The position numbers were made by a program, and so were the translations under genes. Under the pieces are notes generated by a model, which saw only the letters and a program-made list of their open reading frames with translations, had not been told where the DNA came from and did not search any database. Shown here one piece after another: positions 1 through 64,000 of a stretch of DNA of 64,000 bases. The stretch is from Pelosinus fermentans DSM 17108 (GTDB lineage: Bacteria > Bacillota > Negativicutes > DSM-13327): the NCBI RefSeq assembly GCF_000271485.2, contig NZ_AKVN02000001.1, positions 376,001 to 440,000 on the forward strand. Reading direction: 5' to 3'. Every line of letters begins with the position of its first letter. The first letter of the stretch is position 1.

Positions 1-57
1 GCTTTCGAAACTGCAGTAGAAGACGAGAGTGCCATTAAAGTTGTTTTAAGGCCATAA
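1..57 (+). CDS. C-terminal end of a zinc-type alcohol/polyol dehydrogenase (partial)
   Basis: Frame 1 is open from the first base and ends with a TAA at 55-57, giving an 18-residue tail that finishes in KVVLRP. Tails of this form (AFE..., a short acidic stretch, then IKV-hydrophobic-P) close many zinc-dependent medium-chain dehydrogenases of the sorbitol, threonine or galactitol-phosphate type. Only the tail is present, so the family call is a guess from similarity to remembered C-termini. The sugar-acid type transporter starts 35 bases downstream on the same strand, so the two are probably co-transcribed and may form part of a sugar or sugar-acid utilisation operon that extends to the left. 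Confidence 0.45.
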   Translation, partial: AFETAVEDESAIKVVLRP

Positions 58-92
58 GTCATGCCAGACTATGCAATAAAGGAGAAATACGA

Positions 93-1403
93 ATGGAAAA
101 GCCAACTAAAACGCGGTATTGGGTATTGTTTATTGTATGTATACTTTATTTTATAACCTATGTGGATCGGGTTAATATTTCAGTAGCAGCTCCACTTATT
201 ATGAAAGAATTTAATATTAGCAAGGTTGAGCTTGGGGTTGTCTTTGCCGCCTTTTCCTGGGCGTATTCCATATTCCAAATCCCCGTTGGCATTCTGGGAG
301 ATAAATACGGCCCGCATAAAGTGTTAACCGTACTCGTTGTTTTGTGGGCGGCTGTGGATGTTATGACGGGTTTAGCCTGGAGTTTTACATCTTTAATTGT
401 TATCCGTTTTTTATTTGGAATATGCGAATCTGGTGCATTTCCTACGGCCACTCGGGCTTTTTCTCATTGGATTCCTGCAACAGAACGTGGCTTTGTACAA
501 GGCTTAACTCATGCCTGTTCACGGCTTGGCGGGGCGATTACTCCTATTCTTATGGTAGGGATTATGAGCCAATTTGGCTGGCGTCCAGCCTTTTATTTCG
601 GGGGCGCTATTGCTCTGGCTTGGGCCATTATTTGGTTCATTTGGTATCGGAATAAACCAGAAGAATTGCAAGCTAAGTGGGGCGGCATTAATCAGGCAGA
701 AATCGATCTGATTTATCAAGGACAAGTTAAGAAAAAAGTGACTCAAAAATTACCCTTCCGTACACTCATTAAGAGCAAAAATCTTTGGTGCCTGTGCTTA
801 GCATATATTTGCTATAATTATACACTATGGATTTTCTTAACTTGGCTTCCCACTTACTTGGTGGACGCTCGCGGTTTCGCTATTATGACAATGGGCATAT
901 TTGCAAGCTTGCCGCTTTTTGCTGGTACCATTGGTGATACGTTAGGGGGCTGGCTATCGGATAAGATTTGGAAACATACTAAAAATGGTAAAATTGCTCG
1001 CCGTGGTGTGGCTATGGCTGGTTTTCTCATTGCAGCCTTTTGTATGATTCCGGGAGCCATGACGGAATCTCAATATCTCTCCGTATTTTTGCTCGCTTGT
1101 GCATTGTTTGGTCTTGAGATGACTGTGGGAGTATTTTGGGCAACCTGTCTTGATATTGGACATGATTATGCAGGTACTGTATCAGCAACAATGAATTCTA
1201 TCGGGGCAATAGGATCAGCAATGACTCCGTTAATCTTTGGCTTTATTGTACAACGTACTGGATCTTGGGTATATCCCTTTATACTTGCTAGCGGGATTCT
1301 TATCATTGGGACGATTCTTTGGACTAAGATCAATCCGGAATTGTCTCTTGTTGAGGAACTTGGACTATTAGATTCAACAGACATCAGTAAAAAGGAAGTA
1401 TAA
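93..1403 (+). CDS. MFS transporter, ACS (hexuronate/glucarate-type) family
   Basis: A 436-residue polytopic membrane protein of the major facilitator superfamily. The N-terminus carries the pattern of the anion:cation symporter family: YVDRVNIS in the first helix region (about residues 23-30) and the loop-2/3 signature GDKYGPHKVL (about 68-77). About twelve hydrophobic helices are separated by a longer, charged central loop near residues 190-225, as usual for this fold. The family imports hexuronates, glucarate/galactarate, galactonate and similar organic anions with protons; the exact substrate cannot be read from sequence. The start is ATG with AAAGGAG upstream. It follows a dehydrogenase tail closely and is closed by a hairpin terminator, which suggests it is the last gene of a sugar-acid operon. 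Confidence 0.85.
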   Translation: MEKPTKTRYWVLFIVCILYFITYVDRVNISVAAPLIMKEFNISKVELGVVFAAFSWAYSIFQIPVGILGDKYGPHKVLTVLVVLWAAVDVMTGLAWSFTSLIVIRFLFGICESGAFPTATRAFSHWIPATERGFVQGLTHACSRLGGAITPILMVGIMSQFGWRPAFYFGGAIALAWAIIWFIWYRNKPEELQAKWGGINQAEIDLIYQGQVKKKVTQKLPFRTLIKSKNLWCLCLAYICYNYTLWIFLTWLPTYLVDARGFAIMTMGIFASLPLFAGTIGDTLGGWLSDKIWKHTKNGKIARRGVAMAGFLIAAFCMIPGAMTESQYLSVFLLACALFGLEMTVGVFWATCLDIGHDYAGTVSATMNSIGAIGSAMTPLIFGFIVQRTGSWVYPFILASGILIIGTILWTKINPELSLVEELGLLDSTDISKKEV

Positions 1404-1451
1404 ATCCAAGTTCTTCTTTTTCTTACCCAGCTAGGTGATCACGACTAGTAT

Positions 1452-1479
1452 AATCCCGGCAGCTTTGACTGCCGGGATT
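1452..1479 (+). terminator. Hairpin terminator after the MFS gene
   Basis: A perfect 11-bp inverted repeat (AATCCCGGCAG / CTGCCGGGATT) surrounds a 6-base loop. The T-run after it is weak, so termination may be partial. Confidence 0.7.
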
Positions 1480-1568
1480 ATTTGCAGTACATGCAGGGCT
1501 TTTAAGAGGCTTGGCAGAAAGATATAAACATATAGTGGAAAACTAATGCTAGGAGGAGAAAAATAATA

Positions 1569-1904
1569 ATGGATAATAGGCAACCCATTGCTATCCTAAA
1601 TGGTGCTATTATTACAGCAGATGGAGAATATTCCTGCCGAACAATCAGCTTGGAAGAGTGCAAAAAATTGATTCAGTCTGCACCTGAAATTATTTCTGCA
1701 GTAGGGCATAAGGCAACGGCAGAAATAATTACCGACCTTTTAGATAGAGAAGTCGCTTTGAATCGAATTAACTTTCACCAAGAAGCGGGGCAGCAGGCAC
1801 TGGTGTTCAAGCTCAACAGGCGGCCACCTGAGGGAATCATCCTCTCTCGTGATGAAATTGAAGCATTCGGATACCAGTTCCAGTTACTATCCAGGCATTC
1901 GTAA
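1569..1904 (+). CDS. DUF1874 protein, Crn2/AcrIII-1-type ring nuclease homologue
   Basis: A 111-residue protein of the DUF1874 (STIV B116) family. Characterised members, the viral anti-CRISPR AcrIII-1 and the cellular Crn2, cleave cyclic tetra-adenylate and so switch off type III CRISPR effectors. The sequence shows the family core: N-terminal AILNGAIITADGEY, then SAVGHKATAEI with His47, then NRI with Arg66, then LNRRPPEG with Arg85 and Glu88. From memory, His47, Arg66, Arg85 and Glu88 carry the same numbers in SIRV1 gp29 and include the catalytic histidine. The length matches the family (about 110). The start is an ATG behind CTAGGAGGAG. No CRISPR array or cas gene is visible in this window, so it is either a stand-alone immune regulator, a phage-derived anti-CRISPR, or a member with another cyclic-nucleotide role. 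The family call is firm; activity is inferred. Confidence 0.85.
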   Translation: MDNRQPIAILNGAIITADGEYSCRTISLEECKKLIQSAPEIISAVGHKATAEIITDLLDREVALNRINFHQEAGQQALVFKLNRRPPEGIILSRDEIEAFGYQFQLLSRHS

Positions 1905-2022
1905 CAGACCAAAAACAGCTCTTTTGATTGCCTACATAGATACTTTCACTTTTTGTTGCTATAAATCAAATGAAATTTAAATTCTTTTATTCGATGATAT
2001 GTTATATCGAATATAGGAGGCG

Positions 2023-2190
2023 TTGGTTATTTCTGATATAAATTTAAAAGAGCTGCAGGAAGAAATAGAACGGATGCGTTTAAATTTGATTCATATTGTT
2101 GCTAAGAAAGGACCCGTATCAACGGAGGCAATAAAGATAAGCAGAGATTTAGATAATAAAATAAAAGATTATTATCAATATAAGAGATAG
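2023..2190 (+). CDS. Spo0E-family aspartyl-phosphate phosphatase
   Basis: A 55-residue helical protein with the Spo0E family arrangement: helix 1 (LKELQEEIERMRLNLI), a short turn (about residues 28-36), then a second helix carrying the SxxLD signature as SRDLD (about residues 41-45) followed by NKIKDYY. Spo0E-like proteins dephosphorylate Spo0A~P and delay sporulation. The reading frame can only open after a TAG at 2014-2016. TTG at 2023 lies just 2 bases after AGGAGG, which is too close, so an ATT at 2029 (8-base spacing) or another non-standard start is possible. It stands alone between the ring nuclease homologue and the MBL-fold gene. Its presence supports an endospore-forming host. Confidence 0.75.
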   Translation: MVISDINLKELQEEIERMRLNLIHIVAKKGPVSTEAIKISRDLDNKIKDYYQYKR

Positions 2191-2357
2191 TTCTACTAGT
2201 AGATTTTATTTGACGTTATGAGCTAGCCTGTATGTTTCATCTGTCTTCATATTGGGAAAAAATGGTTGGGCCATCTCAAAATTTTTTGGACAAGCTATAA
2301 GTGGATTCTGCCTAATGGAGGTATTGTGACGGAAAAATTTTGGAGGATGCTTTGCAG

Positions 2358-3056
2358 ATGATTAACTTTATTGGTATCGGGAGTGCTTTTAATACTCAAT
2401 TAGGAAATACAAGCGCTTTTATAAAGAAAAAGGATAGTCTATTGCTTATTGACAGCGGTGGGACAGTTTTTCACAGGCTTCGAGAATTAAATATACTTGA
2501 AGAAATAAAAAAGATATACATTATTATTACTCATACCCACCCTGACCATGTAGGAAGTCTTGGGGAAGTAATTTTTTATTCCTATTACATTCTAGAGCAT
2601 AAGCCAACTGTATTTTTTCCCAATGGGGAACTCATGAAGAGCTTCCTGACGAGTATTGGAGTCAGTCAGGAAATGTATTTGCTGGAAAGTAGCAGCAAAG
2701 TGGGGTTCGCAGATGAAAACTTGGGAGAGATAAGTGTTGAATTTTTGCCAGTCTCACATGTAAAAACTATTCCGGCATATGGCTTTGTTATGAGACAAAT
2801 AGAAGGTGTGTTTTACTATAGCGGAGATTCAAATCATATAGAGGATGAAATTATTACTAGACTTAAGAATGGGGAGCTCGATCGGATCTATCAAGATACC
2901 TGTGGACTTGATTATGAGGGTAACAGCCATATGTCATTAAGAAAGTTGAAAGAGACAATTCACTCAGACTTACGGAATCAGGTTTACTGTATGCATTTAG
3001 ATCAACATATTGACCCAAAAGAGATCGTGCATCAAGGTTTTCATGTTGTGAAGTAA
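2358..3056 (+). CDS. MBL-fold metallo-hydrolase
   Basis: A 232-residue protein of the metallo-beta-lactamase superfamily. The metal-binding signature HTHPDH is seen in THTHPDHVGSLGE (about residues 60-72 from this start), with a later SGDSNH (about 156-161) and a C-terminal MHLDQH (about 213-218) that would supply the other metal ligands. The N-terminal GIGSAFNTQLGNTSAF resembles the RNase Z/arylsulfatase/phosphodiesterase branch, whose members cleave phosphodiesters. I chose ATG 2358, 11 bases after GGAGG, over an in-frame TTG at 2340. The gene stands alone and ends in a terminator shared with the convergent gene on the other strand. Substrate unknown. Confidence 0.75.
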   Translation: MINFIGIGSAFNTQLGNTSAFIKKKDSLLLIDSGGTVFHRLRELNILEEIKKIYIIITHTHPDHVGSLGEVIFYSYYILEHKPTVFFPNGELMKSFLTSIGVSQEMYLLESSSKVGFADENLGEISVEFLPVSHVKTIPAYGFVMRQIEGVFYYSGDSNHIEDEIITRLKNGELDRIYQDTCGLDYEGNSHMSLRKLKETIHSDLRNQVYCMHLDQHIDPKEIVHQGFHVVK

Positions 3057-3062
3057 TCTTGG

Positions 3063-3100
3063 AAAATCCTGCAAAGCTTAAATAGAATTTGCAGGATTTT
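3063..3100. terminator. Bidirectional terminator between convergent genes
   Basis: An inverted repeat AAAATCCTGCAAA / TTTGCAGGATTTT with a 12-base loop. A-rich and T-rich flanks allow use from both strands. Confidence 0.75.
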
Positions 3101-3187
3101 GTACTTTAGCCTACAAATGAACAATAAGCAGCAATTCTGAGTACGTTGGAGGAAGAAGTAGATTCTTTGTCCTATTTTTGCATACCA

Positions 3188-3820
3188 TCATCTTGTTAGT
3201 CGTAATAGATAAAAGTAGATTAAATAAATAACCGTAAGGCACGTAACATAGGGGGCAAGTTGCTGCACAATTGTTTTTTTTTGCCCTTTCAAAATTCTGG
3301 TGTACCAATTGTCCCAATCACTGCCTGTAGTTTTGCAGCTATCTGGCTTTATTGAAGACAGCCATTTATATAAATCAGGGTTAGACTCAGTAATCCAAAA
3401 ACCCTCGCTTTCTAAAGCTATTTGGCGAAAGATGTCTTCCAAAGGTTTACCGATTGCATTATATGTTGTTCCATTAAACACTGCCATACTTGCTCCTAAT
3501 GAAATATGTCCGTCTTTTGCCAATTGAGTTAAAACATTCATGAGTTCTTGTCCAGAGGCAAAGCCATTTACTTCAAAAATAATCCTTTGCCTATCCCCTA
3601 TTTTAACCATACGTTGAACTTCATCTAAGGGGAATCCTTGCTCCCAATTCCATGAGTACGTTATCGCTCTGGAACCTATTTCATTGACCTGTGTTTTGCC
3701 CCATTCCGTCAAAATAACCAGAATCGTCTCATCCTCAAAAACATGTTGAATGAGATGATTGATCAGAGACGTTTTCCCCGAACCAAGAAATCCCTGAACG
3801 ATGTCAACCACTTTCAGCAT
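3188..3820 (-). CDS. COG0523-like P-loop protein lacking the CxCC motif
   Basis: A 210-residue protein with a CobW/UreG-like P-loop (GFLGSGKTS, residues 10-18) and the general architecture of the N-terminal GTPase domain of COG0523 metallochaperones. The zinc-binding CxCC motif of the upstream partner is absent; the corresponding region reads SWNWEQG (about residues 55-61). The C-terminal CobW_C domain is missing and the protein ends in a hydrophobic stretch rich in Tyr and Leu (about residues 188-206) that could insert in a membrane. It overlaps the upstream COG0523 gene by 17 bases and is surely co-translated. It may be a regulatory or structural partner of that chaperone. Function is inferred from pairing. 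Confidence 0.7.
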   Translation of the reverse strand: MLKVVDIVQGFLGSGKTSLINHLIQHVFEDETILVILTEWGKTQVNEIGSRAITYSWNWEQGFPLDEVQRMVKIGDRQRIIFEVNGFASGQELMNVLTQLAKDGHISLGASMAVFNGTTYNAIGKPLEDIFRQIALESEGFWITESNPDLYKWLSSIKPDSCKTTGSDWDNWYTRILKGQKKTIVQQLAPYVTCLTVIYLIYFYLLRLTR

Positions 3821-4796
3821 TATGTCCCTCTAATGTTTTTAATAACTGCTCTGAAAGTAAATTTTGACCAATAAATACAGCCTGGCCAATGGTATGTGGT
3901 TTTGCCGACTTATATTCCCATCTGCCATTAACATATTCAAAATGAAACCAACTTTTTTCCCCCGCAACGAGCCCTTTGGCTCGCACAATCTGACCGTATT
4001 GTCCTGTGCTTATATGGTCTAACATTTTCTTTAATATTGAAACAGAAAATACGCGAGAACCTTTCCAGGAAACATTCTGAAAAGTTTCTGCTCCCGAATG
4101 TCTCTTCACATGATTTAGAGCTTGTGGTTGTTTTGCGCCTGAGGAAAATCTTTTCCTTATATTGCTGGCAGGTTCACTAGCAATTTGGTTTTCATATAAC
4201 GGATCTTTTGCTAAAATCTGCTGAATCGATAACTGATTCCAAGGAGTCGTTGTAATCCTCGCTGAAGCATTATACCGACGAATCATTTTTACGACTTCTT
4301 CAATTTCCTGGGGTGAAACGTCTTGGGTTTTGCTGCAGACAATTGTTTGTGCATAAGCAATTTGATCTTTATAAAATTCGCCGAAATTTACTAAAAAAGA
4401 ATGGGCATGATGGACATCAACTACTGTTATAACGTGATCAAGGCTTATAACATCATGAAAACAAGGCTGCTTCACAATCTGAAGCACCTCAGATAACTTT
4501 CCTATCCCCGTCGGCTCGATTAAAATTCTTTCCGGTTTTATTTCAGAAATTGCTTGCTGTAACACATTTGTAAATTCACCCTTTAACGAACAGCAGATAC
4601 ACCCTGAATAGATTTCTTCAATTTTGGCGTTGCTTACTGATAGCAGTGTGCCGTCAATCCCAGCTTTACCATATTCATTTTCTAAGATGAATAGTTTCTC
4701 ATTTGTAGTACGCTCCTTTAGCAGCTTTAATAACAATGTTGTCTTGCCAGCTCCTAAAAATCCCGATACAATATCCAACGGTACCTTATGTGCCAT
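3804..4796 (-). CDS. COG0523 (CobW/P47K) GTP-binding metallochaperone
   Basis: A 330-residue protein with Walker A GFLGAGKTT (residues 12-20), the COG0523 metal-binding motif CICC (residues 66-69), a Walker B/ILIEPTG region (about residues 92-98) and a C-terminal CobW_C-type domain (about residues 238-325, containing FSVSILKK and GRWEY). Family members use GTP hydrolysis to deliver zinc, cobalt or other metals to client enzymes, often under metal limitation. ATG 4796 has AAGGAGGT at 8-base spacing. The promoter region holds a 21-bp perfect palindrome (4811-4864), which suggests repression by a metal-sensing regulator. The second gene of the operon is a shortened relative without CxCC. Confidence 0.85.
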   Translation of the reverse strand: MAHKVPLDIVSGFLGAGKTTLLLKLLKERTTNEKLFILENEYGKAGIDGTLLSVSNAKIEEIYSGCICCSLKGEFTNVLQQAISEIKPERILIEPTGIGKLSEVLQIVKQPCFHDVISLDHVITVVDVHHAHSFLVNFGEFYKDQIAYAQTIVCSKTQDVSPQEIEEVVKMIRRYNASARITTTPWNQLSIQQILAKDPLYENQIASEPASNIRKRFSSGAKQPQALNHVKRHSGAETFQNVSWKGSRVFSVSILKKMLDHISTGQYGQIVRAKGLVAGEKSWFHFEYVNGRWEYKSAKPHTIGQAVFIGQNLLSEQLLKTLEGHNAESG

Positions 4797-4810
4797 GGTG
4801 ACCTCCTTAT

Positions 4811-4864
4811 GTTATATGAATAATATTAAATATGAATAATCTTATTTAATATTATTCATATAAC
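4811..4864. promoter_or_regulatory. Long perfect palindrome in the COG0523 operon leader
   Basis: Two 21-base arms (4811-4831 and 4844-4864) are exactly complementary around a 12-base AT-rich loop. The unit TATGAATAAT occurs twice in direct orientation (4815, 4831) and once inverted. It sits directly upstream of the ribosome site of the metallochaperone gene, where an operator would be expected. The ATATGAATAAT...ATTATTCATAT layout recalls ArsR/SmtB-type metal repressor sites; that family link is inference. Confidence 0.6.
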
Positions 4865-4907
4865 AGGCTGCGTATTCCTTCAAATTAATATAGCTTCAGG
4901 ATAAAAT

Positions 4908-4941
4908 AAGCGGACTCTCGTATTTTTACGAAAGTCCGCTT
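4908..4941 (-). terminator. Rho-independent terminator reading leftward
   Basis: Arms AAGCGGACT (4908-4916) and AGTCCGCTT (4933-4941) plus an inner TCGT/ACGA extension are followed on the minus strand by ATTTTATCC. A second hairpin (GCTGCTGA / TCAGCAGC, 4942-4963) precedes it. Together they close the small minus-strand frame at 4964-5029 and sit upstream of the metallochaperone operon. Confidence 0.6.
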
Positions 4942-4963
4942 GCTGCTGAGTCAGATCAGCAGC

Positions 4964-5029
4964 CTATTGGCGAATCTGCTCCAAAGAAGGAAACCATGAG
5001 AGGATTGATTTACTCACGATAGCTCTCAT
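4964..5029 (-). CDS. Possible 21-residue peptide with a strong ribosome site
   Basis: On the minus strand ATAAGGAGG lies 7 bases before an ATG that opens a 21-codon frame ending in LEQIRQ. Two hairpins, the second a terminator, follow at once. The frame could be a leader peptide of an attenuator upstream of the COG0523 operon, or a very small free protein. It matches no family I recognise and contains no run of one regulatory amino acid. Confidence rests only on the ribosome site and the layout. Confidence 0.35.
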   Translation of the reverse strand: MRAIVSKSILSWFPSLEQIRQ

Positions 5030-5171
5030 GAATTTGCCTCCTTATCGATAAAAGCATTCCATCAACTACTTCTTCTATTACTACAAAAATCCTTCCCTGC
5101 TCAAAGAGTGAAAGAAGCTTCGGTATGTAGTCTATAAGAGAACCTTCTTAATGGCGCTCTTCATGTTCCAT
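5010..5171 (-). pseudogene. Interrupted short frame upstream of the small peptide
   Basis: A minus-strand frame begins MEHEERH at 5171, meets TAA at 5148-5150, then stays open for 45 residues (LIDYIPKLLSLFEQ ... IHESYRE) to a TAA at 5010-5012. The amino-acid mix looks protein-like, so this may be a gene disabled by one stop codon; its end overlaps the next small frame. The rest of 5172-5348 shows no gene. Confidence 0.3.
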
Positions 5172-5348
5172 ACAAAAAATGCGGTAGGATAGAATGGCAA
5201 AATCGCTTTAGGGATATTCTATAAATAATCGGTTTCAAAAAAAAGATTTTTGAACATGACGAGGTGTGACTCGATACAATGACTTAAAACCGGCTATGGT
5301 TTAAAATGAGAAAAATTCCAAAGTTTAATGCAGTGAAGGCGGGTTCTT

Positions 5349-6560
5349 ATGAGTCGAGAAAAAAGATTGAAAATAAAAAAGGTTGGCGTAGAACATTTAG
5401 AGCAATATAATCAACTGCTGCGGTATGTTTTTCAGGTGACTGATAATGATTTACACAGGATAGGCTGGAAAGAAAGAGATATAATCCTTGCTAAATCTCC
5501 GGTGCTGGAACAAGCGGATGTTCTTGGATGGTTTGATGGAGAAAAACTGGTGTCTCAGGTGGCTGTCTATCCTTTTCAAGTGAGAATTTTCAATGCGATT
5601 TATGATATGGGAGGGCTTACGGGGGTTGGAACCTTTCCCGAATACTCCAATCAGGGCTTGATGCATAAGCTGCTCCGCCAGGCACTGGCAAATATGCGGG
5701 ATAAGAAACAGTCGATTTCTTACTTGTACCCTTATTCGATCCCTTACTACCGCCGCAAGGGGTGGGAAATTATTTCAGATAAAATAACATTTGAAGTCAA
5801 GGATTATCAATTGCCAAAAAATAAACAAGTGTTCGGAGAGGTTGAACGCATTGATATTGAAAATAATGACTTAAAGGCAGTTTATGAACGTTTTGCCTAT
5901 CAAAGCCATGGAGCGATGCTGCGCAACGAGTTAGCCTGGGATGAATATTGGCGGTGGGATACGGATGATCTGACAGCCGCAATTTATTACAATGAAAACA
6001 GGCAGCCTGATGGGTATGTGCTTTACTGGATTTCAGATGAAGTGTTTCACATTAAAGATATGATATTCATTAATGAAGAAGCCCGCAGCGGACTGTGGAA
6101 TTTTATCAGCGCTCACTTTTCTATGATTTCAAAGGTTGTAGGCAATATTTATACGGATGAACCGTTAGCTTTTCTACTGGAAGATGGGGATATCAAAGAA
6201 ACGATTTCCCCTTATTACATGGCTCGAATTGTAGATTTGGAGCAGTTTATTACGCAATATCCCTTTAAGCCTAATACTGAGAAACGTGTATGGACGTTTA
6301 CCCTTGACGATCCCCTGCTGCCGTGGAATCAAGGAACCTTTACCATATGTATTCATCCTAATGGAAAAGGTGAGGTGGCGCGGGTGGGAGAGCGCAGCAA
6401 ATCCCGGATCGATATCCAAACCATGACAACCATGTTGCTCAGTTATAAAAGTCCCAGCTATCTTCATAAGATAGGCCGCCTTTCCTGCAGCTTGGAAACC
6501 GTTAAGATGCTGGAAGATGCGATTTCTCAGCAAACGCTTTATTTTTCAGATTACTTTTAG
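5349..6560 (+). CDS. Eis-like GNAT acetyltransferase
   Basis: A 403-residue protein organised like the Eis/COG4552 family: an N-terminal GNAT domain (about residues 1-150), a second GNAT-like half (about 160-290) and a C-terminal SCP2-like sterol-carrier fold (about 300-400). The acetyl-CoA loop region reads VGTFPEYSNQGLMHKLL (about residues 94-110), close to the V-x-P-x-x-R/Q-x-x-G/A pattern, and the end of the first domain has the family hallmark PYSIPYYRRKGWE (about 128-140). Characterised relatives acetylate aminoglycosides or protein lysines; others are unassigned. ATG 5349 follows a GAAGGCGGG element. No operon partner is evident. Family firm, substrate unknown. Confidence 0.8.
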   Translation: MSREKRLKIKKVGVEHLEQYNQLLRYVFQVTDNDLHRIGWKERDIILAKSPVLEQADVLGWFDGEKLVSQVAVYPFQVRIFNAIYDMGGLTGVGTFPEYSNQGLMHKLLRQALANMRDKKQSISYLYPYSIPYYRRKGWEIISDKITFEVKDYQLPKNKQVFGEVERIDIENNDLKAVYERFAYQSHGAMLRNELAWDEYWRWDTDDLTAAIYYNENRQPDGYVLYWISDEVFHIKDMIFINEEARSGLWNFISAHFSMISKVVGNIYTDEPLAFLLEDGDIKETISPYYMARIVDLEQFITQYPFKPNTEKRVWTFTLDDPLLPWNQGTFTICIHPNGKGEVARVGERSKSRIDIQTMTTMLLSYKSPSYLHKIGRLSCSLETVKMLEDAISQQTLYFSDYF

Positions 6561-6602
6561 CAGCCTTATGCTTAAAGATGGCAGAAAGTATTTATTTTGT
6601 AC

Positions 6603-6770
6603 TTGACAATAATAATAAACATATGGCATGATTAAGTTCATAATTAATTTTGATTAGCAGGGGAAAAAACAGCTAATCATTAAATTAATGAACATAGGAT
6701 GATTTAATCTAAGCTGGTCATAATAAATGAAGGCTAAAGATGCGTACTCATGCGCTTCTTTAGCCTTTTT
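6603..6770 (+). promoter_or_regulatory. Promoter, structured leader and terminator before the ABC importer
   Basis: TTGACA at 6603-6608 and CATGAT at 6627-6632 (18-base gap) form a likely promoter. The leader then holds a long, nearly perfect hairpin (arms 6636-6658 and 6672-6693), the sequence AAGCTGGTCA (6711-6720) with TGAAGGC (6728-6734), and a terminator hairpin (AAGGCTAAAGA 6730-6740 / TCTTTAGCCTT 6757-6767) followed by T residues. The layout is that of a riboswitch or attenuator controlling the downstream importer. A similar AAGCTGATCA...TGAAGGC stretch precedes the paralogous binding protein near 24.7 kb. I do not recognise a named riboswitch class. Confidence 0.55.
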
Positions 6771-6803
6771 TGATTTGCCTTAGAAAAAGAAAGGAATGAG
6801 GAA

Positions 6804-7805
6804 ATGATTGTTAAAAAAGTTAAAGCACTAATTTTACTAGTTACTATGATGGTGGTTGCAGTAGTGGCAGCAGGTTGCGGCAGTAGTAATACGACACAGC
6901 CGTCAGTGGCAAATTCTGCCAAAGAGGTGGTAGAATTCAAGTATCCAGAACTTGTTTATTTTGATTATATCTATTTAGCAGATGAATTAGGATATTTCAA
7001 AGACGCTAACGTTCGGCCTAAGTTTGTAGGAAAAATGGGCGCTGGACAAGTAATCCCTTCACTGGTAAATGGTTCAATTGATGTTGCCACCAGGCATACC
7101 CCCGTTGTTATTGCGGCCATTGCCAGCGGTGCAGACATTAAGATTTTTACCTCTGGCAGCAGCTCCACCAAACAGTGGCCTCATATGAAATACTTTGTTC
7201 GTGCGGACTCTGATATTAAATCAATCAAAGACTTTAACGGGAAAACCATTGGCCTTAACAGTTTTGGGGCCTGCGCCGAATATGTAACGAAAAAGTATCT
7301 GCAAGAAAATGGCGGCGATCCCAGCAGTATTAATTTCAAAACAGCACCGGATGACCAGCATGAAATGGCATTGGCAGAAGGACACACAGATATTGCTATT
7401 ATTCATCCGCCTGCTTCAGGACGTGCCAGCAATGATCCTAAATTTAAAATGTTATTCAGCGATTATGATATTGACCAAGGCCTCAGCGGTATGTGCCCTT
7501 ATTCCGTGAATGGTAAATTCCTGAAAGAACATCCCGAAGCAGTAAAGGAATTAACGGAAATTCTAATTAAAACGGCTAAATGGAGTAATGCACATCCTCA
7601 GGAAGCAAAAGATATTATGGCTAAGCGCTTTAATATGAAAGCGGATCAAGTGGAACTTTATAATTTTTCAGAAGATCAGCTGGTACCAGAAGCAGGAGTG
7701 CAATATTGGATTGACAGATTGGTTGAAGTCAATAAGCTGACACCGGGTCAGGTTAAACTAGAACAAATTTATACCAATGAGTACAATCCTAACTATAAAA
7801 AATAA
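6804..7805 (+). CDS. ABC importer substrate-binding lipoprotein (SsuA/TauA/NMT1-like)
   Basis: A 333-residue lipoprotein with a signal peptide ending in the lipobox VAAGC (Cys25). The mature part has the NMT1/nitrate-sulfonate-taurine binding fold: a first strand region LVYFDYIYLADELGYF (about residues 51-66), GQVIPSLVNGSIDVA (about 81-95) and the hinge region FNGKTIGLNSFGACAEY. It would capture a small organic solute outside the cytoplasmic membrane and deliver it to the permease. The ATPase and permease genes follow in order, completing an importer. The substrate cannot be assigned; aliphatic sulfonates, taurine, thiamine precursors and related compounds are all carried by this family. A paralogue lies at 24739-25777. 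Confidence 0.85.
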   Translation: MIVKKVKALILLVTMMVVAVVAAGCGSSNTTQPSVANSAKEVVEFKYPELVYFDYIYLADELGYFKDANVRPKFVGKMGAGQVIPSLVNGSIDVATRHTPVVIAAIASGADIKIFTSGSSSTKQWPHMKYFVRADSDIKSIKDFNGKTIGLNSFGACAEYVTKKYLQENGGDPSSINFKTAPDDQHEMALAEGHTDIAIIHPPASGRASNDPKFKMLFSDYDIDQGLSGMCPYSVNGKFLKEHPEAVKELTEILIKTAKWSNAHPQEAKDIMAKRFNMKADQVELYNFSEDQLVPEAGVQYWIDRLVEVNKLTPGQVKLEQIYTNEYNPNYKK

Positions 7806-7833
7806 ATTACAGTAGAAAGGTGAGAAGTCTACC

Positions 7834-8742
7834 ATGAGTAAAATACAAGCTAGCAAGATTCATCGCCAATTTCAAGTAAACAATGATTTTGGAAAAAAGA
7901 CAAAATTAACGGTCTTGGATGATTTTAACTTGCAGGTCCGTGAGGGAGAGTTTCTTTCGATACTAGGACCTAGTGGCTGCGGTAAATCTACCTTTCTAAA
8001 CATGCTAGCCGGGTTGGATAAACAAGATGGCGGACAAATATTGATTGATAGTGAGCCAGTAAGTGATAGAAGTTTTGACCGTGGCATGGTCTTTCAGGGA
8101 TATGCACTTTTCCCCTGGCGTACAGTTCTGGAAAATGTGGAGATCGGACTGCAAATTCGTGGATTAGAGAAAAAGGAACGGGAGGAAATTGCCAGGTATT
8201 ACTTAGCAATGGTTGGTTTGACAGCTTTCGCCAATCGTTACCCCCATCAACTGTCAGGCGGAATGAAGCAAAGGGTCGCCATTGCCCGTGTACTGGCTTA
8301 TCAACCGGATATCATGCTGATGGACGAACCCTTTGCTGCCTTGGATGCGCAAACAAGAGAAACCCTGCAGCTGGAGCTAATTCGAATTTGGGAAGCTGAT
8401 AAAAAAACCATTGTCTTCATTACTCATAGCATTGATGAGGCAATTTTGCTCTCTGATCGTGTAGCCGTAATGACAGCAAGACCAGGCAAAGTAAAAGAAA
8501 TTATTGATGTTTCCTTGCCGCGGCCCCGCTCAGAAGAGATTCGCAATTCATCTGAGTTTGCTCAAATCAGACAATATGCCTGGAGTCTGATTAAAGATGA
8601 AGTTACGAAAGCCCAGGGATTGCAAGAAAGTATAGAAAACGATCCGGGAAGGATAATGGTTCAGCCTATTATTTCACTGCAACAAAAATTTAAAGACATG
8701 ATTCAAAAAAGGATAGGTGGACACAATGAGAAAATTGGCTAA
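7834..8742 (+). CDS. ABC importer ATPase (SsuB/TauB-like)
   Basis: A 302-residue nucleotide-binding subunit. Walker A is GPSGCGKST (about residues 49-57), the Q-loop lies at MVFQGYALFPWRT, the ABC signature is LSGGMKQRVAIAR (about 139-151) and Walker B is IMLMDEPFAALDA. The FPWRT sequence after the Q-loop is typical of the nitrate/sulfonate/taurine group. About 60 extra residues follow the usual end of this subunit (about 240 onward) and are helical and charged; they may interact with a regulator. The end overlaps the permease gene by 17 bases. Confidence 0.9.
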   Translation: MSKIQASKIHRQFQVNNDFGKKTKLTVLDDFNLQVREGEFLSILGPSGCGKSTFLNMLAGLDKQDGGQILIDSEPVSDRSFDRGMVFQGYALFPWRTVLENVEIGLQIRGLEKKEREEIARYYLAMVGLTAFANRYPHQLSGGMKQRVAIARVLAYQPDIMLMDEPFAALDAQTRETLQLELIRIWEADKKTIVFITHSIDEAILLSDRVAVMTARPGKVKEIIDVSLPRPRSEEIRNSSEFAQIRQYAWSLIKDEVTKAQGLQESIENDPGRIMVQPIISLQQKFKDMIQKRIGGHNEKIG

Positions 8743-9508
8743 TTTCTTTACCGGTTCTTTGGAAAAGACGATCGGCCTAATCTTATTTATTGCATTATGG
8801 GAACTGGCGCCCCGGGCAGGTTGGGTCAATTCTACCTATTTAAGTCCGCCATCGGCAGTCGTATCTGCACTAATAGCCCTGCTAAAAAGCGGGGATCTGC
8901 TTAAGCATCTATTAATCAGTCTCCAAAGAGCTTTGGTGGGCATGGCAGTTGCTGTTTCTTTTGGTATGATTTTCGGGTTATTTATTGGTTATTTCAAAAA
9001 GATTGAAGGCTATTTAGATGCTTTGTTTCAGTCTTTTAGGCAAATGTCGGCGTTTGCGCTTTTTCCTGTGTTTATTCTTTTATTTGGAGTGGGCGAGCTT
9101 TCCAAGACCATTATTATCTTTTGGGCTTCTCTGTGGCCTATTTTATTAAATACCATTAATGGCGTCAAAAATGTGGATACATTACTGGTACAATCGGCTA
9201 AATCCATGGGAGCGTCACAAAAATTTATTTTCTTACGGGTTATATTACCGGCGGCAGCTCCTGATATTTTCACAGGGATTCGCTTAGGAGGATCTTACTG
9301 CGTTATGTCCCTTGTTGCAGCAGAAATGATCGGTGCTACCTCTGGATTGGGATATTTAATCTTATATTCCCAGGAAACGTTTAATATCCCTGATATGTAT
9401 GCAGGCATTGTGGGGTTAGCCATTATGGGATTGGGAATAAACTATGCCTTAAAACTGATTGAAAAATCCTTTAGCAGCTGGAAGCAAGGCGTTGCAGTTG
9501 GGGAGTAA
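8726..9508 (+). CDS. ABC importer permease (SsuC/TauC-like)
   Basis: A 260-residue membrane protein with about six helices. The cytoplasmic EAA loop is seen as QSAKSMGASQKFIFLRVILPAAAP (about residues 157-180), with GIRLGGSYCVMSLVAAEMIGA following, as in the binding-protein-dependent permeases of the sulfonate/nitrate type. It pairs with the two preceding genes. I chose ATG 8726, behind TAGGTGG, over an in-frame start nine bases earlier. The gene overlaps the ATPase stop by 17 bases, so translation is probably coupled. Confidence 0.9.
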   Translation: MRKLANFFTGSLEKTIGLILFIALWELAPRAGWVNSTYLSPPSAVVSALIALLKSGDLLKHLLISLQRALVGMAVAVSFGMIFGLFIGYFKKIEGYLDALFQSFRQMSAFALFPVFILLFGVGELSKTIIIFWASLWPILLNTINGVKNVDTLLVQSAKSMGASQKFIFLRVILPAAAPDIFTGIRLGGSYCVMSLVAAEMIGATSGLGYLILYSQETFNIPDMYAGIVGLAIMGLGINYALKLIEKSFSSWKQGVAVGE

Positions 9509-9587
9509 CCAGTAAGAGCATTGCTGGTTTTCTTCGGGCAGTAGAATCAATCTGGCAGCAGGGTTATCCTTATATTTAGAAAGTGTC

Positions 9588-9617
9588 GACTCATGTTTAT
9601 AAACGTGAGTCTCTTTT
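9588..9617 (+). terminator. Terminator after the SsuABC-type operon
   Basis: GACTCATGTTTATAAACGTGAGTC is a near-perfect hairpin and is followed by TCTTTTTT. A weaker hairpin (CCAG...CTGG, about 9509-9527) lies closer to the permease stop codon. Confidence 0.75.
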
Positions 9618-9677
9618 TTAAAAAAGCATAAAAACAATAAACTGGAAAGAAATGTTTATTTGATTTACTGGATAGAC

Positions 9678-9738
9678 TTGACAGGAAAAATCTTCTTTAG
9701 TAAAATGAGTCATACAAAACGGAATGAATATTCATTCC
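9678..9738 (+). promoter_or_regulatory. Promoter and palindromic operator of the tetR-type gene
   Basis: TTGACA (9678-9683) and TAAAAT (9701-9706) are spaced by 17 bases. A perfect 18-bp palindrome, GGAATGAATATTCATTCC (9721-9738), begins about where transcription would start plus eight bases. This is the classic position for autorepression by the TetR-family protein encoded 33 bases downstream. The GAATGAATATTCATTC core is also common for TetR regulators of efflux and redox genes. Confidence 0.8.
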
Positions 9739-9770
9739 TAAAATATTAAACTTTATTTTTGGAGAATACA

Positions 9771-10343
9771 ATGAAAGAAAAAGTACAGAATAAAAAAGCA
9801 GCTGTGCTGCAAGCCGCACTTGGACTATTATCTGAGCAAGGGTTTCAAGGTTCCCCGATGTCACAAATTGCTCAAAGAGCAAATATTGGCGTAGGTACCA
9901 TTTACCGTTACTTTTCCAGTAAAGAAGATTTGATCAACGATTTGTATATTGATGTTAAGACTCGTCTTGCCCAGCATACCCTGGGAAATTATTCAGCGAG
10001 CCGGGATGTTCACGCAAGTTTTTTAGTGCTGTTACGTAATATTGTTGATTATTTTATTGAAAATCCCGCAGAATTGATTTTTATGGAGCAGTATGCAAAT
10101 TCTCCCCTTATTACTGCTGCCACCCGGGAAGAAGGCTTACGCATGTTTGCACCAGTCAATCATTTGTTTGAACGTGCCAAAGATGAAAAATTACTGAAAG
10201 AACTTCCAATGGAAATGCTAAGCACTCTTGCTTATGGATCAACGATCTCTCTTGTTAAACTTAAGTTATTTGGTAAGGTTAAGCTGGATGGAGCAACCAT
10301 CGATGCAGGAGTGGACGCAATCTGGGATGCAATCAAACGGTAA
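9771..10343 (+). CDS. TetR/AcrR-family transcriptional regulator
   Basis: A 190-residue regulator. The N-terminal helix-turn-helix reads MSQIAQRANIGVGTIYRYFSSKEDLIND (about residues 30-57), textbook TetR. The C-terminal ligand domain is not recognisably close to a characterised member. The ATG at 9771 follows TTGGAGA; an in-frame TTG twelve bases earlier overlaps that ribosome site and is unlikely. The palindrome at 9721-9738 in its own promoter points to autorepression. The aldo/keto reductase gene begins 84 bases downstream on the same strand with no terminator between, so the regulator probably controls that redox gene as well. Confidence 0.9.
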   Translation: MKEKVQNKKAAVLQAALGLLSEQGFQGSPMSQIAQRANIGVGTIYRYFSSKEDLINDLYIDVKTRLAQHTLGNYSASRDVHASFLVLLRNIVDYFIENPAELIFMEQYANSPLITAATREEGLRMFAPVNHLFERAKDEKLLKELPMEMLSTLAYGSTISLVKLKLFGKVKLDGATIDAGVDAIWDAIKR

Positions 10344-10427
10344 TGAAAAACCAATCTAATTTTGCCGTTGATCTTCAATATAATTCTAGTTTTAAATGGG
10401 TATTCGAAAAATAAGGGAGGAATTATC

Positions 10428-11576
10428 TTGTTGTACAGAAAGTTTGGTAAAACCAAGGAAATGGTTTCTGCTTTAGGGTTTGGCTGTATGAGGCTTCCTA
10501 TTATTGGTAACGATCCAACGAATATTGATGAGGAGAAAGCAACCAACATGATAAGGCATGCTATTGATGCCGGTGTAAATTATATCGATACTGCTTATCC
10601 TTATCATGGTACTGGTTTTACTCGTGGTGGAGCCAGCGAGCTTTTTGTTGCCAGAGCCTTAAAGGACGGTTACAGACAGAAGGTTAAGTTAGCGACGAAG
10701 CTTCCCAGCTGGTTAATTAAAACAAGAGAAGATATGGATAAGTACTTGAATGAACAATTGGAGCGCCTTGAGACAGATTCTATTGATTTTTATTTAGTAC
10801 ATTCACTGAATGAAAATGTTTGGCCTGTAGTAAAAGAAGCTGGCGTTAGTGAGTTTTTAGAGCAAGCGATTAAAGATGGAAGAATCAAATATGCAGGATT
10901 TTCTTTTCATGATCAGATCGGGCTGTTTAAAGAAATCGTGGATTATTACGATTGGTCGTTCTGCCAGATTCAATATAACTATTTAGATGAGAAATACCAG
11001 GCCGGCAGGGAAGGCTTAGAATATGCAGCGAAAAAAGGTTTAGGAATTGTCATTATGGAACCCCTAAGAGGCGGTAATATTGTAAATCTCCCCAAAGAAG
11101 CAATCGAGATCATTGATAAAGCAGATGTGAAAAGAACACCGGCGGAATGGGGCTTACGATGGGTATGGAACCACCCGGGAGTCTCTGTTGTCTTAAGTGG
11201 TATGACGACTATGGATCATGTTACAGAAAATATAAAAGTAGCTCAAGAAGCAGAGGCCAACTCACTGACAACCAAAGAACTGGATATCGTCGATAAAGTA
11301 AAGAATCTCTTCGAACAAAGAATAAAAGTGAACTGTACAGGCTGTGCATACTGCATGCCTTGTCCTGCAGGCATCAATATTCCTGGATGTTTTTCCTCCT
11401 ATAATGATCATTGGGTTTTTGATGCCACTCCTGCGGCAAAGAAAACCTATGAGCTTCGCTCGAGCCTTACAGCTCCCGCATCGAAATGTGTAGAATGCGG
11501 TAAATGTGAAAGCCATTGTCCCCAAGGCATTCCAATTCGTACAGAATTAAAGAATGTTAAAGAACTATTCGAATAA
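10428..11576 (+). CDS. Aldo/keto reductase with C-terminal 4Fe-4S ferredoxin domain
   Basis: A 382-residue protein. Residues about 1-280 form an aldo/keto reductase barrel: GFGCMRLP, the catalytic region YIDTAYPYHG (Asp and Tyr), LATKLP (Lys) and FYLVHSL (His). The C-terminal about 90 residues form a ferredoxin-like domain with two clusters of cysteines, CTGCAYCMPCPAGINIP and CVECGKCESHCPQGIP. Such proteins are common in anaerobes and are thought to couple carbonyl reduction to Fe-S electron carriers. TTG 10428 sits 7 bases after GGGAGG; the open frame extends further upstream but without family similarity. Probably co-transcribed with the TetR gene. Confidence 0.85.
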   Translation: MLYRKFGKTKEMVSALGFGCMRLPIIGNDPTNIDEEKATNMIRHAIDAGVNYIDTAYPYHGTGFTRGGASELFVARALKDGYRQKVKLATKLPSWLIKTREDMDKYLNEQLERLETDSIDFYLVHSLNENVWPVVKEAGVSEFLEQAIKDGRIKYAGFSFHDQIGLFKEIVDYYDWSFCQIQYNYLDEKYQAGREGLEYAAKKGLGIVIMEPLRGGNIVNLPKEAIEIIDKADVKRTPAEWGLRWVWNHPGVSVVLSGMTTMDHVTENIKVAQEAEANSLTTKELDIVDKVKNLFEQRIKVNCTGCAYCMPCPAGINIPGCFSSYNDHWVFDATPAAKKTYELRSSLTAPASKCVECGKCESHCPQGIPIRTELKNVKELFE

Positions 11577-11588
11577 AAGTATTTCTAG

Positions 11589-11630
11589 AGGATCGCCGTC
11601 TATTCATTATGATGAATAAACGGCGATCCT
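11589..11630 (+). terminator. Hairpin terminator after the reductase
   Basis: Arms AGGATCGCCGT (11589-11599) and ACGGCGATCCT (11620-11630) pair perfectly, with an additional inner TTCAT/ATGAA pairing. The T-run is poor. Confidence 0.65.
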
Positions 11631-11682
11631 GGTTTGTAATCCTAAAAACAGCTATTGTAGCAGCCTACTAGTGGGAAAGTTA

Positions 11683-11829
11683 AGTAATTGATTGAAATAA
11701 CAGGGGATCAGAGTACCTTACGCGAGACGAAATTTCCGCGCAGTGTAGTGGGGCAAAAGCCTGTACGCTTTTTAAATAACTTACTGAAATAATAAGGGTC
11801 AGAGTAACCTATGCAAGACGAAATTTCCG
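11683..11829. repeat. Imperfect tandem duplication at the 3' end of the AraC gene
   Basis: The stretch 11776-11829, which encodes the last recognition-helix region of the regulator, recurs in diverged form at 11683-11738. Both end in the shared GACGAAATTTCCG. The outer copy is read in a shifted frame and supplies the last nine residues and the stop codon. This points to a local duplication during the gene's history. Confidence 0.55.
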
Positions 11830-12538
11830 ATATTGAGCGAGCTGTGGTGCACAATAGTTCCCGGGCGCGCCGCAATCGGTGTTCAATCAAATATTCAAGG
11901 GGTGCCATACCGGTATGCTTTTGAAACAGATAGGAGAACTGTTTGCTGTTTAAGCCATACTGGCCAGCCAATTTGGCTACTGTAAGTGGTTCCATGTAGT
12001 GAGCCTTCATATATTCTACGGCTTGTTCCACCAATTCCCGGCCCCATTCGCTGTGACGACCGTCAGCGCAGGTCAAACTTTCATCCAGAATGCTGAAAAA
12101 CAGCAATTTGGCCTGCAGGGCGGACAAATTGCCCGGCGTTATGCAGACGTTATATAGGCGGTGCAGCAAATCATTAATGCGGGTGCTGTAACCCGAATTA
12201 ATCTGATAATGGGAAAAGGCCTGGGGAAAGTCGATTTTGGCATTGTCGTCAACCTGATAATGGATGATCATATAATCCCACTTAGCGCATCCCACAACCT
12301 CTTTGTCCAGAGCGATATTGGGACCGCCGTGAAAAATTTTCCCTGGCTCCATCTCATAAGGCACACCGTCAAAGGACATCCTCGCCCGCCCTTTTATGGG
12401 AAAAATCAGACCCGAGAACGGCGGAGTGAAGACACCAAAACATTTTTTCCCCGGCGGCACGCTCGCTCTGATCACATCAATGATTTGGAATTCGATTCGG
12501 GAAAAGTTTCCCGCCAGTTGATTGATATCTACGTGCAT
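11708..12538 (-). CDS. AraC-family regulator, divergent from the TonB receptor operon
   Basis: A 276-residue regulator. The N-terminal half (about residues 1-150) looks like an AraC-type cupin sensor (FPIKGRARMSFDGVPYEMEPGKIFHGGPN). The C-terminal half carries two helix-turn-helix units (TVAKLAGQYGLNSKQFSYLFQKHTGMAPLEYL and SISEISSCIGYSDPYYFSKLFKKRTG). Divergent AraC regulators next to siderophore receptors (YbtA, PchR-like) usually activate uptake when the ferric siderophore is bound, and I infer that role. The ATG follows GGGAGGATGG. The last nine residues come from a frame-shifted duplicate of the helix region. The Fur box and three 33-bp direct repeats in the intergenic region are candidate targets of iron control and of this protein. 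Confidence 0.85.
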   Translation of the reverse strand: MHVDINQLAGNFSRIEFQIIDVIRASVPPGKKCFGVFTPPFSGLIFPIKGRARMSFDGVPYEMEPGKIFHGGPNIALDKEVVGCAKWDYMIIHYQVDDNAKIDFPQAFSHYQINSGYSTRINDLLHRLYNVCITPGNLSALQAKLLFFSILDESLTCADGRHSEWGRELVEQAVEYMKAHYMEPLTVAKLAGQYGLNSKQFSYLFQKHTGMAPLEYLIEHRLRRARELLCTTARSISEISSCIGYSDPYYFSKLFKKRTGFCPTTLRGNFVSRKVL

Positions 12539-12680
12539 CTTCCATCCTCCCAGTTTACCTGCGGTCCTGCTCTATAAATTCAGGATTTATTAAATTTTCC
12601 CGGCTTTATGCTTTTATAAATTGTCATAGGCGATAAAATAACATATCTACTTTATTATAAATATAAGTTGCATTATAATA

Positions 12681-12701
12681 ATGATATTGATTATCATTAT
12701 T
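12681..12701. promoter_or_regulatory. Fur box in the AraC/TonB-receptor intergenic region
   Basis: GATATTGATTATCATTATT (12683-12701) matches the 19-base consensus GATAATGATAATCATTATC at 16 positions. It lies between the divergent AraC and TonB receptor genes and implies iron repression of the locus. A nearly identical core, ATGATATTGATT-x-TCAT, reappears (inverted) in the promoter of the cysteine-rich peptide at 47108-47124. Confidence 0.75.
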
Positions 12702-12813
12702 ATAATGAGTTTGGTATTGGATGTCAAACCTTTCGACAAACTGTACTGCCATGATATTCGTGGAAAAATCGTTTGTATTCTCAGCCATCTCTGGAATAAA
12801 AATATGATGTTTT

Positions 12814-12913
12814 GGAATTCTGTCCATTTATTCAGCCTTTTTACTTGGAATGATGATCATTTACGCCACTTTTTTATTTGGAACTCTGTCCATTTACTCA
12901 AACTTTTTTACTT
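12814..12913. repeat. Three 33-bp direct repeats upstream of the TonB receptor
   Basis: Units start with GGAA at 12814, 12847 and 12880, are 33, 33 and 34 bases long and each end in a T-run plus ACTT or ATTT. Units 1 and 3 share TCTGTCCATTTA; unit 2 is more diverged. Spacing of 33 bases is close to three helical turns, so all would lie on one DNA face. They may be binding sites for the neighbouring AraC protein. The rest of 12540-13027 holds no gene. Confidence 0.65.
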
Positions 12914-13027
12914 GGTATTCTATAAGTACTAGTTTTGCGCAGGGCCTTGAAGCTCAATGACTTACGGTCTTGTGGCTGAAAGCAGCTATGTGGCAATGCA
13001 TTTCCACCAGTAAAGGAGTTGACACCA

Positions 13028-15295
13028 ATGAAGAAAACATTGTTCCCTGCCAAAAACCGCCTGCTTTACGCCCTGGTTGGCAGCAGCCTGCTCTGGAATA
13101 CATCGGCAATTGTCTATGCTGAGGATACGGCAGAAATAGTTACTACTACCAGCCAGACCGATACTCAACCGATCTCTTCCGCTAAAGCGACTGCTGGTCA
13201 GGGGGAATTCATCCTGGAAGGAGTTGAAGTGACTGCCAGCCGTGAAACTTTGTCCCCGGCCTACGCTGGTGGACAGGTGGCCCGCGGCGCCAATCTTGGC
13301 GTACTGGGCAACAAAGATTTTATGGATACACCTTTTAACGTCACCAGCTATACGTCCCAGATCATGGAAGATCAGCAGGCCAATACGCTGTACGACGTAC
13401 TCATCAACGATCCGTCTGTCCGTTTCACCACCCCCACCGGGCAGGTCGCTGAATATTACAAGATCCGCGGCCTGGACGTCGCGATGGAACACCTTTATTT
13501 TAACGGCATGCAAGGACTGGCGCCATATTATCGTGTTCCTGTCGAATTTCTCGAACGGGTGGAAGTGCTCAAGGGGCCCAGTTCCCTGCTCTACGGCGGC
13601 GTGAATGCCTCGGTGGGCGGGTCGATCAACCTGATGCCCAAACGAGCTGGTGAAGAGGACGTCACCAGTTTTACGACAAGTTATACTTCTTCATCCCACT
13701 TTGGAGGGCATCTCGACATTGGCCGACGCTTCGGAAAAAACAAAGAATGGGGCATTCGTTTCAATGGTCTGTACGCGGATGGTGACACCGAAACTGACAG
13801 CCAGTCGAAGGAACGACTGCTGGGCTCCCTGGGCGTGGATTACCGCCACGACCGCTGGCGGCTGTCTCTGGATGCTTACGGTTTCCAGGAGAACTATGAA
13901 AACGGCCTCATTTCCATGTATCAGCTGCAAAGCAATACTATTAAAGCACCTCATGGTTCAACCAATCTGTTTAAAGGCACCTCGGGCGCTGCCCGGAATA
14001 ACGGGATTCTGTTTAAAGGTGAATATGACATTAAGGACAACCTAACCGCCTACGCCGGCTTCGGCAAAGCTGCCTCCAGGGCCACAGGCTTCATCAACGG
14101 CAATCATATTTTACTTGTCCAAGCCGACGGAACGGCCTATCCCCGCAATCTCTTTAAACAAAACTTCTGGAACGACGCCACTTCAGCCGAACTGGGACTG
14201 CGCGGCACTTACCAGACCGGTTCGGTCAAGCATCAATTGGCCTTAAGCTCCAGCTTTCTCGATAATGAGTATTCCAGCACGTTCAACCGTTATGTCACTA
14301 CTCCTTACATGAGCGGTCTCCCCATCAGTATTTATGATGACTCGTTCTCATTCGCCAACTATTTTAATAGTGTGGCCTGGAAGGGCAAAGGCGGGAAGAC
14401 GTCTACCACGAATCTGTCCAGTTATCTTTTAGCTGACACACTTTCCTTCAATGAAGAAAAGGTGCAGTTAACGTTAGGGGTAAGCCGGCACAGTGTGAAC
14501 ACGAAAAGTTTTAACGCCACCACTGGAGCCCGGATTGCACAGCATGATGCGGATAAAACGCTGCCGCTAGTCGGCTTTGTAGTCAAACCCTGGGGCAACT
14601 CGGTTGCGCTTTATGGCAACTACATTGAAGCACTTTCCCCCGGAGCGGAGGTCGGAGCCACCTTAGGCTATACCAACTCCGGTCAGTTAATGGCGCCGTA
14701 TACCAGTAAACAAAAAGAAATCGGCGTCAAATGGGATAAAGGGAAATTCGCCAATACGCTGTCTTTATTTCAAATCAACCGGCCCAACACAATGGTTGTC
14801 ACAAATAGCCTAAATGAAAAAACCCAGACCTATGACGGCGAACAGGAAAGCCGCGGCGTTGAATGGAGCACTTTTGGCGAAATAGGCAAGAACCTGCGCT
14901 TGTTGGGCGGCATCAGCTATCTTAAGGCTGAAATAAACAATGCAACCGCGGCCGCAACTAAAGGCAACACCCCCTTTGGCGTACCCAAATGGTCGATGAA
15001 TGCCGGCGTCGAATGGGACACGCCGTGGAATCATGATTTAACGCTTTCACTGCGGGCGGTATATACCGATTCCCAGTACATTGACAATGCCAACACCATC
15101 AAACTACCGAGCTGGGTGCGCTATGACATCGGCGCGCGCTACAAAACCGAGATCAAGAACGTCCCGGTTACCTACCGGCTCAGTGTGGAAAACCTGTTTG
15201 ACAAACAATACTGGGCAGGTGCTTTCAGCATGGAAGGCTTCGCCACATTAGGCGGTCCCCGCACCGTTAAGCTGTCGGCAACCATGCATTTCTAA
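13028..15295 (+). CDS. TonB-dependent siderophore-type outer-membrane receptor
   Basis: A 755-residue outer-membrane protein. A signal peptide ends near AIVYA (about residue 31). The plug domain follows (about 60-210), with DTPFNVTSYTSQIMEDQQANT, a YYKIRGLD motif and VEVLKGPSSLLYGG. A beta-barrel of about 540 residues ends in the aromatic terminus TMHF needed for outer-membrane assembly. The plug resembles that of ferric-siderophore receptors. ATG 13028 lies 9 bases after AAGGAG. It is the first gene of a nine-kilobase operon and has a Fur box upstream. Neither TonB nor ExbBD is in the window. Ligand unknown; the downstream nitrogenase-like genes hint at an unusual chelate or tetrapyrrole. 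Confidence 0.9.
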   Translation: MKKTLFPAKNRLLYALVGSSLLWNTSAIVYAEDTAEIVTTTSQTDTQPISSAKATAGQGEFILEGVEVTASRETLSPAYAGGQVARGANLGVLGNKDFMDTPFNVTSYTSQIMEDQQANTLYDVLINDPSVRFTTPTGQVAEYYKIRGLDVAMEHLYFNGMQGLAPYYRVPVEFLERVEVLKGPSSLLYGGVNASVGGSINLMPKRAGEEDVTSFTTSYTSSSHFGGHLDIGRRFGKNKEWGIRFNGLYADGDTETDSQSKERLLGSLGVDYRHDRWRLSLDAYGFQENYENGLISMYQLQSNTIKAPHGSTNLFKGTSGAARNNGILFKGEYDIKDNLTAYAGFGKAASRATGFINGNHILLVQADGTAYPRNLFKQNFWNDATSAELGLRGTYQTGSVKHQLALSSSFLDNEYSSTFNRYVTTPYMSGLPISIYDDSFSFANYFNSVAWKGKGGKTSTTNLSSYLLADTLSFNEEKVQLTLGVSRHSVNTKSFNATTGARIAQHDADKTLPLVGFVVKPWGNSVALYGNYIEALSPGAEVGATLGYTNSGQLMAPYTSKQKEIGVKWDKGKFANTLSLFQINRPNTMVVTNSLNEKTQTYDGEQESRGVEWSTFGEIGKNLRLLGGISYLKAEINNATAAATKGNTPFGVPKWSMNAGVEWDTPWNHDLTLSLRAVYTDSQYIDNANTIKLPSWVRYDIGARYKTEIKNVPVTYRLSVENLFDKQYWAGAFSMEGFATLGGPRTVKLSATMHF

Positions 15296-15321
15296 ACCAT
15301 AACCCTATTGGAGGAGTTAGA

Positions 15322-16287
15322 ATGAAAAGACTAATGGGACTTATCGTCTCACTCGTGCTTTTGACAGGGCTGCTGACTGGCTGCGCCGGAACCCCTGAGA
15401 CTGCTGTGAGCACACCGCAGTCAGTGAGCGGCAATGACGCGAAAAAAGGCGCGTGGCCGAGGACAATTACAGACGCAGCAGGGAATAAAGTTGTTTTAGC
15501 AAAACAACCGCAAAGGATAGCAATTCTTCACTCCTTATATTTGGAGTACTTTTTTGCCCTGGGGACGCCTCCCATTGCGTCTATGGGGGCTTCGACGGGG
15601 AATGCGATGAAGGCTTTGAAAGAATGGGAAACCCTTAAATCCTATGCAGGAACTGCCGACATTATGGACTTAGGCAGTGCCCGGGATTTGAATTTAGAGG
15701 CAATTTTAGCGGCAAAACCGGATGTCATTGTTACATTCAAAGGGCAAGGTCATTTAGCTCAAATGTATGACCAACTGGTGCAGATTGCTCCTATCATTCA
15801 AGTGGATTTTAATGCCTCTTGGCAGGACCAGACATTAGCCTGCGCTGAAATTGTCGGGAAAGAAGCCTTTGCCCAAGACTTCATCAAAGAAACAGAGACA
15901 GTCATTTCTTCCGCAAAGAGTAAGTTGAGTAAACATAAGGGCAAAACCATTGCCCTTTTCCGCACGGATGGAAAATCATTCATTTCACGGGGTACTAAGG
16001 AGTATTACGAAACTTTTGGAATTGCTAAGCCAGCTGGTTATCCGGATCATTATCAAACCTTATCCTTAGAGGCTGTCGCTGAGATGAAGCCGGACTATAT
16101 CGTTTTTCAGGACTCTGTCCAAAATGCACAAACATTTGTGAAAGCTCAGGAATCTTCTTCTGTATGGCAGTCATTAGGCGCAGTAAAAAATGGACAGGTA
16201 CTCTATTTTGATGACTCTCTTAATACATTTGGACCTCTTGCCATGCGGATTACCGCTGACAGACTGATGCAGATATTTTCAGAGTAG
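15322..16287 (+). CDS. Siderophore/cobalamin-type periplasmic binding lipoprotein
   Basis: A 321-residue lipoprotein with lipobox LLTGC (Cys21). The mature part is a class III binding protein like FepB, FhuD or BtuF: TDAAGNKVVLAKQPQRIAILHSLYLEYFFALG near the start, NLEAILAAKPDVIVTFKG in the middle and LEAVAEMKPDYIVFQDS in the second lobe. It would take the ligand released by the TonB receptor and pass it to the FecCD permeases. It follows the receptor by 26 bases. Its base composition is nearer to the genome background than the genes from 16.4 kb onward. Confidence 0.9.
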   Translation: MKRLMGLIVSLVLLTGLLTGCAGTPETAVSTPQSVSGNDAKKGAWPRTITDAAGNKVVLAKQPQRIAILHSLYLEYFFALGTPPIASMGASTGNAMKALKEWETLKSYAGTADIMDLGSARDLNLEAILAAKPDVIVTFKGQGHLAQMYDQLVQIAPIIQVDFNASWQDQTLACAEIVGKEAFAQDFIKETETVISSAKSKLSKHKGKTIALFRTDGKSFISRGTKEYYETFGIAKPAGYPDHYQTLSLEAVAEMKPDYIVFQDSVQNAQTFVKAQESSSVWQSLGAVKNGQVLYFDDSLNTFGPLAMRITADRLMQIFSE

Positions 16288-16415
16288 TAATGAAAAAACA
16301 CAATATGACCGTTTAATAAAGGTTTGTTTTTCCTGGATTTTGCACGAAGGCGGTGGATATGCTGGAGCGATACCAGACACAGGCCGGGGCGTAGCAGAAG
16401 GGAGGAGCCACCAGA

Positions 16416-17453
16416 ATGAATCAGACAAACAAACCGCCGATTCAAATCAGAAAAAAAAGTCACGCGTGGACAGCGTGGTTCATTATCATAGCGGGGGCCG
16501 GGCTGCTGATCCTGCTCATGGCGTTTTCCATCACCAAGGGTGCGGCGGAAATTCCGCTGTCCTCGGTATGGGACGCCCTGTTTCGCTTTGACGAGAAGAA
16601 TACCCAGCATTTAATTATCGTTGACCTCCGCCTGCCACGCGTCATTGCAAGCGCCTTAGTTGGTGCTGCTTTCGCCGTAGCGGGAGCCATTATGCAGGGC
16701 GTGACCAGAAATCCCATGGCGGATTCCGGGCTGATGGGTCTGAACGCCGGGGCGGGTTTTGCCTTGTCCATCTGCTTTGCCTTCTTTCCGGATCTGGTAT
16801 ATATGCAGATCATTCTTTTTTCCTTTTTGGGCGCGGCATTTGGCGCGGCGCTGGTAGGAGGCATTGCTTCCCTGCGGCGCGGGGGCGCTACCCCCATACG
16901 GCTGGTATTAGCAGGTGCCGCTGTCAGCGCGCTGCTGGCAGCGCTCAGCCAGGGCATCGCCCTATACTTCGGCGTGGCCCAGGATATGATGTTCTGGACG
17001 GCAGGCGGAGTGGCCGGTTCTAACTGGGAGCAAATTAGGATTATGGCGCCGTGGATACTTGGCGCGCTCTTGGGAGCCATCGCCATTGCCCGCTCTGTTT
17101 CTCTGCTGAGCCTTGGCGAGGATGTAGCCAAGGGATTGGGGCTGAATACGACGGTGGGCAGTGTACTGTGCTTCCTGATCGTACTGATACTGGCGGGCGC
17201 TTCCGTTTCCGTTGTGGGCGCTGTGGGGTTTGTGGGCCTTATCATCCCCCATCTGGCACGGTATTTTGTAGGCGTGGATTACCGCTGGGTTATCCCTTCC
17301 TCAGCGGTGTTGGGTGCGCTGCTCATGGTGCTGGCCGATTTGGGTGCGCGAACGCTCAACCCGCCTTTTGAAACCCCCATCGGCGCGCTGATTGGACTTG
17401 TCGGCGTTCCTTTCTTTTTGTATCTTGTTCATAAGCAAAGGATGGCACTGTGA
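16416..17453 (+). CDS. FecCD-family ABC permease, first subunit
   Basis: A 345-residue membrane protein of the FecCD/BtuC family with about ten helices. Hallmarks are LRLPRVIASALVGAAFAVAGAIMQGVTRNPMADSGLMGLNAGA (about residues 68-110) and VGFVGLIIPHLARYFVG near residue 275. It forms half of the channel for the iron-chelate or corrinoid. ATG 16416 follows AAGGGAGGAG. From about 16.3 kb the DNA becomes visibly more G+C rich than the receptor and binding-protein genes, which suggests a junction between segments of different origin. The stop overlaps the next start by four bases. Confidence 0.9.
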   Translation: MNQTNKPPIQIRKKSHAWTAWFIIIAGAGLLILLMAFSITKGAAEIPLSSVWDALFRFDEKNTQHLIIVDLRLPRVIASALVGAAFAVAGAIMQGVTRNPMADSGLMGLNAGAGFALSICFAFFPDLVYMQIILFSFLGAAFGAALVGGIASLRRGGATPIRLVLAGAAVSALLAALSQGIALYFGVAQDMMFWTAGGVAGSNWEQIRIMAPWILGALLGAIAIARSVSLLSLGEDVAKGLGLNTTVGSVLCFLIVLILAGASVSVVGAVGFVGLIIPHLARYFVGVDYRWVIPSSAVLGALLMVLADLGARTLNPPFETPIGALIGLVGVPFFLYLVHKQRMAL

Positions 17454-18493
17454 TGATGAACCAACTGAAAAAAAACGAAGCCTATAAAAGAAAAATTGCT
17501 TTGCGCAACACGGCCATTGTCGTCGGCTGCGCGGCGCTGCTCCTACTTTCCTTTATCATCAGCATGAACACCGGATACACGAAACTGCCTCCGTCAGATA
17601 CGCTGCGCACTTTGTTCGGCGGCGGTACGGCCAGAGAAAATCTCATTTTATTCGATTTCCGGCTGCCCCGTATTGTGGTTTCCATTCTAGTGGGGGCAGG
17701 TCTCGCGCTATCCGGCTGCATCATACAGGGCGTCGCAAAAAATGCGCTGGCTGATCCAGGCCTGCTCGGTATTAATGCGGGCGCAGGACTGATGGTTATC
17801 TTGTACGTGCTGTTCTTCGAGACGCATTCCTTCCTGTCGGTATTCACTCTGCCATTTCTGGCGCTGTTTGGTGCAGGCGCAACGGCAGGTATCATCTATG
17901 TGCTGGCCTTCAAAAAAGGAGAAGGCATCGCGCCTCTGCGCCTGATTTTAACCGGTGTGGCAGTGCAGGCGGGACTTTCTTCTTTGACCACCGTGCTGGT
18001 GGTCAAGCTGGCTGACACCCAGTTTGACTTTGTGGCGACATGGCAGGCAGGGAGCATCTGGGCAAGCAACTGGAAATTCGTGCTGACCCTGCTGCCGTGG
18101 CTGCTGCTCTTAATCCCCTATGTACTGTCTAAATCCCGCGTGCTGGATGTGCTGAATCTGGGGGATGATGTAGCTTACAGTCTGGGCGCGACGGTAGAGC
18201 GGGAACGGCGCAGGCTGCTTGCTGCCTCGGTCGCGCTGGCGGCCTCTTGCGTAGCGGTCAGCGGCAGCATCAGCTTTGTGGGGTTGATCGCGCCTCATCT
18301 GGCGCGGCGGCTTGTAGGACCGAGACATCGGATTCTGCTGCCTACCTGTGCACTTGCGGGAGCAGTATTGGTTTCGGCGGCAGATACCATCGCGCGGATG
18401 GTGGCTCAGCCCGCGGGAATTCCTACCGGCATCATGGTGGCGATCGTCGGCGCGCCGTACTTTCTCTATCTTTTGGCGAAAAGCAGATACTAA
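17450..18493 (+). CDS. FecCD-family ABC permease, second subunit
   Basis: A 347-residue paralogue of the preceding gene with the same signatures: FRLPRIVVSILVGAGLALSGCIIQGVAKNALADPGLLGINAGA and ISFVGLIAPHLARRLVGP. Two different FecCD permeases form the heterodimeric channel seen in ferric enterobactin and ferric citrate importers, unlike the homodimer of vitamin B12 importers. GTG 17450 overlaps the previous stop; ATG 17453 is an equally good start (AAAGGA upstream). Confidence 0.9.
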   Translation: MMMNQLKKNEAYKRKIALRNTAIVVGCAALLLLSFIISMNTGYTKLPPSDTLRTLFGGGTARENLILFDFRLPRIVVSILVGAGLALSGCIIQGVAKNALADPGLLGINAGAGLMVILYVLFFETHSFLSVFTLPFLALFGAGATAGIIYVLAFKKGEGIAPLRLILTGVAVQAGLSSLTTVLVVKLADTQFDFVATWQAGSIWASNWKFVLTLLPWLLLLIPYVLSKSRVLDVLNLGDDVAYSLGATVERERRRLLAASVALAASCVAVSGSISFVGLIAPHLARRLVGPRHRILLPTCALAGAVLVSAADTIARMVAQPAGIPTGIMVAIVGAPYFLYLLAKSRY

Positions 18494-18500
18494 CGAAAGG

Positions 18501-19334
18501 ATGATAAATCTGAACAGCATTACAACCAAGAATTTAGCTGTCGCCTACGAGGATAATCTTGTAGTAAACGGTTTGAATATGCAGATTCCCCAGGGGAAAA
18601 TAACGGCCATCATTGGTCCAAACGGCTGCGGCAAGTCTACGGTGTTAAAGACTGTGGGGCGTATCCTGAAACCGAAGAACGGCATGGTATACTTGAATGG
18701 GGACGATATCCGGCGCTTAACGACCAAGGAAGTTGCTCAGAAAATGGCAATCCTGCCTCAATCTCCCCAGGCTCCAGCCGGTTTGACGGTGGGCGAGCTG
18801 GTGGCCTACGGCCGCTTCCCCTATCAGCGGGGCTTGGACAAATTAAAGCCCGAGGATAAAGAAATTATCGCCTGGGCGCTGGAGGTTACAAAACTCACGG
18901 AGTTGGAAAACACGGCGGTAGACAACCTTTCCGGCGGGCAGCGTCAGCGGGTCTGGATCGCTATGGCTCTTGCACAGCAAACCGATTTGATTCTGCTGGA
19001 CGAGCCGACCACCTATCTCGATTTGTCCTACCAGCTGGAAGTATTGGAACTGCTCTACCGTCTGAACCGGGAGCAGGGCCGCACCATAGTAATGGTGCTC
19101 CACGATTTAAACCTTGCCGCCCGCTTTGCCGACTACATGGTAGCGATCCGCTGCGGGAACATTATCTGCCACGGTGCGCCCGAAGAAATAATGACCACTA
19201 AAGTGCTGCGGGAAACGTTTCGCATCGACGCAAAGATCATAACCGAACCCCGCACGGGCAGACCCACCTGCATTTCCTATGACCTCATTAAGGAGAATGA
19301 ACCTAGACCCTACATGAAAGAAGGTGCCAAATGA
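18501..19334 (+). CDS. FecE/FhuC-type ABC ATPase
   Basis: An ATPase of about 277 residues with Walker [10 protein letters not shown] (about residues 37-45), [25 protein letters not shown] (the family's Q-loop region), ABC signature [17 protein letters not shown] and Walker [14 protein letters not shown]. This set identifies the siderophore/corrinoid importer ATPases. The start is uncertain: AAAGG directly abuts ATG 18501, while CTG 18510 has 8-base spacing and matches the usual N-terminus. It ends four bases into the NifH-like gene, so the importer and the nitrogenase-like genes are translationally linked. Confidence 0.9.
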
Positions 19335-20086
19335 AAAAAATTGCAATCTACGGCAAGGGCGGTATCGGAAAATCGACCACCGTGTCCAATGTATCCGCAG
19401 CCATGGCAGCGCTGGGGCTGACCGTACTGCAAATCGGCTGCGACCCTAAGGCCGATTCCAGCCGCACTCTGACCGGCGGGAAAAACATCCCCACAGTGCT
19501 GGATACCTTGCGGAAAAAGGGCGATGCAGAGCTTGACGACCTCGTGGTAAAAAGCAGCACAGGCGTGCTGTGTGTGGAATCCGGCGGCCCGGTTCCCGGG
19601 GTGGGCTGTGCCGGGCGCGGCATCATCACGGCTTTTGAAAAGCTGGAGGAGCTGGATGCCTACGAAATCTACAAACCGGATGTGGTGCTTTACGACGTAC
19701 TGGGCGATGTGGTCTGCGGCGGCTTTGCTATGCCCATCCGGGGCGGCTATGCTGACGAGGTGTGCATTGTCACCTCGGGTGAGATGATGGCCCTCTATGC
19801 AGCGGCGAATATCGCCCACGCGGTCAAGAGTTTTGGCAAGCGCGGCTACGCCTCCCTGCGGGGGCTGATCCTCAACGCCAAGAACATTGAAGGCGAAAAT
19901 GAGCTGGTGGATAAGGCAGCAGCGGAGATTGAAGCACCGGTTATTTACCGCTTGCCCCGCGATCCTTTTGTGCAGCAGGCCGAGGCCCAGGGAAAAACCG
20001 TGGTGGAGGCTTTCCCGGATTGCTCTATGGCGGCCCATTACAAGGCACTTGCCAGGCTGCTGCTGGAAGGAGGCGAAGCACCATAA
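19331..20086 (+). CDS. NifH-like (nitrogenase iron-protein family) ATPase
   Basis: A 251-residue protein of the NifH/BchL/CfbC family. It has the P-loop GKGGIGKST (residues 8-16), the [10 protein letters not shown] motif (36-45), and the two cysteines that hold the [4Fe-4S] cluster between two monomers: Cys93 in VGCAGRGI and Cys129 in [11 protein letters not shown]. The arginine after the first cysteine (Arg96) matches the ADP-ribosylation site of nitrogenase reductase. It would transfer electrons with ATP hydrolysis to the NifD/NifK-like pair encoded next. No nif cofactor assembly gene is seen, so true nitrogen fixation is unlikely. The start overlaps the importer ATPase stop by four bases. 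Confidence 0.9.
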
Positions 20087-21381
20087 ACGAGTTGAAACAC
20101 GTAAAGCGCCTGTCGGCAGTAAAATCCAACAACGGCATAAAATTCCTGACGCCCGCGGTTTCCCCCGGTAACCATTGCCCTATGCGCATCGCGTCGGTGA
20201 ACGTGGAAAAAATCAAGGACTTGTCTTCCCTGCTGGTTGGAATGCCGGAGTGCACCACGCACTCGCGGCTTTTTAGCCCCAAGCCGGAAGGCAGGCATGG
20301 CGAGCTGTATTGGCTGTATGTACTGGATGCTCAGGAGGTGGTGTTCGGCTGCCGGAATGGGCTGATCGATGCCCTCAGAAAGATGGATAAAGCCGGAGCA
20401 AAGGCGATTTTAATGATTATCACCTGCGTGCCGGAGCTGATTGGGGAGGACATCCAGGCAATTCTCAATGAAGTACAGCCGGAATTGTCTGCGCGCGTCA
20501 CCTTTGTGATGCTGGGGCAGTTCAAAAACATCAGTTATCCTCCCGGTTCGTGGAAAACAATGGAGGCGCTGGGCATGCTGATGGACGGGAAAGCAACAGA
20601 TCCCAATCGCGTTAATGTGCTGGGCCGCGCCCCAGAAGAAGAACATATCCCCCTGCCGTCCCTGCTGCCCGCTCTCACGGGGCGCGGCCTTACTTTGCGC
20701 TATCTGGCGCCGGGCTCTTCCCTGGAGGATTTTCAAAGAGCGCCGGATGCTGCACTGAATTTGGTAGTTTCTCCCTTTATGCAGCCGCTGGCCGCCAGGA
20801 TGGAGCGGGAATTTGGCGTGCCCTATATCACCCTGCACACGCTATATGATGTAGAGAGTATTGACAAGGCCTATACGGCTCTTGCAGAACGCTTCGGCTA
20901 TTCCTGGGACGATGCATTTGAAAAGGAACGCCAGGAAGCACTTACTTTGCAGAATCAGGCGAGAAAAAGGCTGGGCGGGCTTCGGTATGTATTCTTTCCT
21001 AGAATTGACATACCCCTTCCACTAGCTGTCTTTCTTACCGGGCTTGGCATGGAGCCGCTGCTTTTGCATTTGGAGGAATATTATCCCGAGGACAGGGGCT
21101 ATGCCAAGGAGCTTACTGACATGGGGCATAATCCGTGGGTTTGCCGGATGGTGAATGCACAAGCAGATTTGCCGATTTTGGAAAAGCTGGCTCCGGATTT
21201 ATGCTTTGGTTATTTGCCGGAACCTAACAAAACCATTCCTTGCGTACCGGATTTATTTGATTTTTACGGACAAGTGGGTTATGCCCGTACGAGTTACCTG
21301 TTAAAAAGAATCTTAGGTATATTGAATGAAATCAACGCATCCGGGAAAGGAGGGACTGCACATGGGTCTGCATCGATTTAA
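20083..21381 (+). CDS. NifD/NifK-like nitrogenase component 1 subunit with three cluster cysteines
   Basis: About 432 residues of nitrogenase component 1 fold. Numbered from codon 20083, cysteines occur at 32 (NHCPM), 57 ([11 protein letters not shown]), 90 and 115 ([12 protein letters not shown]). Cys32, Cys57 and Cys115 match the three cluster ligands of NifD/NifK (the last in the TC.pE.IGdD motif). No histidine/cysteine pair for an FeMo-type cofactor is obvious. The start is odd: the junction reads CACCATAAACGAG, with ATA where an ATGA overlap would be expected, 9 bases after GGAGG; TTG 20092 is the next option. It belongs to the unassigned nitrogenase-like proteins related to DPOR, COR, CfbCD and methylthio-alkane reductase. 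Confidence 0.8.
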
Positions 21382-22591
21382 GCCGCTGCCTTCGGGACGT
21401 ATGGGTATTCTTTGGACACTTGCTGCCATCCGTGATGCTGCGCTTGTGGAATTTGGCTGCATGGGGCACATGCTCTACAGCGGTGTAACCCTCAAACGCG
21501 CAGGTGTACATAACGCCTGCAAGCTATACTCCACCCACATAGACGAAACAGATATCGCCCTTGGCGGCACAGAGAGGCTTAACCATACCATTGACAATGT
21601 GGTAAAGCGCGATCATCCTTGTGTGATTTTTCTTTTGCCCTCCTCGATTCCTGAGGTGATCGGGACGGATCTTCCCGCTCTCTGCGCGGAATTGCAGCCG
21701 GAATATCCCGGCGTTCGCCTGCTGCCCTTCGGTTATGGCGGTTTTAATGTCACTCAGCATCGCGGTATACAAGAAGCCCTTCTGCTGCTTGCCAAAACGC
21801 TGCCGGCGAATTTAAAACGGACGCAGGAGCCGACCTTTAATATCATCGGCTCCTGCGCTGATCTGTTCCGCTTTCAGGCGGATGCTATGGAGCTGGTTCG
21901 TATAATGGAGGGTGCATTCGGCATAAAGCCACTGTGTGTGATGACCTCGGATACATCGGTTACAGAAATTGAGAATATGGGCGGCGCACATATCAACCTT
22001 GTCATACGACGCGAAGGCGAACCTGCTGCGAAGCACTTGCAACAGCGCTTCGGGACGCCCTATCTTTTGGGACGGCCATATGGTATCGACGGAACCACCC
22101 GGTGGCTTGAGCAAATTACGCAAATAGCCGGTTTGACTCCTGATGCCGCTTTCCTCAAGGATCAGCGGGAAATCTCCCGGCAGCAGCTTGCATCCGTAAT
22201 GCCGTCCTTACGGCACATCATAAGAGCGCACCCCGAGGAAGCCGTTTTGTCCTTGGGCGGACATGCCGATGTGGTCAGGGGCGTTCTTTCTTTTGGCTGC
22301 GGTGAACTTTCCCTTGCCAGAGGAACCTGCTGGTGCGACTGTCCCGATATGACCACTGAGGATATTCCTTATTTTTCGGAAGACCAATGGACGCGAGCGG
22401 TACAGGAACATAAGAAGGGTTATCTTATGGCCAGCGGTGAGGCGCTGGAATGGGCAGGCCGCAATACAAAGCTGCAAATTTCCAATCCCGATACAAAATG
22501 GCGTCTGCATCCCTATGAGCCTCCCTTTATGGGCTTTCGCGGTGCTGTTCATCTGGTAAATCTATGGATTAATGAGAATGTTGAAGATTGA
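21362..22591 (+). CDS. NifK/NifE-like nitrogenase component 1 subunit with one cluster cysteine
   Basis: A 409-residue partner subunit. It shows the fold's landmarks: EFGCMGHMLYS (Cys33), the IPEVIGTDLPA loop (about residues 91-103), NIIGSCADLFRFQADAMELVRIM, and TPYLLGRPYGIDGTT. Two of the three usual cluster cysteines are replaced: the first position reads PLPSGRMG (Ser11) and the third reads PSSIPEVIG. Only Cys33 remains, giving a 3+1 set with the partner. A separate TCWCDC motif lies at Cys323, 325 and 327. The C-terminus (PPFMGFRGAVHLVNLW) matches component 1 proteins. ATG 21362 follows AAAGGAGGG and lies inside the previous gene, so translation is coupled. Confidence 0.8.
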   Translation: MGLHRFKPLPSGRMGILWTLAAIRDAALVEFGCMGHMLYSGVTLKRAGVHNACKLYSTHIDETDIALGGTERLNHTIDNVVKRDHPCVIFLLPSSIPEVIGTDLPALCAELQPEYPGVRLLPFGYGGFNVTQHRGIQEALLLLAKTLPANLKRTQEPTFNIIGSCADLFRFQADAMELVRIMEGAFGIKPLCVMTSDTSVTEIENMGGAHINLVIRREGEPAAKHLQQRFGTPYLLGRPYGIDGTTRWLEQITQIAGLTPDAAFLKDQREISRQQLASVMPSLRHIIRAHPEEAVLSLGGHADVVRGVLSFGCGELSLARGTCWCDCPDMTTEDIPYFSEDQWTRAVQEHKKGYLMASGEALEWAGRNTKLQISNPDTKWRLHPYEPPFMGFRGAVHLVNLWINENVED

Positions 22592-22618
22592 TCGAAAATA
22601 AGTAAGCTCTTGCAAAGC

Positions 22619-22666
22619 AAAAAGCAGAAGAGATAGCGGAGGTAAGCCGCTGCTTTCTGCTTTTTT
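22619..22666 (+). terminator. Terminator of the TonB receptor/nitrogenase-like operon
   Basis: AAAAGCAGAA pairs with TTCTGCTTTT around an inner TAGCGG/CCGCT stem and is followed by TTTTTT. It separates the operon from the convergent LapA-like gene. Confidence 0.8.
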
Positions 22667-22673
22667 ATAATCA

Positions 22674-23051
22674 TTAAAAAATTTTTTCGGTCGATGTATC
22701 GGAAGATTTCATTTGTAATTTCCCGTCAACTGTTGTATGGCAATCACTGGCCGCAGCAGTGTTACTTTGTACCAATGCAGCTTGTTGCTGTATTTGAGTA
22801 AGATCTTGCTCCAGCTGTTTGATGCGGGACCGGGCCTGATATAATTGTAACCTCAGCTTAATCTGGGAATAGATCTGTAAGGATAGCGCCAATAGAAACC
22901 CAAGAAATGCGGCTCCCCAAATCACAAATACCAATGATGTTTCAATATTCCATTTTAATAAGGCAACTTGCACAGCCATGCTGTTTTGAATCGCAAAGAT
23001 TGCTATTAGACAAGCAAAAATTAAGGCAAAAAACAGGGTAATATAAATCAT
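22674..23051 (-). CDS. LapA-domain (DUF1049) membrane protein
   Basis: A 125-residue inner-membrane protein with two helices (about residues 3-22 and 42-62) around the family's FAIQNSMAVQVALLKWNIETSLVFVIWGAAFLGF pattern, then a coiled coil (about residues 68-95) rich in Gln and Arg. In proteobacteria LapA works with LapB in regulating LPS synthesis. In a diderm Firmicute a related envelope role is plausible but unproven. It stands alone between a convergent operon and a strong terminator. Confidence 0.75.
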   Translation of the reverse strand: MIYITLFFALIFACLIAIFAIQNSMAVQVALLKWNIETSLVFVIWGAAFLGFLLALSLQIYSQIKLRLQLYQARSRIKQLEQDLTQIQQQAALVQSNTAAASDCHTTVDGKLQMKSSDTSTEKIF

Positions 23052-23156
23052 TTTAATTCCCCCTCACTTAATTCATATGACCTTTCCAGTTAACCATGGA
23101 AAACGTGAAGTGTCAATTCTTCACTTGCTATAATAAGGGCAGATGAATAGTATAAT

Positions 23157-23204
23157 AAATCCCCTATGGAGCAGACACTTGAAGGTCTGCTCCATAGGGG
23201 ATTT
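23157..23204 (-). terminator. Perfect 20-bp hairpin terminator
   Basis: Arms 23157-23176 and 23185-23204 pair at all 20 positions around ACTTGAAG. It lies 3' of the 180-residue membrane protein gene and upstream of the LapA-like gene, both leftward. Confidence 0.7.
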
Positions 23205-23242
23205 AAATATAGCATTTTTAAAAATTGTCTTTACTAAAGATT

Positions 23243-23785
23243 TTATTCGGGGTCATCGTCATTTTTCTTTAATGGTTTCATAGCTGGTTTTATTAGTCTG
23301 AATACATTTCCTGCTTGTTCAGAAGCTATGTTTTTTACAAATTCTTTTTCCGAAACTTGAGCCAGAACTAAACCGTATATCGATGTAGTTACAACGTTTG
23401 CCAATGCTGTAGTAAGGGGGATGGGCATCGTTCCCTCCACTTTAAATAAGGAAGCAACGGAGTAAATGAAAAACCATATGAATGTTGAAAAAATCCATCC
23501 CTTGAACAGAAGATTTGTACTTTTGATTAAAGGAACCAGATAAATGAAAACAATTCCGAGAATGCCCGTAAAACCGACATTTGCCGCTAGCGCAAACAAG
23601 ATTTCTCCTATGCTGAATGGTGGAGTCTGCCCCAAAATGATGATTGCAGTCCAATCTGCAAACCGAAGACTGGTGAGACCGAAGAAACCAAGCAGTAAAC
23701 TCGCGATATTCGCGACCAATCCACCTGTTATCCCTGCAATAAAACCTCTGGTAAATTTATCTCTCAAATGATTCCTCTCCTTCAC
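23243..23785 (-). CDS. Uncharacterised four-helix membrane protein
   Basis: A 180-residue protein with about four membrane helices (about residues 17-37, 60-82, 93-113 and 120-142) and a charged C-terminal tail ending in KKNDDDPE. GFIAGITGGLVANIASLLL at the start recalls small Firmicute membrane proteins of the YqhR-like type, but I cannot place it firmly. The ATG has a GGAGAGG element upstream. No partner gene is adjacent. The acidic tail may face the cytoplasm. Confidence 0.6.
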   Translation of the reverse strand: MKERNHLRDKFTRGFIAGITGGLVANIASLLLGFFGLTSLRFADWTAIIILGQTPPFSIGEILFALAANVGFTGILGIVFIYLVPLIKSTNLLFKGWIFSTFIWFFIYSVASLFKVEGTMPIPLTTALANVVTTSIYGLVLAQVSEKEFVKNIASEQAGNVFRLIKPAMKPLKKNDDDPE

Positions 23786-23968
23786 AAACTATAACTTTAG
23801 TATAAACAAGGCTTTAGAAACTATTCAATGCACTGGAGCAAATCCAAGAGGTCCTCTAATTAGTGAAATCAAGCAAATGTATAAAGTGGCATAGCGATTA
23901 TTGTTATATTATGTCGAAGAGGCAGTTGGATGTATTATTGTTCTGGGAAGTCTTTGAGAGTGATAGCA

Positions 23969-24070
23969 TTGACAAATGTGCAATCATGTTGTAAAATAAT
24001 GGAATAGAATTGCTGACTGGTTAATGAATCAGAGGCCTTATCTCGAGAAATACGGGATAGGGCCTTTTTG
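23969..24070 (+). promoter_or_regulatory. Promoter and terminator-bearing leader before the PNPOx-like gene
   Basis: TTGACA (23969-23974) and TAAAAT (23992-23997) are 17 bases apart. The short leader then forms AGGCCTTATCTC / GGGATAGGGCCT around GAGAAATAC, followed by TTTTTG (to about 24070). A promoter followed at once by a terminator suggests either attenuation of the gene at 24120 or a very short RNA. The region 23786-23968 shows nothing else. Confidence 0.55.
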
Positions 24071-24119
24071 TATAAAAAATGCCAGAAAGCAATACAGTTC
24101 AGAAAAGGGAGTGTGCAGC

Positions 24120-24569
24120 ATGACTGTCAGTAAAGAGACCATACAACAATATTTGCAGAAAACCCCGTATATTGCATTAGCAACTGTGAATGAAAAACAG
24201 GCACCGTCACTTAGAACATTAGGATCTTTTGCACCTGATGAGTTTAAGGTTTATTTTTCTACGGGAGAAACGACTGCTAAGGTTGGGCAAATACGATCCA
24301 ATCAGCAGGTTGCTATTTTATTTCAGCATGAAAATCAAAAGATTCCATCCTTTGTTAACGTTATCATTTCCGGTACAGCACATGAATTGGATGAAGATGC
24401 TGAGCGCAGCAAGGCTATTGCTCTGCTGTCCGCCAGAAGTCCGAGGTTTAAAGAAAGGGCAGATAAAAAAGAACTCAATGGTACTGCCTTCTTTCGGATT
24501 GATCCAGAAGAAATAAAAGTAGTTGATCTTAGTAAGGGACCTGGTGCCAGCGGAATCATTAAATTTTAA
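24120..24569 (+). CDS. Pyridoxamine 5'-phosphate oxidase-like flavin protein
   Basis: A 149-residue split-barrel flavin-binding protein. The start TVSKETIQQYLQKTPYIALATVNEKQAPSLRTLGSFA and the middle YFSTGETTAKVGQIRSNQQVAILFQ are typical of the PNPOx-like family, where they bind FMN. Members include haem-degrading and general reductase proteins; the true pyridoxine pathway enzyme is longer. ATG 24120 was chosen over an upstream in-frame ATG because GGGAG lies at suitable distance and the upstream extension overlaps the leader hairpin. The paralogous ABC binding protein follows after another leader. Confidence 0.75.
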   Translation: MTVSKETIQQYLQKTPYIALATVNEKQAPSLRTLGSFAPDEFKVYFSTGETTAKVGQIRSNQQVAILFQHENQKIPSFVNVIISGTAHELDEDAERSKAIALLSARSPRFKERADKKELNGTAFFRIDPEEIKVVDLSKGPGASGIIKF

Positions 24570-24643
24570 AAAGTGAATGTTTTATCAGAGCTAAGAAAAT
24601 AGATGCGGTGTGATATTTTAGATGAGCTTGCCCATCATAACAC

Positions 24644-24702
24644 AAGCTGATCAGCTAACCGCTGAAGGCCTGTACGGAGAATTTCCGCACAGGTCTTTTT
24701 TT
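24644..24702 (+). promoter_or_regulatory. Leader element and terminator before the orphan binding protein
   Basis: AAGCTGATCA (24644-24653) and TGAAGGC (24663-24669) resemble the AAGCTGGTCA ... TGAAGGC pair in front of the SsuA-like gene at 6.7 kb (separations 19 and 17 bases). A terminator hairpin CCTGTaCGGA / TCCGcACAGG (24669-24693) and seven T residues follow. It may be a shared regulatory RNA for the two paralogous transport genes. Confidence 0.45.
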
Positions 24703-24738
24703 GATAACAATAATATATAATTCAGGAGGTCATCGGTA

Positions 24739-25777
24739 ATGAAAAAGATACTGCTAACCGGATTAATGAGTATAGTCATGCTGATATTTCTTGCAGGCTT
24801 CGGCAGCTACCCAGAAAACGGCTGATGATGATAAGCCTAAATTCGTTAATGGCAGGCTAACCAAGGAGTTTCATTTGAAAGTAGTGACTCCTACTGATTT
24901 TAACGAAATGATCATTGCAGATAAGAAAGAATTCTTTAAAGAAGTCGGCATTATTCCTGAATATACGGGATCGGTTCCCAGCGGAAGTTTGGCCCAATCA
25001 GTTATCAAAGGCGATAACCATTTATTTGGTTCAGGTCATCCTTCCACGATTGCAGCCGCCCGTAAAGCCGGAGCCGGAATTAAAATTGTGCTGCACAGCA
25101 TGATTGATGATCCTGATCCGGATAAGATGCACATGACATGGCTTGTGAAAAGTGACGGAGGGATTACGTCGCCGAAAGATCTGATTGGCAAAAAAATTGC
25201 AATGAGCGGCCTAGGCAGCTGCGTTGAGTTTTTGAATGGTGATTTTCTGCGCCGCAATGGCATCTCCCGGGATCAGGTCGAGATCGTTGTAATGAAAGAT
25301 GCCCAGCAGGAGCAGGCACTGCGGCATGGGCTCATTGACGTTGCCATTGTGCATCCTCCCTATAATAAAATTGCCAGAAACCGTGGCGGGCTGGATGTGT
25401 TAACAACCAGCTATCAAATTGGCGAACTTGCCGGAAATGGAGCCCTCAGCGGACTGGCAGTGCGGGCTTTTAGCGAAGACTTTATCAAGCAATATCCTGA
25501 TGTAGTGAAGGCTTACATTGTTGCTGACTTAAGGGCACAGCAATATATTAATGAACATTATGAAGAGTCATTGGAAGTTGCGGCCGATTTTCTGAAAGTA
25601 GATGTTAAGGATATGGCCGGGAATATTTATCCTAAGCAGAAATGGCTCAAAGACGAAGACATTGACTTTTGGGTTAAACTGGGTGAACGCAATGGATTTT
25701 TCGCTCAGGGTGAAATCAAGGCATCTGATTTGTATACCAATGAACTCAATCCATATTACACGGGAGAGTTAAAATAA
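24739..25777 (+). pseudogene. Orphan SsuA/NMT1-like binding protein with frameshifted signal peptide
   Basis: ATG 24739, behind AGGAGGT, encodes a lipoprotein-type signal (MKKILLTGLMSIVMLIFLAG) that then runs into TGA at about 24823. The mature domain is open in another frame from about 24791 (ASAATQKTADDDKPKF...) to 25777. One inserted or deleted base around the lipobox (GCAGGCTTCGGCAGC, where a Cys codon is expected) would join them. The mature part is paralogous to the binding protein at 6804 (shared GSC-E, IDVAIVHPP and YTNE-NP elements). No ATPase or permease follows. Either a recent pseudogene, a sequencing error, or expressed as a cytoplasmic protein from an internal TTG. Confidence 0.75.
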
Positions 25778-25806
25778 GAAAATTGCAACAAAACCTTGCC
25801 GTGGTA

Positions 25807-25858
25807 AAGAGGAGCTGCCGATCAATCTACCTTATTTGTAGACTGTCGGCAGCTCTTC
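25807..25858. terminator. Hairpin terminator between convergent genes
   Basis: GAGCTGCCGA and TCGGCAGCTC pair, with an inner TCTAC/GTAGA stem. It lies between the orphan binding protein and a small leftward gene. Confidence 0.65.
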
Positions 25859-25876
25859 ATTTCCCAGAAAATATTT

Positions 25877-26008
25877 TTAGGTGTTTGGGTGATTTGGCTG
25901 GCCGTTCTTAGCAATGTATTCTGCATTTTTAATATCCTGTTTTCTTTCTTTTTCACTTTTATCTTTTACATTTTGCTGTTGCAAGTTGCTGTCTTGCTGC
26001 TGTTTCAT
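25877..26008 (-). CDS. Small hydrophilic Gln/Lys-rich protein
   Basis: A 43-residue highly charged peptide: a Gln-rich start (MKQQQDSNLQQQ), a Lys/Glu-rich middle and a tail ending in GQPNHPNT. The ribosome site CAGGAGGTGA is excellent and lies 5 bases before ATG 26008, so I use this start rather than the longer frame. I do not recognise the family. The composition recalls small spore or stress-associated proteins of Firmicutes, but that is only resemblance. Confidence 0.6.
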   Translation of the reverse strand: MKQQQDSNLQQQNVKDKSEKERKQDIKNAEYIAKNGQPNHPNT

Positions 26009-26179
26009 AAAAATCACCTCCTGACCGTAGTATTCACTCATGGCAGCTGAGATATGCAATTCATGTCATAAGGACAGAACCTGCTCTCGTGCCCTAAGGG
26101 AAGTGAGTCCTATCGATTGTAACATGGCTCGTTGGTGTGCATAAAATAGTATGACATGATAAAAGAAAGGAGACTTAAC

Positions 26180-27718
26180 GTGATACACTCTAGATTTAGC
26201 TTTAAGAGATTTAAACGATTGGTACAAAAAGCTAGTGCTCCAGTGTTGTCCATAGCCAATCTGCCTATGCTGCTTTCAATTGGCGATTGGCTTTATATAA
26301 TGAAACAGATTGAAAATGGCAAACCGCCGACGATACCCAATAATGAGAAAAAGGCTAAATTACGTAAGAGTACGAATATCATTACCTTCAAAGATGTGGA
26401 AGGTAATGATGAAGCCAAGCTGGAACTCAAGGAAATTCTAGAGTTTATCAAGCATCCCAGAAAATTTAGTGATTTGGGTGCTCGAATTCCTAAAGGCGTT
26501 CTGTTGTACGGACCTCCCGGTACGGGAAAAACGCTAATGGCAAAAGCATTAGCAGGTGAGGCAGGAGTACCTTTCTTGAGCATGAGCGGTTCCGAATTCG
26601 TAGAAATGTATGTTGGTGTCGGTGCTTCCAGGGTACGTGATCTATTTAAGGAGGGCAGGAAGAAAGCACCATGTATCATCTTCATTGACGAGATTGATGC
26701 GGTTGGACGGCAGCGTGGAGCTGGTGTAGGTGGCGGAAATGATGAAAGAGAACAAACCCTTAATCAGTTGCTGGTAGAAATGGATGGATTCGATGCCAAT
26801 AAAGGTATCTTTGTTGTTGCAGCAACCAATCGAACAGATATTCTCGATCCGGCACTTTTACGACCGGGACGCTTTGACCGCCGTATTGTAGTGGATCGAC
26901 CGGATCTTAGGGGCCGCCTTAACATATTAAAAGTGCATACTAGACGTAAACCATTAGCTGATGAGATGGATCTTGAGGTTCTCGCCCGACGCACCCCAGG
27001 TTTTACAGGAGCTGATCTCAGCAATGTAGTAAATGAAGCTGCCATTCTTGCTGTGCGTCAAGGTAAATCATGCATAGAGATGGATGACATGGAAGAAGCG
27101 GTAGAGCGTGTAGTGGCAGGACCAGAGCGAAAAGGTCGTTTTATGAATGCAAGAGATAAGAAGCTTACCGCATACCATGAGGCTGGGCATGTTTTAGTCG
27201 CAATGCTGCTAAGACACGCTGATCCGATTCATAGGGTATCGATTATTCCACGAGGCCAGGCTGGTGGATATACTCTTACTTTGCCTAAGGAAGATCGTTG
27301 TTATCTTACTAGATCGGAGATTTTCGATCAGATTAAAATTCTGCTGGGCGGCCGAGCATCTGAAAGCCTGATTTTCAATGAAACGAGCACTGGAGTCCAT
27401 AATGACTTAATACAAGCTACCGAACTTGCACGTAAAATGGTCTGTGAATACGGCATGAGCGAGACCTTGGGACCAGTTGCTTTATCACGATCTCAGGAAC
27501 AGGTTTTTTTGGGCCGTGATATTGCTAGGGGGCCCAATAATAGTCAGGAAATGGACTATACCATAGATAAAGAAATACACCAGTTACTAGAAAACGCTTA
27601 TGAAAAAGCTGAAGAAATAATCAAATCCAATCTTGATAAGCTGCGGCTTATTGCAACGACCCTACTAGAGAGAGAGAAGCTGGATGGCGAAGAACTGAGG
27701 CAGCTGCTGGGAAGATAA
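26180..27718 (+). CDS. FtsH-family AAA+ zinc protease without N-terminal membrane anchor
   Basis: A 512-residue FtsH relative. AAA+ motifs: Walker A GPPGTGKT (residues 111-118), Walker [16 protein letters not shown], second region of homology [21 protein letters not shown]. The protease domain has HEAGH (333-337) and the third zinc ligand Asp409. Canonical FtsH has two membrane helices and a periplasmic domain in its first about 120 residues; here only about 80 residues precede the AAA module, with one weakly hydrophobic stretch ([24 protein letters not shown]). It is probably a soluble or peripheral paralogue. GTG 26180 has AAGGAG at 7 bases; the upstream ATG 26156 overlaps that site. Confidence 0.9.
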
Positions 27719-27810
27719 AATGTAAGGTAATAATTAAGAGGTGAGTATACTGGAATCAAAGGAATGACTCTACAAAGTTGGTTATGTATTTAAATTTTAA
27801 ATCTAAAAGG

Positions 27811-27836
27811 CTCCTGCAGGATTAATCTTGCAGGAG
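27811..27836 (+). terminator. Terminator after the FtsH-like gene
   Basis: CTCCTGCA and TGCAGGAG pair around GGATTAATCT and are followed by TTTATCTTTT. Confidence 0.7.
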
Positions 27837-27975
27837 TTTATCTTTTAATAGTAAATAAAATAGAACTATGGGGATTTTTTTGATATAGATCGCTTTTGTG
27901 TAAAATGTAGAAAGTCCCCCGAGTATCGTCAGCAATAGAAAAGCGTTAGTCGCAAAGGAAAATGGAGGTATACAT

Positions 27976-28152
27976 ATGAAAAATATTGATATGGCCGTTG
28001 TAGGAGATGTTTTAACAATTAAGGTGGATTTATCTCAACGTTTTGGTAAGTCAAGTAGTGGCAAATCAATCATTATTGCTACTACAGAGGGAAACCAATC
28101 AATACCTGGTAATGATGATATAAAGATTGGATTAAATATTTATACGAAATAA
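27976..28152 (+). CDS. Small conserved protein of unknown function (58 residues)
   Basis: ATG 27976 follows AATGGAGG. The 58-residue product contains LTIKVDLSQRFGKSSSGK, then SIIIATTEGNQSIPG and ends KIGLNIYTK. It looks like a small beta-rich domain that recurs in anaerobes as an unnamed protein. A decayed copy with the same core (LSQRFGK, SNGKSIMIASTEGN, KIGL) lies at about 59423-59535, which shows the family has been duplicated within this genome. Function unknown. A terminator precedes it and a promoter-like region lies at about 27880-27910. Confidence 0.7.
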   Translation: MKNIDMAVVGDVLTIKVDLSQRFGKSSSGKSIIIATTEGNQSIPGNDDIKIGLNIYTK

Positions 28153-28252
28153 TAATGATCAATACTACCTAAACATTAAAGTCGAAAGAAGGCGAATGGT
28201 ATGTACAATTGGCTAAGCAAACTCAATGATAGATAGAAACTACAAAGCACTA

Positions 28253-28990
28253 TTATTCTTGAAAAGCGGCATTATGAAACCATACATGTCCTAACTGCTG
28301 TTTGCTTCTACCGCGATTTTTCCTTTCTCGTATGGGTTTTGCTGGAATTCCAGCTACAAACGTGTTTGGATCCACACTTTTCGTTACTACCGATCTTGCA
28401 GCGACGACTGCTTGTTCACCCACCACGATACCTGGCAATAGCATGGAATGAGAGAAAACTTTAGCAAAGTCCTCTACTTTCACCGGTGCATAAATTCTTT
28501 TCCCGTGATTGTATTCAAGATGCGAATGGGTGTAAATTTCCACTTTTTCAGTTAATGTTACAAAATTGCCAAGAGTAATTCCTCCTTTACCATCGAGGAA
28601 TACTTCGCGATTTAGAAAAACATCATCGCCTACTTCGATGTTTTGACCAAAATTAAATCGTACACCCTCCATGGCGATGAAATTTTTTCCGCATTTTTTA
28701 AATAATTTTTGGGCGAGAATGCGGCGAAAGGGGACAGCAAAATTAGTAATTAAACTAAGCGGCAATTTGTCAAATATCTCCCAGAGTAAATGCAGGAATT
28801 TCTGTTCCAGTGTAAGAGGCAGAACCTTAATTTGGGGCAAATATTCGTCGTATAATTTAAATTCATCAAATAATTCCTTGGGAAATAAATGGGTCGCGTT
28901 AATTAATTCTAAAATTGTGCAGGTTTTTTTCTCATCTAATCCGCTTTGAACGATGGATTCAATATTCGACAGTTTATTCTCAATATTCAT
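28253..28990 (-). CDS. Left-handed beta-helix acyltransferase (hexapeptide repeat)
   Basis: A 245-residue protein. The N-terminal half is helical; from about residue 100 hexapeptide repeats form a left-handed beta-helix (NFGQNIEVGDDVFLNREVFLDGKGGITLGNFVTLTEKVEIYTHSH, then MLLPGIVVGEQAVVAARSVVTKSV and FVAGIPAKPIRERK). The latter pattern is typical of maltose/galactoside O-acetyltransferases and related sugar acyltransferases, with the catalytic histidine probably in THSH. ATG 28990 follows GGGAGGT; the longer frame to 29050 has no ribosome site. Acceptor unknown. Confidence 0.8.
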   Translation of the reverse strand: MNIENKLSNIESIVQSGLDEKKTCTILELINATHLFPKELFDEFKLYDEYLPQIKVLPLTLEQKFLHLLWEIFDKLPLSLITNFAVPFRRILAQKLFKKCGKNFIAMEGVRFNFGQNIEVGDDVFLNREVFLDGKGGITLGNFVTLTEKVEIYTHSHLEYNHGKRIYAPVKVEDFAKVFSHSMLLPGIVVGEQAVVAARSVVTKSVDPNTFVAGIPAKPIRERKNRGRSKQQLGHVWFHNAAFQE

Positions 28991-29127
28991 AAATACCTCC
29001 CAAGCTATATGATATCGAATATGAAAGTGATCTTCCATTAACCTTAACACTCCAGAACATTCATTCTGGCATCACGATTACAATCCATTGTTGAGTAATA
29101 TAGAAATAGGTTATTCTTTGTATCCTT

Positions 29128-31227
29128 TTAAGATACTTTAAATTCGGATACCAAACTATATAGACGATCGGAGATTTCGACCAATTGTTTGGTAGAATCA
29201 ACAATTGCCTGCATTCCAGCAGCCTGTTCCTCTACGGCAGCTGCTACTTGCTGTGTAGAAGCAGATGTCTGTTCTGTAATTGCAGCAGCATTTTCTATAT
29301 CTGCCATAGTGTATTGTACTTCTTCGTTCATGATGCATGCAGCGGAAGATACGTTATCGACAACCACAATAATCTCACTGACGGCCTTTTCGATATCGTC
29401 AAAATGAGTCCCAGCCTGAATGGCTATTTCCATACTATCGGTAATTTCCTGAGAACCCTTATTCATACTCTCGGTTATGGAGGCAATCTGTTCCTGAATG
29501 CCGTTGATAAGCTGAGCTATTTGCTGGGCTGCACCACCGGACTGCTCAGCCAGTTTTCTAACTTCATCTGCAACAACGGCAAACCCGCGACCTGCTTCAC
29601 CCGCTCTGGCTGCCTCAATGGCGGCGTTAAGAGCCAACAGATTTGTCTGTCCGGCAATGCCGGTAATGACTTCAATAATGTTGCCAATTTCAGAAGACTG
29701 CGCTAATAGCAGCTGGCTTTCTTGTAAGTTACTGTTATTATGCTTGACGAATACGCTCATACTTTCCACTGTTTGTTTTACGGATTGAAGACCGATGGAA
29801 CTTACATCCTGTGACCTTTTAGCGACTTGGAGCATTTCATGGCATTTGTCAGTAACTGTTTTTCCAGATTCACCTACTTGCTTAGTCTTATTGGCAGCGT
29901 CTGATACATGGGCTGCCTGCTGGTCGGCACCTTGAGCCAGTGCCTGCATTGTCATGGTCACTTCCTCTGTCATTTTGCCTGTATCTTGGCAAGCGTCGGC
30001 TACGTCACGGGAAAGACGCTTTATCTTTTCCGATTCATCGGTTATATTATTTACCACTCCCCGCAAGGTTGAGACGGTATTGCTGAAGGCATAAGCCAGC
30101 CTGCCAATTTCGTCTTGAGAGTCAATTTGGATGGAAGCAGTTAAATCTCCGGCTGCCACCTGGTCGGCGAACTTGCTGAGTTGCCTAAAAAGGCGGCCAA
30201 CAGCGAAATAAATGATTATCGACATGAGTGCGATGATAATCACTGTGATCAGCAGCATCATTGTGAGTATTTTATTCGCTGACGCGAAAAGCTCATCCTC
30301 GAAAACAACATTGGCGACTGTCCAGCCTGCTATTGGAATGGGGTTATAAAAAACAATTTTTTTATCTGTTCCATCGGTATAGCGGAATATGCCGGGTTTG
30401 CCTCCGGTAATCAGTTCGCCAAGTTTACGGATATTTTCGTTATCAACATTTGATATTTTTTCCTTCATAGCCCACTCCGAATTAGGATGAACAACGAAGG
30501 TGCCGTCTTGTGCCAAGAGAAACCCATACCCTTTTTCTCCATACTTCAACTGCTGGGTTATTTGCTGGATTGTTTCAATCGTCAAACTTGCACCAGCGCC
30601 AGCTGTTACGTTTCCTTGATTATCTTTTCGATAGGCAATCATAAGCACCATGTTTTTATCATATGCCTGAGAATATGCCGGCTTATAAATCGCATCATAA
30701 GGAATACCACCGGTACGGGAAAATCGCTCCCCTGCTTCTAACGCACCACCTTTTGCCCATGGAGTAGTCTTTAATACTCTTGCCTTAACATCATAAAAAC
30801 GGGCTGTCAGTTTACTTAAAGCTTCAGGATTGCTGTATTCCTGAGGTTCTAAGAAGTTGACGATATGTAGAGCTGCATATTGGTTGGGATATGCTTCATT
30901 GATAAATTTCCAACGGGATAGCAGGAGTTCATCAATCAGTTTTATGGATTCATCCTCCCGTTTAAGATCAAGTTGTGGATTCGTCTGCAATATTCGTGCA
31001 ACCATCGGACTTTCAGCTGTTTCACGTACTTCACCAAGCCGCCCGGTCAACCAGGTATTCATATGGTCGGCGGCTTCGCCGGTTCTAAGCATCATAGAGT
31101 CAGTTAATTCCGATTCAATTACCTTATGAAACTGCCAATAAGCAACCCCGGTCAAAGAAAGTAAGCCAATAATAATCACTGGTAATATTATGGCCAGCAG
31201 TTTAAATTTAAAAGACAAGTTTTTCAT
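29128..31227 (-). CDS. Methyl-accepting chemotaxis protein with dCache-type sensor
   Basis: A 699-residue chemoreceptor. A first membrane helix (about residues 9-30) is followed by a periplasmic double-Cache-like domain (about 35-305), a second helix (about 310-335), a HAMP domain (about 336-385, [20 protein letters not shown]) and a long helical signalling domain with the tip sequence [38 protein letters not shown]. It would bind a small extracellular ligand and control CheA. No C-terminal CheR pentapeptide is seen. ATG 31227 follows TTGGAGG. A second chemoreceptor lies at 59857 and a broken one at 38900. Confidence 0.9.
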
Positions 31228-31338
31228 CGTTTAAAACCTCCAAAAAATTGATCAATTGCTATAAATTAAAATTATTTTATATTAGATTACAATGGTGAAG
31301 TATTCAAACTGATTACAAACTTAATAAATGCTCAGTCC

Positions 31339-31632
31339 TTAATACCCAATATCCAAACTTTCCAGTCTCCCGAACTGCGAATGCCGGTAGATTACATGAT
31401 CCAATACTGCCCTTATCTCCTCAGCCATGTCCACAAACTCACAACCAAAGTTGTTATACTGCTGCCAGGTGACATTTGCGGCAAGATCAATATGTCCTAG
31501 TTCTTTAGATAAACACAGTCGTACTTGCGAATGAATCTCTAATGGCTGCTCTACTTGCAGTAATATTCCTTCCATACTGATATTAATTGCAGTGGCATGT
31601 ATTGGTAAAAATATACAACCTGCATTTGACAT
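31339..31632 (-). CDS. PilZ-like domain protein, partial motif
   Basis: A 97-residue protein matching the second half of the PilZ signature: AINISMEGILLQV (the D/N-x-S-x-x-G motif), a QVRLCLSKELGHIDLAANVTW core, and FGCEFVDMAEEIRAVLDHVIY at the end. PilZ domains bind cyclic di-GMP through an RxxxR plus D/NxSxxG; the RxxxR arm is not visible here, so nucleotide binding is doubtful. It lies upstream of a leftward chemoreceptor and may act on motility. The ATG follows GGAGCGATG. Confidence 0.65.
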   Translation of the reverse strand: MSNAGCIFLPIHATAINISMEGILLQVEQPLEIHSQVRLCLSKELGHIDLAANVTWQQYNNFGCEFVDMAEEIRAVLDHVIYRHSQFGRLESLDIGY

Positions 31633-31856
31633 AAATACATCGCTCCATTCTTAGGTTTAATATAGCTATAAATAAAACCTGCCACGTAGCTGACTGGCAT
31701 TTGACCTTTCCTGTGACACTAGCCTGATAATCAAGATGTTTTCACCTTTAGACCTAACGTTTTCCATGTACAAAATTTGCCAGTCATAATTTTACTGTAA
31801 TGTATTTGTATATAAAATACAATTGACTTAACAAAAATGTAATTTATTATTAATGT

Positions 31857-31883
31857 GGGACACGGGGACAGGATGTTTGTCCC
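31857..31883. repeat. GGGACA-type REP-like palindrome
   Basis: The sequence GGGACACGGGGACAGG ends in a TTTGTCCC arm. Related GGGACA/TGTCCC sequences occur at 59536-59562 and in decayed form near 32908, 39428, 40225, 48205 and 61982. Such palindromes are dispersed in Firmicutes and often associated with IS200-like Y1 (RAYT) transposases. The surrounding gap 31633-31970 has no gene. Confidence 0.55.
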
Positions 31884-31970
31884 AAAAGATAGAAGAGGCA
31901 GAAAATAAAAAAATGCAGCAAATATGACATAACTTGTCTTATCTGCTGCATACTAAGTTGGGTGATAAAA

Positions 31971-32882
31971 ATGAGAAGCAACCGAATATTTGAGATCACA
32001 ACCATATTGCTTAATAAAGGAACAATTACCGCCAGAGAACTTGCCAGCCGTTTTGGTGTTTCAACAAGGACAATTTATCGGGATATTGATATGCTTTCCT
32101 CCTCTGGCGTGCCTGTGTATATGAATAAAGGCAATGGCGGGGGCATACATATCCTGGAGAATTACACGTTAAACAGGGCGATTTTTTCGGAGCGGGAAAG
32201 CAAGAACCTGCTGATGGCGGTTAAAACCCTGCAGGCAACTCAATACCCAGAATTAGATATCGCCCTTGAAAAAATGGGGGCAATATTTAAGAATGCTTCC
32301 AATCATGATTGGGTAGAAGTCGATTTTTCTCCTTGGGCAAGTTCGCCCAATGAAAAAAACAAATTTAACGACATCAAGCGGGCTATGCTGGAGCGAAATG
32401 TCATTCGATTCGAATATGTGAACGGAGAAGGCCATCGGAGCAGCCGGCTGGCGGAACCGGAAAAGCTTATTTTTAAAAACAATGCATGGTATCTGGTAGC
32501 CTTCTGCCGGCAGCATCAGGAGCACAGAACCTTTCGAATATCCAGACTGAAAAAACTGGACATCCTAGCAGAGAATTTTGAGAAAAAAGTGTTGCCGAAA
32601 CCGAGAGTGGAAGAATGGAATACTGCCCCACAGTCGTTAACTCCATTGAAGCTTTGCTTTAAGGCACAAGTCATAAATCGAGTATATGATTATTTTGATG
32701 ATTCGTTTCTTATTCCAAACGACGATGGAAGTCTTACTTTAGTGGCAGAGTTTCCTGAAGATGAATGGCTTTACAGTTATATCCTATCATTTGGCAGTTC
32801 TGTGGAGGTAATTGAACCGGAATATATGCGTAAAATCATTGCAGAACGAATACGACAAGCATTACAACTGTATGAATTGTGA
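31971..32882 (+). CDS. YafY-type HTH-WYL transcriptional regulator
   Basis: A 303-residue regulator. The N-terminal winged helix reads TITARELASRFGVSTRTIYRDIDMLSSSGVPVY (about residues 20-52). A WYL domain follows from about residue 140, with the hallmark NNAWYLVAFCRQHQEHRTFRISRLKKLDIL, and a C-terminal WCX-type extension (about 225-300). WYL domains sense nucleic acids or small ligands in several defence and metabolic regulators. ATG 31971 with GGGTGA is preferred to a GTG nine bases upstream. No obvious target operon is adjacent. Confidence 0.9.
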   Translation: MRSNRIFEITTILLNKGTITARELASRFGVSTRTIYRDIDMLSSSGVPVYMNKGNGGGIHILENYTLNRAIFSERESKNLLMAVKTLQATQYPELDIALEKMGAIFKNASNHDWVEVDFSPWASSPNEKNKFNDIKRAMLERNVIRFEYVNGEGHRSSRLAEPEKLIFKNNAWYLVAFCRQHQEHRTFRISRLKKLDILAENFEKKVLPKPRVEEWNTAPQSLTPLKLCFKAQVINRVYDYFDDSFLIPNDDGSLTLVAEFPEDEWLYSYILSFGSSVEVIEPEYMRKIIAERIRQALQLYEL

Positions 32883-33133
32883 CTAGGATCAGGACTCTCT
32901 TATTGCCGGAACCTGTCCGTCCCAGTGAAGAGGGCGGACGACAGCCTATGTTTTCAAATGGCTTTATTTGTGCCAATTGGGATCGGATATCATTCTTTGC
33001 CGCTTCTATTTCCCATCAAAAGCAATAACCAATAGTTGGTGATGGTGGATAGGTACCAAACAAGAGCTGAATAAAATTAGATGGATTAAGCATACTAAAG
33101 GATGATACAAACAGAAAGAAAGGAGAGAATCAT

Positions 33134-33583
33134 ATGTTTAGCTTACGCCCCTATCGTCAGAATCATGGACATCAAAAAAATGCACTGAGTAAATTTGCGC
33201 GCAATTTTTTAGGAGATGATTTTGAAGCGCTCTTTGACAATGGAGATAACTTCCCCAGTTCATTTCAAGTAGATCTGCGAGAAACTGATAAGCAATATGT
33301 ATTAGAAGCAGATCTGCCTGGTATTAATAAAGAGGATATAAGCCTGCGTTATGAAAATAATTATTTAACAATCAGTGCGAGCAGAAATGAGACGCAAGAA
33401 GTAAGAGGTGAAAAAGATTATGTTCGCCGGGAAAGACGGTTTGGTCAGTTGCAACGGAACTTTTATATAGACAACATTCAAGAGGATCAAATTGATGCCA
33501 AATTTGATTACGGCGTTCTTACGGTTACCTTGCTAAAATCAGATAACGCTCAGGCAAAGCAGGGCAATATCCCTATACAATAA
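33134..33583 (+). CDS. Hsp20/alpha-crystallin small heat-shock protein
   Basis: A 149-residue small heat-shock protein. The alpha-crystallin domain runs from about residue 42 to 135: FQVDLRETDKQYVLEADLPGINKEDISLRYENNYLTISASR, then the A-x-x-x-N-G-V-L-type motif seen as DAKFDYGVLTVTLLK. It would hold unfolding proteins in the cytoplasm. The start ATG has AAAGGAGAGA upstream. It stands alone with a terminator at 33638; no CIRCE element was recognised. Confidence 0.9.
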   Translation: MFSLRPYRQNHGHQKNALSKFARNFLGDDFEALFDNGDNFPSSFQVDLRETDKQYVLEADLPGINKEDISLRYENNYLTISASRNETQEVRGEKDYVRRERRFGQLQRNFYIDNIQEDQIDAKFDYGVLTVTLLKSDNAQAKQGNIPIQ

Positions 33584-33637
33584 TCCTTAGAGCATGAATG
33601 AAAGATTTCAATATTCCCTTTATGTATATAGGTAATG

Positions 33638-33670
33638 ATTACTCATGTTTTTAAAACGTGGGTAATTTTT
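33638..33670 (+). terminator. Terminator after the Hsp20 gene
   Basis: ATTACTCATGTTTT pairs with AAAACGTGGGTAAT (two mismatches), followed by TTTTTT. Confidence 0.75.
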
Positions 33671-33822
33671 TTATTTTAGCCGATTACACATTATGACAGA
33701 AAATGTCTGTTTCCTATATTGTGGATTAGATCGTAGCCCAAAAATATATTTTACAGGAAATAACTTGGACTGTGTTGAAGGGAACAGTAGGATTACTTGC
33801 TCGTGAGGGAGGGAAGTTAAAT

Positions 33823-36051
33823 ATGCAGTTTGAAAAAACATCGGCATTTTATCCTCAGAAAAATAATAGTTCCGATAAAAATTTTGATTTTTATGGGGTT
33901 CTAGATTCGATTGCAGTTCCAATATTTATTAAAGATAGTACGGGTATCTATATGAATTGCAATAAAGCATATGAAAAATTTATGGGATTAAGCAGGGATG
34001 AAATTATCGGCAAATCAGCATATCATATACTTCCTAAGAATGTAGCGGATAGGTACTTTGCAAAAGACAAAGAACTGTTTGAGCAAGAAAATGAGCAGAT
34101 ATATGAAAGTCGGGTTACAATCAAAGGGGTGAGTCGTGATGTAATTTTCCGCAAATCAATTTATCGCAATGCAGTAGGTGCTGCTTGCGGCTTAGTGGGA
34201 GCAATAATTGACATAACTGAGCAAAAGCAGGCAGAGAAGCTATTGCAGGAACGAATTGCTCTTGAAAAGATTGTGTCAACGATATCAGCAGATTGTATCA
34301 AGACTAACTCAAATCCTGCTGCGTTAATGCTTTCTGCATTACATTTAATTAGTCGATCTATGGGTGTTGAAAATAGTTACATCTTTATTACTTCTGATGA
34401 TGGCAGGAATATGAATCAAGTGTATCATTGGAATGTGACTGTTGGTAATAGTGTTATCTTAGATATAAATTCTTCAAAGCAAAACGTAGTGACTCATTGG
34501 AAGATAATTAAAGGCATTGTCCAGGGACTGGATACTGCACAAGAATATACCACCCATTATGAGCTTCATAGTAATACAGCAAAACGAATAATTTTTCCTT
34601 TAAAGAATGGGAACCAATGGCTGGGAGCCTTTAATCTAGAGTGGGCAAAAGACCAATGTATTGAGCTGGGTAATGAGCATACCACACTACTCAAACTGTT
34701 AGCAGAAGTATTTGTAGGTATGTTGCAGCGTCAGCAAACAGAAGAATTCTTAAGAGTGAGCGAAGCAAACAATAAAACGCTCCTTGAAGCTATACCTGAT
34801 ATAATGGCGGTTGTTACACCGGATTTAAACATAGAATACTTTAAAATTGGGCGGGAACATGAACATTTTGAGGATGTTGGTGATCCTAGCTCTTTTATCG
34901 GCAAAACAGTTAGTGAAGTTTTGCCTCAGGATGTTGCAAAACTGTTTATGGAAAACATTGTACTAACTTCCCAAACAAAGACCGTCACTAGCTTTGAATA
35001 TCAAATAACACATAATCAGGAGATCAGGTGCAGAGAAGTTCGTAGTATTGGCATTTCCGATGGGAAAATATTGATGATGATTCGTGATATTACCCATAAA
35101 AAATTGATGGCAGAAACGCTTATCAAGCGGAATGCAGAAATTAAAGAGGCTCTTGCCAATCTAAAGCAGACGCAATTGAGTTTGGTTCAGCAAGAAAAAT
35201 TGGCTGGGATAGGACAATTAGCCGCAGGGGTGGCCCATGAAATTAATAATCCACTGGGCTTTGTTCTCAGTAACTTTGACAGTTTAAAGCAGCACTTAAT
35301 TAAGATTAAAGATGTATACAATAAATATCGAGAATTAAAAGAGCGGGTATTGGAATCGGATATCCAAGAGTTGCAAGAGTTAGCGGAGCAGCTTACCCTT
35401 TTTGAAAACCAGAAAAAAATTGATTATATTTTTGATGATCTGGAGCCAATTATTCAGGAATCGAATGATGGGCTAAAGAGATTAATGGACATAGTAAAAG
35501 CACTAAATTTATTCTCAAGAGTAGATAAAAGTAGTGAATTTGAAGGTTATGATTTAAACAGCGGTATCAAAACTACCCTAATTATTGCGAAACATGAGAT
35601 CAGATATGTTGCGGAAATTGAACTTGATTTAAGAGAACTGCCCGAAATACAAGCTTCATCAGGACAAATAAATCAGGTCCTTTTGAATATCATCATAAAT
35701 GCGGCTTATGCAATTAAGGAAAAGCAAATGGACAAACTGGGAATGATTAAAATTACCAGTTATTATGATCAGCAATATGTGTATTGTTCCATTCGGGATA
35801 ATGGCCTCGGTATGACAGAAGAAACGCTAAAGAATATTTTTAATGCATTTTTTACCACCAAGCCGATTGGACAAGGTACAGGGCTTGGACTTAGTATTTC
35901 CTATGACATTATTGTAAATAAGCATAGTGGTGATATATCCGTTACCAGTGAAAAAACGATTGGAACAACATTTATTATCAAACTACCGCTATCCATTACA
36001 AAAAATGCTGAACATAATAGCATAAACGATAAAAATCCCTATACCAATTAA
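33823..36051 (+). CDS. PAS-GAF-PAS sensor histidine kinase
   Basis: A 742-residue soluble kinase. A PAS domain (about residues 15-135, LDSIAVPIFIKDSTGIYMNCNKAYEKFMGLSRDEIIGKS), a GAF-like domain (about 140-315), a second PAS (about 325-440) and a kinase core follow in order. The phospho-acceptor region is AAGVAHEINNPLGFVLSNFDSL, and the ATP domain has NAAYAI, DNGLGM and GTGLGLSISYDI. No membrane segment was seen, so it senses a cytoplasmic signal. ATG 33823 follows GAGGGAGGG. It belongs to the same kinase group as the convergent gene at 36153 and lies near the response regulator at 37753, which may be its partner. Confidence 0.88.
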   Translation: MQFEKTSAFYPQKNNSSDKNFDFYGVLDSIAVPIFIKDSTGIYMNCNKAYEKFMGLSRDEIIGKSAYHILPKNVADRYFAKDKELFEQENEQIYESRVTIKGVSRDVIFRKSIYRNAVGAACGLVGAIIDITEQKQAEKLLQERIALEKIVSTISADCIKTNSNPAALMLSALHLISRSMGVENSYIFITSDDGRNMNQVYHWNVTVGNSVILDINSSKQNVVTHWKIIKGIVQGLDTAQEYTTHYELHSNTAKRIIFPLKNGNQWLGAFNLEWAKDQCIELGNEHTTLLKLLAEVFVGMLQRQQTEEFLRVSEANNKTLLEAIPDIMAVVTPDLNIEYFKIGREHEHFEDVGDPSSFIGKTVSEVLPQDVAKLFMENIVLTSQTKTVTSFEYQITHNQEIRCREVRSIGISDGKILMMIRDITHKKLMAETLIKRNAEIKEALANLKQTQLSLVQQEKLAGIGQLAAGVAHEINNPLGFVLSNFDSLKQHLIKIKDVYNKYRELKERVLESDIQELQELAEQLTLFENQKKIDYIFDDLEPIIQESNDGLKRLMDIVKALNLFSRVDKSSEFEGYDLNSGIKTTLIIAKHEIRYVAEIELDLRELPEIQASSGQINQVLLNIIINAAYAIKEKQMDKLGMIKITSYYDQQYVYCSIRDNGLGMTEETLKNIFNAFFTTKPIGQGTGLGLSISYDIIVNKHSGDISVTSEKTIGTTFIIKLPLSITKNAEHNSINDKNPYTN

Positions 36052-36074
36052 AAGTGGTATAGGGATTTTTATCG
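36027..36074. terminator. Bidirectional terminator overlapping the kinase stop codon
   Basis: Twenty-base arms (36027-36046 and 36055-36074) pair perfectly. The TAA stop of the upstream kinase lies in the loop, so the last codons form one arm. A-rich and T-rich flanks suit both directions. Confidence 0.75.
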
Positions 36075-36152
36075 TGGTTCATGTGAAGAACAGTACCATA
36101 CCAATAGTATGAGGCAATTCAGCAGAAGTTTCACTCTCGGATCGTTTTTCAA

Positions 36153-37469
36153 TTATTCTTCTGCATTGTAAATTTTACCGCTATTTGCAGGCAGTTTAAT
36201 AGTGAAAGATGTGCCGCTGCCGGGTTCGCTATCAACGGTAAGCTCTCCGCCATGATTTTTTACGACAATATCGTAGGCAACACTAAGTCCGAGCCCTACA
36301 CCGCTGCCGACATCTTTAGTTGTAAAGAAAGGATCAAATATTCGGTTACGATGTTCTTTCTTTATTCCAGGACCATCATCACTTATTTTACACATGACAT
36401 ACTCATCAGCATGATATGCCTTGATGGTGATTTTCCCCATAGACTTCCTACTTTGATTTTTCACAGCATGTATGGCATTTAGTAAAATGTTTAAGATGAC
36501 TTGGCCAATTTGCCCCTTGTTGCAGAATAAATACAAGGGAACTTCGATTTGTTTATCTATATCTGCGATACATTTTGTTTCGTGCTTTACGATTAAAAGG
36601 GCCTCCTCAGCGATTTGGCTGAGATCATTGTACGCTATTTCATTTTCCGTACCGGTTTTAGCTAAATTTATTAAGCTTTGAACTATTTTTGTCACTCGCT
36701 CCACTCCATCCCTCGACTCCAAAATTACTGAAGTGAGATCATCAAGGACAAAATCGATCTTTTGCTTTTGCTCAATATCCGCAATCGCAGCTTTCTCCCG
36801 CAGCAGAAGTTCATGATTTATATTTGCATCAATAGGAAGTTGCACGAAATTTCTATATAGCAGGATTAGATTTCTAATTTTTTGGATATAGCGGTTCATT
36901 GTATCCAGGTTACTGGAAATGAAACCCATAGGATTATTAATCTCATGTGCGATCCCAGCGGCAATTTCGCCAAGCGCTGTAAGCTTTTCTTTTTGTATTA
37001 GATTAAATTGGGTGTCTTTCAGTTTATGAGTCATAGCTTGGAGTTTCTTATATTGAGTGGTTACGGTATCATTCGTTTTTTGTAAAGCAATTATATTTCT
37101 CCTGGCTTTTATAGAAGCATTCATTCGTGCGACAAACTCTATAAGGTCAATAGGCTTATAAATATAATCATTTGCACCATTTTCAAAACACAATTTAAAA
37201 ACTTCTTTATCAATGATTTCCGTAAGAATTATAATCTGTATATCATTATATTCTTTCTTACTTCTGATATTTTTTAGAATGTTAATCCCCTTTATTTGGG
37301 GTATTATGATCTCCAGTAAAACGATGTCTATATTATACTCTTTCATCTTCGGGGCAATCTCATCGGGTGAACTACACAAAAAAACATGGCTATCAGTTAT
37401 ATGAGTCTGGATTAATTCTTGGGTAATTCTAAGATTAATTTTTTCATGACCGGCTATCAGTATATTCAT
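36153..37469 (-). CDS. Histidine kinase with degenerate N-terminal receiver domain
   Basis: A 438-residue protein. Residues about 1-120 are a receiver fold, but the acidic pocket is lost: the usual DD after the first strand reads GH (residues 7-8) and the phospho-acceptor Asp is Glu53 in VLLEIIIPQIKG. The lysine of KPID (about 105) remains. The kinase core follows after a coiled coil: AAGIAHEINNPMGFISSNLDTM, NAIHAV, DDGPGI and GSGVGLGLSVAYDI. The receiver is probably a non-phosphorylated signalling module or a fixed active mimic. It is transcribed toward the other kinase and divergently from the response regulator gene. Confidence 0.85.
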   Translation of the reverse strand: MNILIAGHEKINLRITQELIQTHITDSHVFLCSSPDEIAPKMKEYNIDIVLLEIIIPQIKGINILKNIRSKKEYNDIQIIILTEIIDKEVFKLCFENGANDYIYKPIDLIEFVARMNASIKARRNIIALQKTNDTVTTQYKKLQAMTHKLKDTQFNLIQKEKLTALGEIAAGIAHEINNPMGFISSNLDTMNRYIQKIRNLILLYRNFVQLPIDANINHELLLREKAAIADIEQKQKIDFVLDDLTSVILESRDGVERVTKIVQSLINLAKTGTENEIAYNDLSQIAEEALLIVKHETKCIADIDKQIEVPLYLFCNKGQIGQVILNILLNAIHAVKNQSRKSMGKITIKAYHADEYVMCKISDDGPGIKKEHRNRIFDPFFTTKDVGSGVGLGLSVAYDIVVKNHGGELTVDSEPGSGTSFTIKLPANSGKIYNAEE

Positions 37470-37752
37470 AATTCACCGTGCTTTCCTTATTGGGTGGTAA
37501 GATCAGGATAAAAATCAGATTATGTTATAGATTATTCTTTAAGCTGCATTAATGAAGTATCTTTAATCAATTCGGTGTTATATTGTTCGTTCCTGCAAAT
37601 TAACATAAAGATTTAATTCCCTGGAGAGAACGTCGCTTTACGTAAGAAAAGGATAGTGGAACAAGATGTCGAAATTCACATATAGGAAAGAATTGCTAAA
37701 TTGACATAGAATCCGAGGAATGATAGAGGGAAGTATCTTATAAGGAGTAAAA

Positions 37753-38805
37753 ATGAAACAAAATAAAGTTTTATTTGTTGATGATGAATTTAATGTTTTA
37801 AATGCAATCAAGAGAGCAATTATTGAAGAATCCTATAAACCTTTTTTTGCTGTAAGCGCCGCAGAAGCACTCGAGATCATGGAGGAACAAGATATTAGCG
37901 TGGTTGTAACCGATATGCGTATGCCGGTTATGGATGGATTATCTTTATTAAAAATTATCAAGGAAAAATACCCAAGAACAGTACGGGTCGTTTTGTCGGG
38001 ATTTACGCAATTGTCTCAGATGCTTGTAACCATAAATCAAGGAGAAATCTTTAAATTCATCACTAAACCTTGGATAACAGAGGAAGACTTTCTTCCTGTA
38101 ATTAGGCAAGCAATTGAATATTACAATCTTCAAATGGAAAAAGACAATTTAAGCAAAAGCTTGGAACAGAGGAATCTTGCATACCAAAAGATACTGCGGG
38201 CAATGGAGCAAAAGCAGGCGCAAGAAAAAGAAGGGTTGCATAATTTACATGAAATAAACGAATGGATTTTTTCTTACTGGCGGAAAAATATCAGACTCGT
38301 CATTGATGAGTCCACAGAAAAATTAACTGCATTAGACGAATTTATTGATGTAGTAGAAGAAACGTATTTAACATACTTAAGCCAATTGTCGACAGCAGTG
38401 GATGTTAGGACTACTTCTAATTTAATCAATAATATTGCAAAGAACTGCAATACTCGTTTATTTATTAACAATGCTGCAAATTCTGAGTTTACAACCAAGG
38501 GAAAGCATGAATATCTATTAATGATGTTTAGAATATTGGTTCATCATATTCCAGAACAATATAAAAGAATTAGTTGTGAATTGCTTCATAAAAGTCTAGC
38601 GGCGGAGACCTTAGAGTTGGATTTCTATATTGACTTACAGCGTTATCAGCTTAGTGTTAGTGAAAAGCATAAGTTGAAAATATCTTGTGCTCTATTGAAT
38701 AAGATTGGGAATTTCGACAAAATGACTGCTTCCCTTGAATATACAGGAGATAAACTAAACGGTATTCGTGTGACCTGGGAGGTAGGTACACCTAGTTTTA
38801 AATAA
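37753..38805 (+). CDS. Response regulator with unusual C-terminal domain
   Basis: A 350-residue protein. The receiver (about residues 1-125) is complete: DDE at 10-12, Asp54 in VTDMRMP, and KPW near 108. A coiled coil (about 128-160) leads to a domain of about 190 residues that is not a DNA-binding, HD-GYP or GGDEF domain; its LHEINEWIFSYWRKNIRLVI could be a degenerate histidine-phosphotransfer/HisKA-like helix pair and the rest a degenerate ATPase domain. The receiver resembles those in RpfG/HD-GYP proteins. The gene is divergent from the degenerate-receiver kinase and is the likely output or relay of this cluster. Confidence 0.75.
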   Translation: MKQNKVLFVDDEFNVLNAIKRAIIEESYKPFFAVSAAEALEIMEEQDISVVVTDMRMPVMDGLSLLKIIKEKYPRTVRVVLSGFTQLSQMLVTINQGEIFKFITKPWITEEDFLPVIRQAIEYYNLQMEKDNLSKSLEQRNLAYQKILRAMEQKQAQEKEGLHNLHEINEWIFSYWRKNIRLVIDESTEKLTALDEFIDVVEETYLTYLSQLSTAVDVRTTSNLINNIAKNCNTRLFINNAANSEFTTKGKHEYLLMMFRILVHHIPEQYKRISCELLHKSLAAETLELDFYIDLQRYQLSVSEKHKLKISCALLNKIGNFDKMTASLEYTGDKLNGIRVTWEVGTPSFK

Positions 38806-38847
38806 AGTTTAGAAGCTATAGAACTGTGAAAATAACTCCATAAATTT

Positions 38848-38896
38848 GAAAAAAGAAGTGATCATTCTTCATTGCAAGAGGATCACTTCTTTTTTC
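38848..38896 (+). terminator. Terminator after the response regulator
   Basis: GAAAAAAGAAGTGATC (38848-38863) pairs exactly with GATCACTTCTTTTTTC (38881-38896), with a natural T-run. Confidence 0.8.
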
Positions 38897-38899
38897 AAT

Positions 38900-39125
38900 T
38901 TATTTATAACGTTCTACATAATTTGCTAAATTTCTGGCACCTTTATTAATTTCTTCTAAATTTGCAGATATTTCTTGTGTAGCTGCTGCCTGTTCCTGGC
39001 TAACAGAGCTGGTAACTTCAATTGATTTATAGAGAAACAGCTTTACTCATTTCTTGCAGTGTTGCCTGTATCTGCTTTGTTGCTTCCTGGGACTGATCAG
39101 CAAGCTTTCTAACTTCTCTGCAGAA
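38900..39125 (-). pseudogene. Remnant of a methyl-accepting chemotaxis protein
   Basis: On the minus strand a fragment reads EVRKLADQSQEATKQIQ, then continues to MSKAVSL and a stop. In another frame it resumes SIEVTSSVSQEQAAATQEIS and ends ARNLANYVERYK before TAA at 38900-38902. These are the tip-proximal and C-terminal parts of a chemoreceptor signalling domain, separated by a deletion with a frameshift. Nothing upstream of EVRKL remains. Inactive. Confidence 0.75.
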
Positions 39126-39463
39126 AGTTATATATTGCAAAAAATACACGTTTTAAAAAGGGATTTTTTTCAAGTAAAGAGTCCATTGCGCTGCGTTTTG
39201 TAGAGGTTTGAGAGAATTACCGTGCTTTGTAATAATGTGAAATAGAATCTTGTTTTGACAAAAAAAGAAAATAATGCTTATTATGTAAAAAAATAGCAGG
39301 AATTAGTGCTTGTAAAAGAGAATCTACCATAATCTGATAATAAGGTATATTATGGTAAATGTTCTTTGAATTTGACATAATGATAATAATATAAAACAAA
39401 TTAAAGTTATCGTTTCTAACAGGATCAATGAACCTGTTCCCGTGCACTTAAGGAGGAATTTTT
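39126..39463 (+). promoter_or_regulatory. Intergenic region with promoter-like and Fur-half-like sequence
   Basis: No gene is seen. TTGACA lies at 39372-39377, overlapping ATAATGATAAT, the left half of a Fur consensus; the right half is poor. A decayed REP-like stretch (GAACCTGTTCCCGTGCAC) is at about 39430-39447. AAGGAGG for the next gene follows. Confidence 0.35.
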
Positions 39464-40213
39464 TTGACTGATATGAAGGGAAAGATCGTACTTGTCACTG
39501 GCGCCAGTTCAGGAATTGGGCGGGCCACGGCGGAACTGATGGCGTCTCGGGGGGCAATGGTCGTAATCAACTATAATACCAACAAACAAGGTGCGGAAGA
39601 AACATGGCAAAGTATTAAGAAAAACGGCGGCGAAGGCGTAGTCATTCAGGCGGATGTTACCAAAAAGGACCAAGTCGAAGCTATGTTTGATAAGATACTT
39701 CGTCTTTACGGGGCGGTTCATGTTCTGGTCAATAACGCTGGTTCTGGGGTAAAGTCAAGTACCTTCATGGAAATCAGCGAGGCATTATGGGACGAAACGT
39801 ATGATATCAATATAAAAAGCATTCTCTTTTGTTCACAGGCAGCATTAAAAGATATGCTGCCAAGAAAGAGCGGCAAGATTATTAATATTTCATCTGGTGC
39901 GGCCCGCATTGGCGGGGCTGGTGAAAGCATTCATTACGCTTCTGCTAAAGGTGCGGTAAATACGTTAACCCTAGGCATGGCCAAAGAATTTGCCGAAGAG
40001 GGAATTATCATTAATGGAGTGGCTCCGGGAATGATAGACACTCCTTGGCATGCCAAATTTTCATCAGTCGATCGGCTGTCAAAATTTCTTGGCGGTATTC
40101 CTCTGAAACGCGCCGGAACAGCGAAAGAAATTGCGGAAGTAATAGCCTTTCTCGCGTCAGACGCTGCTAACTATATTCTAGGGGAAATCATCACCGTAAG
40201 TGGTGGCAGGTAA
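39464..40213 (+). CDS. SDR-family oxidoreductase (FabG-like)
   Basis: A 249-residue short-chain dehydrogenase. The nucleotide motif is TGASSGIGRA (about residues 12-21), the NNAG motif is present (about 89-92), the catalytic Ser is in ISSGAA and the YxxxK is YASAKGA (about 155-161). The C-terminal DAANYILGEIITVSGG is typical of the 3-oxoacyl-ACP reductase group. NAD(P)-dependent reduction of a keto group is expected; the substrate is not evident. TTG 39464 sits about 7 bases after AAGGAGG; ATG 39473 is the alternative. Neighbouring genes do not form a fatty-acid cluster. Confidence 0.9.
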   Translation: MTDMKGKIVLVTGASSGIGRATAELMASRGAMVVINYNTNKQGAEETWQSIKKNGGEGVVIQADVTKKDQVEAMFDKILRLYGAVHVLVNNAGSGVKSSTFMEISEALWDETYDINIKSILFCSQAALKDMLPRKSGKIINISSGAARIGGAGESIHYASAKGAVNTLTLGMAKEFAEEGIIINGVAPGMIDTPWHAKFSSVDRLSKFLGGIPLKRAGTAKEIAEVIAFLASDAANYILGEIITVSGGR

Positions 40214-40314
40214 AGTAGGAGTATGGGGACAGAACTTTTGCCCAAGGAGTAATTGGGGATTTATCATTTATGTACCAAAATGAGTCTGAAAATTGGAGAA
40301 GGAGGTAATTTAGA

Positions 40315-41334
40315 TTGGGGAAAAAGAATCTTATTTGGACGGTCGTGTGTTTATTTTTTAGCTTGCTGCTACTAGGAGGTTGCTCCTCGATGCAAGATAA
40401 GACGGTATCGACGAAACTGCAATACCCTGATAGACCAATTACCATTATCGTACCTTTTAGTGTAGGGGGTGGTATCGATTTAACTGCCCGGTCATTAGAA
40501 AAATTTGCGCCTCAATATTTAAAACAGCCCTTAGTGGTGGTGAATAAGCCGGGAGGGGCAGGTGCAATTGGTTGGAATGAGTTATCGGTCGCAAATCCCG
40601 ATGGGTATACACTTGGCATAACTAGTTTGGATATATTATTGTTACCGTCATATGGGTCGACGAAATATAATTATCCAACTGCATTAGACCCCCTTGCACA
40701 GATTGCATCATTGCCTATGGTACTGGCAGTTCAAGCTAATCAACCATGGAAAACAATGGATGAAATAATTGAGTATGCTAAAAAAAATCCAGGGCAATTA
40801 AAGTTCGGTCATGTTGGGGTGGGATCTTTTACTCATTTACTGGGGGAAATGTTTGGTCAAGAGGCAAGTATAGCGATTGAGCAAGTTCCTTTCACGGGAG
40901 CTGGGGAAGTAACGGCCGCGTTATTGGGGGGACATATTCAACTTACGTTTATTAATCCTATGGTAGTCAAAGGACATGCTAAAGATGGGATGGTAAGAGT
41001 TCTAGCTGTGACCAGCGAACAACGGATGAGTGATCCCGTATTTGCAGAGGTTCCTACGTTTAAAGAGCAGGGACTTGATATTGTTATAAGCAACTGGTAT
41101 GGCGTGGCAGCTCCTAAAGAAATGCCAGATGAAGTAAAGGATAAGCTGGCAGAAGGTTTCAAAGCGATTATTAGCGATCCTCAATTTATAAAGAATATGA
41201 CGAATATTGGGATGCAAGTAGACTATTTAGGACCAAAAGAGTCACAGCTTAAATGGTTGTCTGATAACGAGAAACTCGCTAAAATATTAAAACAAACAGA
41301 TGTTTTGGATAAAATTAAAGCACAAAAGAAGTAA
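40315..41334 (+). CDS. TctC/Bug-family solute-binding lipoprotein (orphan)
   Basis: A 339-residue lipoprotein with lipobox LLGGC (Cys23). The mature part is the TctC/Bug fold: YPDRPITIIVPFSVGGGIDLTARS, VVNKPGGAGAIGWNELS and LKFGHVGVGSFTH. Such proteins bind carboxylates for tripartite tricarboxylate transporters, but no TctA/TctB membrane genes are here. TTG 40315 lies 8 bases after GGAGGT. It follows the SDR gene by 101 bases and may share its transcript. Confidence 0.85.
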   Translation: MGKKNLIWTVVCLFFSLLLLGGCSSMQDKTVSTKLQYPDRPITIIVPFSVGGGIDLTARSLEKFAPQYLKQPLVVVNKPGGAGAIGWNELSVANPDGYTLGITSLDILLLPSYGSTKYNYPTALDPLAQIASLPMVLAVQANQPWKTMDEIIEYAKKNPGQLKFGHVGVGSFTHLLGEMFGQEASIAIEQVPFTGAGEVTAALLGGHIQLTFINPMVVKGHAKDGMVRVLAVTSEQRMSDPVFAEVPTFKEQGLDIVISNWYGVAAPKEMPDEVKDKLAEGFKAIISDPQFIKNMTNIGMQVDYLGPKESQLKWLSDNEKLAKILKQTDVLDKIKAQKK

Positions 41335-41765
41335 ATAAATATAACAAGGCATTTTTAGAACTGGCTGAGTAATATCTTGAGTTTGCTCATAGCGAAGCTA
41401 ATGGATGCGCAGTAAAGAATTCAAGCAAGGAGGAAATCATAAAAGGCTTTATATATAAAGCTAAAACATAGAGACAAAAATGGTAAAATAAATGTTTATA
41501 TATGGAAAAACTTAGCAGGATTTAGCTTTACTTAAGAGAAGATACCCATTAATCTACCTTGTTAGTGGATTTATGAGTATCTTCTCTTACTATTTGACAC
41601 AGCGATGAAATGATGATGAACGATAAAGCATTCTAGATTCCATAAGAAGTCGAAATATTCATACTTTAATTATATTGGAAGTAATTTACTTTCTCTATTA
41701 GGAATAAATATAAAGGGTAATGATGTTGTACAAATCCAAAAAAAGAAAAAGGGAGGCAGATTATT
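41335..41765 (+). other. Intergenic region with terminator
   Basis: A hairpin with 13-base arms (41533-41545, 41577-41589; TAAGAGAAGATAC and its complement) probably ends the TctC transcript. AAGGAGG at about 41429 is followed by ATA and ten codons only; this looks like the relic of a lost gene start. TTGACA at about 41594 is a possible promoter element for the Fe-S protein. Nothing else seen. Confidence 0.45.
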
Positions 41766-43769
41766 ATGGTAAAAATACTAATTTTTCTAATCTGGATGGG
41801 TAGCACCTTTGGTTTTATGGCGTACATGATTTATCGCAGGTATAAAAACACGCTGCATGGGAAACCCGATAACAGGTACGACCGGATAGGTGACCGCCTA
41901 AAATATTTCCTGACAAATGTCGTCGGTCAGGACAAGGTGATGCAGGATCCGATTTCTGGTTTATCCCATGTTATGATTATGTGGGGCTTTATAGTACTCG
42001 GTTTTGGTGCACTTAATTTAGCGGTGGAAGGGTTGTTCGGTATTCCGGTGCCCTTCATTGGCGATAATTCATTTTTTATTGGGTTGAAGGAACTGTTTCT
42101 GCTGTTGGTTTATATCGGTGTTATTGTGGCGGTGCTGCGGCGAACGGTGCTGAAGCCGGATCGCATAGAGAATTCCGCCGAAGCATTTATCATTCTTGGC
42201 TTGATCAGTCTTATTGTCACCGGGGATCTTTTATATAACGGCGCCAATTTTGCACTTGGGGAGAATACTGGCATCCGTAATGCAGCCTTTTTTGCCAATT
42301 TTGTATCAGGACTGCTGATCGGAAATTCGCCTGAATCCCTTCAACAATTGGCAACCACGGCTTGGTGGATACATTTTCTGGCAATGGGCTTGATGGGTGT
42401 GCTCATTCCCGGCTCCAAGCATCTGCATCTGGCCTTTGCACCGGCCAATGCAATTTGGCATACGTTACGCCCCTCAGGCTCCTTGACAAAAGTTGATTTT
42501 GAGGACGAGACGGCGGAGACCTTTGGTGTGAACAAATTGGAAGAATTCACATGGAAACAACTTTTCGATACCTACACCTGTGTACGCTGCGGCAGGTGTA
42601 CGGAACAATGCCCGGCCTTCCAGACCGGCAAGCCCCTAGATCCCCGTGCGCTGCATGTTGAGCTGCGGGCCCATATGGAGGAGAAAATACCGCTGCTGGA
42701 GAAATTGAAAGCTTCCGGTGACCAGAAACCGGAATATACTGAAGCCGAACAGGCAATTCTCGACAAGATGATTATTGATGGCGTGTTTTCCGAGGAATTT
42801 ATCTGGTCCTGTACGACCTGCCGTGCTTGTGAACAGGCTTGCCCTGTTTCCAATGAGCATGTGCAGAAAATTATTGATTTGCGCCGCTACATGGTGATGA
42901 CCGAAGCTAAAATGCCGAAAGATGTGCAGAATGCTTTGAACTGTTACAAGAGCGGCAATCCGTGGAAACTTCCTCGTGGCAGCCGCGGCGACTGGATGAA
43001 AGGCCTGGATGTTCCTGCCTGGTCAGAAGATACCGAATATCTACTATATGTAGGGTGTGCCGGTGCTTATGACGACCGGGCTAAACAGGTCAGCACTGCA
43101 TTAGTAAAGGTGCTGAAAGCGGCGGGCGTAAAATTCGGCGTCCTCGGCAGCGAGGAACCGTGCTGTGGCGAGACGATTCGCCGGATAGGAAATGAGTATG
43201 AGTTTCAGGCATTAGCCGAAGAGAATGTGGAATTGTTCAAAAATCTGAGCGTCAAGAAGATTATTACTCTCTGCCCTCACTGTTTTAACTCCCTTAGAAA
43301 CGATTATCCTGATTTTGGTGGTGAATTTGAAATCATCCATCACTCCGAGTTGCTCGCAGAGCTTATCGGGTCCGGAAAAATTAAGGCTAACGCTTCATTT
43401 AACGCTAAGGTTGTTTATCATGACGCCTGCTATCTCGGACGTCACAACGATGTGTTTGATGCGCCTCGTACTGTCCTTCAGGCTGTGCCTGGGATAAATC
43501 TAACCGAGATGGGACGCAACAGAAAGAATGCCTTCTGCTGCGGTGCCGGTGGCGGCCGCAACTGGATGGAAGAAGAAATCGGCCATGGTCGGCAGCGTAT
43601 CAATGAAGTTCGGGCCAAAGAAGCTTTGGAGACGGGGGCTGAAGTCATTGCTACGGCCTGTCCCTATTGCCTGACAATGATTCTGGATGGCACTAAGGCT
43701 GTTAACGATAAAGACCAGAGCCGTACACTGGATATTGCAGAAATTTTAGCCCATTCTCTCGAAAAATAA
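41766..43769 (+). CDS. Membrane Fe-S oxidoreductase, NarI-like/HdrD-like (EMO type)
   Basis: A 667-residue protein. The N-terminal about 240 residues hold about five helices of a NarI-like cytochrome b domain with histidines that could bind haem. Two 4Fe-4S motifs follow (CVRCGRCTEQCPA and CTTCRACEQACPV), then two CCG domains of heterodisulfide-reductase type (CCGETIRRIG and HDACYLGRHNDVF...FCCGAGGGRNW). This architecture matches ETF:menaquinone oxidoreductases (EMO) that pass electrons from acyl-CoA dehydrogenases via electron-transfer flavoprotein to quinone. No EtfAB gene lies adjacent in this window, so the electron donor is inferred. The gene is monocistronic, with a terminator downstream. 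Confidence 0.85.
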   Translation: MVKILIFLIWMGSTFGFMAYMIYRRYKNTLHGKPDNRYDRIGDRLKYFLTNVVGQDKVMQDPISGLSHVMIMWGFIVLGFGALNLAVEGLFGIPVPFIGDNSFFIGLKELFLLLVYIGVIVAVLRRTVLKPDRIENSAEAFIILGLISLIVTGDLLYNGANFALGENTGIRNAAFFANFVSGLLIGNSPESLQQLATTAWWIHFLAMGLMGVLIPGSKHLHLAFAPANAIWHTLRPSGSLTKVDFEDETAETFGVNKLEEFTWKQLFDTYTCVRCGRCTEQCPAFQTGKPLDPRALHVELRAHMEEKIPLLEKLKASGDQKPEYTEAEQAILDKMIIDGVFSEEFIWSCTTCRACEQACPVSNEHVQKIIDLRRYMVMTEAKMPKDVQNALNCYKSGNPWKLPRGSRGDWMKGLDVPAWSEDTEYLLYVGCAGAYDDRAKQVSTALVKVLKAAGVKFGVLGSEEPCCGETIRRIGNEYEFQALAEENVELFKNLSVKKIITLCPHCFNSLRNDYPDFGGEFEIIHHSELLAELIGSGKIKANASFNAKVVYHDACYLGRHNDVFDAPRTVLQAVPGINLTEMGRNRKNAFCCGAGGGRNWMEEEIGHGRQRINEVRAKEALETGAEVIATACPYCLTMILDGTKAVNDKDQSRTLDIAEILAHSLEK

Positions 43770-43825
43770 CAGATAAAGAGGGACAATGAACCTGGCTTAA
43801 TCTTCCATAGTATCTTGATTAACGT

Positions 43826-43867
43826 ATCCCCTGTATTGGACTTCAAGAAAAGTTCAATACAGGGGAT
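43826..43867 (+). terminator. Terminator after the membrane Fe-S protein
   Basis: ATCCCCTGTATTG (43826-43838) pairs with CAATACAGGGGAT (43855-43867) around an A-rich loop. Confidence 0.7.
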
Positions 43868-43948
43868 TTCTGCAACTTATCACCAAAATTAATTAAATAG
43901 AAACAATTATTATTTACAAATTAATATTAAATAATGTATAATAAAAGA

Positions 43949-44163
43949 AATGCTATATATTGGAATATAGCTGCTAAAGGAATTTACTTGGCTCTAATTT
44001 CCGTATAGCAGTAGTAAAAAGTGAAGAGGTGCTAGTATTCAAGATCACGTTATGACGTTTTCTATCAATATCATAAACCATTGGTATTATAACTTTGCGG
44101 TTCCCTCTTAGCTTTGTTCCGGTCATTCCGAAAACAAGCCTTGCGGTGGGAACCGCTTTTTTT
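43949..44163 (+). ncRNA. Candidate small RNA with own promoter and terminator
   Basis: TTTACA (43913-43918) and an extended TGTATAAT (-10 at 43937-43942) are 18 bases apart, with TTAATATTAA (43921-43930) in the spacer. The transcribed stretch has no convincing reading frame. It ends in GCGGTTCCC (44097-44105) paired with GGGAACCGC (44148-44156) and seven T residues, a strong terminator. Inside the terminal loop GTTCCGGTCATTCCGAAAAC can fold further. The length (about 215 nt) and layout suit a regulatory RNA. I could not assign it to 6S, tmRNA or RNase P. The rest of 43770-44258 holds only the preceding terminator. Confidence 0.45.
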
Positions 44164-44258
44164 GTTATCCAGCAGGTAAGGGGGGCGTTTCAGTATAGCC
44201 TGGGGAGGAAGTTTGTAAAATTTAAAACCGACCATGAGGTCGGCTGGCTGCACTGCTC

Positions 44259-44579
44259 TTAAGTTATATCTGCTAAGCTTTTTCCAATTGCTCTTAAAGC
44301 TTCTTTCTGGTCTGGAGTTAAAGTTTGCGCAAAGCTAACCAGATGACTGACGAGAGGCTTCATCTGGTCTGGCAGTTCAGTTGCTTGGTCAGCGAAAAAA
44401 TCAGCTAGACTTATTCCCAGACCAGTACATAATTTACTTAAAGAATCAACGGTTGGCTGTTTCTCGCCTAATTCTATTTGCCGAACAAAACCTTGTGATA
44501 ATCCTGATATAGTTGCAAGTTTATTTATTGTATACCCTTTTAATTCACGTAGTTCTTTAAGACGTTTTGCGGTATCCAT
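44259..44579 (-). CDS. XRE-family HTH regulator (106 residues)
   Basis: The helix-turn-helix occupies residues about 6-60 (LKELRELKGYTINKLATISGLSQGFVRQIELGEKQPTVDSLSKLCTGLGISLADFF). The C-terminal half (about 65-106) includes SFAQTLTPDQKEALRAIGKSL. ATG 44579 behind AAGGTGG is preferred to the longer frame from 44726. Small XRE proteins of this kind are often repressors of mobile or stress loci. A TAATATTA sequence lies just upstream (44634-44641), like the boxes in front of the neighbouring XRE gene, so both may bind the same operator. Confidence 0.8.
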   Translation of the reverse strand: MDTAKRLKELRELKGYTINKLATISGLSQGFVRQIELGEKQPTVDSLSKLCTGLGISLADFFADQATELPDQMKPLVSHLVSFAQTLTPDQKEALRAIGKSLADIT

Positions 44580-44728
44580 TTTCAACCACCTTAAAAAATA
44601 GTTCGATAGTATGATAGAGCGTATTTGTTTGGATAATATTAATTCCATAGCTTGACTAGCTAATTCTATAGAGTTAACATAGAGGTTAGAATATTGATAG
44701 AAATACTGAAAACAGAGAGGTAACAATG

Positions 44729-45076
44729 TTACCTCTGAGTCGCCGCTGGAAGTTCCCCATGGTTAACAATGAGTTTAACTACATTATAAATTAATTGAAG
44801 CCTTTCTGGCGGACAGTCCCGTAAAAGACTTGCCAGGTCAGATTTAAGATAATCCTGGGTTTGATAAGCCACGCCGGCAAGGAAATAGCCAGGGTCTGTA
44901 TCCAGCAAGCCTGCTATGCGTACCAGCATTTCCAGATTGATTCTAGTTTTACCGTTTTCAACCTGACTAATATAGACCGAGGAAACGTCTAACTTTTCCG
45001 CAAGTTTTTCTTGCGTGAAGTGTTTTTTGCGAATTTTTCTAATTCGTTGCCCAATAGCAATATAATCTATATTCAT
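44729..45076 (-). CDS. XRE-family HTH regulator (115 residues)
   Basis: Residues about 8-62 form the HTH (IGQRIRKIRKKHFTQEKLAEKLDVSSVYISQVENGKTRINLEMLVRIAGLLDTDPGYFL). The C-terminus (about 75-115) includes LLRDCPPERLQLIYNVVKLIV, a pattern common in small Firmicute regulators. It is transcribed leftward like the next regulator. The intergenic region to the right contains three TTAATATTAA palindromes (45091, 45134, 45171), probable operators for this protein or its neighbour. Confidence 0.85.
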   Translation of the reverse strand: MNIDYIAIGQRIRKIRKKHFTQEKLAEKLDVSSVYISQVENGKTRINLEMLVRIAGLLDTDPGYFLAGVAYQTQDYLKSDLASLLRDCPPERLQLIYNVVKLIVNHGELPAATQR

Positions 45077-45090
45077 TTACATCACCTAGT

Positions 45091-45180
45091 TTAATATTAA
45101 CATAACAGGAAAAAATTTACATACTTTTATTGATTAATATTAACTGATAACTTAAAAAATAATTCATAGGTTAATATTAA
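45091..45180. promoter_or_regulatory. Three TTAATATTAA palindromes
   Basis: Exact copies lie at 45091-45100, 45134-45143 and 45171-45180, in the divergent region between the XRE gene and the rightward small genes. Another exact copy sits in the candidate small-RNA promoter (43921-43930) and a near copy at 44634-44641. The clustering suggests a local regulon of the XRE proteins. Confidence 0.6.
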
Positions 45181-45263
45181 TCACTGTAGAATGTCTTTAA
45201 TGATGGGGGGAAGAAAAATCAAATTATATATATTACAAGAATGTCCAATTTTTAATCTGAAAA

Positions 45264-45380
45264 TTGGAACGATTGCATAAAGGGGTAAGAGTCACAACAG
45301 AGATTTTTAAGCAAATTGAAACGACGCTGGGGGATTTTATCGCTCAGAAGGAGTTCAAGAACGGTGGGGAGGATAAATGA
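45264..45380 (+). CDS. Possible 38-residue protein coupled to the next gene
   Basis: A TTG at 45264 opens a 38-codon frame (VRVTTEIFKQIETTLGDFIAQKEF in its middle) whose TGA abuts the ATG of the next gene. The residue pattern is protein-like and helical. No strong ribosome site precedes it; a second in-frame TTG lies nine bases on. Coupling to the CBO0543-like gene is the main support. Confidence 0.4.
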   Translation: MERLHKGVRVTTEIFKQIETTLGDFIAQKEFKNGGEDK

Positions 45381-45929
45381 ATGAATTATCCGTCTGACGA
45401 ACAACTCGCAGAAATGATGCGTCAATTAACTCAAGCTCGAATTGAAAATTTCCTGGGCCAGCATATTGGTACCTGGAGATGGTGGGTTCTTGTTATATTA
45501 CTGATTGCTCCCTGGTTTATTTGGTATAAATTAGTCGATAAAAAGAGGATTCTCGAAGTTACCCTGTTCGGGGTAATCATTATGGTATTTACAATTACAT
45601 TGGACGAAATGGGTTTCGTGCTCTCCTTGTGGAGTTATCCGGTAGAAGTTATCCCAATACTTTCCCGGCTTACTTCGATCGATTATACGATGCTGCCAAT
45701 TATCTTTATGCTGGTATACCAGTACTTCTCAACCTGGAAGCGTTTTTTAGGGGCGCTGGTTGTCCTATCAACGGTATTTTCATTCGTGGCCGAACCTATT
45801 GTTGTATATTTTGGATTTTACGTACTGCTTAAATGGTTGTACTGGTATTCATTCCCTATTTATATCATTATGGGCTTACTGGCAAGATGGATAGTTAAAA
45901 GGTTGATTGACATAGAACGAAAAGGTTAG
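45381..45929 (+). CDS. CBO0543-family membrane protein
   Basis: A 182-residue protein with about five membrane helices after a hydrophilic start. WRWWVLVILLIAPWFIWYKLVDKKRILEVTLFGVI, the DEMG sequence in TITLDEMGFVLSLWSYPVEVIP, and IDYTMLPIIFMLVYQYF match the CBO0543 membrane family, which is common and uncharacterised in spore-forming Firmicutes. GGGGAGGA gives a strong ribosome site. It lies downstream of the TTAATATTAA boxes and so may be in the XRE regulon. Confidence 0.75.
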   Translation: MNYPSDEQLAEMMRQLTQARIENFLGQHIGTWRWWVLVILLIAPWFIWYKLVDKKRILEVTLFGVIIMVFTITLDEMGFVLSLWSYPVEVIPILSRLTSIDYTMLPIIFMLVYQYFSTWKRFLGALVVLSTVFSFVAEPIVVYFGFYVLLKWLYWYSFPIYIIMGLLARWIVKRLIDIERKG

Positions 45930-45990
45930 AAAAAATTGCAATTATTGCTTTAGATTACATGAGACAGAGGGCAGGTTAAGCCAGTGTTTT

Positions 45991-46890
45991 TCAAGTGCTA
46001 ACTGATAATTTTGCTATTTTTAAAGCGCTCTCCATACTTTTAGTTGATGCTATAAATCCTGCTTTGTGACAAAATATCGCATCATCTATCTTAATGATGG
46101 AATTGATTTCTTCACTTGATTTTCCTCTAATGGATTCTAATATATCTTTTCTTGCTTCGAAAGTATCGGCATTTTTCTTTACAGACTGAATCTTATATTC
46201 TGCATTGGTCTCATCTGGAGAAATAACGAACAATATTTCACTATTTACATCGATTTTAAGCAGCTGCTGGAGCCAGGGGCAACCGTTTTTTAAAACCATT
46301 ATTTCATTAATAGTTCTATTTTCAAAGGCTTCATTTACTATGATCCTTGCTTTTATAACAGAAACCTGTCTGCTTATTATTCTTTTTATAACCTCAGTAG
46401 CATATTGAACAGCTTTTTCAAAAGCCTCATCTATGGAATCATTTGAATCCCATGTAGGATTAAAATTTTGGATAATATCACTTATTGAAGTGACTTTAAT
46501 GTCTGATTTTATATCTATGCCATTATCTGTAGCATCAATCCCCTGCACTAAATTTTTATCAACAGAATCAAAAATTGAGATGATATCATTTTCTTCAAGC
46601 TGAGAATCAAACTTTTGTATTATTCTTGAACCAAACTCTCTCCAGATTAAACCACAAGCAGCATACGGAATATTATTTTCTCTTATTTCTTTATTTAGTT
46701 GGTGATGATCGAATTCTCCCAAGGATATGTCATAAACAAGATCTAGAGTTCTAAGTATATTTTCATCTCTTGTTCTTGTTACCTTTATATCGCCGAGCAG
46801 TAACCTGAACATAGCGGTAGCCATAACATCGTCTGCATGAAATTTCCCGCTATGTGTTCCTATCGTTTTAATATTCTTTTCATTAATCAT
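45991..46890 (-). CDS. MYG1/UPF0160-family metal-dependent hydrolase
   Basis: A 299-residue protein of the MYG1 family. The N-terminal signature THSGKFHADDVMATAMFRLL (about residues 12-31) and GEFDHHQ (about 58-64) carry the histidines and aspartates of a DHH-like metal site. C-terminal HKAGFIAS is also conserved. Eukaryotic MYG1 is a 3'-5' RNA exonuclease; bacterial members are untested. The ATG lies at 46890, with AAAGGGTAAATA upstream on its strand. Not part of an operon. Confidence 0.85.
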   Translation of the reverse strand: MINEKNIKTIGTHSGKFHADDVMATAMFRLLLGDIKVTRTRDENILRTLDLVYDISLGEFDHHQLNKEIRENNIPYAACGLIWREFGSRIIQKFDSQLEENDIISIFDSVDKNLVQGIDATDNGIDIKSDIKVTSISDIIQNFNPTWDSNDSIDEAFEKAVQYATEVIKRIISRQVSVIKARIIVNEAFENRTINEIMVLKNGCPWLQQLLKIDVNSEILFVISPDETNAEYKIQSVKKNADTFEARKDILESIRGKSSEEINSIIKIDDAIFCHKAGFIASTKSMESALKIAKLSVST

Positions 46891-47067
46891 TATTTACCCT
46901 TTCCTATTCGAATTAATTATTGCGATTCACTATTTATAGTATCAATATAGTATAGCATTGTTTAGGCAAATCCTATTCAACAATATGAATTCTGGCAGGT
47001 TCTTTGATCTTGATTTATCATGGGGATATGGTTATTGGCACTTATTTTTTTATTTATTAAAAAAGTA

Positions 47068-47124
47068 TTGACCTTTCCTGATAATAGGTGTATATTTAAA
47101 TCAACAGATGAGAATCAATATCAT
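47068..47124 (+). promoter_or_regulatory. Promoter with Fur-like box before the cysteine-rich peptide
   Basis: TTGACC (47068-47073) and TATATT (47091-47096) are 17 bases apart. Just after the expected start point lies ATGAGAATCAATATCAT (47108-47124). Its reverse complement agrees at 16 of 17 positions with the Fur box in front of the TonB receptor (12681-12697). This implies shared metal-dependent repression. Confidence 0.65.
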
Positions 47125-47160
47125 TTGAAAACAAAATATACATTTTAGGAGTTGAACAAT

Positions 47161-47247
47161 ATGAAAATTTTCTATAAAGAATTTGATGATTGTTGTGAAT
47201 GTTGTTGTTGTTGTTGCTGCGAGAGCGAAGAAGAGTGTTGTGAATAA
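47161..47247 (+). CDS. 28-residue cysteine-rich peptide
   Basis: ATG 47161 has TAGGAG at 7-base spacing. The product begins MKIFYKEFDD, then CC-E-CCCCCCC, then ESEEE-CC-E and stops: 11 cysteines, seven of them consecutive, in an otherwise acidic peptide. I know of no named family with this pattern. It has its own promoter with a Fur-like box and is on a transcript of about 340 nt ending in a terminator at 47413-47449. A metallothionein-like metal buffer, a metal-sensing leader peptide or a modified peptide precursor are options; the acidic and Cys-rich make-up favours metal binding. Confidence 0.65.
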   Translation: MKIFYKEFDDCCECCCCCCCESEEECCE

Positions 47248-47278
47248 GCTGACTGTATAGTTAGTGGAGGTGAGTCCA

Positions 47279-47320
47279 GTGTTTAAAGATGTTGATGAAC
47301 TAATGATTGATACGTTCTGA
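47279..47320 (+). CDS. Possible 13-residue peptide after the cysteine-rich peptide
   Basis: GGAGG lies 8 bases before GTG 47279, which opens a 13-codon frame ending in DELMIDTF. A third unit, GAGGAGGT before TTG 47393, encodes only six residues (47393-47413). Serial strong ribosome sites with tiny frames suggest remnants of a decayed operon or regulatory leader peptides. Confidence 0.3.
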   Translation: MFKDVDELMIDTF

Positions 47321-47412
47321 TTCTTAGTCACGTTGGATAGTGAAAACACCAATAACCAGAACCTGTCAATGAATTGAGGAGGTAAAAGATACTTGAAAAC
47401 AGAATGTAATTG

Positions 47413-47449
47413 AAAGCTGCCTTTGAAATAGAAGGTAGCTTTTTTTGTA
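47413..47449 (+). terminator. Terminator of the cysteine-rich peptide transcript
   Basis: AAAGCTGCCTT (47413-47423) pairs with AAGGTAGCTTT (47432-47442), with a run of seven T residues. Confidence 0.8.
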
Positions 47450-47604
47450 TTCATTAAAATATTAAAAATATAAATAGCAATTTTAATATGACATACTGTT
47501 GTCCTATTTTCTTATGTACAATAAAGAAAAAGCATAATTGGGAAGACTAAAAAACATGATCAATTATTATGCAAATAAAATATAAAATAAAGGAGATATA
47601 TATC

Positions 47605-48027
47605 ATGAGTACAAAGCTGCTAGAATCTAGTGCAATTGATTTCACCGCGGCAAGCGAGCGCGCCGTGCGTGTGCGCAGTCTTTACCAACAGCTTGAAGAA
47701 AGCAATCACAACGGTGTGTGGACCACTGAAGAGGATATGCTTGCTTTTGCCACCGATATCGGCGCTCTCGGCCGCCTGGTCATGGCCGCTGAAGGACGAT
47801 GGGTATATAACGGAGAAGTGCAGCCTGACCTTAGGTCTAAACTTGCGGAATGTCTCTGGTGGATACTGGTGCTGTCCGACCGTCTTGGAGTCGATATTAC
47901 TGAAGCGTTCACGTCATTCATTGACAGGCTTGATAACGATCTTACAAAAAGCGTAGCAGCTACATCCATACAAGAAGTAGCAAAAACCAATGATTATCCT
48001 CACCGCCCAAGTTTCCGGAACCTTTGA
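47605..48027 (+). CDS. MazG-like nucleotide pyrophosphohydrolase family protein
   Basis: A 140-residue all-helical protein. DIGALGRLVMAAEGRW (about residues 50-65), DLRSKLAECLWWILVLSDRLGVDITEAFTSFIDRL (about 74-109) follow the MazG-like order, in which E/D residues of successive helices bind magnesium and an NTP. Typical EExxE motifs are weakened (the first reads LVMAAEG), so activity is uncertain. ATG 47605 follows AAAGGAG. A terminator shared with the convergent gene follows. Confidence 0.7.
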   Translation: MSTKLLESSAIDFTAASERAVRVRSLYQQLEESNHNGVWTTEEDMLAFATDIGALGRLVMAAEGRWVYNGEVQPDLRSKLAECLWWILVLSDRLGVDITEAFTSFIDRLDNDLTKSVAATSIQEVAKTNDYPHRPSFRNL

Positions 48028-48142
48028 GGGGAGTCCGATCCCACTTGAGTTTCACTTCACTATCAATGACGATAAGATTATCATGTTGAGCATTCGACTA
48101 GCTTGTTATTGATGATTAAAATATAGAAGCTTTAGCATCTAT

Positions 48143-48199
48143 AAAGAGAAGCTGCCCATAATAATTTACGAACTAAGTTATTATGGGCAGCTTCTCTTT
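48143..48199. terminator. Strong bidirectional terminator
   Basis: Arms of 22 bases (48143-48164, 48178-48199) pair perfectly, with A-rich and T-rich ends, between two convergent genes. Confidence 0.85.
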
Positions 48200-48227
48200 T
48201 ATTTGACATACCTGTCCCTGTTTCCCA

Positions 48228-48815
48228 TTAATCCTCCACATCTGTAAGCCAGCGCTTTTCAAACACAGGCGGCTCATATGAATCAATATAATCTAGAGCA
48301 GAAGAAATATCCCCTGTCACAAAGTAGAGTTCACTGCATTCTATTTTTGCAAATTGCTGGCAAATGACCTTCCCAAAATGTTCCAGCAGTTTGTCATAGA
48401 AATGATTGATATTCAAAATGACGATTGGTTTATTATGATACCGCAGCTGTTTTAATGTTATTATTTCCAGAATTTCTTCCAAGGTACCGTATCCTCCGGG
48501 TAATGCAATAAACGCATCGGAGCGTTCGTCCATGATTGCCTTTCTCTCCCGCATGCATTTTGTCACAACCAGTTCATCACACCTGTCATATACAATTCCC
48601 TTGACATGTAATGCCTCCGGGATGATCCCTATAACATGCCCATGGTGCTGATGCACCGATCGGGCGCAGGCCCCCATAAGACCGGTAAGCCCGCCGCCGA
48701 AAAGAAACAGATCTCCTTTCGCTGCGATTTCACGTCCCAGAGCTGAAGCTGCATCGAAATAAACCGGATCGATAGCCGCACTGGAAGAACTATATACACA
48801 AATAACCTTATTCAT
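48228..48815 (-). CDS. LOG-family phosphoribohydrolase-like protein
   Basis: A 195-residue protein of the LOG (TIGR00730) family. The signature PGGYGTLEEILE (about residues 105-116) and an upstream MRERKAIMDERSDAFIAL region form the nucleotide-binding site. Plant LOG enzymes release cytokinin bases from riboside monophosphates; bacterial ones hydrolyse AMP-like nucleotides. ATG 48815 has AGGAGAAGG upstream. It follows the RlmN-like gene, also leftward, by about 50 bases, so the two are probably co-transcribed. Confidence 0.9.
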   Translation of the reverse strand: MNKVICVYSSSSAAIDPVYFDAASALGREIAAKGDLFLFGGGLTGLMGACARSVHQHHGHVIGIIPEALHVKGIVYDRCDELVVTKCMRERKAIMDERSDAFIALPGGYGTLEEILEIITLKQLRYHNKPIVILNINHFYDKLLEHFGKVICQQFAKIECSELYFVTGDISSALDYIDSYEPPVFEKRWLTDVED

Positions 48816-48862
48816 CGATACCTTCTCCTATTTTGCCAAAGTATAAGAAGCTCAAAAACATT

Positions 48863-49720
48863 TTATACTACCATCGTTTGTTTTAACTGCCCACATCCGC
48901 CCTGGATATCACTGCCGAAGTTATGGAATATCTCCGAGTCTATAGCTGTACTTATTGTATTATAAAATTCTAAAACTTCCAACCGTCCCGATGGTATCAA
49001 GCCCTGTATATTATTTTCATTATATTGGGAAATAATCAATTTCATAGGCTTACCCTCCAGAAGATCTGTAAGCCTTCTAATATCCTCTGCCTTGCCATTG
49101 AAGTCCCTAAACAGCATATATCGTATCCGCACCTTTACACCAAAGGCTATTGCATAATCGGTTGCAGCCTGAATAATCTTATACATGCTGTACCTTTCGG
49201 TCATGGGAATAATCAGACGTCTTTGATCATCAGAAGATGCATGAAGAGAAATATTCAAGCGGATAGAAATATCAGTTCCCTGAAAGTCTTTGATTAGTTC
49301 ATATATTTTCGGAACAATTCCTACCGTAGCCAGCTCAAAATGACTGATACCTAAGCGGGAGCGCATCACCAGAATCGCAGCCTTTACCTGTTCATAGTTT
49401 AGCAGCGGTTCCCCCATACCAGCAAAAACCACTGCATCAATTGGTACAGTCCGGGCATTTTCACGGGTTGAATTACATACATCTACCTGTCCGACGATTT
49501 CCTTCATAGAAAGATTTCTTGTGAATCCCTGCTTTCCTGTAGCGCAAAACCTGCATCCCATGCCGCATCCAACCTGGGAGGAGACACAGACCGTATTGTG
49601 AAAAGTCAATTGACGCTTTTCATCAAACATGTATAGCGTTTCTATCGTGTTTCCGTCCTCCAACTCCATTAAGTACTTTTCGGAATGATCTTGGCCGATT
49701 CGTTTTCGTAATACCTTCAT
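48863..49720 (-). CDS. Short RlmN/Cfr-like radical SAM methyltransferase
   Basis: A 285-residue radical SAM enzyme. The cluster motif CxxxCxxC is Cys52, Cys56 and Cys59 (VGCGMGCRFCATG). Two further cysteines correspond to those that act in RNA methylation by E. coli RlmN (118 and 355): Cys45, seven residues before the cluster, and Cys276 in GGCGQL. GMGEPLLN and SLHASSDDQRR are also conserved. The usual N-terminal helical domain of about 90 residues, which contacts RNA in RlmN, is missing. It is therefore a distinct paralogue; modification of adenosine C2 or C8 in an RNA is expected, target unknown. The ATG follows AGGATGAC. Confidence 0.85.
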   Translation of the reverse strand: MKVLRKRIGQDHSEKYLMELEDGNTIETLYMFDEKRQLTFHNTVCVSSQVGCGMGCRFCATGKQGFTRNLSMKEIVGQVDVCNSTRENARTVPIDAVVFAGMGEPLLNYEQVKAAILVMRSRLGISHFELATVGIVPKIYELIKDFQGTDISIRLNISLHASSDDQRRLIIPMTERYSMYKIIQAATDYAIAFGVKVRIRYMLFRDFNGKAEDIRRLTDLLEGKPMKLIISQYNENNIQGLIPSGRLEVLEFYNTISTAIDSEIFHNFGSDIQGGCGQLKQTMVV

Positions 49721-50196
49721 ATGTCATCCTCCAGTAATAGAACTGATATTAGCAACAGAGAAATTTTCTTACTGCAATTACAGCGGCGGGACTGCACAGG
49801 ATTTGTATCTGCTGTCCTTTTAATCAATATAATATTGACACCTGTATGGTAAAGTATTCAATTATTTCAATTTTACTATAAAACCACCCATGCTTATATA
49901 TAAAAAAACTATCAATTGTTGTACTATTTTTTACAAGGTCTTGGCAAGCTTACCTGGACAGCCTCCGAAATCTGTCCCTTCTTCTGCCGACTTTTTCAGT
50001 GGTTTTTAACGTCCCAAAGTGTCACATGTGCCATCACTGTCCTATGAATTGGACGTGACGATAGAAATTACCGAAATTTACAACTCATAATTAGTGCCCT
50101 AAAGGGGCATAGTTGTAATGATTCTAATTTTACCAGCAGTATCGTATGGAATAAACGATACTTACTTTTTAATCTTTGATTGTCTTTGGGAGGCCT
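49721..50196 (+). other. Intergenic region upstream of the glucan synthase
   Basis: No gene is seen. The stretch from about 50010 (AAAGTGTCACATGTGCC) to 50060 (GGACGTGACG) has GTCAC/GTGAC and GTCC/GGAC pairings, which could fold as a bulged hairpin or be a decayed repeat. GGGAGG precedes ATG 50197 at 4 bases. Confidence 0.4.
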
Positions 50197-53100
50197 ATGC
50201 TTTTAAATACAGAACAACTCCGACAAAAAGCTCATGAGCTTGCATTGACCCATAACCCTTATGTGAGACGCTTACCATCAAAGCGCCTGTGGCGGGAGTT
50301 TTATGCCGACATCGAAAAATTACGCACGTTTATTACCACTCTGCAGGAAGGTGATGCAAGTTGTTTGCAGCCCGCAGAAGAATGGCTTTTGGATCATGCT
50401 GAATTCATTGAAGAACAGGTGATGGTTGTCCGTCATCAGCTTCCTGGTGCCTTTTTGCGAAATCTGCCCGATTTACGCAAGACAGACAAAGCAAGGATAC
50501 TGTCTATTTGTGCTGATTATATTGAACATGTGGACGGGAACCTGGATGAGGATTCGTTCATCTCCTATGTGAATTTTTACCAGGAAGTATCCGTTTTGAC
50601 CATAGCAGAAGTGTGGGCGGTTCCGCTTATTTTGCGTATCGCTTTAATCCAGCGCCTGGCCGCACTCATGGAACTGGTTCGCGAACGGCGAGAGGTGTGT
50701 ATCGTAGTCGATGGGCTGCTGGCACGCCTGCAGTCGGCGAAGTTAAACCCTGAGGTACTAAAGGATGCCCTTGAAGAAGCTGGTCAGGATATGCTGCTCT
50801 CCGGCTGCCAGATCGCCTACTTGGTCAGGCGTCTGCGCGAGTGGGCGGACGATTCGACAACCGTGAGGGAATGGCTAATGTGTAAATTAGAAAATGGACC
50901 CGACAGCCTTGACCGAATTGTCTCTTATGAGTATCAGCTTCAGGCAGCCCATCAGGTATCAACAGGAAACCTTATGGGAAGTCTGCGTAAAATATCACGC
51001 TTGGACTGGCAAGAGCGGTTTGAACAGATTTCTATGGTTGAGCGTACGCTGCGTGGAGAAAGCACAAATACATATCAGTTTCTTGATTTCTCAAGCCGCG
51101 ACGTGCTGCGTAAGCGGGTTGAGAAGTTGGCCTCCCGCCTGCATTTGCCGGAAAATCTAGTGGCGCAGCAGGCTGTCGGGCTTGCTGGGAAGGAATATGA
51201 GCAGGCGTGTACAGAGCGTGCAAAAGTAGTTGAAGCAGTACGCGGTCCGGTTATGCTGGAAGAACTGCCTCGCAAGGTATTTGCCGCATACTATCTGCTT
51301 GAAGCCGATGGCATCAAGGAACTGCGGCAGGCGCTAAAGATCTGCGGCGCTCCTGCGTATTTACCCGAATTGGAAATGCTGCGCCGCTCTACTGGTACAT
51401 ATTTTACCGCCCTGACAGGATTATTCACGGTTTTCCTTCTTGGAATTGCCTGGTGGGTATCCAGGGGCACAAGCTTTACCGTCGGTCAGTGGGTGATCGT
51501 TATACTGGCGCTGTCCTTGCCCGTGAGCGAGTGGACCATTACGGCTGCACACTGGCTTATAGAATGCGTCAGGCAGCCACGACCGCTGCTCCGATACGAT
51601 TTCTCCCGGGGTGTTCCACCGGAAGCAACCACAATGGTGGTTATACCCGTTATTTGGTCAACGGTCAAAGAAGTGGAGGAATTGGCGGATCGGCTGGAAC
51701 TGCACTACCTGGCAAACCGCTATTCGAATATTCATTTTGCTCTCCTGGGGGATTTTACCGATGCAGGAGAGGAAGAACTGCCGGAAGATGCTGCTATTCA
51801 TGCTGCAGCCCGGGCAAGCATTGAGGCATTAAACCGCACATACTCCGATTCAGGCGAGAGCATTTTTCACCTCTTTCAGCGCCGCAGGATGTGGAACCCG
51901 TCCGAGGGAGTATGGATGGGGTGGGAACGCAAGCGGGGTAAATTGGTGGAATTTGTCGAGCTGCTTAAAGGCAAGACAGATACGACCTATGATTTTGTAG
52001 TTGGAGACACAGACATCTTGCCCCGTATCCGTTACATCATCACCCTTGATGCGGATACAGAGCTGCCCCTGGAAAGCGTGCAGCGGATCATCGGCACCAT
52101 GCATCTTCCCTATAACCGGCCACGGCTAAACCTCACCCGGACAAGAGTTGTCGAAGGATACGGCGTACTGCAGCCGCGTATCGGCATTAGCCACGACGCG
52201 GCCTTGCGCTCGCGCTTCGCTTATCTGTGGTCGGTGAATCCGGGAATTGATCCCTATGTCTTTGCTGCCTCCGATCCGTACCAGGATGGGCTGGGGCAGG
52301 GAATATTTACGGGGAAGGGTATATTCGATGTTGATGCATTTGCTCAGGTGTTATGCGAGCGCATCCCGGAAAACCGGGTGCTTAGTCACGATTTGTTAGA
52401 AGGTGGATTTTTACGCGCCGGCCTACTGTCGGATATCGAATTAATTGATGAGCATCCAGCTGTGTTCAGTGCCTATCAAAAGAGAATGCACCGCTGGGTG
52501 CGCGGGGACTGGCAGCTCATTCCATGGCTGCTGCACAGTGTGCCTGACCGTCGGGGAACCTTTCTGCCGGTTGATTTATCCTCTCTCACCCGTTGGCAGA
52601 TCATTGACAATTTACGGCGCAGTATACTGCCTCCTGTGTACCTGGCAGTACTGCTCCTTGGGATGAACGTACTGCCAGGTGCTTCCGGCCGCTGGATTGT
52701 CTTTATGGTCGCTACCTTGCTGCTGCCGTTACTTCGCCAGCTGGTGGCGGTGAGGTGGATTATTGGTCATCCACGGAGTTTTTTTGGTACAGCCGCTCAA
52801 GTTTTGGTAAACATAATGACGATGCCGTTTCAAAGTGTGCTTCTGTTGGACGCAATCGCCAGAACTCTGTACCGTTTAGTTGTGACAAAACGTCATTTAC
52901 TGGAATGGGTGAGTGCGGCGGAGGTTGAACGCAGGCAGCAGGGCGGGCGCTATCCAGTGTTGCTGGGAATGTACGGAGGGTATGGAGTAGTGTTTCTTTT
53001 TGTGCTGGCAGCAGTGAATAGTACCGTTCCGGCTCTGGGGTGGACAGGCCTGGCATTTTGCACTTTATGGGCCATTGCTCCTTTGGCGGTCCGCTGGTTG

Positions 53101-56100
53101 AATCGCCCTGTACAGCAGTCTGAGACCCCGCTTACCGCAACTGAGCAGGAAGAGCTGCAAAAACTGTCAGGACAGATTTGGACGTTCTTCGAAGATTACG
53201 TTACGGAAAAAGAGAATTGGCTGCCTCCTGATAATGTTCAATTGGAGCCGCCTAACGGAATCGCTCACCGCACTTCGCCGACTAACATCGGACTTTACCT
53301 TACCTGCACACTGACTGCGCGGGATTTTGGGTTTATCGATACACCCGGTTTGATCGAGCGCTTGGAGCGTACGCTTGGCACAGTGGAGCACCTGGATAAA
53401 TGGAAAGGTCATCTTTATAACTGGTACGATACTGTCACGTTGGAGCCGCTGCCGCCGCTGTACGTGTCAACGGTGGATTCCGGCAATCTCGTTGTCGGTT
53501 TGGTAGCCGTCAAAGAAGGGGTAGCGGAGTGGCTCAAGTCCGATCTGGAAGGGGATGGCTGGTCAGGTGAAGTCCACGGTAAGACGACAGAAGCATTAGA
53601 TGTTGCTTTCGCTGAAGAGTTAGCTCCTGTACGAAAAGGGGAAGCTAAAGACCAATACGGAACATCATCCCAGAGCGTCCGGGAGGAATGGCTTTTTCGC
53701 GGGAAAAAACTGCTTGCCCGCCTGGAAGTGCTGATCAATGAGACGGACTTTCGTCCGCTTTATGACCATAAAGCGAAATTGTTCCACCTGGGCTACAACG
53801 CAGGGCCGGGTAAACCTGATCCAATCCTATATGACCTGATGGCGTCAGAGGCTAGACTGTCAAGCTTTATTGCCATTGCTCTCGGTCAGGTATCCGTGTC
53901 GCACTGGCATGCCCTCGGTCGGACAATGACCCGGGTGGGAAGACGAACCACGCTGCTCTCTTGGTCTGGGACAATGTTTGAATACTTAATGCCATGGCTG
54001 TTTATGCGCACCTATCCGAAAACCATCTGGGACAGCACCTACCGTGGGGTGGTTCAGCGGCAAATGGAGTACGCCCACCAGCGGGGAGTTCCTTTTGGCA
54101 TCTCTGAATCCGGTTATTATGCCTTTGATCATCAGATGAACTATCAATACCAGGCGTTTGGTGTTCCCGGTCTGGGTTTCAAACGTGGTCTCGAGCAGGA
54201 TTTGGTTGTGGCACCCTACGCCACAATCCTTGCCTTACCCTTTGCCAAGGATCAAGGACTGCTGGATTTACGCAAGCTGGATGAACTTGGCGCCCGGGGA
54301 AAATACGGCTACTTTGAAGCCATTGATTTTACGTCTGGGCGACTGCCGAAGAAGCAGGCCAGTACAGTCATCCGCAGTTTTATGGCCCATCACCAGGGAA
54401 TGAGCCTGATCGCACTTGCTAATTTGCTGGCACCGAGAACAATAACCGAGCGCTTTCACCGTGACAAGCGGGTACGAGCAGCGGAACTGCTTCTGCAAGA
54501 ACGCACTCCAGCACGGCCTAATATTATTAAACATCCTGCTATGGTACGTGAATATGTGTCTTATAAGAAGTCGACAGAGATGGTCACGCTGCGGGAATAC
54601 CCCAGTGCAGACACGCTTGCACCCGAGGTGTGCGTTCTGTCAAATGGGACATTTACGACCATCGTGACCAACAGCGGCAGCGGGTTCAGCCGTTACGAAG
54701 GCCTGGCCGTTTCCCGCTGGCGGGAGGATCCGGTATTGGACAACTGGGGAAGCTATCTATATATTCGTGACGTTACCCGGGATGTGGTATGGTCGCCGGC
54801 GTTTCAGCCCTGCCGTGTCCAGTCTGATGAACAGCGTGTGCAGTTTGCTCTTGATCGGGCCACCTTCATGCGTGTGGACGAAGACGTGCAGACAAGCCTG
54901 GAAATATGTGTATCGCCGGAATGGAATGCTGAAGTCAGGCGGCTGACGCTTACGAATAACGGAAATGAAGAGCGGATCATGGAAGTAACAACCTTTCTTG
55001 AACTGGCTCTGGCATCTCCTATGGCCGACGATGCCCACCCGGCTTTTAGTAAATTGTTCATCAAAACAGCATATGTTGAGGATGCCCAGTGCTTGCTGGC
55101 CCGGCGCAGGCCCCGCCGGGACGGCGAAAAATCATTATGGGCGGCCCATTCTCTGCTGACCCCAGGACGAACCCTTGGATCAGTGGAATATGAGACCGAT
55201 CGATCCAGCTTCGTAGGCCGGGGACATACCCTTGCATTACCCATGGGAGTCCGTTCCCGCTTAAAGGGAACGGTAGGTTCTGTGGCCGATCCTGCATTTA
55301 TCATGCGGCGGCGGATGAGCATCAAGCCTGGTGAACAGGTGCAATTGTTCGCTGTTACTGCTGTGGCTGGCACGAAAGAAGAGGCGTTGGACATTGTCAG
55401 CCGCTTCGCTGGAGACCTGGTAGTGGAACGAACATTTCAACTGGCCTGGAATCGCAGTCAAATCGAATTTCAGCACTTGCATTTGACTGCTGCTCAGGCT
55501 ATGGCTTTTCAAGCTTTCGCTGGCCGGATTGTGTATACTCCGATGCTGCGGCGGGAGCGTGCGCAAAGTATCTTGTCGAATGTAAAAGGGCAGTCCGATC
55601 TCTGGGCATACGGAGTTTCCGGCGATGTGCCGATGATTCTGGTACGGATCGAGAACCGGGCCAACATACAGTTTGTGGTCAATCTGCTTACCGGGCATGA
55701 GTATTTGCGCCGCCTGGGGTTGCTTTTCGATCTGGTTATTCTGAACGAATCAGCGGGAGGCTACCAGCAGGATTTACAGGAGGCACTGCGGCGAGGGGTT
55801 GAACAAGTCGTTGGCTGGCACAGCCCGGGCGGGATTTCTATCATAAGTTCCAGTCAACTTTCTGAAGAAGACAGAACGCTGCTTCTAGCCACCGCACGTG
55901 TTGTACTCAGGGCAGACGGTCCCAGCTTTCAGGCGCAGTCCAGTCTGCTGCGGAGGGCTGTGGTTTTTCCGGCGCCTCTCAAGCTGACGGCGCCAGTAAA
56001 AAGGTTCCCTGAGCCTGCGCTAGAAAATGGGGAAGATTTATTATTCTTCAATAGTTGGGGAGGATTTTCACCCGATGGCCGGGAGTATCGGATTGTACTT

Positions 56101-58548
56101 AAAAACGGCAATTATCTGCCGGCACCATGGATCAATGTGCTTGCCAATCCCCGTTTTGGCTGCCTTGTCTCCGAACTGGGCACGGGCTACACCTGGTGGC
56201 AGAGCAGTCGTGAGTACAAGCTCACCCCATGGTCTAACGATCCTGTGCTTGATCCGCCGGGCGAAATATGTTATCTGCGGGATGATGAGAGCGGCGAACT
56301 GTGGTCTGCTGTACCAAAACGAGGGGACGCCGGGCAGGCGGACGGGTCTTCTATCTTAGGCTATACCGTAACCCATGGCAGGGGGTTCACTTGTTTTGGT
56401 CACGAGGAACACGGTATCAGGTCCGAAATGACGGTTTTTGTTCCCCTCGATGACCCTGTCAAAATTATTCAGTTGCGGCTGCAGAATAAAAGTGCCGAGC
56501 AGCGGCAGCTTTCCATCACCTATTATGCGGAATGGGTACTGGGTGTACAGCGCTCCTCCAATGCTTCTTTCATCATCACGGAGTGGGATGACTCTGCCCG
56601 GCTGCTGCTGGCACGTAATGCGTATCAGAAAGAGTTTCATGGGACTTACGCCTTTTTGGGTGTATATTCCCAAACAAAATCTTCTGTCAGACAATCGGTT
56701 TCCATAGAAGTTGAAGCACAGCCGAACACCGATTTCGGCGATGTATCCTGGACGGCAGACCGCAGTGAATTTCTCGGCCGCAATGGTACCTGGGAAAATC
56801 CGGCAGCTATGAACCGGGAGAGTCTTTCAGGCCAAACAGGACCGCTTTATGATACGTGCGGCGCGGTACAGAACAAGCTTATACTGGAGCCTGGGGCCGA
56901 GCAGATGATCTACATCCTGCTCGGTGCGGAACATTCCCGGGACGCCGCCGTGAAGCTGGCTAAAAAGTACAACCAATCCCAAGTTTGCGATCAATCCTTA
57001 GAACATATACATGAATTCTGGGATGGTGTTTTAGAACAAATCTCGGTTTCCACGCCCTGTCCGGAGATGGATTTACTAGTAAACGGCTGGCTCTTGTACC
57101 AGGCTCTTGGCTGCAGAATGTGGGCACGTTCCGCCTTTTACCAAGCGGGAGGCGCATACGGCTTTCGCGATCAATTGCAGGATTCTCTGGCACTTTTGCA
57201 TTCCCGCCCCGATTTAACGCGAGCGCAGATTTTGCTGCATGCCGCGCATCAATATGAGGAGGGCGACGTGCAGCACTGGTGGCATGAAGAGACGCAGCGC
57301 GGCATTCGCACACGTTTCTCCGATGATTTAATGTGGTTGCCCTATGCAGTCGCACGGTATGTCGAGCATACAGGAGACCGCGGTATACTGGAAGAGGTGG
57401 TACCCTTTCTGTATAGTGAACCTTTATCGGCGGGTGAACATGAACGATATGAGCCGACCCAAATTTCTGCTCAAAACGGCACGATTTTTGAACATTGCTT
57501 ACGTGCCATTGACAGGGCTGTGCAGCGCTTTGGCGAGCACGGGCTGCCGCTGATCGGGATCGGCGACTGGAACGACGGTATGAGTCATGTCGGCGCTGAA
57601 GGCCGCGGTGAGAGCGTATGGCTTGGTTGGTTTCTCTGTGACGTGCTAAATCGGTTTGCGGATTTATGCCGGCAGCGCGGTGCTGTAGAGCAGGCAGAAC
57701 GCTGCCTGGACATATGCAGGCAATTGACAGCCTCTCTTGATCAGCATGCCTGGGACGGACAGTGGTACCGGCGGGCTTTCACTGACGCCGGACAATGGCT
57801 GGGTTCTATCTATAACGAGGAGTGCCGTATTGACGCCATCGCCCAGTCATGGTCGGTTATTTCAGGGGCGGCGCCACAAGAAAAGGCACTGCAGGCAATG
57901 CAGTCATTCGACCGTGAACTGGTGGACCGGGATCTTTCGGTTGTGCGTCTTTTAACACCGGCTTTTGACAGCACAGATCCGAGCCCCGGCTATATTCAGG
58001 GCTACCCGCCCGGTATCCGGGAGAACGGAGCCCAGTATACTCATGGCGTTATCTGGAGTATTATCGCCTGGTGCGGGCTTGGCAACGGAGATAAGGCTTT
58101 AGAATTATTCCAAATGTTAAATCCTCTCAATCACACACGCACACCTAATGAAGTACGGCAGTATGCGGGCGAACCCTACGCCATTGCGGCGGACGTTTAT
58201 ACAGCGGAGCCGCACCGGGGGCGCGCCGGCTGGACGTGGTACACTGGTGCTGCCGGATGGATGTATCAGGCGGGAGTTGAATCGATTCTCGGCCTTCGTC
58301 GCCGTGGTGACCGCCTGTACATTTGCCCGTGTATTCCTTGCGAATGGCCAGGGTTTTCCGTCAGCTACCGTTTTGGTAATAGCTCCTACCATATTACTGT
58401 TGAAAATCCGTCCCATAAGTCCGTTGGTGGGATTGCTTTACAAATTGATGGACAGGAAGTTGTACTTACGGAGCGAGATATGAAGGATGGTCCTTACGTT
58501 ATAATGGGCGATGACGGGCAGCCCCATCACGTTGTTATGACGATGTAA
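50197..58548 (+). CDS. Cyclic beta-1,2-glucan synthase (NdvB/ChvB family)
   Basis: A 2783-residue multidomain enzyme, close to the roughly 2800 residues of ChvB. An N-terminal domain and membrane helices (first near residue 405, others about 435-460 and 810-870, 920-990) frame a GT84 glycosyltransferase domain: LDADTEL (about 616), GQGIFTGKG and the Q/RxxRW-type RWVRGDWQ (about 766). A glycoamylase-like domain follows (ESGYYAFDHQMNYQYQ, MAHHQGMSLIAL, about 1300-1410), then carbohydrate-binding and GH94 phosphorylase-like modules with the catalytic GIGDWNDGM (about 2452-2460). The product would be a cyclic osmoregulated glucan sent to the periplasm. The gene is G+C richer than its surroundings. 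ATG 50197 was chosen for its GGGAGG. Confidence 0.93.
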   Translation: MLLNTEQLRQKAHELALTHNPYVRRLPSKRLWREFYADIEKLRTFITTLQEGDASCLQPAEEWLLDHAEFIEEQVMVVRHQLPGAFLRNLPDLRKTDKARILSICADYIEHVDGNLDEDSFISYVNFYQEVSVLTIAEVWAVPLILRIALIQRLAALMELVRERREVCIVVDGLLARLQSAKLNPEVLKDALEEAGQDMLLSGCQIAYLVRRLREWADDSTTVREWLMCKLENGPDSLDRIVSYEYQLQAAHQVSTGNLMGSLRKISRLDWQERFEQISMVERTLRGESTNTYQFLDFSSRDVLRKRVEKLASRLHLPENLVAQQAVGLAGKEYEQACTERAKVVEAVRGPVMLEELPRKVFAAYYLLEADGIKELRQALKICGAPAYLPELEMLRRSTGTYFTALTGLFTVFLLGIAWWVSRGTSFTVGQWVIVILALSLPVSEWTITAAHWLIECVRQPRPLLRYDFSRGVPPEATTMVVIPVIWSTVKEVEELADRLELHYLANRYSNIHFALLGDFTDAGEEELPEDAAIHAAARASIEALNRTYSDSGESIFHLFQRRRMWNPSEGVWMGWERKRGKLVEFVELLKGKTDTTYDFVVGDTDILPRIRYIITLDADTELPLESVQRIIGTMHLPYNRPRLNLTRTRVVEGYGVLQPRIGISHDAALRSRFAYLWSVNPGIDPYVFAASDPYQDGLGQGIFTGKGIFDVDAFAQVLCERIPENRVLSHDLLEGGFLRAGLLSDIELIDEHPAVFSAYQKRMHRWVRGDWQLIPWLLHSVPDRRGTFLPVDLSSLTRWQIIDNLRRSILPPVYLAVLLLGMNVLPGASGRWIVFMVATLLLPLLRQLVAVRWIIGHPRSFFGTAAQVLVNIMTMPFQSVLLLDAIARTLYRLVVTKRHLLEWVSAAEVERRQQGGRYPVLLGMYGGYGVVFLFVLAAVNSTVPALGWTGLAFCTLWAIAPLAVRWLNRPVQQSETPLTATEQEELQKLSGQIWTFFEDYVTEKENWLPPDNVQLEPPNGIAHRTSPTNIGLYLTCTLTARDFGFIDTPGLIERLERTLGTVEHLDKWKGHLYNWYDTVTLEPLPPLYVSTVDSGNLVVGLVAVKEGVAEWLKSDLEGDGWSGEVHGKTTEALDVAFAEELAPVRKGEAKDQYGTSSQSVREEWLFRGKKLLARLEVLINETDFRPLYDHKAKLFHLGYNAGPGKPDPILYDLMASEARLSSFIAIALGQVSVSHWHALGRTMTRVGRRTTLLSWSGTMFEYLMPWLFMRTYPKTIWDSTYRGVVQRQMEYAHQRGVPFGISESGYYAFDHQMNYQYQAFGVPGLGFKRGLEQDLVVAPYATILALPFAKDQGLLDLRKLDELGARGKYGYFEAIDFTSGRLPKKQASTVIRSFMAHHQGMSLIALANLLAPRTITERFHRDKRVRAAELLLQERTPARPNIIKHPAMVREYVSYKKSTEMVTLREYPSADTLAPEVCVLSNGTFTTIVTNSGSGFSRYEGLAVSRWREDPVLDNWGSYLYIRDVTRDVVWSPAFQPCRVQSDEQRVQFALDRATFMRVDEDVQTSLEICVSPEWNAEVRRLTLTNNGNEERIMEVTTFLELALASPMADDAHPAFSKLFIKTAYVEDAQCLLARRRPRRDGEKSLWAAHSLLTPGRTLGSVEYETDRSSFVGRGHTLALPMGVRSRLKGTVGSVADPAFIMRRRMSIKPGEQVQLFAVTAVAGTKEEALDIVSRFAGDLVVERTFQLAWNRSQIEFQHLHLTAAQAMAFQAFAGRIVYTPMLRRERAQSILSNVKGQSDLWAYGVSGDVPMILVRIENRANIQFVVNLLTGHEYLRRLGLLFDLVILNESAGGYQQDLQEALRRGVEQVVGWHSPGGISIISSSQLSEEDRTLLLATARVVLRADGPSFQAQSSLLRRAVVFPAPLKLTAPVKRFPEPALENGEDLLFFNSWGGFSPDGREYRIVLKNGNYLPAPWINVLANPRFGCLVSELGTGYTWWQSSREYKLTPWSNDPVLDPPGEICYLRDDESGELWSAVPKRGDAGQADGSSILGYTVTHGRGFTCFGHEEHGIRSEMTVFVPLDDPVKIIQLRLQNKSAEQRQLSITYYAEWVLGVQRSSNASFIITEWDDSARLLLARNAYQKEFHGTYAFLGVYSQTKSSVRQSVSIEVEAQPNTDFGDVSWTADRSEFLGRNGTWENPAAMNRESLSGQTGPLYDTCGAVQNKLILEPGAEQMIYILLGAEHSRDAAVKLAKKYNQSQVCDQSLEHIHEFWDGVLEQISVSTPCPEMDLLVNGWLLYQALGCRMWARSAFYQAGGAYGFRDQLQDSLALLHSRPDLTRAQILLHAAHQYEEGDVQHWWHEETQRGIRTRFSDDLMWLPYAVARYVEHTGDRGILEEVVPFLYSEPLSAGEHERYEPTQISAQNGTIFEHCLRAIDRAVQRFGEHGLPLIGIGDWNDGMSHVGAEGRGESVWLGWFLCDVLNRFADLCRQRGAVEQAERCLDICRQLTASLDQHAWDGQWYRRAFTDAGQWLGSIYNEECRIDAIAQSWSVISGAAPQEKALQAMQSFDRELVDRDLSVVRLLTPAFDSTDPSPGYIQGYPPGIRENGAQYTHGVIWSIIAWCGLGNGDKALELFQMLNPLNHTRTPNEVRQYAGEPYAIAADVYTAEPHRGRAGWTWYTGAAGWMYQAGVESILGLRRRGDRLYICPCIPCEWPGFSVSYRFGNSSYHITVENPSHKSVGGIALQIDGQEVVLTERDMKDGPYVIMGDDGQPHHVVMTM

Positions 58549-58626
58549 TAAACTTCTCAAGGGAACGACTAATTCCATCGGTATATCCCATCTTTTATGC
58601 AAATCGTAGACAATGAAAGTAACAAA

Positions 58627-58681
58627 AGCAGTGAGTCCAGCTAACTAAAGTCATTGACCTTAGTTAGCTGGACTCACTGCT
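58627..58681 (+). terminator. Perfect 22-bp hairpin after the glucan synthase
   Basis: Arms 58627-58648 and 58660-58681 pair fully. The following TTCTTC makes a modest T-run. Confidence 0.75.
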
Positions 58682-58718
58682 TCTTCAGGCGGCAACCAGC
58701 GCCAGAAGGAGGGTGATT

Positions 58719-58807
58719 GCGAAGCATGGGGGACGGTTCCGTCGCTTCTCCTACTTTTAAGGCGTAATTTAATTATGAGAAGCAAGAGAACCGTCATCAT
58801 CGCTTCT
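58719..58807. repeat. Dispersed-repeat-like inverted element
   Basis: GCGAAGCATGGGGGACGGTT with CGTCGCTTCTC is mirrored by GAGAAGCAAGAGAACCGTCAT and CGCTTC about 45 bases on. The GGGGACGGTTC...GAACCGTC pairing resembles REP-like elements of Firmicutes. The gap 58549-58979 has no gene. Confidence 0.5.
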
Positions 58808-58979
58808 GCAAAAATTTACAAAGAAGTAAAGATAGTACACACTTTATACGATAATAATAATAGAAGGTGTCAAGTCATTCTACGTGATGATTGTTTTTAC
58901 GCTATCAGGTCAGTAAAAATAGCGAAGCATTGATTGTTTGCTTTTTAAATAAATTTGATAAAGGGAATGGTGATTCGTT

Positions 58980-59381
58980 ATGAGTTTGGGTATAACTGGG
59001 GTTTCTTTTTCGCCACAAAGGAAGTCTAGTCTGGAGCAAAGTGATAAGAGCGAGGTGAATAGTAATCAGGGTAAAAGGCAATACGTTACGCAACAAGAAG
59101 GAGACTATGAATGCACTTATGTAGTTATAGGAGAAGACTTCAAGATTTTGATAGGCAGGGTTGCTAAAAATAAGGACGAAGACAAAGATGCGTCAAAAAC
59201 GGAAGCGGTGGATGATAAGAATATTCATGGACTTATGAATAATGATCAAACATTGATGGGGTATCAACTGACAGCAAAGACGGCGCTTCCTGATAATAAA
59301 TTACAAGAAAGAATACAAGCTGAAGAAAATTATGCTGCAAGTTCTTATTATGATATTGCTAAAGTCGATGCCAGAGGATAG
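58980..59381 (+). CDS. Hypothetical protein (133 residues)
   Basis: The ATG at 58980 has GGGAATGGTGA upstream. The product starts MSLGITGVSFSPQ, is charged and polar throughout, and has one short strand-rich stretch (YECTYVVIGEDFKILIGRVAK, about residues 45-65). No membrane helix or known motif is seen. The N-terminus recalls small Firmicute proteins with an internal 'putative flagellar/spore' flavour, but I cannot place it. The c-di-GMP riboswitch and chemoreceptor are downstream, separated by repeats. Confidence 0.6.
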   Translation: MSLGITGVSFSPQRKSSLEQSDKSEVNSNQGKRQYVTQQEGDYECTYVVIGEDFKILIGRVAKNKDEDKDASKTEAVDDKNIHGLMNNDQTLMGYQLTAKTALPDNKLQERIQAEENYAASSYYDIAKVDARG

Positions 59382-59422
59382 TAAGCCTTTATGTAGTAAG
59401 AATGTCTTTCTAGCCTAAAGTT

Positions 59423-59535
59423 TTATCTCAGCGGTTTGGCAAGTAAAGTAATGGCAAATCAATCATGATTGCCAGCACAGAAGGCAATCAATTTATACCT
59501 AGTAATGATGAGCTAAAGATTGGGTTAATTATTTT
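59423..59535 (+). pseudogene. Decayed copy of the 58-residue protein gene
   Basis: The frame reads LSQRFGK, a TAA, then SNGKSIMIASTEGNQFIPSN and KIGLIIL, parallel to LSQRFGKSSSGKSIIIATTEGN and KIGLNIY at 27976-28152. The first third of the gene is gone and an in-frame stop splits the rest. It ends against a GGGACA-type repeat, which may mark the breakpoint. Confidence 0.75.
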
Positions 59536-59562
59536 GGGACACGGAACCTGTCCCTGTGTCCC
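59536..59562. repeat. GGGACA-type REP-like palindrome
   Basis: GGGACACGGAACCTGTCC continues to a GTGTCCC arm: outer arms GGGACAC/GTGTCCC pair, with an inner GGAACCTGTCC. It is the best-preserved of several related sequences in the window. Confidence 0.6.
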
Positions 59563-59583
59563 AACGCTGTATTTCTGCGTTCA

Positions 59584-59612
59584 TTGACGAAACAGGTTAT
59601 TGGGTGTAGAAT
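59584..59612 (+). promoter_or_regulatory. Promoter of the riboswitch-controlled chemoreceptor
   Basis: TTGACG (59584-59589) and TAGAAT (59607-59612) are 17 bases apart, placing the start near 59619, just before the aptamer. Confidence 0.7.
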
Positions 59613-59637
59613 AAACAATATTGAAAAGAATATTTTG

Positions 59638-59709
59638 GCAAACCAATTGAAAGGTTGGGACGCAAAGCTATGGGTCTAAAGACGAGTTGTCTATGATTGC
59701 CAGGTTGCT
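59638..59709 (+). ncRNA. Cyclic di-GMP-I (GEMM-I) riboswitch aptamer
   Basis: The sequence shows the conserved class I layout: a first helix closing at GGCAAACC, then the A-rich turn and GAAAGGTTGG, GACGCAAAGC, TATGGGTCTAAAG, and the closing GATTGCCAGGTTGC. GACGCAAAGC and GCCAGGTTGC are hallmark segments. The aptamer is followed by a terminator at 59748-59778 in the leader of the chemoreceptor gene, so ligand binding would probably change read-through. Direction (on or off) cannot be told by eye. Confidence 0.93.
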
Positions 59710-59747
59710 AGTGAATCATAAATTAAGTGAATCGTGATGAGTTAATT

Positions 59748-59778
59748 AGCACCTGCCTTGGGCGGGTGCTATTTTTTT
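59748..59778 (+). terminator. Riboswitch expression-platform terminator
   Basis: AGCACCTGCC (59748-59757) pairs with GGCGGGTGCT (59761-59770; one G-U pair), followed by A and eight T residues. It lies between aptamer and gene. Confidence 0.85.
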
Positions 59779-59856
59779 TGGCGGGATAGGTCGGGTTTCA
59801 TATAGTAATTTGGCAATTTGGATGATAAGTGAAAAATGGATGGAGGAGAATTATTT

Positions 59857-61878
59857 ATGAATTTGCTTATATGGATAAAGAAAAGTATTCAGGTAAAGGT
59901 TACAGCTGTTTTAGTAATTGGACTATTAATAACATTAAGCATTCTAGGAGTATGTAATTTCTACAATGCAAAAAGCATATTGGTTTCAGGTGTTGAGGAG
60001 GATCTTGTTCATCGGGCAGATGCCTATGCTGAAGACATTGGGACGTGGAAAGATACTCGTGAAATTGAGGTTTCCATATTGGCAACGAATCAAAGTGTTG
60101 TTAACGGAGATACCCAGGGGGCACTTGCTTATTTAAAAGAAGAGACCAAGCGAAATCCTATTTATTCACGGTTTTGGCTTGTAGATGCAAAGGGGCAATC
60201 CATTCATACATCAGGGGATAGAACAAATATCGCTGATCGTGAATATTTTAAACAGGTCATGTCAACTGGTAAAGTGACAACTACCGATCCAATTATCTCT
60301 AAGGCTGATGGTAAATTGGTGGTTTCTGTGGTTGCGCCAATCAAAAAGAATAACCAGGTTATAGGGGCTCTTGGCGGTACAGTGCCTATTGATGCTCTCA
60401 TTTCACGTGTGAATCAAATTAAGGTTGCACAAAGCGGTTATGCCTATGTAATTCAGGGCGATGGTTTAACCATCATTCATCCTGATAAAGACCAAATCAT
60501 GAAGACGAATATATTAAAGGATCCTAATGCAAAAGATCAGCTTAAAAATATAATGAATAAAATGGTCAATGCGGAAACCGGAACTGGTAATTACGCAGAC
60601 GAGGGCGTTACGAAGTACATTGCTTTCGCTCCTATTCCTGGAACGAATTGGAGCTTGGGGATCAATGTACCGGAAGAAGAAATTCTTGTGAAATTGGCCC
60701 CCTTTCTAAGATCCTCCTTTATTACAATTGGTTTGATTCTTATTGCTGCTTGTGGTTTTGGTATTTTAGTTTCAAGGAAAATAACAAGGCCGATTATAAG
60801 AATGAATAAAGCAATTGAAAAAATGGCAGAAGGTGACTTAACCTTACAAGTAGCTGCTCTAGGTATGACGGCCGCACAGAGTGCCGATGGTAAAGACGAA
60901 TTAGATGCAATGGAGATCCATTTTGATACGATGGTAAAAAAAATACGCAGTTTGGTTCAACAAATTGCTACTTCAGCAGAACTGGTAGCAGCATCATCCG
61001 AGGAACTTACGGCAAGTGCAGAACAATCCTCTGTAGCTGCCAATCAAATCGCTGAAACGATAACGGAAGTAGCTTCAGGCAGTACACTACAAATAAAAGC
61101 AGTAGATGTTGCCGAGGATGCTGTTGAAAAGATGTCTGCTAGTATACAGCAGGTAGCTGCTCACTCTGGAAATGTAGCAGCTACTGCTGAAAAGACGGCG
61201 CTTGCTGCTCAAGATGGCGGTAAGGCAATCGAAGATACTACAAAACAGATGGAGAATATTGAGAAAACAGTAATGAACTCAGCTCAGGTAGTCGAGAAAC
61301 TTGGCAATCGTTCAAAAGAGATTGGTCAAATTGTCGATACCATTGCTGGAATTGCCGGTCAAACAAATCTCCTTGCATTGAATGCTGCAATCGAGGCAGC
61401 ACGTGCTGGTGAACAGGGCAGAGGGTTCGCGGTGGTAGCGGAAGAAGTTCGTAAACTAGCTGAACAATCCCAGGACGCAGCAAAACATATTGCAGTACTA
61501 ATTGGTGAAATTCAAGGTGATACTGATAAAGCAGTTAACGTAATGGCCGAGGGGACGAATGAAGTCAAGCGAGGTTCAGAAGTAGTTCATATTGCAGGCA
61601 AGGCTTTCGGGGAGATATTGAAATTAATTGAACAGGTTTCCAATCAAATCCGGGATATTTCTGCTGCAATTCAACAGGTAGCAGGCGGCAGTGAGCAAAT
61701 TGTTTCCTCAATTAAAGAAATCGACAGAATTAATGGTGAGACAACTGGATATACCCAGACTGTTTCTGCCTCAGCCCAAGAGCAGTCTGCATCAATGGAA
61801 GAGATTGCTGCCTCTAGTGAAGCGTTAGCTAAAATGTCTGAGGAACTTCGCTCTATTATAGCCCAATTTAAAGTATAA
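59857..61878 (+). CDS. Methyl-accepting chemotaxis protein under c-di-GMP riboswitch control
   Basis: A 673-residue chemoreceptor: membrane helix (about residues 10-32), dCache sensor (about 35-275, with [29 protein letters not shown] and [22 protein letters not shown]), second helix (about 282-302), HAMP (about 303-360) and a signalling domain with [38 protein letters not shown]. Cache pockets of this type bind amino acids or carboxylates. ATG 59857 has GGAGGAG at 9 bases; the open frame starts 21 bases earlier. Cyclic di-GMP levels would set its expression, tying chemotaxis to the motile/sessile switch. Confidence 0.92.
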
Positions 61879-61899
61879 ATATTTCTTTCAAGGCTACTC

Positions 61900-61924
61900 A
61901 TCATCTACCTTATTAGTAGATGAT
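61900..61924 (+). terminator. Short hairpin after the chemoreceptor
   Basis: ATCATCTAC and GTAGATGAT pair around CTTATTA. The T-run is broken. A decayed REP-like GAACCTGTCCCCGTGTC lies at 61983-61999. Confidence 0.6.
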
Positions 61925-62086
61925 GGGGATTCTCTTTAAATTTAATATAAAGATTAGCGTTAGATTTGTTATGTGGATAGCGAACCTGTCCCCGTGTCTC
62001 ATTGAAAAGGGATTCACCCCTTGACTATATGAGGCTGACTGACAGTAATGTCTGCAGATGTTGTAGATTTTTGTCTAAACATATGA

Positions 62087-62140
62087 TATAATTATGTCAA
62101 TAGCAAGGGCGCTGTTTTCTTAAGAAAAAACAGCGTCTTT
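62087..62140 (+). promoter_or_regulatory. -10 element and leader terminator before the DcuC-type gene
   Basis: TATAAT at 62087-62092 is followed after about 16 bases by a hairpin GCGCTGTTTT (62109-62118) / AAAACAGCGTC with TTTTT to about 62142. As with the leaders at 6.7 and 24 kb, a terminator lies between promoter and gene. Attenuation is possible; the sequence of any sensor part is very short. Confidence 0.4.
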
Positions 62141-62240
62141 TTAGTTTAATTCAGCAAGAAAGGAAGGGGGATAGATTTATTTGAAATAAGAAGTTACATA
62201 AATGTTTTTATAAATTTTTTTAGAGGGAGAGAATTTTTTT

Positions 62241-63494
62241 ATGATGACTGCTGTTGGTATTATTGTAGTAATTGTTACAGTTTACTTTTTGATCAAGCGT
62301 TATGATGCGCGACTGGTATTATTAGCTTCTGGTATTATTATGGCTTGTGTGGCGGGGACGCCGATGGTTTCTTTAAATGCTTTTGCAAAAGAAATGACCA
62401 ATAGCGGGCTGATTCAAGCAGTTTGTTCCGTTATGGGTTTTGCAATGGTAATGAAGTATACAGAATGTGATAAACATTTAATTAATCTTATGGCAAACGG
62501 TCTTGCCAAGGTTCGACCTCTTTTGATTCCGGGTGTGGTTTTGGCTACCTATGCAGTCAATGTAGCACTGCCAAGTGCTGCGGGAACGGCAGCGGCTGCA
62601 GGGGCGATTTTTGTACCGTTGATGATGTCGGCAGGTGTACATCCGGCGATGGCGGGAGCAGCGGTAAAATGCGGTACATATGGCAGTATGCTGAATCCAG
62701 GTTTGGCACATAACCCGTTTGTAGCCAAGATTGCCGGTGTGGGTGTTATGGAGGTTATTGCATTCCACTTTAAAGCGAATATTGCGTCTTTGCTTACAGC
62801 AACAATTTTGATTACGTTAATCGCTTATTACAAAAAAGAGCATAAAGGGTATAAAGCCGAAGGTTTTGAGGCAGAGGCATCTTTCAAGGTAAACATTCTA
62901 TACGCATTGATGCCGATTTTTCCGATTGTCATTTTAATCTTAGGTGCAATGGCAATTGTTCCGGCATTTAAGATGGGTGTTCCAGAAGCCATGGTTATCG
63001 GTTCTTTACTTGCGCTGTTAGTAACGAGAAAAAATCCTGTTAATTTGAGCAATGCATTCTTCGATGGTATGGGAAAAGCGTATGGTGAAATTCTTGGTAT
63101 CATCATTGCGGCAGGTGTATTTGTTTCTGGATTGACAGCAATTGGACTTGTAAAAGCTTTTACCGATTCAATGCTGAGCAATCCAGCAATTGTTAAGGTT
63201 TGTGCAGCAGTGGGTCCATTTATTTTAGGATTGGTTGTTGGTTCCGGTGATGCGGCAACTTTCGCATTTAATCAAGCTATTACACCACATGCAGCCGATT
63301 TTGGCATGTCAGTGGTGCAAATGGGCAGCATGGCCACACTCGGTGGTACGCTAGGGCGCACAATGTCACCGATTGCCGGTGCCACAATTATCATAGCTGG
63401 TATTGCTGGTGTCAATCCGATGGAAATCGCAAAACGTAACTGCTTGCCAATGGTAGGCGCTATGATAGTCGGTATGTTATTCTTGTTAGCGTAG
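62241..63494 (+). CDS. DcuC-family anaerobic C4-dicarboxylate transporter
   Basis: A 417-residue polytopic membrane protein with about 11-12 helices. VGIIVVIVTVYFLIKRYDARLVLLASGIIMA at the start and GLVVGSGDAATFAFNQAITPHAADFGM (about residues 333-359) are characteristic of DcuC. Family members exchange fumarate, succinate or other C4 acids in anaerobic metabolism, and some export succinate. The start may be ATG 62241 or 62244; GAGGGAGAG lies upstream. It precedes the CapA-like gene by about 50 bases on the same strand. Confidence 0.88.
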   Translation: MMTAVGIIVVIVTVYFLIKRYDARLVLLASGIIMACVAGTPMVSLNAFAKEMTNSGLIQAVCSVMGFAMVMKYTECDKHLINLMANGLAKVRPLLIPGVVLATYAVNVALPSAAGTAAAAGAIFVPLMMSAGVHPAMAGAAVKCGTYGSMLNPGLAHNPFVAKIAGVGVMEVIAFHFKANIASLLTATILITLIAYYKKEHKGYKAEGFEAEASFKVNILYALMPIFPIVILILGAMAIVPAFKMGVPEAMVIGSLLALLVTRKNPVNLSNAFFDGMGKAYGEILGIIIAAGVFVSGLTAIGLVKAFTDSMLSNPAIVKVCAAVGPFILGLVVGSGDAATFAFNQAITPHAADFGMSVVQMGSMATLGGTLGRTMSPIAGATIIIAGIAGVNPMEIAKRNCLPMVGAMIVGMLFLLA

Positions 63495-63547
63495 AGATTG
63501 TCATCCTTCATTTGGAGCAGTAATTTTTTAAAAGGTGTTGAGGTGTT

Positions 63548-64000
63548 GTGTCGAAAATTACTATTGTAGCAGCAGGAGACTCTTTTATTACGCAGCGATT
63601 ACCGCAAGATGATCATTTTACTACATTGAAAAACTACATAGAAGCTCATGATGTTCGATTTACAAACTTTGAGATTTTATTACATGATTTTGAAGTGTAT
63701 CCCGCTCCAACAAGTGGAGGTACCTGGGCGGTTGCACGTCCGGAAGTTTTGGAAGATATCAAGCAGCTTGGTTTTAATATGATGGCCTGGGCCAATAATC
63801 ATACCATTGATTGGAATATCGACGGTGTTTTAACGACGATGAAACATCTCGATAAAAATAAATGTATCCATGCTGGTGTTGGCAGGAATTTGGCAGAGGC
63901 TTCGCAACCGCGATATCTTGATACCCCTCAAGGAAGGGTTGCGCTGATTGGTATTACATCTACGATATCGGAGTGGGGTATGGCAAGTGCGCAAAGACCT
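63548..64000 (+). CDS. CapA-like poly-gamma-glutamate synthesis type metallophosphoesterase (partial, N-terminal)
   Basis: GTG 63548 opens a frame that runs to the window end (151 codons). The start SKITIVAAGDSFITQRLP resembles the metal-binding AGD of the CapA/PgsA fold, FTNFEI matches the NxE region (about residues 42-47), and MAWANNHTIDW (about 78-88) contains the conserved ANNH. Members take part in poly-gamma-glutamate capsule formation or act as phosphoesterases of unknown target. AGGTG repeats upstream supply the ribosome site. Possible operon with the DcuC gene. Confidence 0.8.
   Translation, partial: MSKITIVAAGDSFITQRLPQDDHFTTLKNYIEAHDVRFTNFEILLHDFEVYPAPTSGGTWAVARPEVLEDIKQLGFNMMAWANNHTIDWNIDGVLTTMKHLDKNKCIHAGVGRNLAEASQPRYLDTPQGRVALIGITSTISEWGMASAQRP

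Follow-up and report, generated by a model that had tools for sequence, protein, structure and literature searches.

What might a free-standing bacterial gene do when its product consists largely of cysteine and acidic residues? The question is raised by a short locus in the 64-kb stretch of Pelosinus fermentans DSM 17108 DNA analysed here, which we call the window and to which positions refer unless another genome is named. The predicted product of its first reading frame (ORF1), MKIFYKEFDDCCECCCCCCCESEEECCE, is an acidic peptide of 28 residues, including 11 Cys, 9 Asp/Glu and 2 Lys, with no evident signal sequence; an alternative TTG start three codons upstream of the ATG would add MNN. Elsewhere in the window, none of the six frames has as many as four Cys in succession. 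The preliminary description had claimed a short unit with promoter, ribosome site and terminator, encoding a 28-residue peptide with 11 Cys, seven of them consecutive, and all of these elements are present (Table 1).

A scan of 1.2 kb gave 10 promoter-like sites (5.1 expected from shuffles), among which this promoter shares the top rank with one other. Among the 11 copies of the locus described below, the weakest promoter is that of the Pelosinus genome G001 (TTGATT/TATAGT). The terminator lies about 165 nt past the ORF1 stop and consists of a 13-pair stem (47412-47443) with a T tail; two such sites were found compared with 0.4 expected. A terminator-like hairpin occurs in all 11 copies, with a short T run in G001.

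Table 1. Predicted features of the locus, in window coordinates.
Feature	Position	Strand	Remark
Sigma-70-type promoter, TTGACC-17-TATATT	47068..47096	+	recognisable in 11/11 cassette copies
Palindromic operator CAGATGAGAATCAATATCATTTG	47105..47127	.	Fur-box core TGAGAATCAATATCA at 47109-47123
Shine-Dalgarno AGGAG of ORF1, 5' of ATG	47147..47151	+	sequence
ORF1, 28-residue peptide	47161..47247	+	11 Cys, seven consecutive
Intercistronic stretch	47248..47274	+	3' end is the ribosome site of former ORF2
ORF2 remnant	47279..47320	+	GTG start, 13 codons, TGA
Rest of former ORF2	47321..47403	+	cysteines lost; gaps of 1, 4 and 1 bases vs relatives
Intrinsic terminator	47412..47446	+	

All 11 Cys are kept in two Pelosinus relatives (G004 and G007), in which the codons change silently. 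Comparison of the window with G007 gave 7 silent changes on 9.3 sites and 3 replacements on 74.7 sites (Fisher p 1e-6), that with G004 gave 3 silent and 2 replacement changes on about 9 and 75 sites (Fisher p 0.008), and G004 with G007 gave 6 and 3 (p 2e-5), the three pairs being mutually non-independent. Judged by these codon changes, ORF1 is a real coding frame under selection in Pelosinus, more than a chance frame. Four copies from three genomes of family f23 differ by 0-1 silent and 1-5 replacement changes in six pairs (p 0.23 to 1), and because these changes are mostly replacements, the selection on ORF1 is demonstrated for Pelosinus only. Two overlapping frames were considered and rejected. 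The +1 frame (25 amino acids, 47183-47260) is open in both G004 and G007, where the TGT/TGC changes would be Val-to-Ala replacements in that frame; therefore, the selection signal belongs to the Cys frame. The antisense ORF of 117 codons (47101-47454) is broken in both relatives.

The cassette DNA was searched against 60 relatives, and matches were obtained in six genomes: the genome itself, G004 (93% identity to the window), G007 (85%), G001 (77-80%, in two pieces), G041, where the match covers promoter and terminator pieces, and G057. The G057 match (29 bases, E 9e-4) falls on Cys codons only and was not taken as related. G002, G008 and G009 gave no DNA match to this query, and G003, G005 and G006 carry other sequence and no cassette at the same place beside a MYG1-family gene. 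In G001, the cassette is on the opposite side of the MYG1-family gene; it has no Cys run, and its ATG is shifted into another frame by a base gap. The cassette is dispensable, because several genomes of the genus are without it. Frame conservation in close relatives, which had been named as decisive for the peptide, is found in G004 and G007 with all 11 Cys, but other Pelosinus genomes do not have the frame.

Searching 380 genomes of the class with an ORF1 profile gave strong matches in seven (eight copies, E 5e-10 or better), namely the genome itself, G004, G007, G106, G110 (twice), G126 and G146, and weak matches in eight. The short-ORF search proposed in the preliminary description thus finds strong relatives, but the Cys run is confined to the three Pelosinus copies; the five f23 copies that have ORF1 show a gapped Cys/Glu pattern. 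None of the eight weak matches (E 0.015-0.095), and none of four weak matches to the profile of the second frame introduced below (E 0.0008-0.01), amounts to a short Cys/Glu frame that opens with a start codon. The weak matches in G291 and G317 have KxFFKxLDNCYxxC in common, and the Cys/Glu tail is absent from them. A single-sequence ORF1 search of 200 genomes of the class added to the three Pelosinus copies only G157 (E 0.13) and G006 (E 0.999), which were unrelated on reading. The pattern CC[DE]CCCCC, scanned through 84,980 species genomes, occurred in at least 118 stretches, at 122 places among the matches listed. Also among the matches listed, 18 places are frames of no more than 60 residues with a start codon; the G004 and G007 copies (L090 and L162, the latter cut by the locus end) account for two, and the other 16 short frames look mutually dissimilar.

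Comparison with these relatives indicates that the Pelosinus peptide is half of a two-peptide cassette, a new point that the first reading of the DNA had missed. The relatives encode a gapped Cys/Glu-rich version of ORF1 and/or a second peptide, ORF2 (VCEESRCDSEDTSCPEHCELVEK). The G041 cassette has the same promoter and terminator and, between them, a second short frame, MKKEDDKRKVEEVLVCEESRCDSEDTSCPEHCELVEKNVPEK, whose TTG start is read here as M. Searched against 300 genomes, this sequence matched 28 at E up to 1, including six strong ones (5e-14 or better; G041, G106, G110 with two copies, G114, G126 and G146), and the next best had E 0.003. Two-frame transcripts are predicted in G106, G126, G110 and G146, with an ORF1 such as MKILYKEFCNCCEVCCEFYNCCECEEECECSE and an ORF2 such as MYKEDDKRKTDEVLVCEESRCDSEDTSCPEHCELVEKTEKIVP. 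The f23 ORF1 aligns with the window peptide across the N-terminus and several Cys, and in this second family the Cys/Glu richness and the N-terminus MK(I/T)(L/F)(Y/F)KE(F/L) are kept.

Intact ORF2 in the f23/f31 relatives encodes 39 to 43 residues with the spacing C-x3/4-C-x6-C-x2-H-C, and its four Cys and one His are kept in 7/7 copies. The ORF2 profile matched strongly in 6 of the 380 genomes of the class (seven copies, E 1.4e-22 or better) and weakly in 4. Of ten pairs, the four that include G106 show selection on ORF2, with 6-8 silent and 5-6 replacement changes on about 24 and 108 sites, respectively (p 0.0003 to 0.009); p is 0.029 to 1 in the remaining six, which are close copies. ORF2 had no match on plasmids (tblastn), and its profile none in viral contigs and none in a phylum sample (0/398 genomes), a list that holds no known carrier and so provides no positive control. 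A fold prediction for ORF2 (mean pLDDT 72, pTM 0.34) was not used. In all four Pelosinus copies ORF2 has decayed: the start and ribosome site remain, gaps against the related copies produce a premature stop (in the window, TGA at 47318-47320), and its cysteines have been lost. Conversely, the ORF1 stretch is missing in G041, and G114 retains there only a seven-codon frame without Cys. Because each frame persists in some lineages without the other, overlapping roles are suggested.

The operator suggests when the cassette would be expressed. The 23-mer starts 8 nt past the -10 element in all 11 copies, and its core differs from the Fur box TGATAATNATTATCA at 2 of 14 positions in the window, G004 and G007 and at 1 in G001. 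A site with up to two mismatches arose in 0.4% of 4,000 simulated 64-nt leaders of intergenic composition. The genome itself contains 133 such sites compared with 71 for the reversed control; the site alone is therefore weak, and its place at the promoter adds weight. A longer motif, AATGANAATNATTNTCATT, gave 30 sites in the same genome, including that of the window, compared with 10 control sites. At most one mismatch was found at 23 sites of the genome, of which 20 were taken as loci and searched for nearby ORF starts. Seven ORFs beside such strict boxes, a biased choice since they were picked by eye, were all assigned to the family expected of them: FeoA, Peripla_BP_2, ferritin, two TonB plugs, rubrerythrin and Fe/Mn superoxide dismutase. 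Other strict boxes adjoin dehydrogenase-like, mutase-like or porin-like ORFs, which have no plain iron link, or no ORF start. Fur control of the cassette is likely in Pelosinus on the basis of these motifs.

The Fur box is not kept outside Pelosinus, where all seven copies, from the two other families f23 and f31, have 4-6 mismatches; the 23-mer remains a palindrome there, with a symmetry of 7-8 of 11 compared with 8-9 in Pelosinus. Fur boxes at up to one mismatch number 18 in G146, 14 in G126 and 19 in G041, compared with 7, 10 and 4 in the controls, and two perfect boxes adjoin FeoA/FeoB-like ORFs (by eye) in non-Pelosinus relatives. By these counts, the strict Fur box is in use in f23/f31 genomes, although the cassette operator departs from it. 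Besides the f23 cassettes, the f23-type palindrome (0 or 1 mismatch) was found at one further site each in G106 and G110. At operator positions 6 and 18, a symmetric G-C to A-T change fits a changed regulator or a change in its preference; an alternative is that the palindrome forms an RNA hairpin at the 5' end. The iron-regulon box claimed in the preliminary description thus stands for the four Pelosinus copies and is not kept in the seven others.

Similar sites were also observed away from the cassette. At window 12682-12702, two overlapping Fur-box-like sites (TGATATTGATTATCATTATTA) lie upstream of a TonB-receptor-plug protein starting near 13019, and the divergent ORF is AraC-like by eye. 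In G041, a Fur box with one mismatch (C1:1286013-1286027) precedes the cassette by about 1.3 kb. A near-identical site, CATATAATAGANNGTATTAATTA, occurs in G146, G126 and G110 away from the cassette (L240, L245 and G110 C71:64499-64521). In G291 and G317 (genus g65; L197 and L200), CTTGATAATTGTTATCA followed by the -10-like GCTATACT forms a common Fur-box-like promoter.

The reading that we put first, tentatively and with somewhat less than even confidence, is that the locus is a free-standing iron-starvation (Fur) response gene for a cytoplasmic microprotein that buffers metal through thiolates. When iron is scarce, Fur would leave the operator just 3' of the -10 element, and the short mRNA would be made. 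Translation of ORF1, presumably in the cytoplasm, would yield the 28-residue acidic peptide, whose 11 thiolates and 9 carboxylates may bind metal ions in a small cluster. The peptide would then buffer thiophilic metals that enter through de-repressed, unselective iron importers; alternatively, it may hold ferrous iron for delivery, and buffering is chemically the likelier of the two. On this reading, the ancestral transcript made two acidic Cys peptides. Family searches gave no name to the product: window ORF1 matched no family in Pfam up to E 0.1 or NCBIfam up to E 1, and so no curated metallothionein family in those scans; f23 ORF1 matched none in NCBIfam, and window ORF1 and ORF2 none in Pfam, NCBIfam or PHROG. 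The ORF1 profile matched no PDB chain up to E 1, and two PDB matches for ORF2 (E 0.82 and 0.83), erythropoietin and chance, were rejected. No literature on this peptide was found among the matches listed by a search that mostly excludes subscription journals.

A bolder extension, which we regard as possible but doubtful, includes both frames. The cassette, with its two acidic Cys peptides, would represent a new class of paired metal-starvation microproteins, one Cys/Glu-rich (condensed to seven consecutive Cys in Pelosinus) and one with C-x4-C-x6-C-x2-H-C. Since either acidic Cys peptide can be lost, their shared job would be thiolate metal buffering. If so, the Pelosinus form would be among the smallest and most Cys-dense natural metal-cluster peptides.

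Next after the metal-thiolate buffer, and unlikely in our judgement, ranks a role in which the peptide or the RNA itself would tune other mRNAs or proteins in iron sparing, as the Fbp microproteins and FsrA RNA do in Bacillus. The free-standing unit with its Fur-type operator and own terminator would suit such a role, as would the intercistronic 27 nt, which rank first in conservation among six segments in both G004 and G007 (27/27 each, compared with 82/87 and 77/87, respectively, for ORF1) although ORF2 is dead. In G001, this stretch is 24/27 identical and the terminator is equally conserved (32/36). The transcript folds better than 99/100 shuffles (z -2.58, terminator included). However, the conserved stretch is just 27 nt long, and its short hairpin CTGACTGTATAGTTAG was seen by eye only and is absent from the consensus fold of the 11 copies, in which covariation contributes little (-0.77 of -21.01 kcal/mol) and only the terminator convinces as conserved RNA structure. 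Rfam gave no match at gathering scores in window 44000-50000. The Fbp proteins, according to PMC7430163, are small, Fur-regulated and suggested to be RNA chaperones; they are also basic, whereas the ORF1 peptide is acidic.

Somewhat less probable still is that the Pelosinus locus is a decaying relic, with ORF2 dead, ORF1 lost or broken in other strains, and a Cys run that would have grown by trinucleotide slippage, as TGT/TGC units could. The decay of ORF2 in 4/4 Pelosinus copies, the broken G001 copy and the absence of the cassette elsewhere in the genus are consistent with this, and the overall rate of change of the ORF2 remnant does not exceed that of ORF1 (120/129 and 112/128 identical). 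Against it, ORF1 shows an excess of silent changes, with 11/11 Cys kept while codons change, and the promoter, ribosome site and terminator are intact in three genomes.

The neighbouring genes bear on two readings offered in the preliminary description. The gene after the cassette is an ORF without a named family in the window and G007, transporter-like fragments in G004 and a transporter in G041; it is convergent in G001, one G110 copy and G114, and others occur elsewhere. Among the 11 copies, only the window and G007, and G110b and G146, have a downstream gene in common. Because this gene is not conserved between lineages, cis control of a neighbour is unlikely, and since the lineages have no neighbour in common among the nearest ORFs, which were named mostly by eye, the product probably works alone. 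The 140-residue ORF shared with G007 (window 47605-48027) had no match in Pfam (E up to 0.1) and none in NCBIfam (E up to 1). In G041, the following gene looks by eye like an intact major-facilitator transporter, which the G004 fragments directly past the terminator resemble (39% identity over 51 residues); with two cases, this adjacency may be chance. Further along, window 50176-58548 is a single ORF of 2790 codons, and its product looks like a cyclic beta-glucan synthase type protein.

Improbable on these grounds is that ribosome stalling at the Cys run senses the supply of cysteine or Cys-tRNA and controls the terminator or the downstream gene. The seven consecutive Cys codons and the distance to the terminator would allow it, and polycysteine attenuators do exist, reportedly in mycobacteria, as work by Canestrari from 2020, cited in PMC13236596, is said to describe. 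The claim is weakened by the differing downstream genes, which argue against an attenuator; there is no conserved downstream operon, the consecutive Cys codons are not conserved in the f23 orthologs, and a terminator-like hairpin is present in every copy. The least probable reading, that ORF1 and/or ORF2 encode the precursor of a peptide that is modified and exported, draws on their small size, Cys richness and the nearly invariant ORF2 core, but found no support, as the nearest ORFs of the 11 contexts share no modifying enzyme or exporter (named mostly by eye, with family scans in the window) and a transporter-like gene is adjacent only in G041 and, broken, in G004.

If the metal-thiolate buffer is correct, some anaerobic Negativicutes would respond to a lack of iron with microproteins that bind metal and are too short to be picked up by ordinary gene calling. 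Polythiolate cluster chemistry would gain a ready test case in this natural 28-mer, with its seven consecutive cysteines, and that ORF1 and ORF2 are lost reciprocally offers a direct genetic test of shared function.

Among known systems, the mycobacterial leader ORFs are likewise short with consecutive Cys codons; they precede the operon they control, whereas ORF1 has no downstream gene conserved between lineages. Bacterial metallothioneins of the SmtA/BmtA type are short and Cys-dense, with Cys spaced as CxC/CxxC, and are not known to have a run of seven. ORF1 resembles them in length, Cys density and presumed metal-thiolate chemistry, and differs in its run and in having no Pfam/NCBIfam match. 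FbpA, FbpB and FbpC of Bacillus subtilis, which go with the sRNA FsrA, are very small Fur-regulated proteins, as the Pelosinus cassette would encode, and differ from the acidic, Cys-rich ORF1 peptide in being basic, as PMC7430163 describes them. MntS of Escherichia coli is a small protein of the metal-starvation response that helps to manage intracellular metal, according to PMC4361602; compared by this description, its metal is manganese where that of ORF1 would be iron, and the two resemble each other in logic.
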